Positions 1 through 39,561 of a DNA stretch of 39,561 bases are shown one piece after another. This DNA is from Clostridiales bacterium. GTDB taxonomy: Bacteria; Bacillota; Clostridia; Christensenellales; JAISNN01. Position 1 is the stretch's first letter. Each line of letters opens with the position of its first letter. The stretch covers positions 1 through 39,561 of the forward strand of contig JAISRB010000132.1 in assembly GCA_031273825.1 (NCBI GenBank). Reading direction: 5' to 3'. A program made the position numbers and the translations under genes. Below the pieces are notes generated by a model. It worked only from the letters and a program-made list of their open reading frames with translations, had not been told where the DNA came from and ran no database searches.

Positions 1-103
1 ATCGGTTTTGCCTTAAAAAACGCGCTGCCGGGGGCAAAAACGGGAAAACGTCCTAAAAAGTCAAAAAATGTTTAAAAAAAATAAAAAAATTTTTAAAAAC
101 CTA

Positions 104-132
104 TTGAAATTTGTTTTGAAATAGTGTATAAT
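104..132 (+). promoter_or_regulatory. Sigma-A-type promoter of the membrane-protein cluster
   Basis: TTGAAA and TATAAT are separated by exactly 17 bases. The predicted transcript starts near 139 and reaches the first membrane-protein gene at 168. The 100 bases before it are A/T-rich and show nothing else I can name. Confidence 0.8.
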
Positions 133-167
133 AGTAATACCTTAGATAATGTGGAGTTGATAATAAT

Positions 168-797
168 ATGGATGCGACGGTTTTATTAAGCGACGAGGAG
201 TTGAAAGAGCGCAAAAAGACCTTGATCGGCAGGCTTGTCAGATTGGGGTTAATCTCTTTGATATTCATAGCCTTTGTAGTGTCCTTGGCCTTTCCGTATT
301 TGCAAAACTACAACCTTACTTATGTTGACGCGAACGGTCAAATCGTAAGCGAAACGGCGGACTTTACGGGCTTTGAGTTGGTGGCGGCCGCCGGAGAAAG
401 CATTCTCAAAATAGAGGACGGCGGACTTTACGGCAAATACATAATCGGAGCTTTCGAGCTAAATGTATCCACCGATTTTTCGGCGTTGGCGCTCATCTAT
501 TTGGTTCCGTTCGGGCTTTTGATATTCTTGTTGTTGTGGGTGGGCAATATCGCCATGACGGCGGCGTTGCTGTTTAACGGAAAATACAAAAAGGGAGTGG
601 CAAATCCGCTCAACGTCATACTCCTTATAGCGGGGCTTGCCGAGCTTGCGGCGTTGATGATATTCCAGACAATATATTGCGACTTATTTGCGTTGTCTTT
701 CGGCTTTTATATATTGGGAATAACCGCCTTGCTGGCGTTTATTTATCCGGCGTTTTCCGGATATTCAAAAAAGAAAATTAATGAAGAGTTAATTTAA
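168..797 (+). CDS. Four-helix membrane protein of unknown function (cluster member 1)
   Basis: I do not recognise this 209-residue protein. Hydrophobic stretches at about residues 25-45, 105-136, 147-168 and 174-195 suggest four membrane helices. The basic stretch before helix 1 (KERKK) argues for a cytoplasmic N-terminus. An outside loop of about 60 residues lies between helices 1 and 2 and carries FTGFEL. Similar short motifs occur at the same place in two neighbours (MGFEEL in 3242..4210 and TFYEIF in 1569..2147), so these may be diverged paralogues. A GGAG-like site precedes the ATG. It is followed after 24 bases by a 70-residue small protein with its own ribosome site, so the two are probably co-transcribed and may act together. 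The function is unknown. Confidence 0.8.
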   Translation: MDATVLLSDEELKERKKTLIGRLVRLGLISLIFIAFVVSLAFPYLQNYNLTYVDANGQIVSETADFTGFELVAAAGESILKIEDGGLYGKYIIGAFELNVSTDFSALALIYLVPFGLLIFLLLWVGNIAMTAALLFNGKYKKGVANPLNVILLIAGLAELAALMIFQTIYCDLFALSFGFYILGITALLAFIYPAFSGYSKKKINEELI

Positions 798-821
798 CAA
801 ATAATAAAGGAGAATACAATC

Positions 822-1034
822 ATGGCAAAGAAAAACAAAAAAGTTGAAGTTGCACCGGCTCCGGTAGTCGAGGCTCCTAAAGGCCCGACCATCGTTTACA
901 GAAGCCTTCCTAATCCGGCTCCCGTCGCGATATCGGCTCCTACGCCTATAATGCAAATCAACCCTATCGTTCAACCTATCGCTCTCGTACCTTACGGCAC
1001 GATGAATCAGCCTATTTTGCAGGTTGAGGAATAA
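822..1034 (+). CDS. 70-residue PIVxP-motif small protein, copy 1
   Basis: This is a short, non-membrane, proline-rich protein of unknown function. It opens with a lysine-rich start (MAKKNKKVEV), then an Ala/Pro/Val segment, then ends with the motif PIVQPIALVPYGTMNQPI. The motif recurs in 4293..4493 and inside the membrane protein 3242..4210. AAAGGAG precedes the ATG. The encoded protein is identical to 1229..1441, and the two DNA copies differ at only a few silent bases, so this is a recent tandem duplication that keeps the downstream hairpin. A cytoplasmic partner of the adjacent four-helix protein is my inference from the fused version. The overlapping minus-strand ORFs are shadows. Confidence 0.8.
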   Translation: MAKKNKKVEVAPAPVVEAPKGPTIVYRSLPNPAPVAISAPTPIMQINPIVQPIALVPYGTMNQPILQVEE

Positions 1035-1070
1035 GAAAGGTTATTCGCAGCAAAAAAAGTCGGCGGTCAC

Positions 1071-1093
1071 GCCTCCCGGGCAATTCGGGAGGC
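1071..1093 (+). terminator. GC-rich hairpin after small protein copy 1
   Basis: GCCTCCCG and CGGGAGGC form a perfect 8-bp stem with a 7-base loop. There is no T-run after it, so it may be a processing or stability element rather than a true intrinsic terminator. Confidence 0.5.
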
Positions 1094-1228
1094 AAGCCGT
1101 TCGATAGCAGACAAGCCGTTATCGGACGGCGCGCCCGAGCTTATCGGGTATCTATCATTTAAAAAACGAGGGCCGGCGTTTAATTCGGCCGAAAATAAAG
1201 TTTTAATATTTTTTTGGAGGATACAATC

Positions 1229-1441
1229 ATGGCAAAGAAAAACAAAAAAGTTGAAGTTGCACCGGCTCCGGTAGTCGAAGCTCCTAAAGGCCCGACTATC
1301 GTTTACAGAAGCCTTCCTAATCCGGCTCCCGTCGCGATATCGGCTCCTACGCCTATAATGCAAATCAACCCTATCGTTCAGCCTATCGCTCTCGTACCTT
1401 ACGGCACGATGAATCAGCCTATTTTGCAGGTTGAGGAATAA
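1229..1441 (+). CDS. 70-residue PIVxP-motif small protein, copy 2
   Basis: The protein is identical to the one encoded at 822..1034. The ORF track begins at a TTG (1214), but that codon lies within the ribosome-site sequence TTGGAGGA. The true start is the ATG at 1229, which gives 70 residues like copy 1. The repeated block runs from the ribosome site through the gene to the downstream hairpin (about 809-1106 and 1216-1516). Nucleotide differences are mostly silent third-position changes, so the protein appears to be under purifying selection or very recently copied. Its position directly upstream of another four-helix gene (1569..2147) repeats the pairing seen in the first copy. Function unknown. 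Confidence 0.8.
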   Translation: MAKKNKKVEVAPAPVVEAPKGPTIVYRSLPNPAPVAISAPTPIMQINPIVQPIALVPYGTMNQPILQVEE

Positions 1442-1477
1442 GAAAGGTTATTCGCAGCAAAAAAAGTCGGCGGTCGC

Positions 1478-1503
1478 GCCTCCCGGGGTCAGCCTCGGGA
1501 GGC
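1478..1503 (+). terminator. GC-rich hairpin after small protein copy 2
   Basis: The same 8-bp stem as at 1071-1093 (GCCTCCCG/CGGGAGGC) is kept, while the loop has changed in sequence and grown to 10 bases. A conserved stem with a changed loop suggests the structure matters. Confidence 0.5.
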
Positions 1504-1568
1504 AAGCCGCTTGATAAAAAATTCTTGTTTAGAGCAAATCGTTACCGCTTTTTTGAGGAGTTGTTGGT

Positions 1569-2147
1569 ATGAATAATAAAAAAATAAAAAAAGCCGGCAT
1601 AATGTCTTCGATATTTAATATTGTCATTTGCACTATATTGATACTATTTGTCGTTATAGTGTTGTTTGGCAACGAGCTTATCGAATTATTGCCGGAGGAC
1701 GTCGGTCTTAACTTGTCGTCTTTCGCCGGATATTTGCCTACGAACGCGTCGGGCGAAGTCGACGGCGTAACATTCTATGAGATTTTCGGTGTAATTTTAG
1801 AGCCTCAAGCGCTTATACTTCAAGCGATAATTTTTGTAAGTATCGTAACGATAGTTATTTCGATTATCACCCTGATTACGCGTAAGGGCTTGGCGAGAAG
1901 ATTGTTCTCGTTCGTTTTACTCGGAGTTACGGTAGGTTCCGCCGCGTTGTTTATATACACCTACGGCTTGAATCTCGACGCTACTCTGTGGGCCGACATA
2001 AATAACTTCTTCACATCCGTCTTTTCGATAGGCTTACTCGGAGGCACGTCGTCCGAAAGTTTCGGCGCGTTCGCCGTATTCTCAACCTATCTGATGATAA
2101 GCGGATTGGGCACGGCGTCCTTTATTGCGACGCAGATCAACAAATAA
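1569..2147 (+). CDS. Four-helix membrane protein of unknown function (cluster member 2)
   Basis: This is a 192-residue protein that I do not recognise. Likely membrane helices lie at about residues 12-33, 82-104, 112-133 and 168-188. A lysine-rich N-terminus (NNKKIKKAG) points to the cytoplasm. The loop of about 45 residues after helix 1 contains TFYEIF just before helix 2, comparable to FTGFEL and MGFEEL in the sister proteins. GAGGAG precedes the ATG. A strong terminator follows at 2216, so transcription from the upstream promoter probably ends there. The layout matches 168..797 and 3242..4210, although overall sequence similarity by eye is low. Confidence 0.8.
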   Translation: MNNKKIKKAGIMSSIFNIVICTILILFVVIVLFGNELIELLPEDVGLNLSSFAGYLPTNASGEVDGVTFYEIFGVILEPQALILQAIIFVSIVTIVISIITLITRKGLARRLFSFVLLGVTVGSAALFIYTYGLNLDATLWADINNFFTSVFSIGLLGGTSSESFGAFAVFSTYLMISGLGTASFIATQINK

Positions 2148-2215
2148 ATCTCGGTTTGTTTGCGTAAAGCAAGAGTTCGGGTCGGCTTAAGATTTCGGAC
2201 AAGCTTAAAAAAAGT

Positions 2216-2248
2216 AAGCGCGCCCGAAACGGCGCGTTTGTTTTTTTT
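2216..2248 (+). terminator. Intrinsic terminator
   Basis: AAGCGCGCC pairs with GGCGCGTTT around a CGAAAC loop and is followed by G and eight T residues. It ends the first transcription unit of the membrane cluster. Confidence 0.85.
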
Positions 2249-2287
2249 AGGCGGCAAGATGCGTATTTATTTAAAGGGGTATATATT

Positions 2288-2503
2288 ATGGGAAAAAAAG
2301 ATAAAAAAATAAAAGGCGGCGCGATAAACGCGCCTCAACTGACGGCGATAGCCGAGCCTCGCGGGCTTGACGTTGACCGATTGGTTGTTGACTACAAAAT
2401 CGTGCCGTTTCCTATTCCGATAACGTTGGCTCAAACTTCGGCGAGCGTCGGAGACGGGTTCGACGATCGATATACCGCGCTTGCGCCTTATGAAACAAAC
2501 TAA
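2288..2503 (+). CDS. 71-residue small protein of the membrane cluster
   Basis: This short lysine-started protein (MGKKDKKIKG) has the same size and general design as the PIVxP small proteins: a basic start, then a proline-containing hydrophobic stretch (KIVPFPIPITLAQ). It lacks the VPYGTMNQP signature, so it is at best a distant relative. AAAGGGG lies before the ATG. It sits after a terminator and before the promoter at 2511, so its own promoter is not obvious. The lack of a membrane segment and the position between two four-helix genes fit the alternating pattern of this region. Function unknown. Confidence 0.65.
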   Translation: MGKKDKKIKGGAINAPQLTAIAEPRGLDVDRLVVDYKIVPFPIPITLAQTSASVGDGFDDRYTALAPYETN

Positions 2504-2510
2504 CGGGGGC

Positions 2511-2539
2511 TTGACAAGATCCGTTTAATTTGATATAAT
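2511..2539 (+). promoter_or_regulatory. Consensus sigma-A promoter
   Basis: TTGACA and TATAAT are both perfect and spaced by 17 bases, upstream of the membrane gene at 2574. This is one of the strongest promoters in the window. Confidence 0.9.
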
Positions 2540-2573
2540 ATAGGCGTATAAAATAAGCTAAGGGGATATAAGC

Positions 2574-3032
2574 ATGACCAAAAAGACGATAAGGGTTACA
2601 AGATTTAGTTCGATTCCGGTTTTTTTGTTTGCGGCGCTGTCAATTGCCGCGATAATTGTGCCGGATGCGGTGACGGGCTTGCCCGACTTTATCGACGGCT
2701 ACGCTCCGCTCGCGGAATATCTCAATTTTTCGCGGTTTAGCCTTGACGTCATAAAAAGCGATTGGCCGCTTGCGGCCTTTGCCTTAGGCGCGCTTTTGTC
2801 GGTCGGCGTCGCGCTTTCGTCGATATTTGGCTTTGCGGCGCAAAGACGGACGGGCAGAATGAGTCTTTCGACGCTTTCGTTCCTCTTGTTTTTGGGATAC
2901 GGAATCTACGAGACGGCGACAAGCGGACTTCCCGTTCTCGAATCGGCGGCGGCGGTAGACTACGGCTACTATTTGGTGCTCGGCTCGTCGGCGGCCGCGG
3001 CGGCGTCGGCTTATTTATCAAAAAGAAAATAA
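2574..3032 (+). CDS. Four-helix membrane protein of unknown function (cluster member 3)
   Basis: This 152-residue protein is the shortest of the four membrane proteins. Hydrophobic segments fall at about residues 12-30, 65-88, 97-113 and 130-147, with an outside loop of about 35 residues between the first two. The N-terminus is basic (TKKTIRVTR) and the C-terminus ends SKRK, so both ends are predicted inside. AAGGGG precedes the ATG, and the gene has its own consensus promoter and its own terminator (3093), so it is a monocistronic unit. I see no catalytic motif. It may be a reduced paralogue of its neighbours or simply a similar topology. Confidence 0.8.
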   Translation: MTKKTIRVTRFSSIPVFLFAALSIAAIIVPDAVTGLPDFIDGYAPLAEYLNFSRFSLDVIKSDWPLAAFALGALLSVGVALSSIFGFAAQRRTGRMSLSTLSFLLFLGYGIYETATSGLPVLESAAAVDYGYYLVLGSSAAAAASAYLSKRK

Positions 3033-3092
3033 GACCGCCGTCGGCGTAAAAAAAATATCAACGCGGCCGAAACGGCGTTTTGAACGGACAAT

Positions 3093-3118
3093 AAAAGCGG
3101 TAAAAGGCCGCTTTTTTT
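3093..3118 (+). terminator. Intrinsic terminator
   Basis: AAAAGCGG and CCGCTTTT pair around a short loop and run into seven T residues. It ends the 2574..3032 unit. Confidence 0.8.
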
Positions 3119-3179
3119 GACGGAACGGGAGATAAAGGCGTTTCAAAAAAATATTTTTCAGCAAAATGCGCAATAAGTA

Positions 3180-3208
3180 TTGAAATTTTTGCGGAAATGT
3201 TGTATACT
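3180..3208 (+). promoter_or_regulatory. Sigma-A promoter that fixes the downstream start codon
   Basis: TTGAAA and TATACT are spaced by 17 bases. The -10 box lies downstream of the ORF-track start at 3197, so that start cannot be on the mRNA. The first usable ATG is 3242. Confidence 0.8.
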
Positions 3209-3241
3209 ATATATACGCTTAAGAATATAAGGAAAGGTGTT

Positions 3242-4210
3242 ATGAGCAAGAAGACTAAACAAAACGAATCGGGCTATGAAGCGGAGCATACCTGCAGTCA
3301 ATATGATTGCGGAATTTGCGCCGATAAGTTTGATTGTGATTATTACATCAACACTTTTTGCGTACCGCCCGCCGCCGGACAAAACGCATATTATCAAGAT
3401 CCCTACGGGGGATACGGTATGCAGCAAAACGGCGCGCCGCAAGACGGGACGCAACAACAGCCGCAACAGAATAATCAGCAGACGTTTAACGCAGGCTACG
3501 GAAACATTGCGGGTCAGCCTATTCCAAACCCAAATCAGCCGAACGGCGTGCAGCTTTCGCCTATAGTCATACCGGTTTCGTTTGTGCCTTATACGACGCA
3601 AAATCAGCCGCTCTATCAGGTCGAAACGGTTATGCCCGAGGTCGAGTTTGTCAAGCACCGCGGCCGCGCTTTGTTTATGCTTGTCGTCAGCGTAGCCATA
3701 TTCTTTATATTCTCGTTTCCTCTGATAGCCAATTATTCGGCAAACAACATCTTGGCCGGACTTTTTACGGGAATGCCCGTCGAGGTTCCGTTCTTTACGA
3801 ACAGCATGGGTTTTGAGGAGCTGTTTAAGTTCAGAGACATGATCGTCATGATAAGCGCGCACATCATCGCGCTAAGCTTGCTCGGAATATTTGTCACGGC
3901 GGTATACAACACCGCAAAATACATAATCAAGTCGATTACGGGAAGACTGAAAAAAGGCTCCGCGAAATCAAATAAATTTATCTTTGTATGCATACTGTTC
4001 TTGTTTGCGGGAATAGTCGTACTCAATATGAGCACGGGTCTCGGGGCGGTTGAAGCCTTTGGAAAGGTCTTAAAAAACGACTCGAGCCTTGTATACGGTC
4101 TGAACTTCGCTTATTACGCGCTAATCGGCGCGTCGATATTGTTGCTGTTTGCAACCGCGTTTATCAAAACGGAAAGATACGCTCCGGTAGAGGGCGCGCT
4201 TCCCGAATAA
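3242..4210 (+). CDS. Fusion of a PIVxP-motif segment to a four-helix membrane domain
   Basis: The ATG at 3242, preceded by AAGGAAAGG, gives 322 residues; the longer ORF starts inside the promoter. Residues 18-40 hold a cysteine cluster (CSQYDCGICADKFDC), possibly metal-binding. Residues 50-100 are rich in Gln, Tyr, Gly and Pro. Residues 104-129 carry QLSPIVIPVSFVPYTTQNQP, the same motif as the separate small proteins. A basic KHRGR then leads into helix 1 (143-163), and further helices follow at 200-226, 245-264 and 284-307. A loop with MGFEELF precedes helix 2, as in the sister proteins. The fusion implies that separate small proteins and membrane proteins are functional partners on the cytoplasmic side. 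Function unknown. Confidence 0.8.
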   Translation: MSKKTKQNESGYEAEHTCSQYDCGICADKFDCDYYINTFCVPPAAGQNAYYQDPYGGYGMQQNGAPQDGTQQQPQQNNQQTFNAGYGNIAGQPIPNPNQPNGVQLSPIVIPVSFVPYTTQNQPLYQVETVMPEVEFVKHRGRALFMLVVSVAIFFIFSFPLIANYSANNILAGLFTGMPVEVPFFTNSMGFEELFKFRDMIVMISAHIIALSLLGIFVTAVYNTAKYIIKSITGRLKKGSAKSNKFIFVCILFLFAGIVVLNMSTGLGAVEAFGKVLKNDSSLVYGLNFAYYALIGASILLLFATAFIKTERYAPVEGALPE

Positions 4211-4292
4211 AAGCCGCCGCATAACAAACGGCGCACATCAAAAAAATCAGCGGATAGCCGTCGTTTGACGCGTCCGACGGAGGGAAACTCAC

Positions 4293-4493
4293 ATGTTCAG
4301 AAAAAAAACGCCGCCAAAGCCCGTCAGGAGGGTTGTGTACGGCAACGCGCCCGTCAGTCAGCCGGTGCCTATAGAAAAGCCTAACGACATAATTCAGCTT
4401 ACTCCGATAGTTCAGCCGATTTCTATGGTTCCTTACGGAACGATGAATCAGCCGCTTTATCAGTATGTCTACGACGAAGACGGACAACAATAA
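4293..4493 (+). CDS. 66-residue PIVxP-motif small protein
   Basis: This is a short basic-to-acidic protein with no membrane segment. It begins with FRKKTPPKPVRR and carries IIQLTPIVQPISMVPYGTMN, which matches both the 70-residue proteins (PIVQPIALVPYGTMNQP) and the membrane fusion (QLSPIVIPVSFVPY). It therefore bridges the two variants. CGGAGGG lies before the ATG. It follows 3242..4210 by 82 bases with no clear terminator between, so the two are probably one transcript. The C-terminus ends in an acidic tail (DEDGQQ). Function unknown, and the motif is not one I can tie to a named family. Confidence 0.8.
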   Translation: MFRKKTPPKPVRRVVYGNAPVSQPVPIEKPNDIIQLTPIVQPISMVPYGTMNQPLYQYVYDEDGQQ

Positions 4494-4602
4494 TATTCGC
4501 GCCGGACGGTTTGACTTAAGCCCTCGCGGCTTGCTTTGACATGGGCGCGGAGTCGGCGGAGATAAGATAAGGCGTCGTTCTTGTTTCGTTTGAATAACAA
4601 AA

Positions 4603-4660
4603 AAAGAAGACTGTTTTGCGGTCGGTACATATTCTTGTGCCGGGCACGGCGGGCTTCTTT
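4603..4660 (+). terminator. Possible long-stem terminator before asnS
   Basis: AAAGAAG at the base pairs with CTTCTTT, enclosing a smaller hairpin CGGTAC/GTGCCG, and is followed by a T-rich stretch. The middle of the stem pairs poorly. The rest of 4494-4729 shows no recognisable promoter and no T-box motif. Confidence 0.4.
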
Positions 4661-4729
4661 ATTTATAAAACGGGAAATTTAGCGGCGCAAGCCAAAAGCG
4701 TATAACCGCAAAAGGCGGGAGAGACGGAA

Positions 4730-6124
4730 ATGAATACAACGACAATAAGAGAGCTTTATAACAATCAAAATCAGCAAGACAAGCGCGCGGTCGTTTTGGT
4801 CGGCTGGGTGAGGTCGATAAGAGCGTCAAAGGACTTCGGGTTTATAGAACTCAACGACGGTTCGTTTTTTAAGAACTGTCAGGTGGTTTTTGACAGAGCG
4901 GCGATATCAAATTTTGACGCAGTTTCAAGGCAGGGCGCGGGCGCGGCGTTGATTGTCAAGGGCGCGGTAGTGCCGACGCCTAACAACAAACAGCCCTTTG
5001 AGGTGGCGGCGGCGGAAATCGCCGTCGAGGGAACGTCTCCGCCCGATTATCCTATTCAAAAAAAGAGGCATTCGTTTGAGTTTTTGAGAGAAAAGGCGCA
5101 TTTGAGGCCGAGAACCAACACGTTCGGCGCGGTGTTCAAGATAAGAAGTCAGGCGGCCTTTGCCTTGCACAGCTTTTTTAACGGCAGGGGCTTTGTCTAT
5201 GTGCACACGCCGATTATTACGGCGAGCGACTGCGAGGGCGCGGGGGCTATGTTTAAGACGACTACCCTTGATTTAAATAACGTAAAAAAGACCGCGGACG
5301 GGCTTGTCGACTATAGCGGCGATTTTTTTGGCAAGCCGGCAAACCTCACGGTCAGCGGACAGCTCAACGCCGAGGCCTACGCCATGGCCTACTCTAAGGT
5401 CTACACCTTCGGCCCGACGTTTCGCGCCGAGATATCAAACACGGCGAGACACGCCGCCGAGTTTTGGATGGTCGAGCCGGAGATGGCCTTTGCCGACCTT
5501 GCCGACGACATGAATTTGGCCGAGGATACGGTCAAATATGTCATAGACTATACAAAACGGACGTGCGCGGAGGAGCTGGAGTTTTTGAACGCGTTTGTAG
5601 ACGCGGGGCTTATAGAACGGCTTGACAACATATTAAACTGCGGCTTTGAGCGTCTGCGCTACACCGACGCGATAGACATTCTCAAAAACAGCAAAAAAAG
5701 CTTTGAATACCCCGTCGAATGGGGGCTTGACCTGCAATCGGAGCACGAGCGGTATATCACCGAGGAGGTCTTTAAAAAGCCCGTGTTTTTGACGGACTAT
5801 CCCAAGGGTATCAAGGCCTTTTATATGCGCGTCAACGACGACGAAAAAACCGTCGCCGCCGCCGATCTTTTGGTCGCGGGAGTAGGCGAGCTTATCGGCG
5901 GCAGTCAGAGAGAGGAGAGGCAAGCGGTCTTGACGGCGCGAATGAAGGAGAGCGGAATAAACGCGCGCGACTATAGCTGGTATGTCGATTTGCGAAAGTT
6001 CGGGGGGTGCAAGCACGCCGGTTTCGGGTTGGGCTTTGAGCGCATGATAATGCTACTGACGGGTATTTCAAATATCAGAGACGTGACGCCTTTTCCCAGA
6101 AACTATAACAATTTGGAATTTTGA
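4730..6124 (+). CDS. asnS: Asparagine--tRNA ligase
   Basis: This is a class II aminoacyl-tRNA synthetase that charges tRNA-Asn in the cytoplasm. At 464 residues it has the usual bacterial AsnRS length. The N-terminal OB-fold anticodon-binding domain is visible ([20 protein letters not shown]). Class II motif 2 follows ([20 protein letters not shown]), and motif 3 lies at the end ([20 protein letters not shown]), with the family C-terminal ending PFPRN...NLEF. AsnRS rather than AspRS is supported by the compact length without the bacterial AspRS insertion domain. GGGAG lies before the ATG. It is followed by an unrelated reductase gene after 88 bases. Confidence 0.95.
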
Positions 6125-6212
6125 GCCGCGGTAACAATAAATATTGAGCCGCGGCAGGCTTGAAGGCTAAGCCGTATAAAAAAAATCTTAAAAAAAACGG
6201 GAGGGAACTATC

Positions 6213-7214
6213 ATGAGAACGGCGATATACGGAGCGGGAGCCATAGGCACCGCGCTCGGAGCTTACATTACCAAGGGAGGCGAGCCGATAGATTTGATTA
6301 GCCGCAACGCGGCGCACATCGCGGCGTTAAAAAAGGACGGAGCGCATATCACGGGTACGGTTGACTTTTGCGTAAAGGTCAACGCGCTTTTGCCCGGGGA
6401 GATGACGGGCAAATATGACATAATCTTTTTGGCGACAAAACAGCTTGACAACGCGGCGGTCGTCGGCTTTCTCAAAGACTTTTTGAGCGGCGACGGAGTT
6501 ATATGCACTATCCAAAACGGTCTGCCGGAGCTTTCGGTGTCGGAGGTGATAGGCCAAAACAGAACCTTTGGCTGCGCCATAGCGTGGGGCGCGGAAATCA
6601 AAGACGCCGGCGTGTGCGCCTTGACGTCGGAGCCGGAGGCGTTGACCTTCGGGTTAGGCGGATTTGAGAGCGGCGACAAGGCTAAGCTACAGGAGATAGC
6701 GCGGATATTGGGGCTTATGGGGCGCGTAGACATAGAGACTAACTTCATGGGCGCGAGGTGGAGCAAGCTGTTGGTAAACAGCGCGTTCAGCGGGCTTTCG
6801 GCGGTGTTGGGCGCGACGTTCGGCGAGGTCGCCGACGACAAGGCAAGCAGATTGATAGCCCAAAAAATCATTAAGGAATGTATAGACACGGCGGCTAAGG
6901 CCGGCGTAAAAATAGCCCCTATTCAGGGCAAGGACGTCGCGAAGCTTTTGGACTACAAAAACGCCGTCAAGCAAAAGATATCCTTTTTGATTATTCCGCT
7001 CGCCATGAAAAAGCATAAGAACATAAAGGCAAGTATGCTGCAAGACATAGAAAAAGGCAAAAAATGCGAAATAGACGCAATCAACGGCGTCGTCAGCCAA
7101 TACGGCAAAAAGGTCGGCGTCCCGACCCCCTATAACGACAAGGTCGTCGAAATCGTCAAGGGCATAGAGCAAGGGAAATATAAGCCGTCACGGGATAATT
7201 TGAGGTTGTTTTAG
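6213..7214 (+). CDS. Ketopantoate reductase family protein (ApbA/PanE)
   Basis: The protein is 333 residues long and starts with a Rossmann NADP-binding motif, GAGAIGTALGAYITKGG. The two-domain ApbA/PanE layout is clear: an N-terminal nucleotide-binding domain with TIQNGLPELS, then a helical C-terminal domain with MGARWSKLLVNSAFSGLSAV, where the Lys is the likely catalytic residue. The family reduces 2-dehydropantoate to pantoate with NADPH. No other pantothenate gene is nearby, so the true substrate may differ and I leave the symbol empty. GGGAGGG precedes the ATG. A GC-rich imperfect hairpin (about 7215-7257) follows. Confidence 0.85.
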   Translation: MRTAIYGAGAIGTALGAYITKGGEPIDLISRNAAHIAALKKDGAHITGTVDFCVKVNALLPGEMTGKYDIIFLATKQLDNAAVVGFLKDFLSGDGVICTIQNGLPELSVSEVIGQNRTFGCAIAWGAEIKDAGVCALTSEPEALTFGLGGFESGDKAKLQEIARILGLMGRVDIETNFMGARWSKLLVNSAFSGLSAVLGATFGEVADDKASRLIAQKIIKECIDTAAKAGVKIAPIQGKDVAKLLDYKNAVKQKISFLIIPLAMKKHKNIKASMLQDIEKGKKCEIDAINGVVSQYGKKVGVPTPYNDKVVEIVKGIEQGKYKPSRDNLRLF

Positions 7215-7283
7215 GGGCTTGCGCGCTACTCATGCGCGAAACTCCGCGCAACCCCGTAAAATCGCGCGGAGCGGAGGTATAAT

Positions 7284-7598
7284 ATGGCAAGCGATTTAAA
7301 TTACGTTCAATATGTCGTCGATCAAATAAAGGCCGACGGGATAATAACATATAAAAAAATGTTCGGGGAGTATTTGATATATTTGAACGGCAAACCCGTC
7401 GTGACGGTTTGTGACAATACGGCGTTTGTCAAAATTGCCGATAGCATAAGTCACTTGTTTGAAAACGCGGAGAAGGGCTTTCCTTACGAGGGGGCAAAGG
7501 AGCATTATATTATAGATGCGGACGACGGCGGGCTTTTGAGCGAAGCGGTAAATATATTGGAAAGGAACGCGCCTATACCCAAAAAGAGAAAAAAATAA
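7284..7598 (+). CDS. TfoX N-terminal domain protein
   Basis: This is a 104-residue protein matching the TfoX/Sxy N-terminal domain: a helix, then TYKKMFGEYLIYLNGKPV, then VTVCDNTAFVKIA. The single-domain form is widespread in Firmicutes, and its biochemical role is not established. The full-length Sxy protein regulates competence in gamma-proteobacteria, but this short form lacks the C-terminal domain, so a competence role should not be assumed. GGAGG precedes the ATG. The tail is lysine-rich (PKKRKK). Confidence 0.8.
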   Translation: MASDLNYVQYVVDQIKADGIITYKKMFGEYLIYLNGKPVVTVCDNTAFVKIADSISHLFENAEKGFPYEGAKEHYIIDADDGGLLSEAVNILERNAPIPKKRKK

Positions 7599-7699
7599 AA
7601 GGCTTTTAAATTTTATAGACGGATAAAAAAGTTTTTTTGCGGAAAAGACGAAAAAATCGGCTTTTAAAGGTTTTTTTATTTTTTAGACGTTAAAAACGG

Positions 7700-7728
7700 T
7701 TGACATTATATATAAAAAGGTATATAAT
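7700..7728 (+). promoter_or_regulatory. Consensus promoter with a long 5' leader
   Basis: TTGACA and TATAAT are perfect and spaced by 17 bases. The start near 7735 gives an untranslated leader of about 107 bases before the small zinc-ribbon gene. Confidence 0.9.
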
Positions 7729-7841
7729 GCATCATAGGATAAAAAGATCGGTTTGCCTTATATCTCGCTGAAAGAAAATCTCTTTAAAGTAAAATAAGTA
7801 AAACAATTCAAAAATCCGAAAACTTTAAGGAGGAAATATTC

Positions 7842-8030
7842 ATGGCAGATAAGACTTTGAAATGTAAAGATTGCGGCGAAGACTTCGTATTTACCGAAGG
7901 CGAGCAGTCATTCTACAAAGAAAAAGGCTTTGAGAACCAACCGCAGAGGTGTCCGGCTTGCAGAAAAGCAAAAAAGAACCAAAGAAGCGGCGGCGGCGGA
8001 CGCTACGGTTCTTACGGCGACAGAAACTAA
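7842..8030 (+). CDS. Small zinc-ribbon protein (zf-trcl-like)
   Basis: The protein is 62 residues. Two Cys pairs at residues 8/11 and 37/40 (CKDCGEDF and CPACRKAK) form a predicted zinc ribbon around FTEGEQSFYKEKGF, the hallmark of the probable zinc-ribbon family seen in many anaerobes and Chloroflexi. The C-terminus is a basic Gly/Arg tail (RSGGGGRYGSYGDRN) that could bind nucleic acid. AAGGAGG precedes the ATG, the promoter is a perfect consensus, and a strong terminator follows, so high expression is likely. The molecular role is unknown. Confidence 0.85.
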   Translation: MADKTLKCKDCGEDFVFTEGEQSFYKEKGFENQPQRCPACRKAKKNQRSGGGGRYGSYGDRN

Positions 8031-8066
8031 TTTCTGTAGCTAAAGGTTTTAACAAAAACAAAATTT

Positions 8067-8098
8067 GCGCGTTTCTTTCGGGAAACGCGCTTTTTTTT
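8067..8098 (+). terminator. Strong intrinsic terminator
   Basis: GCGCGTTTC pairs with GAAACGCGC around a TTTCGG loop, followed directly by eight T residues. Confidence 0.92.
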
Positions 8099-8100
8099 GT

Positions 8101-8202
8101 AGGGCTTACGCATTCGCGCAAGCCCTCGTTAGGGGAAACATGCTCGTTATGCATTCGCTTGACTCGCCGAGTTTCCCCTCTTGCGCCGACAAGTAGGCGC
8201 AA
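8101..8202. other. Three consecutive hairpins between terminator and hydrogenase promoter
   Basis: Three inverted repeats follow each other almost without gaps. AGGGCTT/AAGCCCT lies at 8101-8126, AGGGGAAAC/GTTTCCCCT at 8131-8179 and TTGCGCC/GGCGCAA at 8181-8202. They lie after a terminator and upstream of the next -35 box, so any transcript covering them is unknown. The first resembles the terminator at 13366. Confidence 0.5.
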
Positions 8203-8244
8203 TTCACCCAAAAATTTAAAAATTTTTTTTGATACGCCAAATTA

Positions 8245-8273
8245 TTTGATTTTATGCGGTTTTGTGGTATAAT
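8245..8273 (+). promoter_or_regulatory. Promoter of the hydrogenase operon
   Basis: TTTGAT and a perfect TATAAT are spaced by 17 bases. Transcription is predicted from about 8280, giving a short leader with GAGGAGG before the first gene. Confidence 0.75.
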
Positions 8274-8322
8274 AAATAGGTTGTGAAAATAATGACGATC
8301 ATTTTTTTGAGGAGGAAATCAA

Positions 8323-8817
8323 ATGGCAAAGATAAAGCTGACAAAAATACCGTTTAAGGGAACGGACGGACAGGAAAGAGAGCTTAGAGCCGCGCTTGCC
8401 GAAATTAAAAAGAAAAAGGGCGCGGTCATGCCGGCCTTGCAGAGGGCGCAGGAGATTTACGGTTATCTGCCAATGGAGGTTCAGCAAATCATAGCCGAGG
8501 TTTTGGAGGTTCCGGCCGAGGAGGTGTTCGGCGTGGCGACCTTTTATTCGCAGTTTACGCTAAATCCGCGCGGACAATATAACGTCAGCGTCTGTCTCGG
8601 AACGGCTTGCTATGTCAAGGGCGCGGGCGAGGTCTTAGACGCGCTCAAGATTCAGCTCGGCATAGAGGCCGACGAGTGTTCGGAGGACGGCAAGTTTTCG
8701 CTAAACGCCACAAGGTGTATCGGTTGCTGCGGGCTTGCGCCGGTCATGACGATAAACGACAGCGTATTCGGCAAGATTACCGCCGACGACGTAGAAAAGA
8801 TACTCGCCGATTATTGA
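8323..8817 (+). CDS. hndA: Bifurcating hydrogenase subunit, NuoE-like [2Fe-2S] protein
   Basis: This is the 164-residue NuoE/HndA-type subunit of an NAD(P)-linked [FeFe] hydrogenase. After an N-terminal helical bundle, a thioredoxin-like domain holds the [2Fe-2S] ligands Cys91, Cys96, Cys132 and Cys136 (VCLGTACYVKG and RCIGCCGLAPV). GAGGAGG precedes the ATG. It is the first gene of a five-gene operon and ends two bases before the next start, so translation is probably coupled. In related enzymes this cluster relays electrons near the flavin subunit. Gene symbol follows the hndABCD naming. Confidence 0.92.
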   Translation: MAKIKLTKIPFKGTDGQERELRAALAEIKKKKGAVMPALQRAQEIYGYLPMEVQQIIAEVLEVPAEEVFGVATFYSQFTLNPRGQYNVSVCLGTACYVKGAGEVLDALKIQLGIEADECSEDGKFSLNATRCIGCCGLAPVMTINDSVFGKITADDVEKILADY

Positions 8818-8819
8818 CG

Positions 8820-9371
8820 ATGAGAGAGCTTTCGCTAAACATTCTCGACATAGCCGAAAACTCTATCAAGGCCGGCGCGTCGATTATAGACATATCCCTG
8901 ACGCTTCGCGGAAAGCTTCTTGAAATTTCCGTCCGCGACAACGGTTGCGGCATGGACGCGGATTTTCTTGCTAAGGTCACCGACCCTTTCACGACGTCAA
9001 GGACGACGAGAAAGGTGGGGCTTGGCATTCCGTTGTTTAAGATGGCCGCTGAAATGACGGGCGGAAAATTTGAAATTTCGTCAAAAAAGGGCGAGGGAAC
9101 TCTGACGAAAGCCGTATTTGTCATCGACAGCGTAGATTTTATGCCTATGGGCGACATAGGCGACACCATGGGCGCGCTCATCATGCACGCGCCGAACGTC
9201 AGCTTTTTTCTCAACGTCGATTTTGACGGGAGGGTATACGGCTTTGACACAATGGAAATAAAGGACGTGCTTGGCGACGACGTCGCCATAGACGCGGTCG
9301 AGGTTATAGACTTTATAAAGCGAACCGTAAAAGAAAATTTTGATAATATTAACGGAGGAATTATCCTATGA
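8820..9371 (+). CDS. GHKL/HATPase-type ATP-binding protein in the hydrogenase operon
   Basis: The ORF-track entry starts too early (8607, inside the previous gene). The ATG at 8820 gives 183 residues beginning MRELSLNILD. It has the Bergerat ATP-binding fold: N-box IAENSIKAGA, G1 box DNGCGMD, and a G2-like TRKVGLGIPLFK. There is no sensor, dimerisation-phosphoacceptor or receiver domain, so it is not a complete histidine kinase; it resembles anti-sigma-factor-like kinases in size. It starts two bases after the NuoE-like gene and overlaps the next ATG by four bases (ATGA). A regulatory or assembly role tied to the hydrogenase is an inference from context only. Confidence 0.85.
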   Translation: MRELSLNILDIAENSIKAGASIIDISLTLRGKLLEISVRDNGCGMDADFLAKVTDPFTTSRTTRKVGLGIPLFKMAAEMTGGKFEISSKKGEGTLTKAVFVIDSVDFMPMGDIGDTMGALIMHAPNVSFFLNVDFDGRVYGFDTMEIKDVLGDDVAIDAVEVIDFIKRTVKENFDNINGGIIL

Positions 9372-9736
9372 AATCAATAGAGGAACTAAAAGCCATCAAG
9401 GCAAAGATGCAGGCCGAAATCGGCACGCGCGACTCTCTGACCGACGCGGACACGCGCATAGTCGTCGGAATGGCCACCTGCGGCATAGCCGCCGGAGCAA
9501 GACCCGTGCTTAACGCGCTCTTAGAGGAGGTGCAAAGCAAAAGACTGAGCGGAGTCAAGGTGACGCAGGCGGGCTGTCTCGGAATGTGCAGGCTTGAGCC
9601 TATGGTCGAGGTCTACGTTCCCGGCAAGGAAAAGGTCACCTATGTCAAGGTCACTCCCGAGGCCGTAAAAAAAATTGTGTCGGAGCATATCGTCAACGGC
9701 AACGTCGTCGCCGAATATGTCATAAAAAATATATAA
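9368..9736 (+). CDS. hndB: HndB-like thioredoxin-fold [2Fe-2S] protein
   Basis: This 122-residue protein has a coiled N-terminus (residues 1-28) and a thioredoxin-like ferredoxin domain. The first cluster half is ATCGIAAGARP and the second AGCLGMCRLEPMVEVY. Only three cysteines are present (38, 70 and 74), so the usual fourth ligand at the first pair is missing or replaced; I am not sure whether this is normal for the HndB family. It is translationally coupled to the preceding gene through an ATGA overlap and preceded by GGAGG. Likely role: an electron-carrying accessory subunit of the hydrogenase complex. Confidence 0.88.
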   Translation: MKSIEELKAIKAKMQAEIGTRDSLTDADTRIVVGMATCGIAAGARPVLNALLEEVQSKRLSGVKVTQAGCLGMCRLEPMVEVYVPGKEKVTYVKVTPEAVKKIVSEHIVNGNVVAEYVIKNI

Positions 9737-9779
9737 TTGTCGATAAAAGTATAAAAAAGCAAAAGCGGAGAGATATTAT

Positions 9780-11570
9780 ATGATAAGAAACCATGTACTT
9801 GTATGCGGCGGTACGGGCTGTACGTCCGGAAACAGCAAAAAGATTTTTGAGAGGTTCAACGCGCTGATCGCGGAAAACAATCTGACGGGCGACGTTCAGT
9901 CGGTCATGACGGGCTGTTTCGGGCTTTGCGCGCTCGGCCCCGTCGTCGTAGTTTATCCCGAGGGCGCGTTTTATAGTCAGGTCAAGGAGTCCGACGTAGA
10001 CGAAATCGTATCGGAACACCTAATCAAAGGCAGAATAGTCAAAAGACTGCTCTATAAGGACACTATAAAAGAGGACGGAAGCGGCATATCGTCGCTCAAC
10101 GAGACGGGCTTTTATAAAAAGCAAATGCGTCTGGCTCTCAGAAACTGCGGCGTAATTAACCCCGAAAACATAGAGGAATATATAGCCTACGACGGCTACG
10201 CGGCTCTGGCTAAGGCTCTGACCGAAATGACCCCTCAACAGGTCATAGACGTTATCAAAGCCTCGGGGCTTCGCGGCAGAGGCGGAGCGGGCTTTCCTAC
10301 GGGAAACAAATGGCAGTTTGCAAAGGACGTAAAGGGAGATACCAAATATGTCTGCTGCAACGCCGACGAGGGCGACCCCGGCGCGTTTATGGACAGATCG
10401 GTGCTTGAGGGCGACCCTCACGCCGTGCTCGAGGCTATGGCTATAGCCGGCTATGCTATAGGCTCAAATCAGGGCTACATATATGTCCGCGCGGAATATC
10501 CTATAGCCGTGGCGCGTTTGAACGTCGCTATCGCTCAGGCAAAGGAATACGGTCTGCTCGGAGAAAAAATATTCGGAACAGACTTTAGCTTTGACATAGA
10601 AATCAGGCTCGGAGCCGGAGCGTTTGTCTGCGGCGAGGAAACCGCGCTCATGACCTCTATCGAGGGCAACAGGGGCGAGCCGCGTCCGCGTCCGCCGTTC
10701 CCGGCGGTCAAGGGGCTTTTTGGCAAGCCGACGATATTAAACAACGTCGAAACCTATGCAAACGTCGCGCAGATTATATTAAAGGGCGCGGAATGGTTTA
10801 GCGCAATCGGAACCGAAAAGTCAAAGGGAACAAAGGTGTTTGCTCTCGGGGGAAAGATTCAAAATACGGGGCTTGTAGAGGTTCCTATGGGAACGACTCT
10901 GCGCACAATCATAGAGGATATCGGCGGCGGAATACCGAACGGCAAAAAATTCAAGGCCGCTCAAACCGGCGGGCCGTCGGGCGGTTGCATACCGTCGAGT
11001 CATCTCGATATCGCAATAGACTACGAAAACCTGCTTGCCATAGGCTCGATGATGGGCTCGGGCGGGCTTATCGTCATGGACGAGGACACCTGCATGGTTG
11101 ACATAGCCAAGTTTTTTCTCGAGTTTACCGTCGAGGAGTCGTGCGGAAAGTGTACGCCCTGCCGCATAGGCACAAAGCGGCTCTATGAAATGCTTGAAAA
11201 GGTGACAAAGGGCGCCGCCACACAAAAAACTCTGGACGAGATGGAAAAGCTCTGCTATTATATCAAGGACAATTCGCTTTGCGGACTCGGACAGACCGCG
11301 CCTAACCCCGTCTTGTCGACGCTGAGATATTTTAAGGACGAATACCTCGCCCACGTCAACGAAAAACGCTGTCCGTCGGGAGTGTGCAAGAGCTTGGTGT
11401 CCTTCTTTATAACCGACAAATGCATCGGCTGTACGCTCTGCGCGAGAAAGTGTCCGGTAAGCGCGATTTCCGGCAAGGTCAAGGAAAAGCACGTCATCGA
11501 CAAGGAAAAATGTATAAAATGCGGGGTGTGCCTCGAAAATTGCAAGTTTAAAGCCGTAGAGAGAAAATAG
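9780..11570 (+). CDS. hndC: Bifurcating hydrogenase flavoprotein subunit, NuoF-like
   Basis: This is the 596-residue NuoF/HndC/HydB-type subunit. The N-terminus is a thioredoxin-like [2Fe-2S] domain (VCGGTGCTSGN and TGCFGLCALGP). The FMN and NAD(H) domain follows, with GRGGAGFPTGNKW and FVCGEETALMTSIEGNRGEP. Next comes the N3-type [4Fe-4S] site SCGKCTPCRIGTKR, and a C-terminal pair of ferredoxin clusters CIGCTLCARKCP and CIKCGVCLENC. The protein oxidises or reduces NAD(P)H on FMN and passes electrons to the other subunits; in bifurcating relatives this is where ferredoxin and NADH routes meet. GGAG lies before the ATG, and it is 36 bases upstream of the catalytic subunit. Confidence 0.95.
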   Translation: MIRNHVLVCGGTGCTSGNSKKIFERFNALIAENNLTGDVQSVMTGCFGLCALGPVVVVYPEGAFYSQVKESDVDEIVSEHLIKGRIVKRLLYKDTIKEDGSGISSLNETGFYKKQMRLALRNCGVINPENIEEYIAYDGYAALAKALTEMTPQQVIDVIKASGLRGRGGAGFPTGNKWQFAKDVKGDTKYVCCNADEGDPGAFMDRSVLEGDPHAVLEAMAIAGYAIGSNQGYIYVRAEYPIAVARLNVAIAQAKEYGLLGEKIFGTDFSFDIEIRLGAGAFVCGEETALMTSIEGNRGEPRPRPPFPAVKGLFGKPTILNNVETYANVAQIILKGAEWFSAIGTEKSKGTKVFALGGKIQNTGLVEVPMGTTLRTIIEDIGGGIPNGKKFKAAQTGGPSGGCIPSSHLDIAIDYENLLAIGSMMGSGGLIVMDEDTCMVDIAKFFLEFTVEESCGKCTPCRIGTKRLYEMLEKVTKGAATQKTLDEMEKLCYYIKDNSLCGLGQTAPNPVLSTLRYFKDEYLAHVNEKRCPSGVCKSLVSFFITDKCIGCTLCARKCPVSAISGKVKEKHVIDKEKCIKCGVCLENCKFKAVERK

Positions 11571-11606
11571 AGGTTTTTATAAATTACAAGGAGAATATCG
11601 GTAAAC

Positions 11607-13346
11607 ATGAGTACTATAAATCTAAAAATAAACAACATACCCGTGACGGTTGCCGCAGGCTCGACGATTTTGGAGGCCGCGAGAGCCGCGGGCGTCAAAA
11701 TACCGACGCTTTGCTATCTCAAGGACATCAACGCTATCGGGGCTTGCAGGGTTTGCGTCGTCGAGGTCAAGGGCGCGAGAAGCCTTGTCGCGTCGTGCGT
11801 ATATCCCGCAAACGAGGGCATGGAGGTCTTTACTTCCACGCCTAAGGTCATAGAAAGTCGCAGGACGACCGTCGAATTGATTCTTTCCGACCACAACAAA
11901 AACTGTCTGTCGTGCGTCAGAAGCACAAACTGCGAGCTACAGAGCCTTGCCGAGGAGCTGGGTTGCAACGCGCAAAAGTTTAGCGGAGAGAGCAAGTTTT
12001 ATCCCGTGGACGCAAGCCACGCCTCGATTGTCAGAGACAACAGCAAATGTATACTCTGCAGACGCTGTGTCGCCGCCTGCAAAAACTATCAGACGGTGTC
12101 GGTCATCGGCGCGAACGCGCGCGGCTTTGACACTCACATAAGCTGTCTCTTTGAAAAGGGCTTAAACGAGGTCGCCTGCGTCGGTTGCGGACAGTGCATA
12201 AACGTCTGTCCGACGGGCGCGCTCCGCGAAAAGGACGAAATCGACAACGTCATAGCGGCGTTGAACGACCCGTCAAAGACCGTAGTCGTCGGAACGGCTC
12301 CGTCGGTCAGAATAGGGTTAGGCGAGGAATTCGGCTATCCTATAGGCGCGAACGTCGAGGGAAAAATGGCCGCTGCGCTGAGGCGTTTGGGCTTTAAGCA
12401 CGTCTTTGACGTCGATTTTGCCGCAGATTTGACCATCATGGAGGAGGGCTACGAGTTTATTTCGAGGGTCAAAAACGGCGGCAAGCTGCCGATGATAACA
12501 AGCTGTTCACCCGGCTGGGTCAAGTTTATCGAGCACAACTACCCGGAGCTTATTCCTCACTTGTCGTCGTGCAAGTCGCCGCAGCAGATGTTCGGGGCGG
12601 TCGCCAAGACCTACTATGCGGAAAAGCTCGGGGTTGACCCTAAGGACATGTACGTCGTCACGATAATGCCTTGCACGGCAAAAAAATTCGAGAAGGGCAG
12701 ACCTCATCAGGACGCCGCGGGCGTTCCCGATATCGACGCGGTGCTGACGACGAGAGAGCTTGCGCGGTTTATCAAGAGACAGGGAATTATGTTTAAGGAG
12801 CTGCCGGACGAGCCGTTTGACTCGCCGTTCGGAATAGGCTCGGGGGCCGGTCTGATATTCGGGTCGTCGGGCGGCGTAATGGAGGCGGCCTTGAGAACCG
12901 TCGCCGAGGTCTTAGACGGCAAGCCGCTCAAAAAGCTTGACTTTCAAGACGTACGCGGCATGACGGGCATCAAAGAGGCGTCCTACAAAATAGCCGGAAT
13001 AAACGTCAAGGTCGCCGTCGCGAGCGGGCTAAAAAACGCGCGCGAGCTTATGGAAAAAATCAAAAAGGGCGAGGCCGACTATCATTTCATCGAGATAATG
13101 GCGTGTCCGGGAGGCTGTCTCAACGGCGGCGGTCAGCCTATTCAAAGCGCGGAGACGCGCAACTTTACCGACTACCGCACCCTGCGTATGAACGCCATAT
13201 ATTCGGCGGACAAAAGCATGAAGCTGAGAAAGAGCCATGAAAACCCGGCGATTAAGGAAATCTATAAGGAATATTTCGGCGAGCCGAACGGCAACCGCGC
13301 CCACCACGTATTGCATACCAGGTATGTCGCAAGAAGTAAATTTTAG
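11607..13346 (+). CDS. hndD: [FeFe] hydrogenase catalytic subunit
   Basis: The 579-residue catalytic subunit makes or consumes H2 at the H-cluster. In order it has a [2Fe-2S] plant-type domain (Cys36, 47, 50, 64), a His/Cys3 [4Fe-4S] site (His96, Cys100, 103, 109), and two [4Fe-4S] clusters (Cys148-158 and Cys191-201). The H-cluster motifs follow: TSCSPGW (Cys300), MPCTAKK (Cys356) and MACPGGCLNGG (Cys500 and 504). A small-subunit-like C-terminal part ends the protein. This is the M3-type modular layout found in trimeric and tetrameric electron-bifurcating enzymes. No maturase genes (hydE, hydF, hydG) are in the window. AAGGAG precedes the ATG, and a terminator follows. Confidence 0.96.
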   Translation: MSTINLKINNIPVTVAAGSTILEAARAAGVKIPTLCYLKDINAIGACRVCVVEVKGARSLVASCVYPANEGMEVFTSTPKVIESRRTTVELILSDHNKNCLSCVRSTNCELQSLAEELGCNAQKFSGESKFYPVDASHASIVRDNSKCILCRRCVAACKNYQTVSVIGANARGFDTHISCLFEKGLNEVACVGCGQCINVCPTGALREKDEIDNVIAALNDPSKTVVVGTAPSVRIGLGEEFGYPIGANVEGKMAAALRRLGFKHVFDVDFAADLTIMEEGYEFISRVKNGGKLPMITSCSPGWVKFIEHNYPELIPHLSSCKSPQQMFGAVAKTYYAEKLGVDPKDMYVVTIMPCTAKKFEKGRPHQDAAGVPDIDAVLTTRELARFIKRQGIMFKELPDEPFDSPFGIGSGAGLIFGSSGGVMEAALRTVAEVLDGKPLKKLDFQDVRGMTGIKEASYKIAGINVKVAVASGLKNARELMEKIKKGEADYHFIEIMACPGGCLNGGGQPIQSAETRNFTDYRTLRMNAIYSADKSMKLRKSHENPAIKEIYKEYFGEPNGNRAHHVLHTRYVARSKF

Positions 13347-13365
13347 AGGAAATTAAAAAAAACAT

Positions 13366-13402
13366 AAAGGGCTTACGCAAAACCGCGCAAGCCCTTTTTT
13401 TT
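13366..13402. terminator. Bidirectional intrinsic terminator
   Basis: AAAGGGCTT pairs with AAGCCCTTT, with an inner CGC/GCG pairing. It is flanked by T-runs on both strands, so it serves the hydrogenase operon on plus and the peptidase gene on minus. Confidence 0.88.
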
Positions 13403-13422
13403 AACCGTACCGATAAAGGGGG

Positions 13423-14676
13423 CTATTTGTTGTTGTGATATTCGACGACCTTGTCGGTCAGTCTCAAAAGCACGTCAAAGCCGTTGGCGACGACGCCCTC
13501 GTCAAACCTTGACGACACGTCTCTAAAGGTGTGATAGTAGCTTGACGCGACGGGGTCTTGCGCCGCGAGCGTCACCGTGTCGATGCCCTTTTTGTGAAAA
13601 GGCGTCGAATCGCAGCCGCCGATAGGGTTGTATATGCGCTTTGGATTGACTCCCGCCTCGGTCATCGCCTCAAAGGCCATGTCGCACATTTTTTTGGGAA
13701 AGAACGTCGTTTGCCATATGTCGCCCTGAACTACCTCAAAGTCGTCCTTGTCGGCTATGGAGTCGATATTCAGCACGTAGGTTTTTCCCTTAACGAGCGT
13801 GTCGTCGCCCTCCTTTCCGAAATGCTCCTTGACATAGGCGAACGAGCCGCGTAAACCCGCCTCCTCACAGCCAAGCCCCGCGAACATCAGGCGGCAGTTG
13901 TCGGGGATAGTTCCCGGGTTGTTCTTGTAATATTTGATTACCTCGAGGGCGAGACCTATTCCCGTCAGGTTGTCCATTGCTCCGGGAGAGGCCTTTTTCT
14001 TGTTGTAGGAGAGGAATATGCACAGAGGAAAAAACGTTATGCCGCATATTATTCCCGCGGCGGTCAGCCAGCCATAATCCTGCAGGCTCATGTCTCCGAA
14101 TAGCTTTATGTAGCAGATGACAAAAAACGCCAACGCGCCGACTATTCCGAGCGCGACTAAGGGAATCATTTTTGCGGGACTGCCGTATGCCGCCAGATTC
14201 CAATTCCAGCTGCTGTCGAGGTGACCGGAATATATTATTGTGAAGTCGTGCTTTCCCGAGCGGGCGGGAATAGTCGCGACGACGTTATTTGACGTAGTCT
14301 TTGGGAATAGGAAGTCAAACCACGTCTTGTTTCTGAATACGTGAGCGACGGCGAAGACCCACAAAAAGGTCATGAGTACGGCGGCGACTATGCCGAACGC
14401 CAAATTGAGAGACGGAATAGCCGAGAGAAAAAAGAACAAGAGCGCGACGTATGCCAACGCGCCGACCAGCGGAATCGAGCCTACGCCCGAATGCGGGTGA
14501 ATGACAAACTCTTCTTTTTTTGCGTCAAGCCCCGTTTGGAGCTTGATTTCCTTGACAAGCGCGTCGGCGGCTTTTTTTTCTTCGGGGCTGCCGGGCAGGC
14601 GCGGCCCGTGCTTTTCAAACTTTTTGATAAAGGTCATTACGTTTTTGCCGGCTTTTTCTTTGTAGGTTGCGTCCAT
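13423..14676 (-). CDS. M28-family zinc peptidase with membrane segments
   Basis: This 417-residue protein carries the metal ligands of M28 aminopeptidases: His in YSGHLDSSW, Asp in SPGAMDNLTG, the Glu pair in GLGCEEAGLRG, Asp in NIDSIAD, and His in SSYYHTFRD. Two pairs of hydrophobic helices are present. One pair lies at about residues 68-112, before the first ligand. The other lies between the His and Asp ligands (about 171-227). The membrane helices are therefore inserted inside the catalytic domain, unlike soluble M28 enzymes. CAAAGGAG precedes the ATG. Natural substrate unknown. It is followed on the same strand by a bidirectional terminator. Confidence 0.85.
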   Translation of the reverse strand: MDATYKEKAGKNVMTFIKKFEKHGPRLPGSPEEKKAADALVKEIKLQTGLDAKKEEFVIHPHSGVGSIPLVGALAYVALLFFFLSAIPSLNLAFGIVAAVLMTFLWVFAVAHVFRNKTWFDFLFPKTTSNNVVATIPARSGKHDFTIIYSGHLDSSWNWNLAAYGSPAKMIPLVALGIVGALAFFVICYIKLFGDMSLQDYGWLTAAGIICGITFFPLCIFLSYNKKKASPGAMDNLTGIGLALEVIKYYKNNPGTIPDNCRLMFAGLGCEEAGLRGSFAYVKEHFGKEGDDTLVKGKTYVLNIDSIADKDDFEVVQGDIWQTTFFPKKMCDMAFEAMTEAGVNPKRIYNPIGGCDSTPFHKKGIDTVTLAAQDPVASSYYHTFRDVSSRFDEGVVANGFDVLLRLTDKVVEYHNNK

Positions 14677-14722
14677 AGATAATAACTCCTTTGTTTATTT
14701 TTTTATTTTGTTTTATAAGTTT

Positions 14723-15883
14723 TTACGCGCCAAAAAATCCCAATACGAACGACGTCAGCCACAAGAGAGCGCACGCGCCCGTCAAAATCCACGTCGAGGC
14801 GGGCAGCTTAGCGGCGTTTTTGTCTCCGTTTTTGTCCTCGAATATAAAGATGACGTCGTTTCCGATTTCCTCGTCAAATTTGTTTAGAGGGTCGTATTTT
14901 GCGTTAAATTCCTCCGCGGCGGCCTTGAACGCGCCGCCCTTAACGAGCAGTCCGACGGCGAAACGCGCCGTGTCCTTCAAGCCCGATACGGCGGCCTTCA
15001 GTTCTTTCAAGAGAGATACGCTTTGGTTTTTGTCGATTAGCCCGCATCTTTTTTGAATGTCGGCGTCGTTGAGTTTTTTAAAGGTCTTTAGCGAAACCGT
15101 CAAGATAAACGCGCCCGCGATTATCCATATGACGTACATTACGGCAAGCCCCGTCACCGTCATGCCGCCGAAGGGGATAAACACCGTCAACAGCGCGATG
15201 AGGTTGTTGAGGAAGTGGAGAATTACTCCGTAGACGATTTTGCCCGTCGTGACGGCGACATAGCCCAAAACCAGACCTAAAAGAAACTGATGAACGGTTT
15301 GCATGGGGTTGCCGTGAAAAATCATAAAGATCGCCGCCGTATATATTACGGCAAAAAAGCTTCCGCGCCGCCTCGCGCCGTTGAGCAACGCTCCGCGAAA
15401 GAGGATTTCCTCAAAAACCGCCGGAATAACCGCCACAAAAAATGTCATAAGGAGAAACGTCGCGGCCGATATACCCTCCGGAAAAATAGCTTGCTCCGCG
15501 GGGTTATAGCCGATAAGGCTCAAAACATACAAAAACAAGTCGGCGAGCGGCGAAAAGGCAAGAATCGCGCCGACGGAGATAAAGGGCAAGAGGAGCGTCT
15601 TTTGCGGGGTCAAATCAGACGCGCCGAAGTCAAACAGCTTAAGGATATTTGCCTTGCGCAAAACCAAAAGATAAAAGGCCGCGCCGATTATCATAAAGGC
15701 CTGCGTCGCTCCGTAGGTCAGCCAAACATACGCCGACGTCGCCGAAAGATCCTTTCCGTCCGTCGCCGCGGAATAGATAAAAACCGCGCTCATCATAAGC
15801 AACGCGGCGGCGGTCATGCCGCCGAGCGCAGACAAAAGCGAAACGTTACTCTCTCCGAGAGTCAAAGATTTTCTGTTACTCAT
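14723..15883 (-). CDS. CPBP-family intramembrane metalloprotease
   Basis: This multi-helix protein contains the CPBP (CAAX protease and bacteriocin-processing) motifs: EEILFRGALLNGARR, then FHGNPMQTVHQFLLG, then HFLNNLIAL. The Glu and His residues are the expected zinc and catalytic ligands. The ORF-track start is a TTG at 15907 that lies upstream of a perfect -10 box. I choose the ATG at 15883 (386 residues, beginning MSNRKS), which sits where transcription should begin, so the mRNA may be leaderless. No ribosome site precedes either start. A C-terminal cytoplasmic region of about 90 residues contains charged helices. Substrate unknown; the family often acts in peptide maturation or immunity. 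Confidence 0.85.
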   Translation of the reverse strand: MSNRKSLTLGESNVSLLSALGGMTAAALLMMSAVFIYSAATDGKDLSATSAYVWLTYGATQAFMIIGAAFYLLVLRKANILKLFDFGASDLTPQKTLLLPFISVGAILAFSPLADLFLYVLSLIGYNPAEQAIFPEGISAATFLLMTFFVAVIPAVFEEILFRGALLNGARRRGSFFAVIYTAAIFMIFHGNPMQTVHQFLLGLVLGYVAVTTGKIVYGVILHFLNNLIALLTVFIPFGGMTVTGLAVMYVIWIIAGAFILTVSLKTFKKLNDADIQKRCGLIDKNQSVSLLKELKAAVSGLKDTARFAVGLLVKGGAFKAAAEEFNAKYDPLNKFDEEIGNDVIFIFEDKNGDKNAAKLPASTWILTGACALLWLTSFVLGFFGA

Positions 15884-15889
15884 TTGAAT

Positions 15890-15918
15890 ATTATAAAACA
15901 AATCCAAAAAAAATACAA
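15890..15918 (-). promoter_or_regulatory. Promoter of the CPBP gene, leaderless layout
   Basis: On the minus strand TTGTAT and TATAAT are spaced by 17 bases. Only six bases separate the -10 box from the ATG at 15883, so transcription should begin at or next to the start codon. Confidence 0.7.
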
Positions 15919-16001
15919 TAGATTGAGCGTCAATCTCAAAAAAATTTGCGTTTACGGGTCGAATCGGCTAAATTTTGCCATAAAAAAAACTCTCTCCGCG
16001 T

Positions 16002-17189
16002 CTAAATATCCGAATTTGCGACGGCGGTTTCGAGTTTTTTGAGGGCTTTTTCGACGGTTGAGCGCGGACAGCCGAAGTTGAGACGTTGAAAGCCCTCGCC
16101 CTCCTTGCCGAAAATCGAACCGGAATCAAGCCAAAGGCCGGCTTTGTTGATTATAAAGTCGTTCAATTCGGGTTGCGCGAGACCGAGGGCGCGCATGTCG
16201 AGCCACGCGAGATAGGTTCCCTGAGGGCGGGCGACCTTGATCGCCGGTATATTGCGCCCGATATAGTCGCAAATAAACGCGGCGTTGCCGTCGAGATACG
16301 ATACGAGCTGTCCGAGCCAGTCAAAGCCGTATTTATATGCGGCGTGCGCCGCCGTTATGCCGCAGGTATTGAGCTGACTGTAGCCCGCTTTTGCGACCTC
16401 TGCGCGGAATTTTTCGCGGAGCTTAGCGTCGCATATTATTATGTCGCTAAATTGCAGTCCCGCGATATTAAAGGTCTTTGCGGGCGACGTGCATATTATG
16501 CTGTTGGCGGCAAAGTCGCTTTTGACGTGCGCAAACGGAATGTGCTTGCCGCCCTCATAGACAAAATCGGAGTGAATTTCGTCGGATACGACGGTTACGC
16601 CGTGTTTTATGCAAATATCGCCGAGACGCGTCAGCTCCTCCTTAGAAAAAACGCGTCCGACGGGGTTGTGCGGACTGCAGAGAATAAAAAGCTTCGCGCC
16701 GCTCCTTTTGATTTTGGTTTCAAAATCGTCAAAATCTATGCGGTAAACGCCGTCGTCTCCGCGAACGAGTGGATTGGTTACGAGAGTCCTGCCGTTTAGC
16801 CCGACGACCTCGCTAAAGGGATAATATACCGGCGGCTGAATTATCACCGCGTCGCCCTCTTTTGTGTACGCCCTGACGGCGGCGGCGAGCGCAAAGACTA
16901 TGCCGGGCGTGTTGACGACGGCGGCGGGGTCGGGCTTCCAGCCGAAGCGTCGGTTCAGGCTGTCGGTCAAAACGTCATAATATTCGTCATAAGGCTCGCT
17001 GTAGCCGAATATACCGTGCTCCGCGGTTTTTTTGAGCGCGTCTATGACCTCGTCGGGAGCCTTAAAATCCATGTCGGCGACCCACATAGGAATAAGCCCG
17101 CCGGGTCTGCCGCGCCGCTCCGCAAAGTCGAATTTTAGCGAATTGGTACATCGTCTGTCTATTATTTCGTCAAAGTTATATTTTTTCAT
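16002..17189 (-). CDS. PatB/MalY-type PLP-dependent cystathionine beta-lyase
   Basis: This is a 395-residue fold-type I aminotransferase-like enzyme. The N-terminus MKKYNFDEIIDRRCTNSLKF with PMWVADMDF is diagnostic of the MalY/PatB C-S lyase group. The PLP lysine is in TSPAKTFNIAGLQ, and the phosphate and carboxylate sites are in SPHNPVGRVFSKEEL and GCPRS. The family splits cystathionine to homocysteine, pyruvate and ammonia, or cysteine to sulfide. It lies directly downstream of a cystathionine synthase/lyase gene (62-base gap), so the pair can convert an activated homoserine and cysteine to homocysteine. Its ribosome site is weak (AAGAGAAA). Confidence 0.88.
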   Translation of the reverse strand: MKKYNFDEIIDRRCTNSLKFDFAERRGRPGGLIPMWVADMDFKAPDEVIDALKKTAEHGIFGYSEPYDEYYDVLTDSLNRRFGWKPDPAAVVNTPGIVFALAAAVRAYTKEGDAVIIQPPVYYPFSEVVGLNGRTLVTNPLVRGDDGVYRIDFDDFETKIKRSGAKLFILCSPHNPVGRVFSKEELTRLGDICIKHGVTVVSDEIHSDFVYEGGKHIPFAHVKSDFAANSIICTSPAKTFNIAGLQFSDIIICDAKLREKFRAEVAKAGYSQLNTCGITAAHAAYKYGFDWLGQLVSYLDGNAAFICDYIGRNIPAIKVARPQGTYLAWLDMRALGLAQPELNDFIINKAGLWLDSGSIFGKEGEGFQRLNFGCPRSTVEKALKKLETAVANSDI

Positions 17190-17251
17190 GGCGTTTTTCT
17201 CTTTATTTTTTTCTCGCAGCTTTATTTTTTTTCTTGCGGTTTTATTTTTTT

Positions 17252-18394
17252 TTACCGGCCGAGCGCGGCCGCCAAATCTTCTATCAGGTCGCCGGCGTTT
17301 TCTATGCCGACGGAGAGGCGCAGCAGCCTGTCGTTTATGCCGCGCGCGTCGCGCTCGTTTTTTGGCACGTCGGCGTGGGTCTGCACCGCCGGATAGGTGA
17401 CGAGCGTCTCCGCGCCGCCGAGGCTTTCGGCAAAGGCTATCAGCTTGACGCCGCCGAGAACGCGCTCTACGGTTTCAACGCTGTCGACCTCAAAGGATAT
17501 CATACAGCCAAAGCCCTCCGCCTGTCTTTTGAGAATCTCATAGCCGCCGTTAGACTCTAAGCCGGCGTAATAGACCTTTTTTACGCGCGGGTGAGCCGAC
17601 AAAAATTTTGCGATTTCAAAGGCGTTTTGCTGTCCGCGCTCCATTCTCAGGCCGAGGGTTTTGATTCCGCGCAAGACCAAAAAGCTGTCAAAGGGCGACA
17701 GGCACGCGCCGGTCGTCTTTTCGACGGTTATAAATTTTTCGGCAAGCTCCGCCGTCGCGGACGCCAAAAAGCCCGCCAGGGTGTCGTTGTGTCCGCACAA
17801 AAACTTTGTGCCGCTGTGAACGACGATATCCGCGCCGAGCGAAAGCGGCTTAAAAAAATACGGGGTCAAAAAGGTGTTGTCTACGATAGTCAATATTCCG
17901 AGAGGCTTTGCGATTTTTGCGATAGCCTCCACGTCCGAGACGAGCATCATCGGGTTTGTCGGGGTTTCGATAAAGACGGCGCGGGTATTCGGCTTTATGG
18001 CCGCCCTCACCGCGTCGAGGTCGGAGGTGTCGGCAAAATCTACGGTCAGACCGTTTTTTTGCGATATGTTGCGAAAGAGCCTTATAGCTCCGCCGTAGAG
18101 GTCGTGAGACGCGACGATTCCGTCGCCCGGCGAAAAAATTTCGCAAAGCGCGGATATAGCCGCCATTCCCGTCGAAAACGCGGACGCGCCCGCGCCGCCC
18201 TCGAGCGCGGCGACGGTTTTTTCGACGGCCAGCCTCGTCGGGTTGCTCAGCCGGGAGTAGTCAAAGCCGGTGCTTTTGTTTAGCCCCTTGTGCTTAAAGG
18301 TCGCGCTTTGATATATAGGAACGCAGACCGCCCCCGTCGGGTCGTCAAAGCCGTAATCGCCCGCGCCGTGCACGCAAACCGTTTCTTTTTTCAT
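17252..18394 (-). CDS. metB: Cystathionine gamma-synthase/gamma-lyase family enzyme
   Basis: This is a PLP enzyme of the Cys/Met metabolism family, 380 residues from the ATG at 18394. That ATG has GAGGAGAGG at good spacing; the track start at 18400 is a TTG with no site. Seen in the sequence are YSRLSNPTRLAVEKTVAALE, STGMAAISALCE and the PLP lysine in VVHSGTKFLCGHNDTLAGF, followed by TNPMMLVSDVEAI before it. Synthase and gamma-lyase are hard to tell apart by motif alone. The PatB-type beta-lyase downstream favours a synthase (MetB) role in making methionine. The promoter lies about 95 bases upstream with a terminator-like hairpin in the leader. Confidence 0.8.
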   Translation of the reverse strand: MKKETVCVHGAGDYGFDDPTGAVCVPIYQSATFKHKGLNKSTGFDYSRLSNPTRLAVEKTVAALEGGAGASAFSTGMAAISALCEIFSPGDGIVASHDLYGGAIRLFRNISQKNGLTVDFADTSDLDAVRAAIKPNTRAVFIETPTNPMMLVSDVEAIAKIAKPLGILTIVDNTFLTPYFFKPLSLGADIVVHSGTKFLCGHNDTLAGFLASATAELAEKFITVEKTTGACLSPFDSFLVLRGIKTLGLRMERGQQNAFEIAKFLSAHPRVKKVYYAGLESNGGYEILKRQAEGFGCMISFEVDSVETVERVLGGVKLIAFAESLGGAETLVTYPAVQTHADVPKNERDARGINDRLLRLSVGIENAGDLIEDLAAALGR

Positions 18395-18417
18395 AAACAA
18401 TGCCTCTCCTCTTTAGG

Positions 18418-18445
18418 AAAAAAACGCTAAGGCAACGCCTCCGCG
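18418..18445 (-). terminator. Terminator-like hairpin in the metB leader
   Basis: On the minus strand CGCGGAGGC pairs with GCCTTAGCG (one mismatch, one wobble) around GTT and is followed by seven T residues, 24 bases before the ATG. An alternative fold joins AGGGCAA (18473-18479) to TTGCCTT (18429-18435) and CCGCG to CGCGG. This would be an attenuator layout. No SAM or T-box riboswitch sequence is visible. Confidence 0.5.
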
Positions 18446-18494
18446 GTTATCGTCAGTCAAAATCGCGGTGCATTGCCCTAAAAAGCATATATAA

Positions 18495-18523
18495 ATAGTA
18501 ACATATTCGCTTTAATGTGTCAA
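18495..18523 (-). promoter_or_regulatory. Promoter of the metB unit
   Basis: On the minus strand TTGACA and TACTAT are spaced by 17 bases. It gives a leader of about 95 bases that contains the hairpin at 18418-18445. Confidence 0.8.
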
Positions 18524-18584
18524 GCAAATTTCGGCAGGGCGAACGCATGAAAAGGCGTTTATTTTTGCGGACAAAAGCACGCCC

Positions 18585-18623
18585 AAAAAGCCCGCTCCGT
18601 TTTTAAGCGGGGGCGGGCTTTTT
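18585..18623. terminator. Intrinsic terminator, probably bidirectional
   Basis: AAAAAGCCCGC pairs with GCGGGCTTTTT. It sits just past the stop of the minus-strand gene 18650..19309. Confidence 0.8.
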
Positions 18624-18649
18624 GCCGTTTTTTCTTTATTAAGGCCGTA

Positions 18650-19309
18650 TTAAGGCCGTCTGACGGTGCTCGAAGGAAACAGCGGCAGGTCAAACGCTCC
18701 CGTGCAGACCTCCTCGTTAAACTCCTGGCAAGGCGGAATAAAGCAATAGCCGTATGACGGCACAAGCAGCTCCACCTCGATGACGACCTTTGTGATGATA
18801 GTCATGCAAGCCGTGACGTTAAAGGTATTCGAGCCGATATACGAGCCTTCCGGGCAGTTGCAGTTGACGACGGTGTCGATTTCAAAGGGCATAATCGACG
18901 GCTCGGGTATAAACAAAATGATGTCGGCCGACACCGTCAGGTCGGCGGTTCCGGTATACCGCGTATTCGTCGCGTCAAAAAATATGACGTTGAGCGGCGC
19001 GGTCACGTTAAACCTACAGCGCGAGCAGCCCTTGCCCTCGGGCAGCGGCTCGATTATCAAATCCGAAAGGGTTCCGATATATGTAGAGCTTGCCGCGCTG
19101 ACAAATCTAAACGGCTCTACGGGTATAGAGGTCGTCGGCGAAAAGGAAGTAATGACAATATTTTCGTTTTCGAGAGTTTCTTGTCTTATGCAAGCGTCAA
19201 AGACCTTCTTTACCTGAATGCAGACGCGCTCGTTGAGGCCGCCCAAAGGGTTTCCGTTTATAGGGCCGGGCGTCCTTTCGGGACGCGGATTGTTATTTAA
19301 AAAAGACAT
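18650..19309 (-). CDS. Conserved clostridial protein, possible spore-coat component
   Basis: The ORF track starts at 19402, but a perfect GGAGGTGA sits before the ATG at 19309, giving 219 residues. The sequence starts with a Pro/Asn-rich segment, then LNERVCIQVKKVFDACIRQE, several beta-rich segments, and a conserved end ELLVPSYGYCFIPPCQEF followed by CTGAFDLPLFPS. I have a general memory of similar proteins in sporulating Clostridia but cannot name a family. It has eight or more cysteines, no signal peptide and no membrane helix. The upstream promoter resembles the sporulation sigma-K consensus, which supports a mother-cell coat role. A terminator follows at 18585. Confidence 0.75.
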   Translation of the reverse strand: MSFLNNNPRPERTPGPINGNPLGGLNERVCIQVKKVFDACIRQETLENENIVITSFSPTTSIPVEPFRFVSAASSTYIGTLSDLIIEPLPEGKGCSRCRFNVTAPLNVIFFDATNTRYTGTADLTVSADIILFIPEPSIMPFEIDTVVNCNCPEGSYIGSNTFNVTACMTIITKVVIEVELLVPSYGYCFIPPCQEFNEEVCTGAFDLPLFPSSTVRRP

Positions 19310-19346
19310 AAAAAAGTCACCTCCGTTTTTCTTATAAAAACTACTA

Positions 19347-19374
19347 TAGTATATGATAACTAAGAGGAAATAGT
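19347..19374 (-). promoter_or_regulatory. Sigma-K-like sporulation promoter
   Basis: On the minus strand AC and CATATACTA are 17 bases apart, matching the sigma-K pattern (AC and CATANNNTA). No TTGACA-like -35 box is present at vegetative spacing. The predicted start lies about 30 bases before the ATG at 19309. Confidence 0.5.
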
Positions 19375-19380
19375 GATAGC

Positions 19381-19412
19381 CGCAAACGCTTGCGCAAAAC
19401 AAAAAAATGTGC
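19381..19412. repeat. Hairpin repeat, copy 1
   Basis: This 32-base stretch (CGCAAACGCTTGCGCAAAAC and onward) is identical to 20676..20707. Its core GCGCA/TGTGC can form a small hairpin. It is followed in both copies by TATAT(G/A)CTCGTGAGTA. A separate perfect hairpin AACGCAT/ATGCGTT lies at 19446-19463. Confidence 0.8.
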
Positions 19413-19496
19413 GTCTATATGCTCGTGAGTATATAATGCGGGGTGAACGCATTTTTATGCGTTTGCCACGGATAACGGTATAATTGCCTAAACAAC

Positions 19497-19525
19497 TTGC
19501 TAAAGGGTAAATTTTGTGATATAAT
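19497..19525 (+). promoter_or_regulatory. Promoter cassette, copy 1 (DUF1016 gene)
   Basis: TTGCTA and TATAAT are spaced by 17 bases. The whole 33-base stretch from CAACTTGC to TATAAT is repeated almost exactly before two AbrB genes (22369 and 23102), including the spacer, which normal promoters do not conserve. Confidence 0.85.
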
Positions 19526-19556
19526 TGCGATATTCTGATTTTGAGGAGAAAAAATT

Positions 19557-20648
19557 GTGGCAAAGGAAAACCGATTAATCTCGGGCGGCGATATATCATC
19601 GTTTGAAAAAACGCTTGTGACGGAGGTTTCGGCGATTATAGAAAAAAGCAAGCGCGAAATTTATAGCCGGGCGAATAGTTGCGTTGTTGTTATGTTTTGG
19701 GAGGTCGGGCGGCACATAAACCGGTCGGTTTTGCAAGACAAGCGCGCCGAATACGGCAAGCAAATTGTCGCGACGGTGTCGCGACAATTGGCTGAACGTT
19801 ACGGCGCAAGCTTTGAGGAAAAAAATCTCAGGAGGATGTTGCAATTTGCCGAACAATTTGTCGATTCTAAAATTGTCGCCGCGCTGTCGCGACAATTGAG
19901 CTGGTCGCATATACGCGAGCTGCTTCCGTTAAAATCGATTGAGGCGCAGCTGTTTTATGCCGACGAAAGCGCAAACAGACAGTTGAGCGTGCGCGGACTA
20001 AGGCGGCTGATAGCGCGAAAAAGCTTTGAACGCGGAGAAATAGCCGACGCCCGGCTTTCGGACGATACCATGCTTCCCTTTAACGCCTTTAAAGACCCCT
20101 ATTTATTTGACATTTTGGGGTTGCACGGCGAGTTTGCCGAGGCCGATTTAGAAAGCGCGATTATTCACGAGTTAGAAAAATTTATTCTTGAATTCGGCAA
20201 AGGTTTTACCTTTGTGGAGAGGCAAAAGCGCATGATAATCGACGGCGACGACTTTCACTTAGACCTGCTGTTTTATCACAGAATGCTCAAAAGACTTGTC
20301 GCCGTCGAGTTGAAAGTCGGAAAGTTTGACGCAAAATATAAAGGCCAAATGGAGCTTTATTTAAAATGGCTTGACCGATATGAGCGGCAAGAGGGCGAAG
20401 GCGCGCCTATCGGCTTGATACTTTGCGCCGAGACAAAACGCGAACAAATCGAACTGCTCGAACTTGATAAAGCCGGAATCGCCGTCGCCGAATATTGGAC
20501 GGCGTTGCCGCCCAAAAAACAGTTTGAGGAAAAAATTCACGAAATCCTTGCCGAGGCAAGGGAGCGGTTGGAGCGAAAAAAGAATTTTCCCGCGCCTACG
20601 GTAAAAAGACAAATAGAAACCTTTATAGAACCCGAGGACGACGAATAG
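19557..20648 (+). CDS. DUF1016/YhcG-type PDDEXK nuclease
   Basis: This 363-residue protein starts at GTG with GAGGAG eight bases before it. The N-terminal DUF1016 domain (residues 20-150) includes MFWEVGRHI, FEEKNLRRMLQFAEQF and LSRQLSWSHIRELL. The C-terminal part has a PDDEXK-type nuclease core, with Asp236 in DDFHLDLLFYHR and Glu251/Lys253 in VAVELKVGKF, then YKGQMELYLKWLD. The family is common in accessory islands. Its biological role is not settled; defence or mobile-element functions are proposed for PDDEXK relatives. It is flanked by two copies of a hairpin repeat and read from a promoter cassette shared with a toxin-antitoxin pair. An 11-bp inverted repeat (ATTGTCGCGAC/GTCGCGACAAT) lies within the gene. 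Confidence 0.9.
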   Translation: MAKENRLISGGDISSFEKTLVTEVSAIIEKSKREIYSRANSCVVVMFWEVGRHINRSVLQDKRAEYGKQIVATVSRQLAERYGASFEEKNLRRMLQFAEQFVDSKIVAALSRQLSWSHIRELLPLKSIEAQLFYADESANRQLSVRGLRRLIARKSFERGEIADARLSDDTMLPFNAFKDPYLFDILGLHGEFAEADLESAIIHELEKFILEFGKGFTFVERQKRMIIDGDDFHLDLLFYHRMLKRLVAVELKVGKFDAKYKGQMELYLKWLDRYERQEGEGAPIGLILCAETKREQIELLELDKAGIAVAEYWTALPPKKQFEEKIHEILAEARERLERKKNFPAPTVKRQIETFIEPEDDE

Positions 20649-20675
20649 TCATGCCGCCCATAGCGCTTAACCCGC

Positions 20676-20707
20676 CGCAAACGCTTGCGCAAAACAAAAA
20701 AATGTGC
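20676..20707. repeat. Hairpin repeat, copy 2
   Basis: It is identical to 19381..19412 over 32 bases and followed by TATATACTCGTGAGTA. The next 25 bases hold another ACTC...GAGT-like palindrome (ACTCATAAGT). It occupies the gap between the DUF1016 gene and the ATPase gene. Confidence 0.8.
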
Positions 20708-20749
20708 TATTATATACTCGTGAGTAAATAACTCATAAGTATATAAGCA

Positions 20750-22183
20750 ATGGAGATATCGGCGGATATGGATAATTTATTTTTTTCACAAGGGAGAAAG
20801 CGCGAGCTGACGGCCATGGAGAGGTCGTTCAACCGGCCGGGCTTTAAGTTTGCGGTGATATACGGGCGGCGGCGCGTCGGCAAGACGAGCCTTATCGCCG
20901 AATTCATTCGCGAGGGAAACAAAAAAGCTATATATTATATGGCGACGGAGCAAAACGACGGGGCGAACCTAAAAGATTTTTCGGAGGCGGTGTTTGAGCT
21001 TTATCCGTCGGGGAGGGCTATCGCCGACGGCTTTTTGACGTGGGACAAGGCTTTTGAATATATCGCGGCGCAAGCGGCCGGTGAAAATATCGTCGTGGCT
21101 ATCGACGAATTCCCTTATCTTGCGGGAGCAAACAAGGCTATTTCGTCGATATTGCAAAGACGCATAGATTTGACGCTTTCTAAGACTAATATAATGCTGA
21201 TTCTTTGCGGCTCGAGCATGAGCTTTATGGAAAATCAGGTGTTAGGCTACAAAAGCCCGCTATACGGCAGGCGCAGCGAGCAATACAAGATAACTCCGCT
21301 TGATTATTATGACAGCGCGGAATTTTTTGCCGGCGCGGCGGTTGAGCAAAAGCTTATAGGCTACGCGGTTACGGGCGGCATACCGCAATATCTCAACATT
21401 ATCGGGAGATATAAGACCGTAACGGAGGGAATACGCGAGAGCTTCTTTGACAAATTCGGAAGCTTATATGAGGAGCCGCAAAACCTTTTAAAACAAGAGC
21501 TGCGCGAGCCGGCCGTTTATAACACTATTATCGCGTCGATTGCAAACGGAGCGTCAAAGCTCAACGAGATAGCGACAAAAAGCGGCGAGGATAATTCTAA
21601 ATGCGGCAAATATATCAAAGGCCTCATAAGCCTCGGAATTATCGAAAAGGAAACGCCTATAGGAACGGCTAAGGGTCGAAACGGCGTTTATCGGCTCAAA
21701 GACAATATGTATAGATTTTGGTATAGATTTGTGCCGGAAAATTTAAGCAACATCGAGAGCGGAAAATCCGAGCACGTCTATGACAAAAAGGTCGCTCCGT
21801 TTTTGCCGGAGTATATGGGGCATATTTTTGAGGACGTATGCAAGCAATATATGATACGTCAAAACGCAAACGGGAGTCTGCCTTTCGTCTTTGACGCTAT
21901 AGGCAGATGGTGGGGCAACAACCCCGTGCTAAAGCGTGAGGAGGAGATAGATTTGGTTGCGGTTAGCAAGGATGCGGCTATATTCGGCGAATGCAAATGG
22001 CGCAACGAAAAAGCCGGAGTAGAAATTCTCGACGACCTCAAACGCAAGGCCGTGCTATTCAAAGCGCAAAACGCCTATTATTACATTTTTTCAAAATCGG
22101 GCTTTAGCGACGCTCTAAAGGCAAGCGCCTCAAAAGACGGCGGCATAAGCTTAATAGGGCTGAACGACCTCTTTAATAGTTAA
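20750..22183 (+). CDS. AAA ATPase with DUF234-type C-terminal nuclease-like domain
   Basis: A 477-residue protein of the archaeal-type ATPase group. Walker A is GRRRVGKTSL (residues 39-48) and Walker B is VVAIDEFPYL (Asp119, Glu120). A winged-helix-like middle part follows (SIANGASKLNEIATKSGED). The C-terminus shows the DUF234 pattern with EEIDLVAVSKDAAIFGECKW, which has the spacing of a PDDEXK nuclease fold (Asp, Glu, Lys). The ATG at 20750 has no ribosome site. The in-frame ATG at 20768 follows GGAG by about 10 bases and may be the real start. It lies in the repeat-rich island. Function unknown; such proteins are often linked to mobile or toxin-like loci. Confidence 0.85.
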   Translation: MEISADMDNLFFSQGRKRELTAMERSFNRPGFKFAVIYGRRRVGKTSLIAEFIREGNKKAIYYMATEQNDGANLKDFSEAVFELYPSGRAIADGFLTWDKAFEYIAAQAAGENIVVAIDEFPYLAGANKAISSILQRRIDLTLSKTNIMLILCGSSMSFMENQVLGYKSPLYGRRSEQYKITPLDYYDSAEFFAGAAVEQKLIGYAVTGGIPQYLNIIGRYKTVTEGIRESFFDKFGSLYEEPQNLLKQELREPAVYNTIIASIANGASKLNEIATKSGEDNSKCGKYIKGLISLGIIEKETPIGTAKGRNGVYRLKDNMYRFWYRFVPENLSNIESGKSEHVYDKKVAPFLPEYMGHIFEDVCKQYMIRQNANGSLPFVFDAIGRWWGNNPVLKREEEIDLVAVSKDAAIFGECKWRNEKAGVEILDDLKRKAVLFKAQNAYYYIFSKSGFSDALKASASKDGGISLIGLNDLFNS

Positions 22184-22191
22184 AGGCGTGA

Positions 22192-22209
22192 GCGGATAGC
22201 TTAGCGACC
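22192..22209 (+). repeat. Left end of an 18-bp inverted repeat around the toxin-antitoxin block
   Basis: GCGGATAGCTTAGCGACC matches the reverse complement of 23846..23863 at 16 of 18 bases. The pair brackets about 1.67 kb containing both AbrB genes and the PIN genes. Confidence 0.6.
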
Positions 22210-22240
22210 GCCGCCGGGAATACGGCAAGCCAATTGTCGT

Positions 22241-22333
22241 CGCCCGCCGGTCACTAACCACAGCCGCCGCCACCGCACACTGCTCACCAAAACGGCGCAA
22301 AACAAAAATTTGTGCCAAGGTTTGGCATAGATT
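22241..22333 (+). repeat. Long direct repeat, copy A
   Basis: It runs from CGCCCGCCGGTCACTAACCA through GGCGCAAAACAAAAATTTGTGCC to TTTGGCATAGATT and is repeated with minor changes at 22809..22897. It contains a hairpin (GGCGCAAA/TTTGTGCC) and half of a TGCCAA/TTGGCA palindrome. Confidence 0.8.
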
Positions 22334-22356
22334 CCTCGGTTTGGCATAGCTTCCGC
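22319..22356 (+). repeat. Two tandem 19-bp units before promoter cassette 2
   Basis: Two adjacent copies of GGTTTGGCATAG(A/C)TTCC(T/G)C. The same tandem pair recurs 733 bases downstream at 23052..23089, in the same position before the third promoter cassette. Confidence 0.75.
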
Positions 22357-22368
22357 AAAAAAAACAAC

Positions 22369-22397
22369 TTGCTAAAGGGTAAATTTTGTGGTATAAT
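22369..22397 (+). promoter_or_regulatory. Promoter cassette, copy 2 (orphan antitoxin)
   Basis: TTGCTA and TATAAT are spaced by 17 bases. Sequence from 22319 to the start codon matches 23052..23161 almost base for base. Confidence 0.85.
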
Positions 22398-22427
22398 GTT
22401 AATACTATAATAAGGGAGGGGCGCAAC

Positions 22428-22682
22428 ATGCAAACGGCAAGAGTCACGCCGGACGGACAAATTAGATTGCCGGCCAATATACGAAAACTACTAAACATTA
22501 ACGACGGCGGAAGGGTCGCTATTACTCAAAGAGATAACTATATCATTATTGAGAACGCGAGCATTGCGGCAATAGACGAGGTAAGAAACGCCTATAAGGG
22601 AGCCGCCGAGGAGCTGGGAATAGAAACGGAGGAGGACATAGTAAACCTCGTAAAAGAATATAGGAAATCAAAGAATGTATAA
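22428..22682 (+). CDS. AbrB/MazE-type antitoxin, toxin partner decayed
   Basis: From the ATG at 22428 (GGGAGGGG before it) the protein is 84 residues. The track start at 22386 overlaps the promoter -10 box and is wrong. The N-terminus MQTARVTPDGQIRLPANIRKLL is a swapped-hairpin AbrB DNA-binding domain. The C-terminal half (residues 46-84) is helical and acidic and would normally bind a PIN toxin. The toxin frame that overlaps its end is only a 40-residue remnant, so this is an orphan antitoxin. It may still repress its own promoter or that of the second module. Confidence 0.85.
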   Translation: MQTARVTPDGQIRLPANIRKLLNINDGGRVAITQRDNYIIIENASIAAIDEVRNAYKGAAEELGIETEEDIVNLVKEYRKSKNV

Positions 22683-22797
22683 AAAACGCATTTTAGCTGA
22701 TATTTTAATTACAAGCGACAACGATTTTTTTGACCGAAAATATGACGATTTAGAGATTTTAAAGCCCGCCGACTTCATACAAAAACACATTTGCTAA
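22675..22797 (+). pseudogene. Remnant of a PIN-domain toxin
   Basis: This 40-residue frame overlaps the end of the antitoxin gene, as a PIN toxin start should. From residue 9 it reads ADILITSDNDFFDRKYDDLE, matching the C-terminal part of the intact PIN protein 23406..23807 (ADILITGDNDFFDHTYDGLE), and ends with PADFIQKH versus PADFLKRH. About 90 residues, including the first catalytic Asp, are missing, so an internal deletion inactivated the toxin. The ORF is too short for the ORF track. Confidence 0.85.
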
Positions 22798-22808
22798 ATA
22801 TCAACCGC

Positions 22809-22897
22809 CGCCCGCCGGTCACTAACCACAGCCGCCGCCGACCGCTGCTCACCAAAACGGCGCAAAACAAAAATTTGTGCCAAATTTGGCATAGATT
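22809..22897 (+). repeat. Long direct repeat, copy B
   Basis: The second copy of 22241..22333. It shares CGCCCGCCGGTCACTAACCA, the hairpin GGCGCAAAACAAAAATTTGTGCC and TTTGGCATAGATT, with a few internal length changes in the GC-rich middle. Just after it, 22937-22959 holds ACGGCG/CGTCGT around A6, a weak terminator candidate. Confidence 0.8.
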
Positions 22898-22961
22898 AGT
22901 TGCTATTAATCTAAAAAAACTGTATAATAATAAAAAAAACGGCGAAAAAACGTCGTTTTGA

Positions 22962-23067
22962 CGCAAAAAAGCATGTCAAAAGGGTTTTTCTATGCCAAAG
23001 TTTGGCATAGATTCCGCAAAAAAGCATGTCAAAAGGGTTTTTCTATGCCAAGGTTTGGCATAGCTTC
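22962..23067 (+). repeat. 53-bp tandem repeat (two units) with TGCCAAA palindromes
   Basis: Two units, 22962-23014 and 23015-23067, each read CGCAAAAAAGCATGTCAAAA and onward. Each contains the palindrome CTATGCCAA(A/G)GTTTGGCATAG; in unit 1 it is a perfect 10-bp inverted repeat around one G. This fills the space before the second toxin-antitoxin promoter and could be an operator. Confidence 0.8.
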
Positions 23068-23089
23068 CGCGGTTTGGCATAGCTTCCGC
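23052..23089 (+). repeat. Two tandem 19-bp units before promoter cassette 3
   Basis: Two identical copies of GGTTTGGCATAGCTTCCGC. They correspond to the pair at 22319..22356 with an offset of 733 bases. Confidence 0.75.
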
Positions 23090-23101
23090 AAAAAAAATAA
23101 C

Positions 23102-23130
23102 TTGCTAAAGGGTAAATTTTGTGGTATAAT
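23102..23130 (+). promoter_or_regulatory. Promoter cassette, copy 3 (AbrB-PIN module)
   Basis: TTGCTA and TATAAT are spaced by 17 bases. The sequence is the same as copy 2 from the -35 box through the ribosome site and the first five codons. Confidence 0.85.
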
Positions 23131-23160
23131 GTTAATACTATAATAAGGGAGGGGCGCAAC

Positions 23161-23409
23161 ATGCAAACGGCTAAATTAATGAACGGACAAATAAAAATAC
23201 CGCTCGAGATAAGAAAAAAAATGAATATTAAAGACGGTGACGAATTTATCATAAAAACAAACAAAAATAAAATAGAAATAATCAATCCGGTTATGTCGGC
23301 GATAGAGGAAGTTCAAAAAGAGTTTGAGGGCGTGGCCGATGAAATGGGTTGGAAGGACGAGCAAGACGTAGTAAAGTTTATTAAGGATATGAGAGCAAAC
23401 AGAATATGA
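23161..23409 (+). CDS. AbrB/MazE-type antitoxin of an intact module
   Basis: The ATG at 23161 (GGGAGGGG before it) gives 82 residues. The longer track start lies inside the promoter. The N-terminal half MQTAKLMNGQIKIPLEIRKK is an AbrB-type DNA-binding domain followed by IKDGDEFIIKT. The C-terminal helix (AIEEVQKEFEGVADEMGW) is the predicted toxin-binding part. Despite an almost identical promoter and ribosome site, the protein is clearly diverged from the neighbour 22428..22682. Its stop overlaps the toxin ATG by four bases (ATGA), a typical coupled antitoxin-toxin pair. The complex probably represses its own promoter. Confidence 0.9.
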   Translation: MQTAKLMNGQIKIPLEIRKKMNIKDGDEFIIKTNKNKIEIINPVMSAIEEVQKEFEGVADEMGWKDEQDVVKFIKDMRANRI

Positions 23410-23807
23410 GAATAATATTAGATACAAATATTCTTGTTTCATTAATTTGTTTTAAAAGTCCGGCAATAAACAAAGTTATGGAAATAATATCAAAAAGTCA
23501 CAAAATCATTTTATCAAGTTATATCATAGAAGAATTAAAAAAAGTTGCCGCATATCCAAGAATAAACAAATTGAACGAAGTGGAAAATTTTTTAGATGCG
23601 CTACCGTTTGAATATCACGAATCTAATATAAATAATAACGGCAATATCAAAATAAGAGATAAGAACGATATATCAATCTTAATTGACGCAATAGATACTA
23701 AAGCCGATATACTCATCACCGGCGACAATGATTTCTTTGACCATACATACGACGGTCTCGAGATTGTCAAACCGGCCGACTTCCTAAAAAGACATGAGAG
23801 TTTTTAA
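23406..23807 (+). CDS. PIN-domain toxin (ribonuclease)
   Basis: This 133-residue protein has the PIN layout: Asp6 in MRIILDTNILVSL, Glu in YIIEELKKVAAYPR (residues 42-43), Asp88 in RDKNDIS, and Asp107 and Asp109 in TGDNDFFDHTYDG. These acidic residues would hold the metal ions of an RNase. It fits the PIN_3 group of putative toxin components. It is coupled to the AbrB antitoxin by a four-base overlap, so the two are made together. The gene is more A/T-rich than its surroundings, consistent with recent acquisition. Its RNA target cannot be told from sequence. Confidence 0.9.
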   Translation: MRIILDTNILVSLICFKSPAINKVMEIISKSHKIILSSYIIEELKKVAAYPRINKLNEVENFLDALPFEYHESNINNNGNIKIRDKNDISILIDAIDTKADILITGDNDFFDHTYDGLEIVKPADFLKRHESF

Positions 23808-23857
23808 GCTTAGCGGTCACCGCTAACCGCCGACCGCCGCTCACCGACCGCTAAGCT
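23807..23857. repeat. 12-bp inverted repeat after the PIN gene
   Basis: AGCTTAGCGGTC and GACCGCTAAGCT are perfect inverted copies around a 27-base GC-rich loop of CCGCCGACC-like units. It begins at the toxin stop codon. It could terminate transcription, but no T-run follows directly. Confidence 0.7.
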
Positions 23858-23863
23858 ATCCGC
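23846..23863 (-). repeat. Right end of the 18-bp inverted repeat around the toxin-antitoxin block
   Basis: Its reverse complement GCGGATAGCTTAGCGGTC matches 22192..22209 at 16 of 18 bases. It overlaps the right arm of the hairpin at 23807-23857. An inverted partial copy of the AAAACGGCGCAAAAC repeat follows at about 23881-23898. Confidence 0.6.
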
Positions 23864-23928
23864 CGGCCGCTAAAGCGCGCCGTTTTGCGCCGTTTTTCAA
23901 TTTTTTTTAACTTTTTTTAAAAAGCCTA

Positions 23929-23957
23929 TTGACATAGGGTCAAAATAGTGATAAAAT
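23929..23957 (+). promoter_or_regulatory. Promoter of the YDG-repeat surface protein
   Basis: TTGACA and TAAAAT are spaced by 17 bases. The leader is about 60 bases long and ends with AAGGAG before the ATG. Confidence 0.85.
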
Positions 23958-24025
23958 GTATGTAACATGGTAAAATTCTTTACTTATGCCTATATAATCT
24001 TTAAAAATGCAAGGAGAAAGACTCT

Positions 24026-27000
24026 ATGAATGCGGTTTTCGGGAGAAAGATAAACAAAACAAAAACGGGCTTTGCGGCTTTGGCGCTTGCTTTCATATTT
24101 ATAGCCGGCATGTTTTTCGCTTTCGGGGCGCTTTCGGCTTTCTCGGGCGGGGAGTCTTTTGCCACCACATACACAAGCTCAAACAATAACGCAAACGACA
24201 CCCAGATAACCGTCACAAGAGACGAGCAATTGGGTTTAGTCGACAGCTATCGCGAAAACCCAAGCTTTGACGCAAGCACAATCGGAAATCAGAGCGCGAT
24301 GACTGGCGGCGGCTATGCAAACACGGGATATAGCGTGCAAACTAGTACTAGTAGTTCTGCTCAAAGTGTTACCTATACCGATCAAGCCCATATAAGAGAT
24401 ACATTTAATTTAAGTTCCGACTTGCAGACGGCGATAAATAACGACAGAGTCACCTCAATTACCATGACGGTTTACTATGCTTTATATGCCACTACACAAG
24501 GACGCGCTGCTGCTCAGAATTATAACGAATTGTATTTTCATGTATATAATTCGGACGGCGCAAGCGTCGTATTGCATGACAACTCAGCAGTGGATGTGAA
24601 TGGGTGTTTGTATACTAGCGGTCGGAGTCAGGCACAGGGTGGGAGCAATACGGTTCTTACAGCGTCGTTGCCTGTACAGGCTATTATTAATCTCCCGGTC
24701 GCCAAGTTGAAAAATAAAACGTCTATCATTATTTTAGCTAGTGCATTGGCTTACGCTAACCAAACCACTAGGAGTAGAACCACCACGGCCGGCGCGGCCG
24801 TATCCCTCTATGACACTCAATTTTCTATCACATACAACACTCCGGCGGTCGGCGTTGCCTCGACGGCGGGCGGAATCGTGACAGGCGGAGACTTGACGCA
24901 GGCCAACGCAAACGCTACTGCCACGCAGGTTCAAGCGCAGGCTCCGTCGATTAACGCTATAGCGCAACCTAATAACAACTATTACTTTACGGGTTGGACG
25001 GGACTCATTACCTCGTCGGCTTTGAACGTATCGCAGACCGCGGATCAAAAATACTTCCAAATGTCCGGTTCGTCCTTTGCCGCGACGGCAAACTTTGCGC
25101 AAATCCCCGTGACGGTTTCAAGCACAAATACATATGTCTACAACGCGGCGGGTCAGGGGGCGGAGATTACGGTCTCGGCCTTGACGGGCGGCGCGAGCGT
25201 GGCCTCTTGGATATATGAGAGCACCGACGGCGGGGGCTACTATAGCACGGAAAAGCCGACAAATATCGGCCGCTACAAATATTCGGCGATCTTAAAAAAC
25301 GGGGTTGAGGATAATGTCGGCGTGCTTACCGGAGTCGAGTTTACTATAGAAAAGAGGACGCTATACGCCTCCAACATTACCGGTCTTTGGGCGACGAACA
25401 AGGAATATGACGGCACGAATGTCATAGAGACGGGAGGTAGCTTTACCGGCTTGCCGGGCGATGACAACAACAAGATAGTCGTAGGAGCCGAGCCTCTTTC
25501 GGGCGTGGACGCGGGAACGTATACCGTCAAATTTCTCCTTTTGGGAGACACGATAAAAAATTATTCATACGAAAGCTTTATCGTGATTGACGGCAGCGTG
25601 ACAATATTCCCCAAAGAGATAGAGTTTACTTTGAACGTCAACAATAGGATATATGACGGAACGACGAGGGCGAGAGCTGGAATCGAGTTTGAGGTCACGG
25701 GTTTTAGTGGGCTTGTAGACGGCGAGAATATCACCGAAAAGCTATATAGCATAGGCATCGCGACGGGTTACGCCGACAAAAACGCGGGCAGCAAGACCTT
25801 GACGATAGTCGTCAATCTTATCGCGGGAGCTTCTGACGGCGGCACAAAGGCCGACAACTATGAGCTTATAACGAATATCTATGAGGCAACCCACGAGATA
25901 TCGCCGATAGAGCTGACGCTAAACAACGTCGAGGCTCAATCGAAATTTTATGACGGAACCGATATAATCACGCTGACGGGCAGCGTAAGCGGAATCATCG
26001 CCGGCGAGGAGGCTTTGGCGTATTTGGTCAAGGCGGTGCGGGTCGCAAGCGCAAACGCGAGCGATTTTGCTTATGCCGTAGCCGTTGAGCTTGGCGGCGA
26101 GGGCGCGGCCAACTATGTCATGGACAATACGCCGAGAGAGGCTTATATATATAAGAGAAACGTCGCGGTGACGATGACGAACGCCGCAAGCAAGCTTTAT
26201 GACGGCACGGACGCGGCCGTTTTGGGAGTCAACTATAGATTGAGCTTTGTTGATACCGTCGGAGTCTTTGCCGAGGGAGTGCAGTTTAGCGTAGACGCGG
26301 CTTACGGCACGGCGAACGTCGGAAGCGGTTATTCGATAACGGCAAATATAACGTTGCTTGACGACAACGCGATAAACTATACATTGTCAAGCTATGTGTT
26401 AGTTTCGGCGTCGACGCTGAGGATAGATCGCGCGCTTTTGACCGTCGACAAAAAGATCGGAGCGATCTTTGAAAAGATATATGACGGCACGGATGCGGCA
26501 AAGGTTTTGATAAACGGCGTTTATGTCGATTTGGCTCCTAATAATCTGACGGAGGTCTTTGACATAGCGGGAATAGTTTCCGCGGATTCGTTAGACGGAG
26601 TGCTCGCGCTGAACGCGGCGAGACCGTCGGTGTATCTGTCGGGCAAGAACGCCGGCGAAGGGCTGACGGTGTCGGTGGCGTTGGTGTTGATAAACCAAAA
26701 CTATCGCCTTGTAGGAAACGGAGCTTATGAGTTTGACGGAAGCCTGATAGCCAAAGCGAGGGCGGCGCAGCCGGAGGATATAGAGTTAGAATACGGTCAA
26801 GCCCTGCCTACAAGCTTTGTCTTAGACGGCATACCGGGCGAGACGGTGACGGGCAGCACATTGTTTTGGGGAGCGCTTGTGGGTAAGACTTATGCCGAGT
26901 ATAAGGACAGCGGAAGCTATATCGTTAGATTTACGCCGGACGACCCGAACTATACATATGTAAATTATGAGATAAACGTAACTATTCACAAGAAGCTGAT

Positions 27001-28087
27001 AACCGTCGTCCTGCCGAACGCGCCGATATATAAGACCTATGACGGCACGAACGAGACGCCGCTCGGGTGGCTTAGCTATTGCTCGGTCGAGGGGCTTGTC
27101 TTGGGCGACAAAATAACCGATTTGATAGACGGTTTGAAGTTTGAGTTTCCGGGAGTCAACGCCGGAGCAAACGGAGTAATTTTGGAGTTTAAGCTGACCG
27201 ACGCGGACGGCAACTACGCCTTTGACTTGGAGCTTGACACTATAGAATATTCGGAGACGCTTGACGGCGGCATAAACGCAATCAAGCTGACGATAGAGGC
27301 TCCGTCCGCGGAGGCGGTCTATGACGGAACCGATTTGTCGGGCTTGATAAAGGGGCAAAGCTTTGTCTATGCCGGCGGTCTGCTTGACGGCGAGGAGGGC
27401 TATGTGACCTCTGAAGATATAGCAATCGATTATGTGTATTATATCGACGTATCGGGCAATACGGTGAGAGTCGACGACGCGGCGGCGTTCGAGGCGGTAA
27501 TGGCTTATGTATACTATTATGTGCCGACGCTTAGCTATTTGGGCGAGGGAATGCAAAACTATTACGTAGACACGGCGGCGGTGCTGACCGTTACGAAAGC
27601 CGCGGCAGAATTTGGCGTGACGAGAACAAGCGGAAAGCTTACGGTTGACAATCCAAAGGGCTACACGGCCGAGTATAGCATAGACGGCGGCGACACGTGG
27701 CAGAGCGCGGCGGAGTTTGAGGTCGGCAATTTTACGGTGTACAGCGTGCAAATAAGACTTGTCGGCGACGATTATGTCAACTATGAACCGGTGCAGCCGA
27801 TAGAGTCCGAGGAATACACAAGCATATTTGTGCCGATAGGCGCGACCGGAGGCGTTGCCTCCGTCGGAGTCGGAATAGCCGTAGCCCACGCCGTCAAGCT
27901 AAAAAAGACGGCGAAAGGTATCAAGGCCGCTTCAAAGGCCGTGAGAGAAAGACTGATAGCCGCGGAGAAAAACAGAGTCCTCAATAGAAGCCAAACCGTT
28001 ATGAGGCTGTCGGACGACGGCGTAGGGGTAGGAACGCAGGTAGTCCAAAAACAAGCGCGAAAGATTTATCCTACAAACAGATATTAA
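24026..28087 (+). CDS. Large surface protein with YDG repeats
   Basis: This is a 1353-residue exported protein. Residues 14-38 form a signal sequence, probably cleaved near SFA-TT. Residues 50-250 are a beta-rich domain with unusual base composition. Residues 275-355 resemble an InlB B-repeat-like unit (NNNYYFTGWTGL). An MBG-like domain follows, then seven YDGT motifs near residues 462, 543, 642, 725, 819, 1004 and 1099, each opening a YDG-type beta domain. The C-terminus has a glycine-rich hydrophobic helix (IGATGGVASVGVGIAVAHAV) followed by a basic, Lys/Arg-rich tail, so anchoring is by a membrane helix and not by LPXTG sorting. A role in adhesion or surface structure is an inference. Terminator downstream. 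Confidence 0.88.
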   Translation: MNAVFGRKINKTKTGFAALALAFIFIAGMFFAFGALSAFSGGESFATTYTSSNNNANDTQITVTRDEQLGLVDSYRENPSFDASTIGNQSAMTGGGYANTGYSVQTSTSSSAQSVTYTDQAHIRDTFNLSSDLQTAINNDRVTSITMTVYYALYATTQGRAAAQNYNELYFHVYNSDGASVVLHDNSAVDVNGCLYTSGRSQAQGGSNTVLTASLPVQAIINLPVAKLKNKTSIIILASALAYANQTTRSRTTTAGAAVSLYDTQFSITYNTPAVGVASTAGGIVTGGDLTQANANATATQVQAQAPSINAIAQPNNNYYFTGWTGLITSSALNVSQTADQKYFQMSGSSFAATANFAQIPVTVSSTNTYVYNAAGQGAEITVSALTGGASVASWIYESTDGGGYYSTEKPTNIGRYKYSAILKNGVEDNVGVLTGVEFTIEKRTLYASNITGLWATNKEYDGTNVIETGGSFTGLPGDDNNKIVVGAEPLSGVDAGTYTVKFLLLGDTIKNYSYESFIVIDGSVTIFPKEIEFTLNVNNRIYDGTTRARAGIEFEVTGFSGLVDGENITEKLYSIGIATGYADKNAGSKTLTIVVNLIAGASDGGTKADNYELITNIYEATHEISPIELTLNNVEAQSKFYDGTDIITLTGSVSGIIAGEEALAYLVKAVRVASANASDFAYAVAVELGGEGAANYVMDNTPREAYIYKRNVAVTMTNAASKLYDGTDAAVLGVNYRLSFVDTVGVFAEGVQFSVDAAYGTANVGSGYSITANITLLDDNAINYTLSSYVLVSASTLRIDRALLTVDKKIGAIFEKIYDGTDAAKVLINGVYVDLAPNNLTEVFDIAGIVSADSLDGVLALNAARPSVYLSGKNAGEGLTVSVALVLINQNYRLVGNGAYEFDGSLIAKARAAQPEDIELEYGQALPTSFVLDGIPGETVTGSTLFWGALVGKTYAEYKDSGSYIVRFTPDDPNYTYVNYEINVTIHKKLITVVLPNAPIYKTYDGTNETPLGWLSYCSVEGLVLGDKITDLIDGLKFEFPGVNAGANGVILEFKLTDADGNYAFDLELDTIEYSETLDGGINAIKLTIEAPSAEAVYDGTDLSGLIKGQSFVYAGGLLDGEEGYVTSEDIAIDYVYYIDVSGNTVRVDDAAAFEAVMAYVYYYVPTLSYLGEGMQNYYVDTAAVLTVTKAAAEFGVTRTSGKLTVDNPKGYTAEYSIDGGDTWQSAAEFEVGNFTVYSVQIRLVGDDYVNYEPVQPIESEEYTSIFVPIGATGGVASVGVGIAVAHAVKLKKTAKGIKAASKAVRERLIAAEKNRVLNRSQTVMRLSDDGVGVGTQVVQKQARKIYPTNRY

Positions 28088-28102
28088 GAACAAACGCACA
28101 AA

Positions 28103-28136
28103 ACAACGGCGGCGCAAATGCGCCGCCGTTGTTTTT
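28103..28136. terminator. Strong terminator, bidirectional
   Basis: ACAACGGCGGCGCA and TGCGCCGCCGTTGT pair perfectly over 14 bp, and T-rich runs lie on both sides. It serves the surface-protein gene on plus and the ATPase gene on minus. Confidence 0.9.
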
Positions 28137-28157
28137 GTGTTTGCCGGGAGTTAAATG

Positions 28158-29486
28158 CTACGGTTTCAAGCAAAACACCGCGTATAGCGGAATCGACTTA
28201 ATGTCGTTTTCAAAGCCGAAATTTTTTGCGGATATGCGAATTGAATATTTTGGGTCAAATTTGCAAACGTATTCTTTGAGGCTCTTTGCTTGCGTGTTGG
28301 TTTGAGCTTTTACCTCTACGGGAATAACGCCGTCCTCCGTTTGTATCAAAAAGTCAACCTCGGCCTTTCCTTGGCTCTCCCAATAGGCGATTGTGTGACC
28401 GCCGGCCACAAGCTCCTGCGCGACGTAGTTTTCGGTCATCGCGCCCTTTGCTTCGCCGCCGAGTCCGCTTTGGGTAAGCACAATATTTTTTGGAATATTG
28501 CCTTTGGCGTTGAGCAAGCCCACGTCGGAGAGATATATTTTGTAGGACTGCAAGTCTATATAACTGCTAAGCGGAAGCCTTCCCGCGCCGGCCTTGCCGC
28601 ACTTGATGATAAGGCCCGCCGCGGCGAGCCACTCTAAGCCCTCCTCATAGGCGGCGGCGCGCGCGCCGCTTTTTATGAGGCTGTATTGAAACTTTTTGTT
28701 TTCTTTTGCAAGCTGCGCCGGAACGCTCGCGTATATCGCCTTGATTTTGATTTGCTCGGCGGCGGTGGTGTATTTTGCCATATCCAAGGAATAGAGCGCG
28801 TGAATCTCGTTTTGTCTTATACGCACCGCGTCTAAATCTTTTTGTTCACAATAGGCAAAAACCGCCTGCGGCATTCCGCCGGTATAAAGATAGGCGCGGA
28901 ATAGCTCTAAGGCTTTTTTGTGGGCGATTTCGGAAAGAGGAGAGAGGCTCTCATAACGCTTTTTGATTTCTGCGGATAAGAGCGGATTGACGTTGAGCAA
29001 AAATTCCTCAAAGGTCATCGGAAACATAGTGAGGATTTCAACCTTGCCGACGGGATAAGACACGGCGGCGGCAATAGAATCGTCTTGCTTTTTGCGTCCG
29101 CGGTTTAGCGCGACGCCCAAAAGACTGCCGGCCGCGGCAATGTGATATCGGGGAGCCTCCTCGCAAAAATATTTGAGCGCGGTCAACGCCTTGGGACAGG
29201 CCTGAATCTCGTCAAAAAATATCAAGGTCGCGCCTTTTTGAAGGCTTTGCCCCGAATAGGTTTCAAGCTCGGATATAATGCGGGCGGGCGAGAGGTCGCC
29301 GTCAAAGACGTTTTGCAAGGCCTCGTTGCTCTCAAGATTAAAAACGACGGTATTTGAATATTGAGCCTTGCCGAAGTCTATGACGGTGGTGGTCTTGCCG
29401 ACCTGACGCGCCCCGAAAAGAAGCAACGGCATTTTGTTTGGCCGGTTTTTCCATGCGATTAATTTGTCTTCAATCAAACGTTTCAT
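28158..29486 (-). CDS. AAA ATPase with DUF4143 C-terminal domain
   Basis: This 442-residue protein has Walker A LFGARQVGKTTTV (about residues 23-35) and Walker B ATLIFFDEIQACPKAL. The middle contains a winged-helix-like region. The C-terminus has LSDVGLLNAKGN and AEVDFLIQTEDGVIPVEVKA, the DUF4143 pattern with a PDDEXK-like Asp...Glu-x-Lys arrangement. It is a different family from the DUF234-type ATPase at 20750, although both pair an ATPase with a nuclease-like tail. GGAGG precedes the ATG, and a TTGCAT-17-TATACT promoter lies upstream. The cellular role is unknown; these proteins are numerous in gut anaerobes. Confidence 0.88.
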   Translation of the reverse strand: MKRLIEDKLIAWKNRPNKMPLLLFGARQVGKTTTVIDFGKAQYSNTVVFNLESNEALQNVFDGDLSPARIISELETYSGQSLQKGATLIFFDEIQACPKALTALKYFCEEAPRYHIAAAGSLLGVALNRGRKKQDDSIAAAVSYPVGKVEILTMFPMTFEEFLLNVNPLLSAEIKKRYESLSPLSEIAHKKALELFRAYLYTGGMPQAVFAYCEQKDLDAVRIRQNEIHALYSLDMAKYTTAAEQIKIKAIYASVPAQLAKENKKFQYSLIKSGARAAAYEEGLEWLAAAGLIIKCGKAGAGRLPLSSYIDLQSYKIYLSDVGLLNAKGNIPKNIVLTQSGLGGEAKGAMTENYVAQELVAGGHTIAYWESQGKAEVDFLIQTEDGVIPVEVKAQTNTQAKSLKEYVCKFDPKYSIRISAKNFGFENDIKSIPLYAVFCLKP

Positions 29487-29511
29487 TATATGCGCCTCCG
29501 GATACCCCTAT

Positions 29512-29540
29512 AGTATAACACAAAAAAGCCGATAATGCAA
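29512..29540 (-). promoter_or_regulatory. Promoter of the DUF4143 ATPase gene
   Basis: On the minus strand TTGCAT and TATACT are spaced by 17 bases. A large palindrome begins 16 bases upstream of the -35 box. Confidence 0.7.
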
Positions 29541-29556
29541 GCAAAATTAAAAAAAA

Positions 29557-29618
29557 TGACAAAAAGTCGTTCGACTTTTGTCGTATATAATTGACAAAAG
29601 TGGAACGACTTTTTGTCA
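29557..29618. repeat. 26-bp near-perfect inverted repeat with nested palindromes
   Basis: The arms 29557-29582 and 29593-29618 are reverse complements at 25 of 26 bases around a 10-base centre GTATATAATT. Each arm also folds on itself (GACAAAAAGTCG with CGACTTTTGTC), so the DNA can form a hairpin or cruciform. It lies between the DUF4143 gene and mnmG, both on the minus strand. The nearby ATAGCCGT/ACGGCTAT stem (29624-29653) may be the mnmG terminator. Confidence 0.85.
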
Positions 29619-29685
29619 AAACATAGCCGTTAAGCCCTAACCCGACGGCTATTCATTAAAAACCGCCGCCGCCGACCGCCGACCG

Positions 29686-31578
29686 CTAAACGCGACCCCT
29701 GATATAAAGCATCAACACACCGATATCCGCCGGCGAAACGCCGGAGATGCGCATAGCTTGGCCGATTGACTCGGGCTTGATTTTGGCGAGCTTTTGGCGC
29801 GCCTCGAGGCGCAGGCCGGTTATTTGAGAATAGTCGACGTCGGGGGGAATGACCTTGGCCTCGGCTCTTAGAAAGCTCTTGATATCTCCGTTTTGCTTTT
29901 CTATATATCCGCCGTATTTGATTTCGGCTTGCGCCTCGGCGAGGGCGGCGGACGAATAGCCGTCAAAGCCGGGGCAGACCGCGCCGATCGCCTCAAAGTC
30001 AAATTCGGGTCGCTTGACAAGCTCAAAAACCGTGTAGCCGCGCTCGGCAAGCTCCGCGCCGCGCTCGGCAAAGAGCGCGCGGAGCTTGCCGTCGGGGCTT
30101 AACGCCGTTTGCGCCTTTTGGGCGATTTCTCGCAGCTCGGCTTGTTTTTTGAGAAATTTTTGATAGCGTTCGTCGGTGACAAGCCCTATGTCGCGGCCTT
30201 TTTGGGTCAGGCGCGTGTCGGCGTTGTCTTGCCTTAGCGTAAGGCGGTATTCCGCGCGCGAGGTCATCATTCGATAAGGCTCGTTTGTGCCCTTTGTCAC
30301 AAGGTCGTCGATGAGTACGCCGATATAACCCTCGTTGCGCCCGACGACGAGAGGCGGCAGACCCTTGAGATAGAGCGCGGCGTTTATGCCGGCGATAAGA
30401 CCCTGCGCCGCCGCCTCCTCATAGCCGCTTGTGCCGTTGATTTGACCGGCCGTATAGAGACCGGGAAGGTTTTTGACGGCAAGCGTCGGTTTTAACTGCA
30501 GGGGGTCGATGCAATCATACTCGATAGCGTAGGCAAAACGCATTATTTCGGCGTTTTCGAGACCCTCTATCGAGCGTATTACGTCAAGCTGTATGTCGGC
30601 GGGCAGAGAGCTGCTCGCCCCCTGAACGTAGACCTCGCGCGTGTCAAGACCCTCGGGCTCAAGAAATATCTGATGACGTTCCTTGTCGGGAAACCGCATG
30701 ATTTTGTCCTCAATCGAGGGGCAATAGCGCGGTCCTACGCCCTTTATCGCGCCGTTATACATGGGCGAGCGCGATATGCCGCGGCGGATTATTTCGGCGG
30801 TATACGCCGTCGTGTAGGTCAAAAGGCATACGGCCTGATTTTCCGGAGGAACGCTATAATAGCCGTTGACAAAGGAAAAGGAGCATATGCCGCTCTCGCC
30901 CCTCTGAATTTGCGTTTTTGACGCGTCTATGCTCCGCGCGTGTATGCGCGGCGGCGTGCCGGTTTTGAAACGGCGTATCTCTAAGCCGCAGTCCTTGAGA
31001 GCCGCCGACAGCCCTCCGTCGGCGGGGAAAAAGCCCGACGGGCCTGATTTTTTGGAGTATTCGCCTATGATTATTTGAGAATCAAGGTAGACGCCCGTGC
31101 AGACGACGACAGCTCCGCAATAATAGACCTGCCCCGCGGCGGTTTTTATGCCGCAAACGCCGCCCGTGCCGTCTAATATAAGACCTGTGACCTCGTCTTG
31201 CTTGATTGTCAGACCGTCTTGGTTTTCGAGGGTTTCTTTGATTATGCGGTGATAGAGTGCCTTGTCAACCTGCCCCCTCAGGCTTTGCACCGCCGCGCCC
31301 TTGGCCGCGTTGAGCAGCTTCATCTGAATGGCGGCCTTGTCGGCGGCTATCGCGATTTGACCGCCGAGCGCGTCGGTTTCGCGGACGAGCTGAGCCTTTG
31401 ACGTGCCGCCTATGTTTGGATTGCACGCCAAAAAGCCCGCCGAATCAAGACTCATCGTCAGTAACAGAGTTTTTTGCTTTAGCCTTGCGGCGGCGAGAGC
31501 GGCTTCGGTTCCCGCGTGTCCCGCGCCGACGACTATAACGTCAAAGGCGGGGGAGGATTTTGTCGGAGTTGTTTTCAT
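29686..31578 (-). CDS. mnmG: tRNA uridine-5-carboxymethylaminomethyl modification enzyme MnmG
   Basis: This 630-residue FAD protein works with MnmE to modify the wobble uridine (position 34) of several tRNAs in the cytoplasm. The N-terminal Rossmann motif is [19 protein letters not shown]. The family signature follows ([20 protein letters not shown]), then the conserved [12 protein letters not shown] and the C-terminal helical domain ending [16 protein letters not shown]. The length is typical. It lies 49 bases after mnmE on the same strand with no clear ribosome site. The usual downstream partner rsmG is not here; an ATPase gene takes its place. Confidence 0.96.
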
Positions 31579-31627
31579 AATATCCGTTATCGTTTAGAGT
31601 ATTTTTATTTTTTTTTGTTTTTAATTA

Positions 31628-33040
31628 TCATTTTCCGAGACAAAAGCCGGAAAAAATTTCGTCGACGATATCCTCCGCCGCCGTTTGGCCGGTTATTTGG
31701 CCGAGCCTCGACCACGCGCCGCGCAGGTCGACGAGCACGCATTCGGCGTCCGCGCCCTTTGACATGCCGTCTAAGGCTTCGGACGCGTCGGCGAGAGCCG
31801 CGCGCAGAGCCGCCTCGTGGCGGCGGTTTGTCATGAGAGCCGCGTCGGAGTCGGCGCGGTCGCGGAGCTTAGCCGCGATATGGCCGAGCAGCGCGTCCGC
31901 GCCGTCGCCGGTATGCGCCGAAACAGAAAAGATTTTTTCGGCCTTGCCGCCGAATAGCTTGCGGGCGAGGGCAAGGCTTTTTTTGCGCGTTTCGCCGTCT
32001 TGCAGGTCGTTTTTGTTGAGCGCGATTATCACGGGAGTTTCTCCGTCCGCGGCGGCTAAGAATTCAAAAAAAGCCTCCGCGCAAGCCGCGGCGTCGCTTT
32101 GAAAGGCGGCGGAGTCTATGACGTAGACGACCGCGTCCGCGCCGCCGGCCGCAATATAAGAGCGTTCGATTCCCTTTTGCTCGACGCCGCAAGCGTCGGA
32201 GCGAAGCCCCGCGGTGTCGGTCAGATTGATTGCCGTTCCGTCAAATTCTAAGCTTTCCTCGAGGGTGTCGCGCGTCGTCCCCGGGAGATCGGCGACTATA
32301 GCCCTGTCTTTTTTGAGAAAACGGTTGAGAAGCGACGACTTGCCCGTGTTGGGCGAGCCGACAAGCGCGGCGTTGACTCCGCGCTTTATGACCGCGCCGC
32401 CCGGCGCGGCCGCCAAAAGGGCTTGCATACGGCCGCATACGGCTTTTAGGGCGGCGGCATAGCCGCCGTCGCCGCCGTCTAAGGCCGCCCCTACCTCGTC
32501 GGGATAGTCGAGCCGCGCCTCGAGCGCGGCTATTATTTTGACAAGCTCCGACTGCATGAGATGAATTTCCTTTGACAGCTCGCCGCTCATCATGCGGTAG
32601 GCCGCCTTTAAGGCCGCGCGGCTTTCGGCGTTTATCATGTCGGCGACGCCCTCCGCGTCGGACAGGCTCAGCCGCCCGTTGAGAAAGGCGCGTTTGGTAA
32701 ACTCGCCGCGCTCCGCGGGATAGGCTCCGTTTTTGCAGAGCGCGGATATAATCGCCGCGACGATTCCGCGTCCGCCGTGGCATTGAAGCTCGGCCGCGTC
32801 CTCTCCGGTAAAGGATTTCGGGGCTTTGAAAAAGACCAGATAGCCCTCGTCGCGCACTCCGTCGGCGACGATATTTCCAAAATACATGACGTTCGGCTCA
32901 AGCTTAGAAGCGTCGTCTGTTTTTGACGAAGCAAAGACGCTCAGGGCGCAATTTAGACTGCCTTGTCCGCTTATTCTGATTACGGCTACGCCGCCCTTGC
33001 CCGCCGGAGTGGCGGACGCTACGATGATTTTATTTTCCAT
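31628..33040 (-). CDS. mnmE: tRNA modification GTPase MnmE
   Basis: The 470-residue GTPase is the partner of MnmG in wobble-uridine modification. The N-terminal folate-binding domain starts with IIVASATPAGKGGVAVIRIS. A helical domain carries an inserted Ras-like G domain: GSPNTGKSSLLNRFL (G1), DLPGTTRDTLEE (G2), DTAGLR (G3) and NKND (G4). The C-terminal tail FSGFCLGK has the essential Cys of the FCxGK motif, with Leu where Ile is most common. The promoter puts transcription at the ATG, so translation may be leaderless. Confidence 0.96.
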   Translation of the reverse strand: MENKIIVASATPAGKGGVAVIRISGQGSLNCALSVFASSKTDDASKLEPNVMYFGNIVADGVRDEGYLVFFKAPKSFTGEDAAELQCHGGRGIVAAIISALCKNGAYPAERGEFTKRAFLNGRLSLSDAEGVADMINAESRAALKAAYRMMSGELSKEIHLMQSELVKIIAALEARLDYPDEVGAALDGGDGGYAAALKAVCGRMQALLAAAPGGAVIKRGVNAALVGSPNTGKSSLLNRFLKKDRAIVADLPGTTRDTLEESLEFDGTAINLTDTAGLRSDACGVEQKGIERSYIAAGGADAVVYVIDSAAFQSDAAACAEAFFEFLAAADGETPVIIALNKNDLQDGETRKKSLALARKLFGGKAEKIFSVSAHTGDGADALLGHIAAKLRDRADSDAALMTNRRHEAALRAALADASEALDGMSKGADAECVLVDLRGAWSRLGQITGQTAAEDIVDEIFSGFCLGK

Positions 33041-33047
33041 TGCTTAA

Positions 33048-33076
33048 ATTTTAAATTATTTGGAGAAAATTTGCAA
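33048..33076 (-). promoter_or_regulatory. mnmE: Promoter of mnmE, leaderless layout
   Basis: On the minus strand TTGCAA and TAAAAT are spaced by 17 bases. Seven bases separate the -10 box from the ATG at 33040, which leaves no room for a ribosome site. Confidence 0.6.
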
Positions 33077-33105
33077 GCGATTTAAAAATATTTTTTGCCG
33101 AACTA

Positions 33106-33134
33106 TTGACAAAGCGTCTCGTTTGTAGTATAAT
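33106..33134 (+). promoter_or_regulatory. Consensus promoter of the double zinc-ribbon gene
   Basis: TTGACA and TATAAT are perfect and spaced by 17 bases. AGAAGGAGAG precedes the ATG. Confidence 0.9.
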
Positions 33135-33165
33135 ATTAAAACAAAGATAGAAGGAGAGTGGCGGT

Positions 33166-33879
33166 ATGTACTGCTCCGAATGCGGAAAACCCATAAAAGA
33201 TCACGCCCAATACTGCGGCTCGTGCGGAAAGGTCATCGACACGGGCGTCAAATATTGCAGCGTTTGCGGTTTTCAATCGTCAAAACACGCCTCATATTGC
33301 TTGAATTGCGGAGTGAAATTTAGCCGCAAAACAAAAAAAGGCCTCGAAATAGCCGGCGCGGCGTCTTATCCCGTTACCGTTCAATATCAAAAGGCCGTGT
33401 ATGAATACGTCAAGGGTTCGTCCGTCAACGGTCAGGTGTTGCTTAGCGGCGGCGCGGTAGATTATCAGGCGCAGGCCTGTCTAAATCAAGGCGACGGCGG
33501 GTGCTCCCGCGATTCGCAATATTTCGGCGGCGAGACGCCGGCGTGCGAGCCTTGCTATATCGACGAAAACGGAATCGAATACGACTATGTTCCGGCGATG
33601 AGCTTTATGCCTTCGCCTTACGCGCCTTATCAATACGCCGGCGCGCCTATGTATCCTTACGCTTATCCGCAATATCCGCAGTACGGCGGTTATTTCGGGG
33701 GATATTCCCCTTATCAGCCGTATTACGGCGCGCCGTTGCCGCAGCCTTATCAGCAGTATTACGGCGGCGCGGCCTACGGCAGAGGCCCCGGAGCCGACTG
33801 CTTCAGACCTATGCGCATTCCTTGCCGCGACAGAGCCGCAGCGCAGCTTCAGCAAGGCCGTTCGGACAAAAAGAAATAA
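33166..33879 (+). CDS. Double zinc-ribbon protein with Tyr/Pro-rich tail
   Basis: This 237-residue protein begins with two zinc ribbons, with Cys at 3, 6, 17, 20 and at 31, 34, 45, 48 (CSECGKPI, CGSCGKV, CSVCGFQ, CLNCGVKF). A middle segment of about 70 residues follows. The last 90 residues are a low-complexity tail full of Tyr, Pro, Gly and Ala (YPQYPQYGGYFGGYSPY). There is no signal peptide and no membrane helix. Such tails can self-associate, but that is inference. The strong promoter and strong terminator suggest an abundant stand-alone product. Function unknown. Confidence 0.85.
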   Translation: MYCSECGKPIKDHAQYCGSCGKVIDTGVKYCSVCGFQSSKHASYCLNCGVKFSRKTKKGLEIAGAASYPVTVQYQKAVYEYVKGSSVNGQVLLSGGAVDYQAQACLNQGDGGCSRDSQYFGGETPACEPCYIDENGIEYDYVPAMSFMPSPYAPYQYAGAPMYPYAYPQYPQYGGYFGGYSPYQPYYGAPLPQPYQQYYGGAAYGRGPGADCFRPMRIPCRDRAAAQLQQGRSDKKK

Positions 33880-33907
33880 AAAAACGTCAAACGACACAAA
33901 AAAACTC

Positions 33908-33945
33908 CGCGTCGAAAATTAAAAGCTTTCGACGCGTTTTTTTTT
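33908..33945 (+). terminator. Intrinsic terminator
   Basis: CGCGTCGAAA pairs with TTTCGACGCG, followed by nine T residues. Confidence 0.9.
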
Positions 33946-33986
33946 GCTTTTTTTGCGCATGATAAATAGGGGAAAGGAGGAAAAAC

Positions 33987-34160
33987 ATGAAATTTAAAGA
34001 TATTTTTGCAAGACACAAAGACAAAAGCCGTTCGGCGGGCGGAGCCGTCGGGCAAACGGCTGTCGGCGATATGACCTCGCAAAACTATGACCCGCTCGGT
34101 ATGTATACCGGCGCGCCGTCGGTCGCCGAAACGCCGGAGCAGGACGCGGACGACCTGTAA
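33987..34160 (+). CDS. 57-residue protein with YDPLGMYTG and an acidic DADDL end
   Basis: This gene is missing from the ORF track because of its length. AAAGGAGG precedes the ATG and an uninterrupted 57-codon frame ends in TAA. The protein starts with a basic MKFKDIFARHKDK, followed by a Gly/Ala/Ser linker, then SQNYDPLGMYTGAP and an acidic end TPEQDADDL. I have a general memory of small clostridial proteins with GSYTG and QDADDL ends, but no function is attached to them and I could not check. It sits alone after a terminator, before the promoter of the aromatic operon; no promoter of its own is obvious. Confidence 0.75.
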   Translation: MKFKDIFARHKDKSRSAGGAVGQTAVGDMTSQNYDPLGMYTGAPSVAETPEQDADDL

Positions 34161-34251
34161 GGAATTTTTGACCGACTCAAAAAACGCCGCCGCAATCGAT
34201 AAGGATTGGGAAAAATTAGCAAAAATAACGGCAAGTTTTTTGCGCTTTTTG

Positions 34252-34280
34252 TTGACAAAGTTTTTTAATTATAGTATAAT
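34252..34280 (+). promoter_or_regulatory. Promoter of the aromatic amino acid operon
   Basis: TTGACA and TATAAT are perfect and spaced by 17 bases. The predicted start lies at 34287-34290, at or beside the leader-peptide ATG. Confidence 0.9.
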
Positions 34281-34289
34281 AACAACAAT

Positions 34290-34370
34290 ATGAAAAAAAT
34301 AATCAATAATGTCTATTTTGTTTACCGTTTCTTTTTCGGCTGGTTTTACTTTAGCCGCGGTTTACTATAG
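34290..34370 (+). CDS. Aromatic-rich leader peptide of the aro operon
   Basis: This 26-codon frame, absent from the ORF track, holds the run VYFVYRFFFGWFYF. In total 10 of 26 residues are aromatic (six Phe, three Tyr, one Trp). It ends at TAG 34 bases before a terminator hairpin and lies between the operon promoter and the first aro gene, the classic arrangement for attenuation by ribosome stalling. Stalling at Phe/Tyr codons when charged tRNAs are scarce would let RNA polymerase continue. No ribosome site precedes the ATG, and transcription seems to start within about three bases of it, so a leaderless peptide is likely. I could not identify a clean antiterminator; CGGCT/AGCCG inside the frame is one possible hairpin. 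Confidence 0.8.
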   Translation: MKKIINNVYFVYRFFFGWFYFSRGLL

Positions 34371-34403
34371 ACATATATTGACAATTTTAAGCACAACAAT
34401 GCG

Positions 34404-34444
34404 AGGGAGTTGCCGATGTATGGCGACTCCCTTTAATTTTTTTT
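34404..34444 (+). terminator. Attenuator terminator of the aro operon
   Basis: AGGGAGTTGCC pairs with GGCGACTCCCT (11 bp with one wobble) around GATGTAT, followed by a T-rich run TTTAATTTTTTTT. It lies between the leader peptide and aroF; the aroF ribosome site (AGGAGAG) starts right after the T-run. Confidence 0.88.
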
Positions 34445-34459
34445 AGGAGAGAAAAAGCA

Positions 34460-35290
34460 ATGGAACTCAAAGAAAAGGCATTCAAGAGCGTCAGCCGGAA
34501 GGCTCATCCCGAGGACACCGTAATAGATATCGGCGGCGGAGTCAAATTCGGCGGCGGAAATTTTACGGTAATAGCCGGCCCGTGCTCCGTCGAGTCGGAG
34601 GAGCAGATTGTCGGCATAGCCAAAAGCGTCAAAAAATCGGGCGCGCGCGCCCTGCGCGGCGGAGCCTTTAAGCCGCGCTCGTCGCCTTACGCCTTTCAGG
34701 GGTTAAAGGCTCTAGGAATGGACTACCTGTTGGAGGCAAAGCGCGAAACCGGCCTGCCGATTGTCACGGAAATTTTGAATATAGCGCACCTTAGCCTCTT
34801 TCGCGACGTGGACGTCATTCAGGTGGGCGCGAGAAATATGCAAAACTTTGAGCTGCTTAAGGAGCTTGGCAAAACCGACAAGCCTATACTTTTGAAGCGC
34901 GGGCTTGCCAACACCCTGCAGGAGCTGATGATGAGCGCGGAATACATTATGTCCGAGGGCAACGCGAGGGTCATACTCTGCGAGCGCGGAATAAGAACCT
35001 TTGAGGGCGTGACGAGAAACACTCTCGACCTGTCGTGCATTCCTATTATAAAGGAGGCGACGCATCTGCCCGTCATAGTCGACCCGAGCCATTCGACGGG
35101 AATAGCGCGGCTTGTCGCGCCTATGTCCTATGCGTCGATGGCGGCGGGCGCGGACGGATTGATTATAGAGGTTCACAACGACCCGGAAAACGCGCTTTGC
35201 GACGGCGACCAATCGATTTTGCCCGCGGAATTTGATTTTATAACGCAAAAGCTAAAAATGATGGCCGGGTTGTTTGACAAAAAGCTTTGA
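34460..35290 (+). CDS. aroF: 3-deoxy-7-phosphoheptulonate (DAHP) synthase
   Basis: The 276-residue enzyme condenses phosphoenolpyruvate and erythrose-4-phosphate, the first step of the shikimate pathway. It belongs to the type I-beta (KDO8P-like) group: IAGPCSVESEEQI, LRGGAFKPRSSPYAFQGL, LLKRGLANTLQELMM and VDPSHSTGIARLVAP are visible. Only about 35 residues precede the barrel, so the N-terminal ACT-like or chorismate-mutase regulatory domain of some relatives is missing. That fits control by attenuation instead of end-product binding. GGAG lies about ten bases before the ATG. First structural gene of the operon. Confidence 0.95.
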   Translation: MELKEKAFKSVSRKAHPEDTVIDIGGGVKFGGGNFTVIAGPCSVESEEQIVGIAKSVKKSGARALRGGAFKPRSSPYAFQGLKALGMDYLLEAKRETGLPIVTEILNIAHLSLFRDVDVIQVGARNMQNFELLKELGKTDKPILLKRGLANTLQELMMSAEYIMSEGNARVILCERGIRTFEGVTRNTLDLSCIPIIKEATHLPVIVDPSHSTGIARLVAPMSYASMAAGADGLIIEVHNDPENALCDGDQSILPAEFDFITQKLKMMAGLFDKKL

Positions 35291-35350
35291 AAGAGTCTAA
35301 GGACTTCAAGGACAAAAAAATATGAGATTAAGGATTACGGGTTGGTATAA

Positions 35351-36409
35351 ATGAAAAAACTGCGTGTAAATATCGCCGCCGGTTATGATATAATTATATC
35401 TAAGGGCGCGCTCGACGCGATAGGCGAAACCGTGTCGGCCGTCGCTAAAAGAGCCGAAAAAATCGCTGTCATATGCGACGACATAGTCGACGGGCTTTAT
35501 TCGGAGCGCGTTATGAATTCGGTTGAGGCAAGCGGAAAACTGCCCTTAAAATACGTTTTCAAAAACGGAGAGGCCTCAAAAAACGCCGCCGAATACATAA
35601 AAATTCTCGAATTTTTGGGGCGGAGCAGGCTGACGCGAACCGACGCGGTCATAGCCCTTGGCGGCGGCGTTACCGGCGACATGGCCGGCTTTGCCGCGGC
35701 GACCTATCTGAGGGGAATAACCCTCGTTCAGGCTCCGACGACGCTCCTTGCCGCCGTCGATTCGTCGGTGGGCGGCAAGACGGGAATCAATCTTTCGACG
35801 GGCAAAAATCTCGCGGGCTGTTTTTTTCAGCCGTCGGCGGTCGTCTGCGATTTAGATACGCTAAAAACTCTGTCGGACGACCTCATAGCCGACGGAATGG
35901 GCGAAATAATAAAGCACGCCGTGCTAAAGGGCGGCGGTGACTTTGACCTGCTGTCGGGCTTTTCGGCCTCCGCCGACGCGGATTTTGAGGAGATAATCGC
36001 CCGTTCGGTCAAAATCAAGCGCGACGTCGTGCAGGCCGACGAAAGGGAAAGCAATTTGAGAAAGCTTCTCAATCTCGGGCATACCGTCGGTCACGCCGTG
36101 GAAAAGCTGTCCGAATACAAGCTTCATCACGGCAAATGCGTGGCTATAGGGCTTGCGTATATAGCCGAATTGTCCTTTAAAAAAGGCTTTTTGCAGGCCG
36201 CCGACCGTCAAAAAATCTTTAAGGCAATCGAAAATCAGGGAATCGACGCCGCCTGCCCTTATAGCGCGGAGCAAATGGCAAAGGTAATTGCCGGCGACAA
36301 AAAGGTCAGCGGAAAAAAACTGACGCTCGTCATGATTAAAGGCATAGGAGATTGTTTTTTGCACGACATAGAAACGCGCGAAGCGGGGGAATATCTCTCG
36401 TTGGCCTAA
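35351..36409 (+). CDS. aroB: 3-dehydroquinate synthase
   Basis: This 352-residue enzyme makes 3-dehydroquinate from DAHP with NAD+ and a divalent metal, the second step of the pathway. The NAD site is seen in VIALGGGVTGDMAGFAAATY, followed by the conserved QAPTTLLAAVDSSVGGKTGI. The metal site includes Glu and His residues in DGMGEIIKHAVL, LNLGHTVGHAVE and LHHGKCVAIGL. The length is normal. The ribosome site is weak and the gap from aroF is 60 bases with no terminator. It is followed by aroA after 26 bases. Confidence 0.95.
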   Translation: MKKLRVNIAAGYDIIISKGALDAIGETVSAVAKRAEKIAVICDDIVDGLYSERVMNSVEASGKLPLKYVFKNGEASKNAAEYIKILEFLGRSRLTRTDAVIALGGGVTGDMAGFAAATYLRGITLVQAPTTLLAAVDSSVGGKTGINLSTGKNLAGCFFQPSAVVCDLDTLKTLSDDLIADGMGEIIKHAVLKGGGDFDLLSGFSASADADFEEIIARSVKIKRDVVQADERESNLRKLLNLGHTVGHAVEKLSEYKLHHGKCVAIGLAYIAELSFKKGFLQAADRQKIFKAIENQGIDAACPYSAEQMAKVIAGDKKVSGKKLTLVMIKGIGDCFLHDIETREAGEYLSLA

Positions 36410-36435
36410 AGAGAAAGCAAAGGATAGAAACGCAA

Positions 36436-37698
36436 ATGGTTGAGGTTATAAAAAAGACATTTTTGAAGGGCAGGCTGCCGGTCATAACGTCAAAGTCCGC
36501 CGCTCACCGCATAATGATATGCGCGGCGGCGGCAGACAAGCCGACCGCCGTGACCGGCTTGAACGACTCCGCCGACGTCGCCGCGACAAGGCGGTGTCTG
36601 ACGGCTCTCGGCGCGTCCTTTGACGACGCCTGCGGCGGCGTGACCGTCGTTACGCCGATAAGGCTGTCGGAGTCGAAAAAGCCTGCCGAGTATGTCGATC
36701 TATACTGCGGCGAGAGCGGCTCGACGCTGAGGTTTTTGTTGCCGTTTGCGGCGGCTATAGGCGCGCGCGCGCGGTTTTTTTGCGAGGGACGGTTGCCCGA
36801 GCGGCCTATTGACGACCTTATCGCCGTCATGACAAAAAACGGCGCAAAGATAACAAGAGAGGGCGGCGCGATCGTCGTCGGCAACGGTATAAGCGCGGGT
36901 CTATACCGCGTCGGCGGCAAGGTAAGCTCGCAGTTTACCTCCGGGCTTTTGATGGCTCTGCCGACGCTTTGCGGTCAAAGCAAGATAATTTGCGACGCGG
37001 ACGCGGAGTCTAAGGGCTATATAGACCTGACCTTTGACATAATCAAAAAATTCGGCGCGGACGCGGAATTTGCCGACGGGATATACGACGTGAGGGGAGG
37101 GCGGCCCTACGTCTCTCCCCAAAAAATCACCGTCGAGGGCGATTGGTCAAACGCGGCGTTTTTTATCGTCGCGGCGGCGTTAAACGGAGACGTGACGCTT
37201 TGCGGGCTTGACGTCAATTCGCGCCAGCCCGACAAAAAAATTTTGGAAATCATACGCCGAATGGGCGGTGACATAAAGATAGAGGCAAACGGAGATATCG
37301 CAATAAAAAAATCGCGGCTGACCGCCGTCGATATCGACGCGGGAGAAATTCCCGACCTCGTTCCCGTGCTTAGCGTCGCGGCGGGCGCGGCCAAGGGGCG
37401 CGCGGTCATATATAACGCGGGGCGGCTCAGGCTCAAAGAAAGCGACCGTCTTGCCGCCGCCGCCGCCATGATAAACATTGCCGGAGGCCGCGCCGCAATC
37501 GACGGCGACAGCCTGATAATAGACGGCGCGGACGCTTATAGGCCGGCCGTCATAGACAGCGTAAACGACCATCGCATGGCCATGTCGGCGGCGGTTTTGG
37601 CCTATGCCGCCGACGGAGAAATAACCGTGACAAACGCGCGGGCGGTAGAAAAATCTTACCCTAAGTTTTTTGACGACTTAAAAAAACTCGGGGAATAA
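36436..37698 (+). CDS. aroA: 3-phosphoshikimate 1-carboxyvinyltransferase (EPSP synthase)
   Basis: The ORF-track start at 36352 lies inside aroB; the ATG at 36436 gives 420 residues, the normal length. It transfers enolpyruvate from PEP to shikimate-3-phosphate. Visible are KSAAHRIMICAAAADKP (substrate site), YCGESGSTLRFLLP in place of the usual G-N-A/S-G-T-x-x-R loop, GRLPERPIDDLI, SSQFTSGLLMALP and DSVNDHRMAMSAAV. The loop has Glu where many enzymes have Asn, which should be checked. The ribosome site is weak (AAAGGA at about 12 bases). Genes for dehydroquinase, shikimate dehydrogenase and shikimate kinase are not in the window. Confidence 0.93.
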   Translation: MVEVIKKTFLKGRLPVITSKSAAHRIMICAAAADKPTAVTGLNDSADVAATRRCLTALGASFDDACGGVTVVTPIRLSESKKPAEYVDLYCGESGSTLRFLLPFAAAIGARARFFCEGRLPERPIDDLIAVMTKNGAKITREGGAIVVGNGISAGLYRVGGKVSSQFTSGLLMALPTLCGQSKIICDADAESKGYIDLTFDIIKKFGADAEFADGIYDVRGGRPYVSPQKITVEGDWSNAAFFIVAAALNGDVTLCGLDVNSRQPDKKILEIIRRMGGDIKIEANGDIAIKKSRLTAVDIDAGEIPDLVPVLSVAAGAAKGRAVIYNAGRLRLKESDRLAAAAAMINIAGGRAAIDGDSLIIDGADAYRPAVIDSVNDHRMAMSAAVLAYAADGEITVTNARAVEKSYPKFFDDLKKLGE

Positions 37699-37746
37699 AA
37701 ACGCGTAAGCCGCAAAAAATAAAAGCCGTCAAGGAGAAAGAAAAAA

Positions 37747-38832
37747 ATGTCGCTATTCGGAAAAAACTACGTCGTCGACATATTCGGCGAATCGCATTCG
37801 CGGGCAATCGGCGCGGTCATAAGCGGCCTGCCCGCGGGGACCGATATAGACGAGAGTCAAATAAGAGCCTTTTTAGACAGGCGCAAGCCGTCAAGCGCGG
37901 CGTTTTCGACAAAACGGCGCGAGGGCGACGTATTTAAGATATTGTCGGGAGTTTTAGACGGCAAAAGCACAGGCGCGCCTATAGCCCTCATAATCGAAAA
38001 CGCCGACACGCGCTCCGCCGACTATGAAAGCTTAAAGAGAACGTTCAGACCGTCGCATTCCGACTACGCCGCCTACGTCAAATACGGCGGCTTCAACGAC
38101 TACAGAGGCGGCGGACAGTTTTCGGGACGGCTGACCGCGCCGCTTTGCGCCGCCGGAAGCATAGCCCTTTCGGTTCTGGCAAAACGCGGCGTAGAGGTCG
38201 TCGCCTATATTTCGTCGATAGGAAAGACCTCCGCGGCCTCGTATAACGGCTTATCGGCGGCTTTAAAGGAGCTTGATTGCGAAAAAATAAGAGAAATTAA
38301 GCAAGCCGATTATCCGTTGCTTGACAAATCCCGCAAAGACGCTATAATAAAAGAGATAGAAAACGCGGCTAAAGGCGGCGACTCCGTCGGCGGCGTAATC
38401 GAATGCGTCATCAAAGGGCTTCCGGCCGGCTTCGGCGGCGCGATTTTTGACGGCTTAGAGAGCAAGCTGTCGGCCGCGATATTCGGAATTCCCGCCGTCA
38501 AGGGCATAGAATTCGGCGCGGGCTTCGGCGTATCGGCCATGAGAGGGAGCGCGGCAAACGACGCGATGTTCTTTGACGGCGGCGTTATCGTCACGCGGAC
38601 AAACAACTGCGGAGGAATAACCGGCGGAATATCAAACGGAATGCCCGTAACCTTCAGGACGGCCTTCAAGCCCGTTCCGTCGATAGCCTTAGAGCAGGAC
38701 ACGATAGACATAGACCGCCGCGAAAATACAAAAATCAAAATAGCCGGACGGCACGATAGCTGCATAGTTCCGCGCGCCGTGCCCGTAGTCGAGGCCGCCG
38801 CCGCGTGCGTGTTGCTGGATATTTTATTATAG
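37747..38832 (+). CDS. aroC: Chorismate synthase
   Basis: The 361-residue FMN-dependent enzyme makes chorismate from EPSP, the last common step. FGESHSRAIGAVISGLPAGT is the conserved N-terminus, followed by SHSDYAAYVKYGGFNDYRGG with GGQFSGRLTA. The conserved RTNNCGGITGGISNGMPV lies later, and RHDSCIVPRAVPVVEA near the end. GGAG precedes the ATG. It follows aroA by 48 bases and precedes the pheA-type gene by 54 bases, so the genes are one operon. Confidence 0.96.
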   Translation: MSLFGKNYVVDIFGESHSRAIGAVISGLPAGTDIDESQIRAFLDRRKPSSAAFSTKRREGDVFKILSGVLDGKSTGAPIALIIENADTRSADYESLKRTFRPSHSDYAAYVKYGGFNDYRGGGQFSGRLTAPLCAAGSIALSVLAKRGVEVVAYISSIGKTSAASYNGLSAALKELDCEKIREIKQADYPLLDKSRKDAIIKEIENAAKGGDSVGGVIECVIKGLPAGFGGAIFDGLESKLSAAIFGIPAVKGIEFGAGFGVSAMRGSAANDAMFFDGGVIVTRTNNCGGITGGISNGMPVTFRTAFKPVPSIALEQDTIDIDRRENTKIKIAGRHDSCIVPRAVPVVEAAAACVLLDILL

Positions 38833-38886
38833 AGCTTTGACGCTTATTATCAGGAAACTAAAAAACATAAAAAGGAGACAAGACAG

Positions 38887-39561
38887 GTGAGCATAGACGA
38901 TTTGAGGAGCAAAATAGACCTTATCGACGACAAAATAGCCGCCGAATATTCGGAGCGGCTGAGGCTCGTCAAAAGCATGGGCGAGGAAAAAAAGGCCGAC
39001 GGCGCGGACGTTTTGAACGTAGAGCGCGAAAATAAAATTTTGGAGCGTCTGACGCGCGGCAAGGACTTTAAAACGGCGGGCTATATAAAGGAATTGTATT
39101 CGATCATCTTTGAGACGAGCCGCCGGATTCAGTCGGAATATCTCAATTTTACCATATTCGACGAGATACGGCGGATTGTGTCGTCAAATATGCCGCCGTT
39201 CCCAAAAAAGATGAAAACGGCGTGTCAGGGCGCAAAGGGCGCGTTTTCTCATATCGCCGCCGGCAAGATATTCAAAGACCCCGACATAACCTTTTACGAT
39301 ACCTTTGAGGACGTATTTAAGGCCGTCGAAAGAGGCGAGTGCGAGGTCGGAATTTTGCCTATCGAAAACAGTATCGCAGGCTCGGTAAACGAGATATACG
39401 ACCTCATGAGACGCTATAAGCTATATATAATCCGCAGCGCAAAAATAAAGGTCGAGCACAGCCTGATTGCCAACAAGGGCGTCAAGCTTGAGGATATCAA
39501 GGAGGTCTACTCAAAGGAGCAGGCTCTCGCCCAATGCGGCGGCTTTTTGAAGGCCAATAGC
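38887..39561 (+). CDS. pheA: Chorismate mutase/prephenate dehydratase, cut by the window end
   Basis: The frame is open from a GTG at 38887 to the end of the window (225 codons, no stop), so it is missing from the ORF track. AAAAGGAG precedes the GTG. Residues 1-90 are a chorismate mutase of the AroQ type (SIDDLRSKIDLIDDKI, then LNVERENKIL). From about residue 109 a prephenate dehydratase domain begins: KTACQGAKGAFSHIAAGKIF, FEDVFKAVERGECEVGILPI and ENSIAGSVNEIYDLM. Together they convert chorismate to phenylpyruvate, so the operon leads to phenylalanine, consistent with the Phe-rich leader. The C-terminal ACT domain, if any, is outside the window. Confidence 0.93.
   Translation, partial: MSIDDLRSKIDLIDDKIAAEYSERLRLVKSMGEEKKADGADVLNVERENKILERLTRGKDFKTAGYIKELYSIIFETSRRIQSEYLNFTIFDEIRRIVSSNMPPFPKKMKTACQGAKGAFSHIAAGKIFKDPDITFYDTFEDVFKAVERGECEVGILPIENSIAGSVNEIYDLMRRYKLYIIRSAKIKVEHSLIANKGVKLEDIKEVYSKEQALAQCGGFLKANS

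Follow-up and report, generated by a model that had tools for sequence, protein, structure and literature searches.

A predicted near-leaderless Phe/Tyr-codon attenuator before aroF in Clostridia

Known leader-peptide attenuators

Classical attenuators combine a short frame rich in codons for the pathway product with an antiterminator that competes with a terminator, the stop codon of the frame being placed so as to cover the antiterminator strand. T-boxes, TRAP or repressors are the usual explanation for the control of aromatic amino acid genes in Firmicutes. We analyzed a contig of 39,561 nucleotides from a Clostridiales bacterium (JAISRB010000132.1, referred to as the window), part of a 1.74 Mb genome assembly that is 89% complete, in which an aromatic-rich frame precedes an aroF-aroB-aroA-aroC-pheA operon. 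This leader shares with the E. coli attenuators of the pheA, trp and his type the short frame rich in product codons, the mutually exclusive antiterminator and terminator, and a stop codon positioned to cover the antiterminator strand (the principle of leader-peptide attenuation is reviewed in PMC1183508). It differs from them in being near-leaderless without a ribosome site, in mixing Phe and Tyr codons, in preceding aroF in Clostridia and in having no Rfam match.

Three further systems are close to it. The uORFC-13-1 element of Acholeplasma is also an upstream frame with one or more Phe codons, a promoter and a terminator, and is found exclusively before aroF; unlike the window leader, it has a ribosome site and at least one Phe codon in a U run, and it is restricted to Acholeplasma and environmental sequences (PMC8632094). 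Judged by that ribosome site, the window leader falls outside uORFC-13-1, as it has no Shine-Dalgarno (SD) pairing. The trpL mRNA of Sinorhizobium meliloti begins at the ATG of its leader peptide (PMC7298713), which resembles the predicted end in the window, whereas trpL is alphaproteobacterial, concerns Trp, encodes 14 residues and was mapped experimentally (PMC7298713). The His and Ilv attenuators of Firmicutes rely on the same leader-peptide attenuation, and those of his genes replace T-boxes in some lineages (PMC9413887, PMC2965389, PMC5864092, PMC5794164), but they serve other amino acids; aromatic operons and aroF are unmentioned in PMC2965389. In view of these four reports, a stalling attenuator in Firmicutes, which a previous sequence-only reading of the window had called notable, is less exceptional than thought, and it is the near-leaderless aromatic form that is new.

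Ribosome-mediated attenuation itself is classical; the new elements are the near-leaderless mixed Phe/Tyr form found in Clostridia and the breadth of its use, matched to operon content. The breadth of the aroF leaders of Clostridia is apparently unrecorded: a literature search gave no account of aromatic leader peptides upstream of this gene in the class, which is weak evidence as subscription journals lay mostly outside the search.

The leader of the aroF operon and its conservation in the genus

The features of the locus, all on the + strand, are as follows:

34252..34280, +, sigma-70 type promoter TTGACA-17-TATAAT, 12/12 match
34290..34370, +, near-leaderless 26-codon aromatic leader peptide MKKIINNVYFVYRFFFGWFYFSRGLL with its stop codon, conserved in 6/6 genus genomes
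34403..34443, +, intrinsic terminator, hairpin (34403-34433) with U tract, from a sequence scan; hairpin conserved
34460..35290, +, aroF, DAHP synthase without FXD regulatory domain (TIGR01361, PF00793 only)
35351..36409, +, aroB (TIGR01357)
36352..37698, +, aroA (TIGR01356); the listed start overlaps aroB and the true start may be downstream
37747..38832, +, aroC (TIGR00033)
38887..39561, +, pheA, chorismate mutase-prephenate dehydratase, truncated by the contig end (PF01817 and PF00800)

An AGGAG ribosome site and the aroF ATG at 34460 follow the leader terminator. We compared the window genome with five others of its genus, which together are all sampled members of the family. Among named records, Clostridiales bacterium isolate Kf353_bin26 (L112) belongs to this genus. 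The AroF proteins of the five relatives are 87-89% identical to that of the window, and all five keep the promoter, ATG, peptide and terminator, so that the promoter, frame and terminator which the sequence-only reading had described are present in each of the six genomes. The distance from terminator to aroF ranges between 16 and about 400 nt within the genus, which marks the leader as the conserved unit. AroF of the window operon lacks the N-terminal FXD domain (PF18152), which is present in a paralogue of the genus (L008). Further 12/12 matches to the sigma-70 promoter occur in the window at 2511, 7700, 33106 and 38321; the last lies inside aroC, and there is no obvious gene start just downstream of 7700.

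The frame runs from the ATG at 34290 to the TAG at 34368-34370 and has ten aromatic codons among its 26 (F6 Y3 W1). Across the whole window, only one other frame, on the - strand, has at least 7 aromatics making up at least 33% of its residues. The six genus peptides (MKKIINNVYFVYRFFFGWFYFSRGLL, MNKLLRNVYFVFNFFFGWFYFSRFFA, MNRVLKNVYFAFSFFFGWFYFSRFLRCK, MNKLLKNVYYAFTFFFGWFYFSRYFVCR, MNKLSNKFYFAYRFFFGWFYFSRFYLCK and MKKLLKNVYYAFNFFYGWFCFSRKLACR) share the consensus KNVYF.F.FFFGWFYFSR, and differences among the six genomes are distributed over the three codon positions as 34/60/99, mostly third positions, a coding-type pattern. An overlapping frame at 34309-34446, to which a possible role had been ascribed, does exist in the window and was dropped as a candidate: its start is lost in G005, it is shortened in G001 and G003, and this +1 frame shows 8 synonymous against 85 non-synonymous single changes in the six genomes.

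The promoter scores 12/12 in five of the six genomes and 11/12 in the sixth. The leader ATG lies 9-10 nt downstream of the -10 box (9 nt in the window), and the anti-SD pairing energy upstream of it, +0.7 in the window and +0.7 to +1.8 across the genus, amounts to no pairing, in agreement with the earlier claim of a perfect promoter and no ribosome site. With transcription starting about 7 nt past the -10 box, the 5' UTR in this genus is likely to be 2-4 nt long. The term leaderless therefore holds in so far as the promoter adjoins an ATG without SD sequence, and gives way to near-leaderless for the mRNA end, which is predicted to fall shortly before the ATG and not exactly on it. Leaderless genes in Firmicutes have been reported mainly in Lactobacillales and Mycoplasma (PMC3160421).

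No Rfam family reached its cut-off in the window, and nothing in the leader had an E-value below 0.9. The T-box model (RF00230) in particular reached gathering score nowhere in the window, and the leader had no hit to it up to E = 10. In five genus genomes trpE has a T-box ahead of it; in the sixth, the contig starts too near trpE to tell:

G000:C129:11496-11817 (L212, the window genome), T-box before trpE, T-box model match; relatives L208-L211

T-box control is thus available to this lineage but is not used on aroF here. Among 40 further aroF regions of the order, Rfam matched a T-box in two (L107 in G076 and L108 in G056). Both are in family f29 and have no leader peptide, which points to a different sensing system on aroF in that family.

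Alternative helices around the stop codon

The whole leader folds with z = -6.9 relative to shuffled sequences. Its terminator hairpin, which runs into a T-rich tail containing eight T's, is kept throughout the genus, with U-A/U-G/C-G changes at one pair, as expected from the intrinsic terminator proposed between frame and aroF. Five further elements were delineated:

34309..34316, +, strand 1 AUGUCUAU, forming protector helix 1:2 with strand 2
34337..34357, +, local hairpin CGGCUGG...UUUAGCCG within the aromatic codons, from MFE folds
34367..34374, +, strand 2, 5' part AUAGACAU, containing the stop codon and pairing with strand 1
34372..34383, +, strand 2, 3' part CAUAUAUUGACA, the antiterminator strand, 66/66 cells paired with strand 3
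34411..34422, +, strand 3 UGCCGAUGUAUG, the 5' arm and loop of the terminator, pairing with strand 2

The antiterminator (34372-34383 : 34411-34422) comprises eleven pairs, and all 66 cells of the six-genome comparison are standard pairs; sliding one strand by 1-3 columns lowers this to 18-47%. The downstream partner includes the terminator loop, GAU(A/G)U(A/G)U in the genus, and the upstream partner belongs to a segment, AAACAUAUAUUGACA or a near variant, that follows the stop codon in all six genomes. Four of the pairs vary, on one side only (A/G opposite U) and always keeping the pair; no double compensatory change was found among the six genus genomes. A reason for the conservation of the terminator loop other than this pairing is not evident from the alignment.

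When the 3' arm of the terminator was omitted, mimicking the RNA just before RNA polymerase makes that arm, the antiterminator was the MFE structure for each of the six species, at -7.5 to -16.0 kcal/mol, and a duplex as good was reached by 1-12 of 1000 shuffles. Folds of the full-length leader contain no antiterminator because the terminator wins at equilibrium (-23.3 versus about -16). The antiterminator for which the sequence-only reading had suggested a fold as a check is therefore present as a conserved pairing, seen with the 3' arm left out, and the switch must be kinetic, that is, dependent on timing. Known attenuators likewise depend on timing.

The antiterminator strand begins 8 nt past the stop codon in G002 and 1 nt past it in the five other genomes. 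Given the size of a ribosome, one terminating at this stop should cover the strand, and one stalled at the Phe/Tyr codons should not. The protector helix (34309-34316 : 34367-34374) has all its pairs in five of six genomes, including one compensatory C-G/U-A change, and two broken pairs in G005; in the window genome (G000) the helix is longer and would conceal the antiterminator strand, and elsewhere it reaches only part of that strand. The local hairpin at 34337-34357 is near-invariant in the genus and holds the single conserved Trp codon; it could be a pause hairpin or reflect a constraint on the peptide.

Aromatic leaders in other families and the signal they would sense

A covariance model of the leader (R1), weakened by an inner helix that was off by one column, an error which left the other results unaffected, detected a single true homologue outside the family; it lies in G123, upstream of an aroF that has the N-terminal domain. 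Its other weak matches outside the genus had, on inspection, no aromatic leader before an aro gene. As R1 gave no other convincing homologue outside the genus, the comparison at the family level was made by reading aroF upstream regions. Under a relaxed criterion (an ATG frame with at least 6 aromatics in 14 residues, with expectations from dinucleotide shuffles), aromatic leader frames precede aroF in 44 of 64 sampled genomes of the order, against 1.7 expected and 2 on the reverse strand, and at 51 of 78 aroF loci of named, mostly Clostridia records, against 2.6 expected. A stricter criterion retains 27/64 (0.15 expected) and 27/78 (0.45 expected), respectively. Cultured carriers include Sporobacter termitidis (leader MRNVLFTASYYFYFYFYWDEVRAIDAAKSAI in DSM 10068, L188), Aminicella lysinilytica (MRNLNASAAYYYYYFFFNNEKKRFAV in DSM 28287, L155), Angelakisella massiliensis and Emergencia sp. 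1XD21-10.

A terminator follows 45 of the 58 leader frames examined in detail, at stop +15 to +80 except for one at +161. Aromatic frame and terminator thus occur jointly at homologous loci, both in the six genus members and in many other families, as the attenuation proposal had predicted. An antiterminator duplex was found at p<0.05 in 24 of 44 leaders tested, and at p <=0.01 in 16 of them. The leaders of other families have their aromatic content in common, and neither a peptide motif nor any recognisable RNA sequence shared with the window leader. With the thresholds chosen, 46 leaders outside the window genus show clear anti-SD pairing and 40 belong to neither class, and at 12 other loci from several families the leader ATG lies within 12 nt of a -10 box. 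The distance is exactly 6 nt at nine of these 12, which would make the A of the ATG the first base of the mRNA; all 5' ends in this comparison are predicted from promoter position.

The codons of these leaders vary with the genes downstream. Tyr makes up on average 0.49 of Phe+Tyr codons where tyrA follows aroF and 0.22 where no tyrA was found within 1.8 kb downstream of aroF, a difference whose p = 0.00025 is indicative only, given related sequences and a small tyrA-less group of five loci plus the window genus (30% Tyr among Phe+Tyr). The same pattern is seen inside the genus. Its second DAHP synthase, which has the FXD domain in the tested copy (L008), has tyrA behind it. Of five genus genomes, four (G005, G001, G002 and G003) carry a Tyr-rich frame and a terminator ahead of this second aroF-tyrA (L008, L010, L011 and L012; for example MKRNFVLNAYYYGYGYYYDGRCFDMR, F2 Y7, and MKNKGKFNAYYTAYGYYYLSRDFSMR). 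No second DAHP synthase was found in the 89% complete assembly of the window genome. Judged from their sequences, the aroF-tyrA leaders are the Tyr-specific counterpart of the Phe-rich leader in the window, and the occurrence of both in one genus is the best independent evidence suggesting that the codons are the sensor. The sequence-only reading took the mixture of residues as a sensor of general aromatic starvation. This is not upheld: the codons are Phe-heavy, with some Tyr and a single Trp, which fits an aroF...pheA operon, the aroF-tyrA leaders are Tyr-richer, and trpE has a T-box in the same genomes. The predicted signal should read mainly phenylalanine, with tyrosine.

We consider it very probable that the locus is a ribosome-mediated transcription attenuator that senses Phe/Tyr codons. 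The layout proposed for it is borne out by the observed coding frame, promoter geometry, terminator, antiterminator, stop position, recurrence before aroF in Clostridia and operon-following codons. Counting against it are the advantage of the terminator at equilibrium, the protector helix, which is broken at two pairs in G005 and only partial outside the window genome, and the one-sidedness of the antiterminator variation. The observations also bear on three other explanations. The frame could be the gene of a small aromatic, perhaps membrane, protein, transcribed from a promoter of its own up to its own terminator and with no part in aroF control; it has a strong promoter, start, stop and terminator, and the peptide is conserved in the genus. 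However, no other promoter scoring at least 11/12 lies between 34280 and aroF at 34460, the terminator loop is conserved to match sequence past the stop codon, and in other families the leaders differ yet stay aromatic, before aroF and with a terminator close behind, their codons following the presence of tyrA. A small-protein gene is therefore very improbable.

We give as little credence to a metabolite- or tRNA-binding leader RNA, a riboswitch or T-box-like element in which the open frame is incidental. The strong structure (z = -6.9) and near-invariant parts such as the hairpin at 34337-34357 would suit it, but the Rfam comparison gave no family, the frame shows coding-type changes, and the leaders of other families share aromatic codons without recognisable RNA sequence. 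The peptide could also sense another signal, either through nascent-peptide arrest at FFFGWFYFSR together with a free aromatic amino acid, as in TnaC, or as a gauge of general translation speed. Conservation of the genus peptide beyond its aromatic content, including GW and SR, speaks for this; across families, however, the aromatic content is common and the motif is not, and the F:Y content follows the operon, which fits codon sensing and leaves a signal of this kind improbable.

In the attenuator that we favor, start site, translation, stalling and read-through are predicted as follows. RNA polymerase would start a few nt upstream of the leader ATG, and the near-leaderless end would be where a ribosome loads. 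With plentiful charged Phe-tRNA (and Tyr-tRNA), the ribosome would reach the UAG at 34368-34370 and cover 34372-34383, so that the terminator at 34403-34443 forms. Stalling in the Phe/Tyr run (34314-34352) would leave 34372-34383 free to pair with the emerging 34411-34422; this pairing would block the terminator hairpin, and aroF-aroB-aroA-aroC-pheA would be transcribed. The DAHP synthase of this operon may rely on attenuation in place of feedback inhibition.

On a wider scale, it seems rather likely that leader-peptide attenuation is the prevailing control of aroF in much of Clostridia, with a Phe:Tyr mix set by the terminal-branch genes of the operon and, in several lineages, with no ribosome site and the peptide at the mRNA end. 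If this is true, a cell with Tyr-rich leaders on aroF-tyrA and Phe-rich leaders on aroF...pheA would place each of its two DAHP synthases under separate end-product control through codons alone. The occurrence of matched leaders for Phe and Tyr within one genus is a natural experiment on what determines attenuator specificity, and the leaderless forms would allow testing whether the first ribosome is better coupled to RNA polymerase when it initiates at the mRNA end. A widespread, Rfam-unmatched codon-sensing switch on aroF would change the annotation of this pathway in Clostridia.
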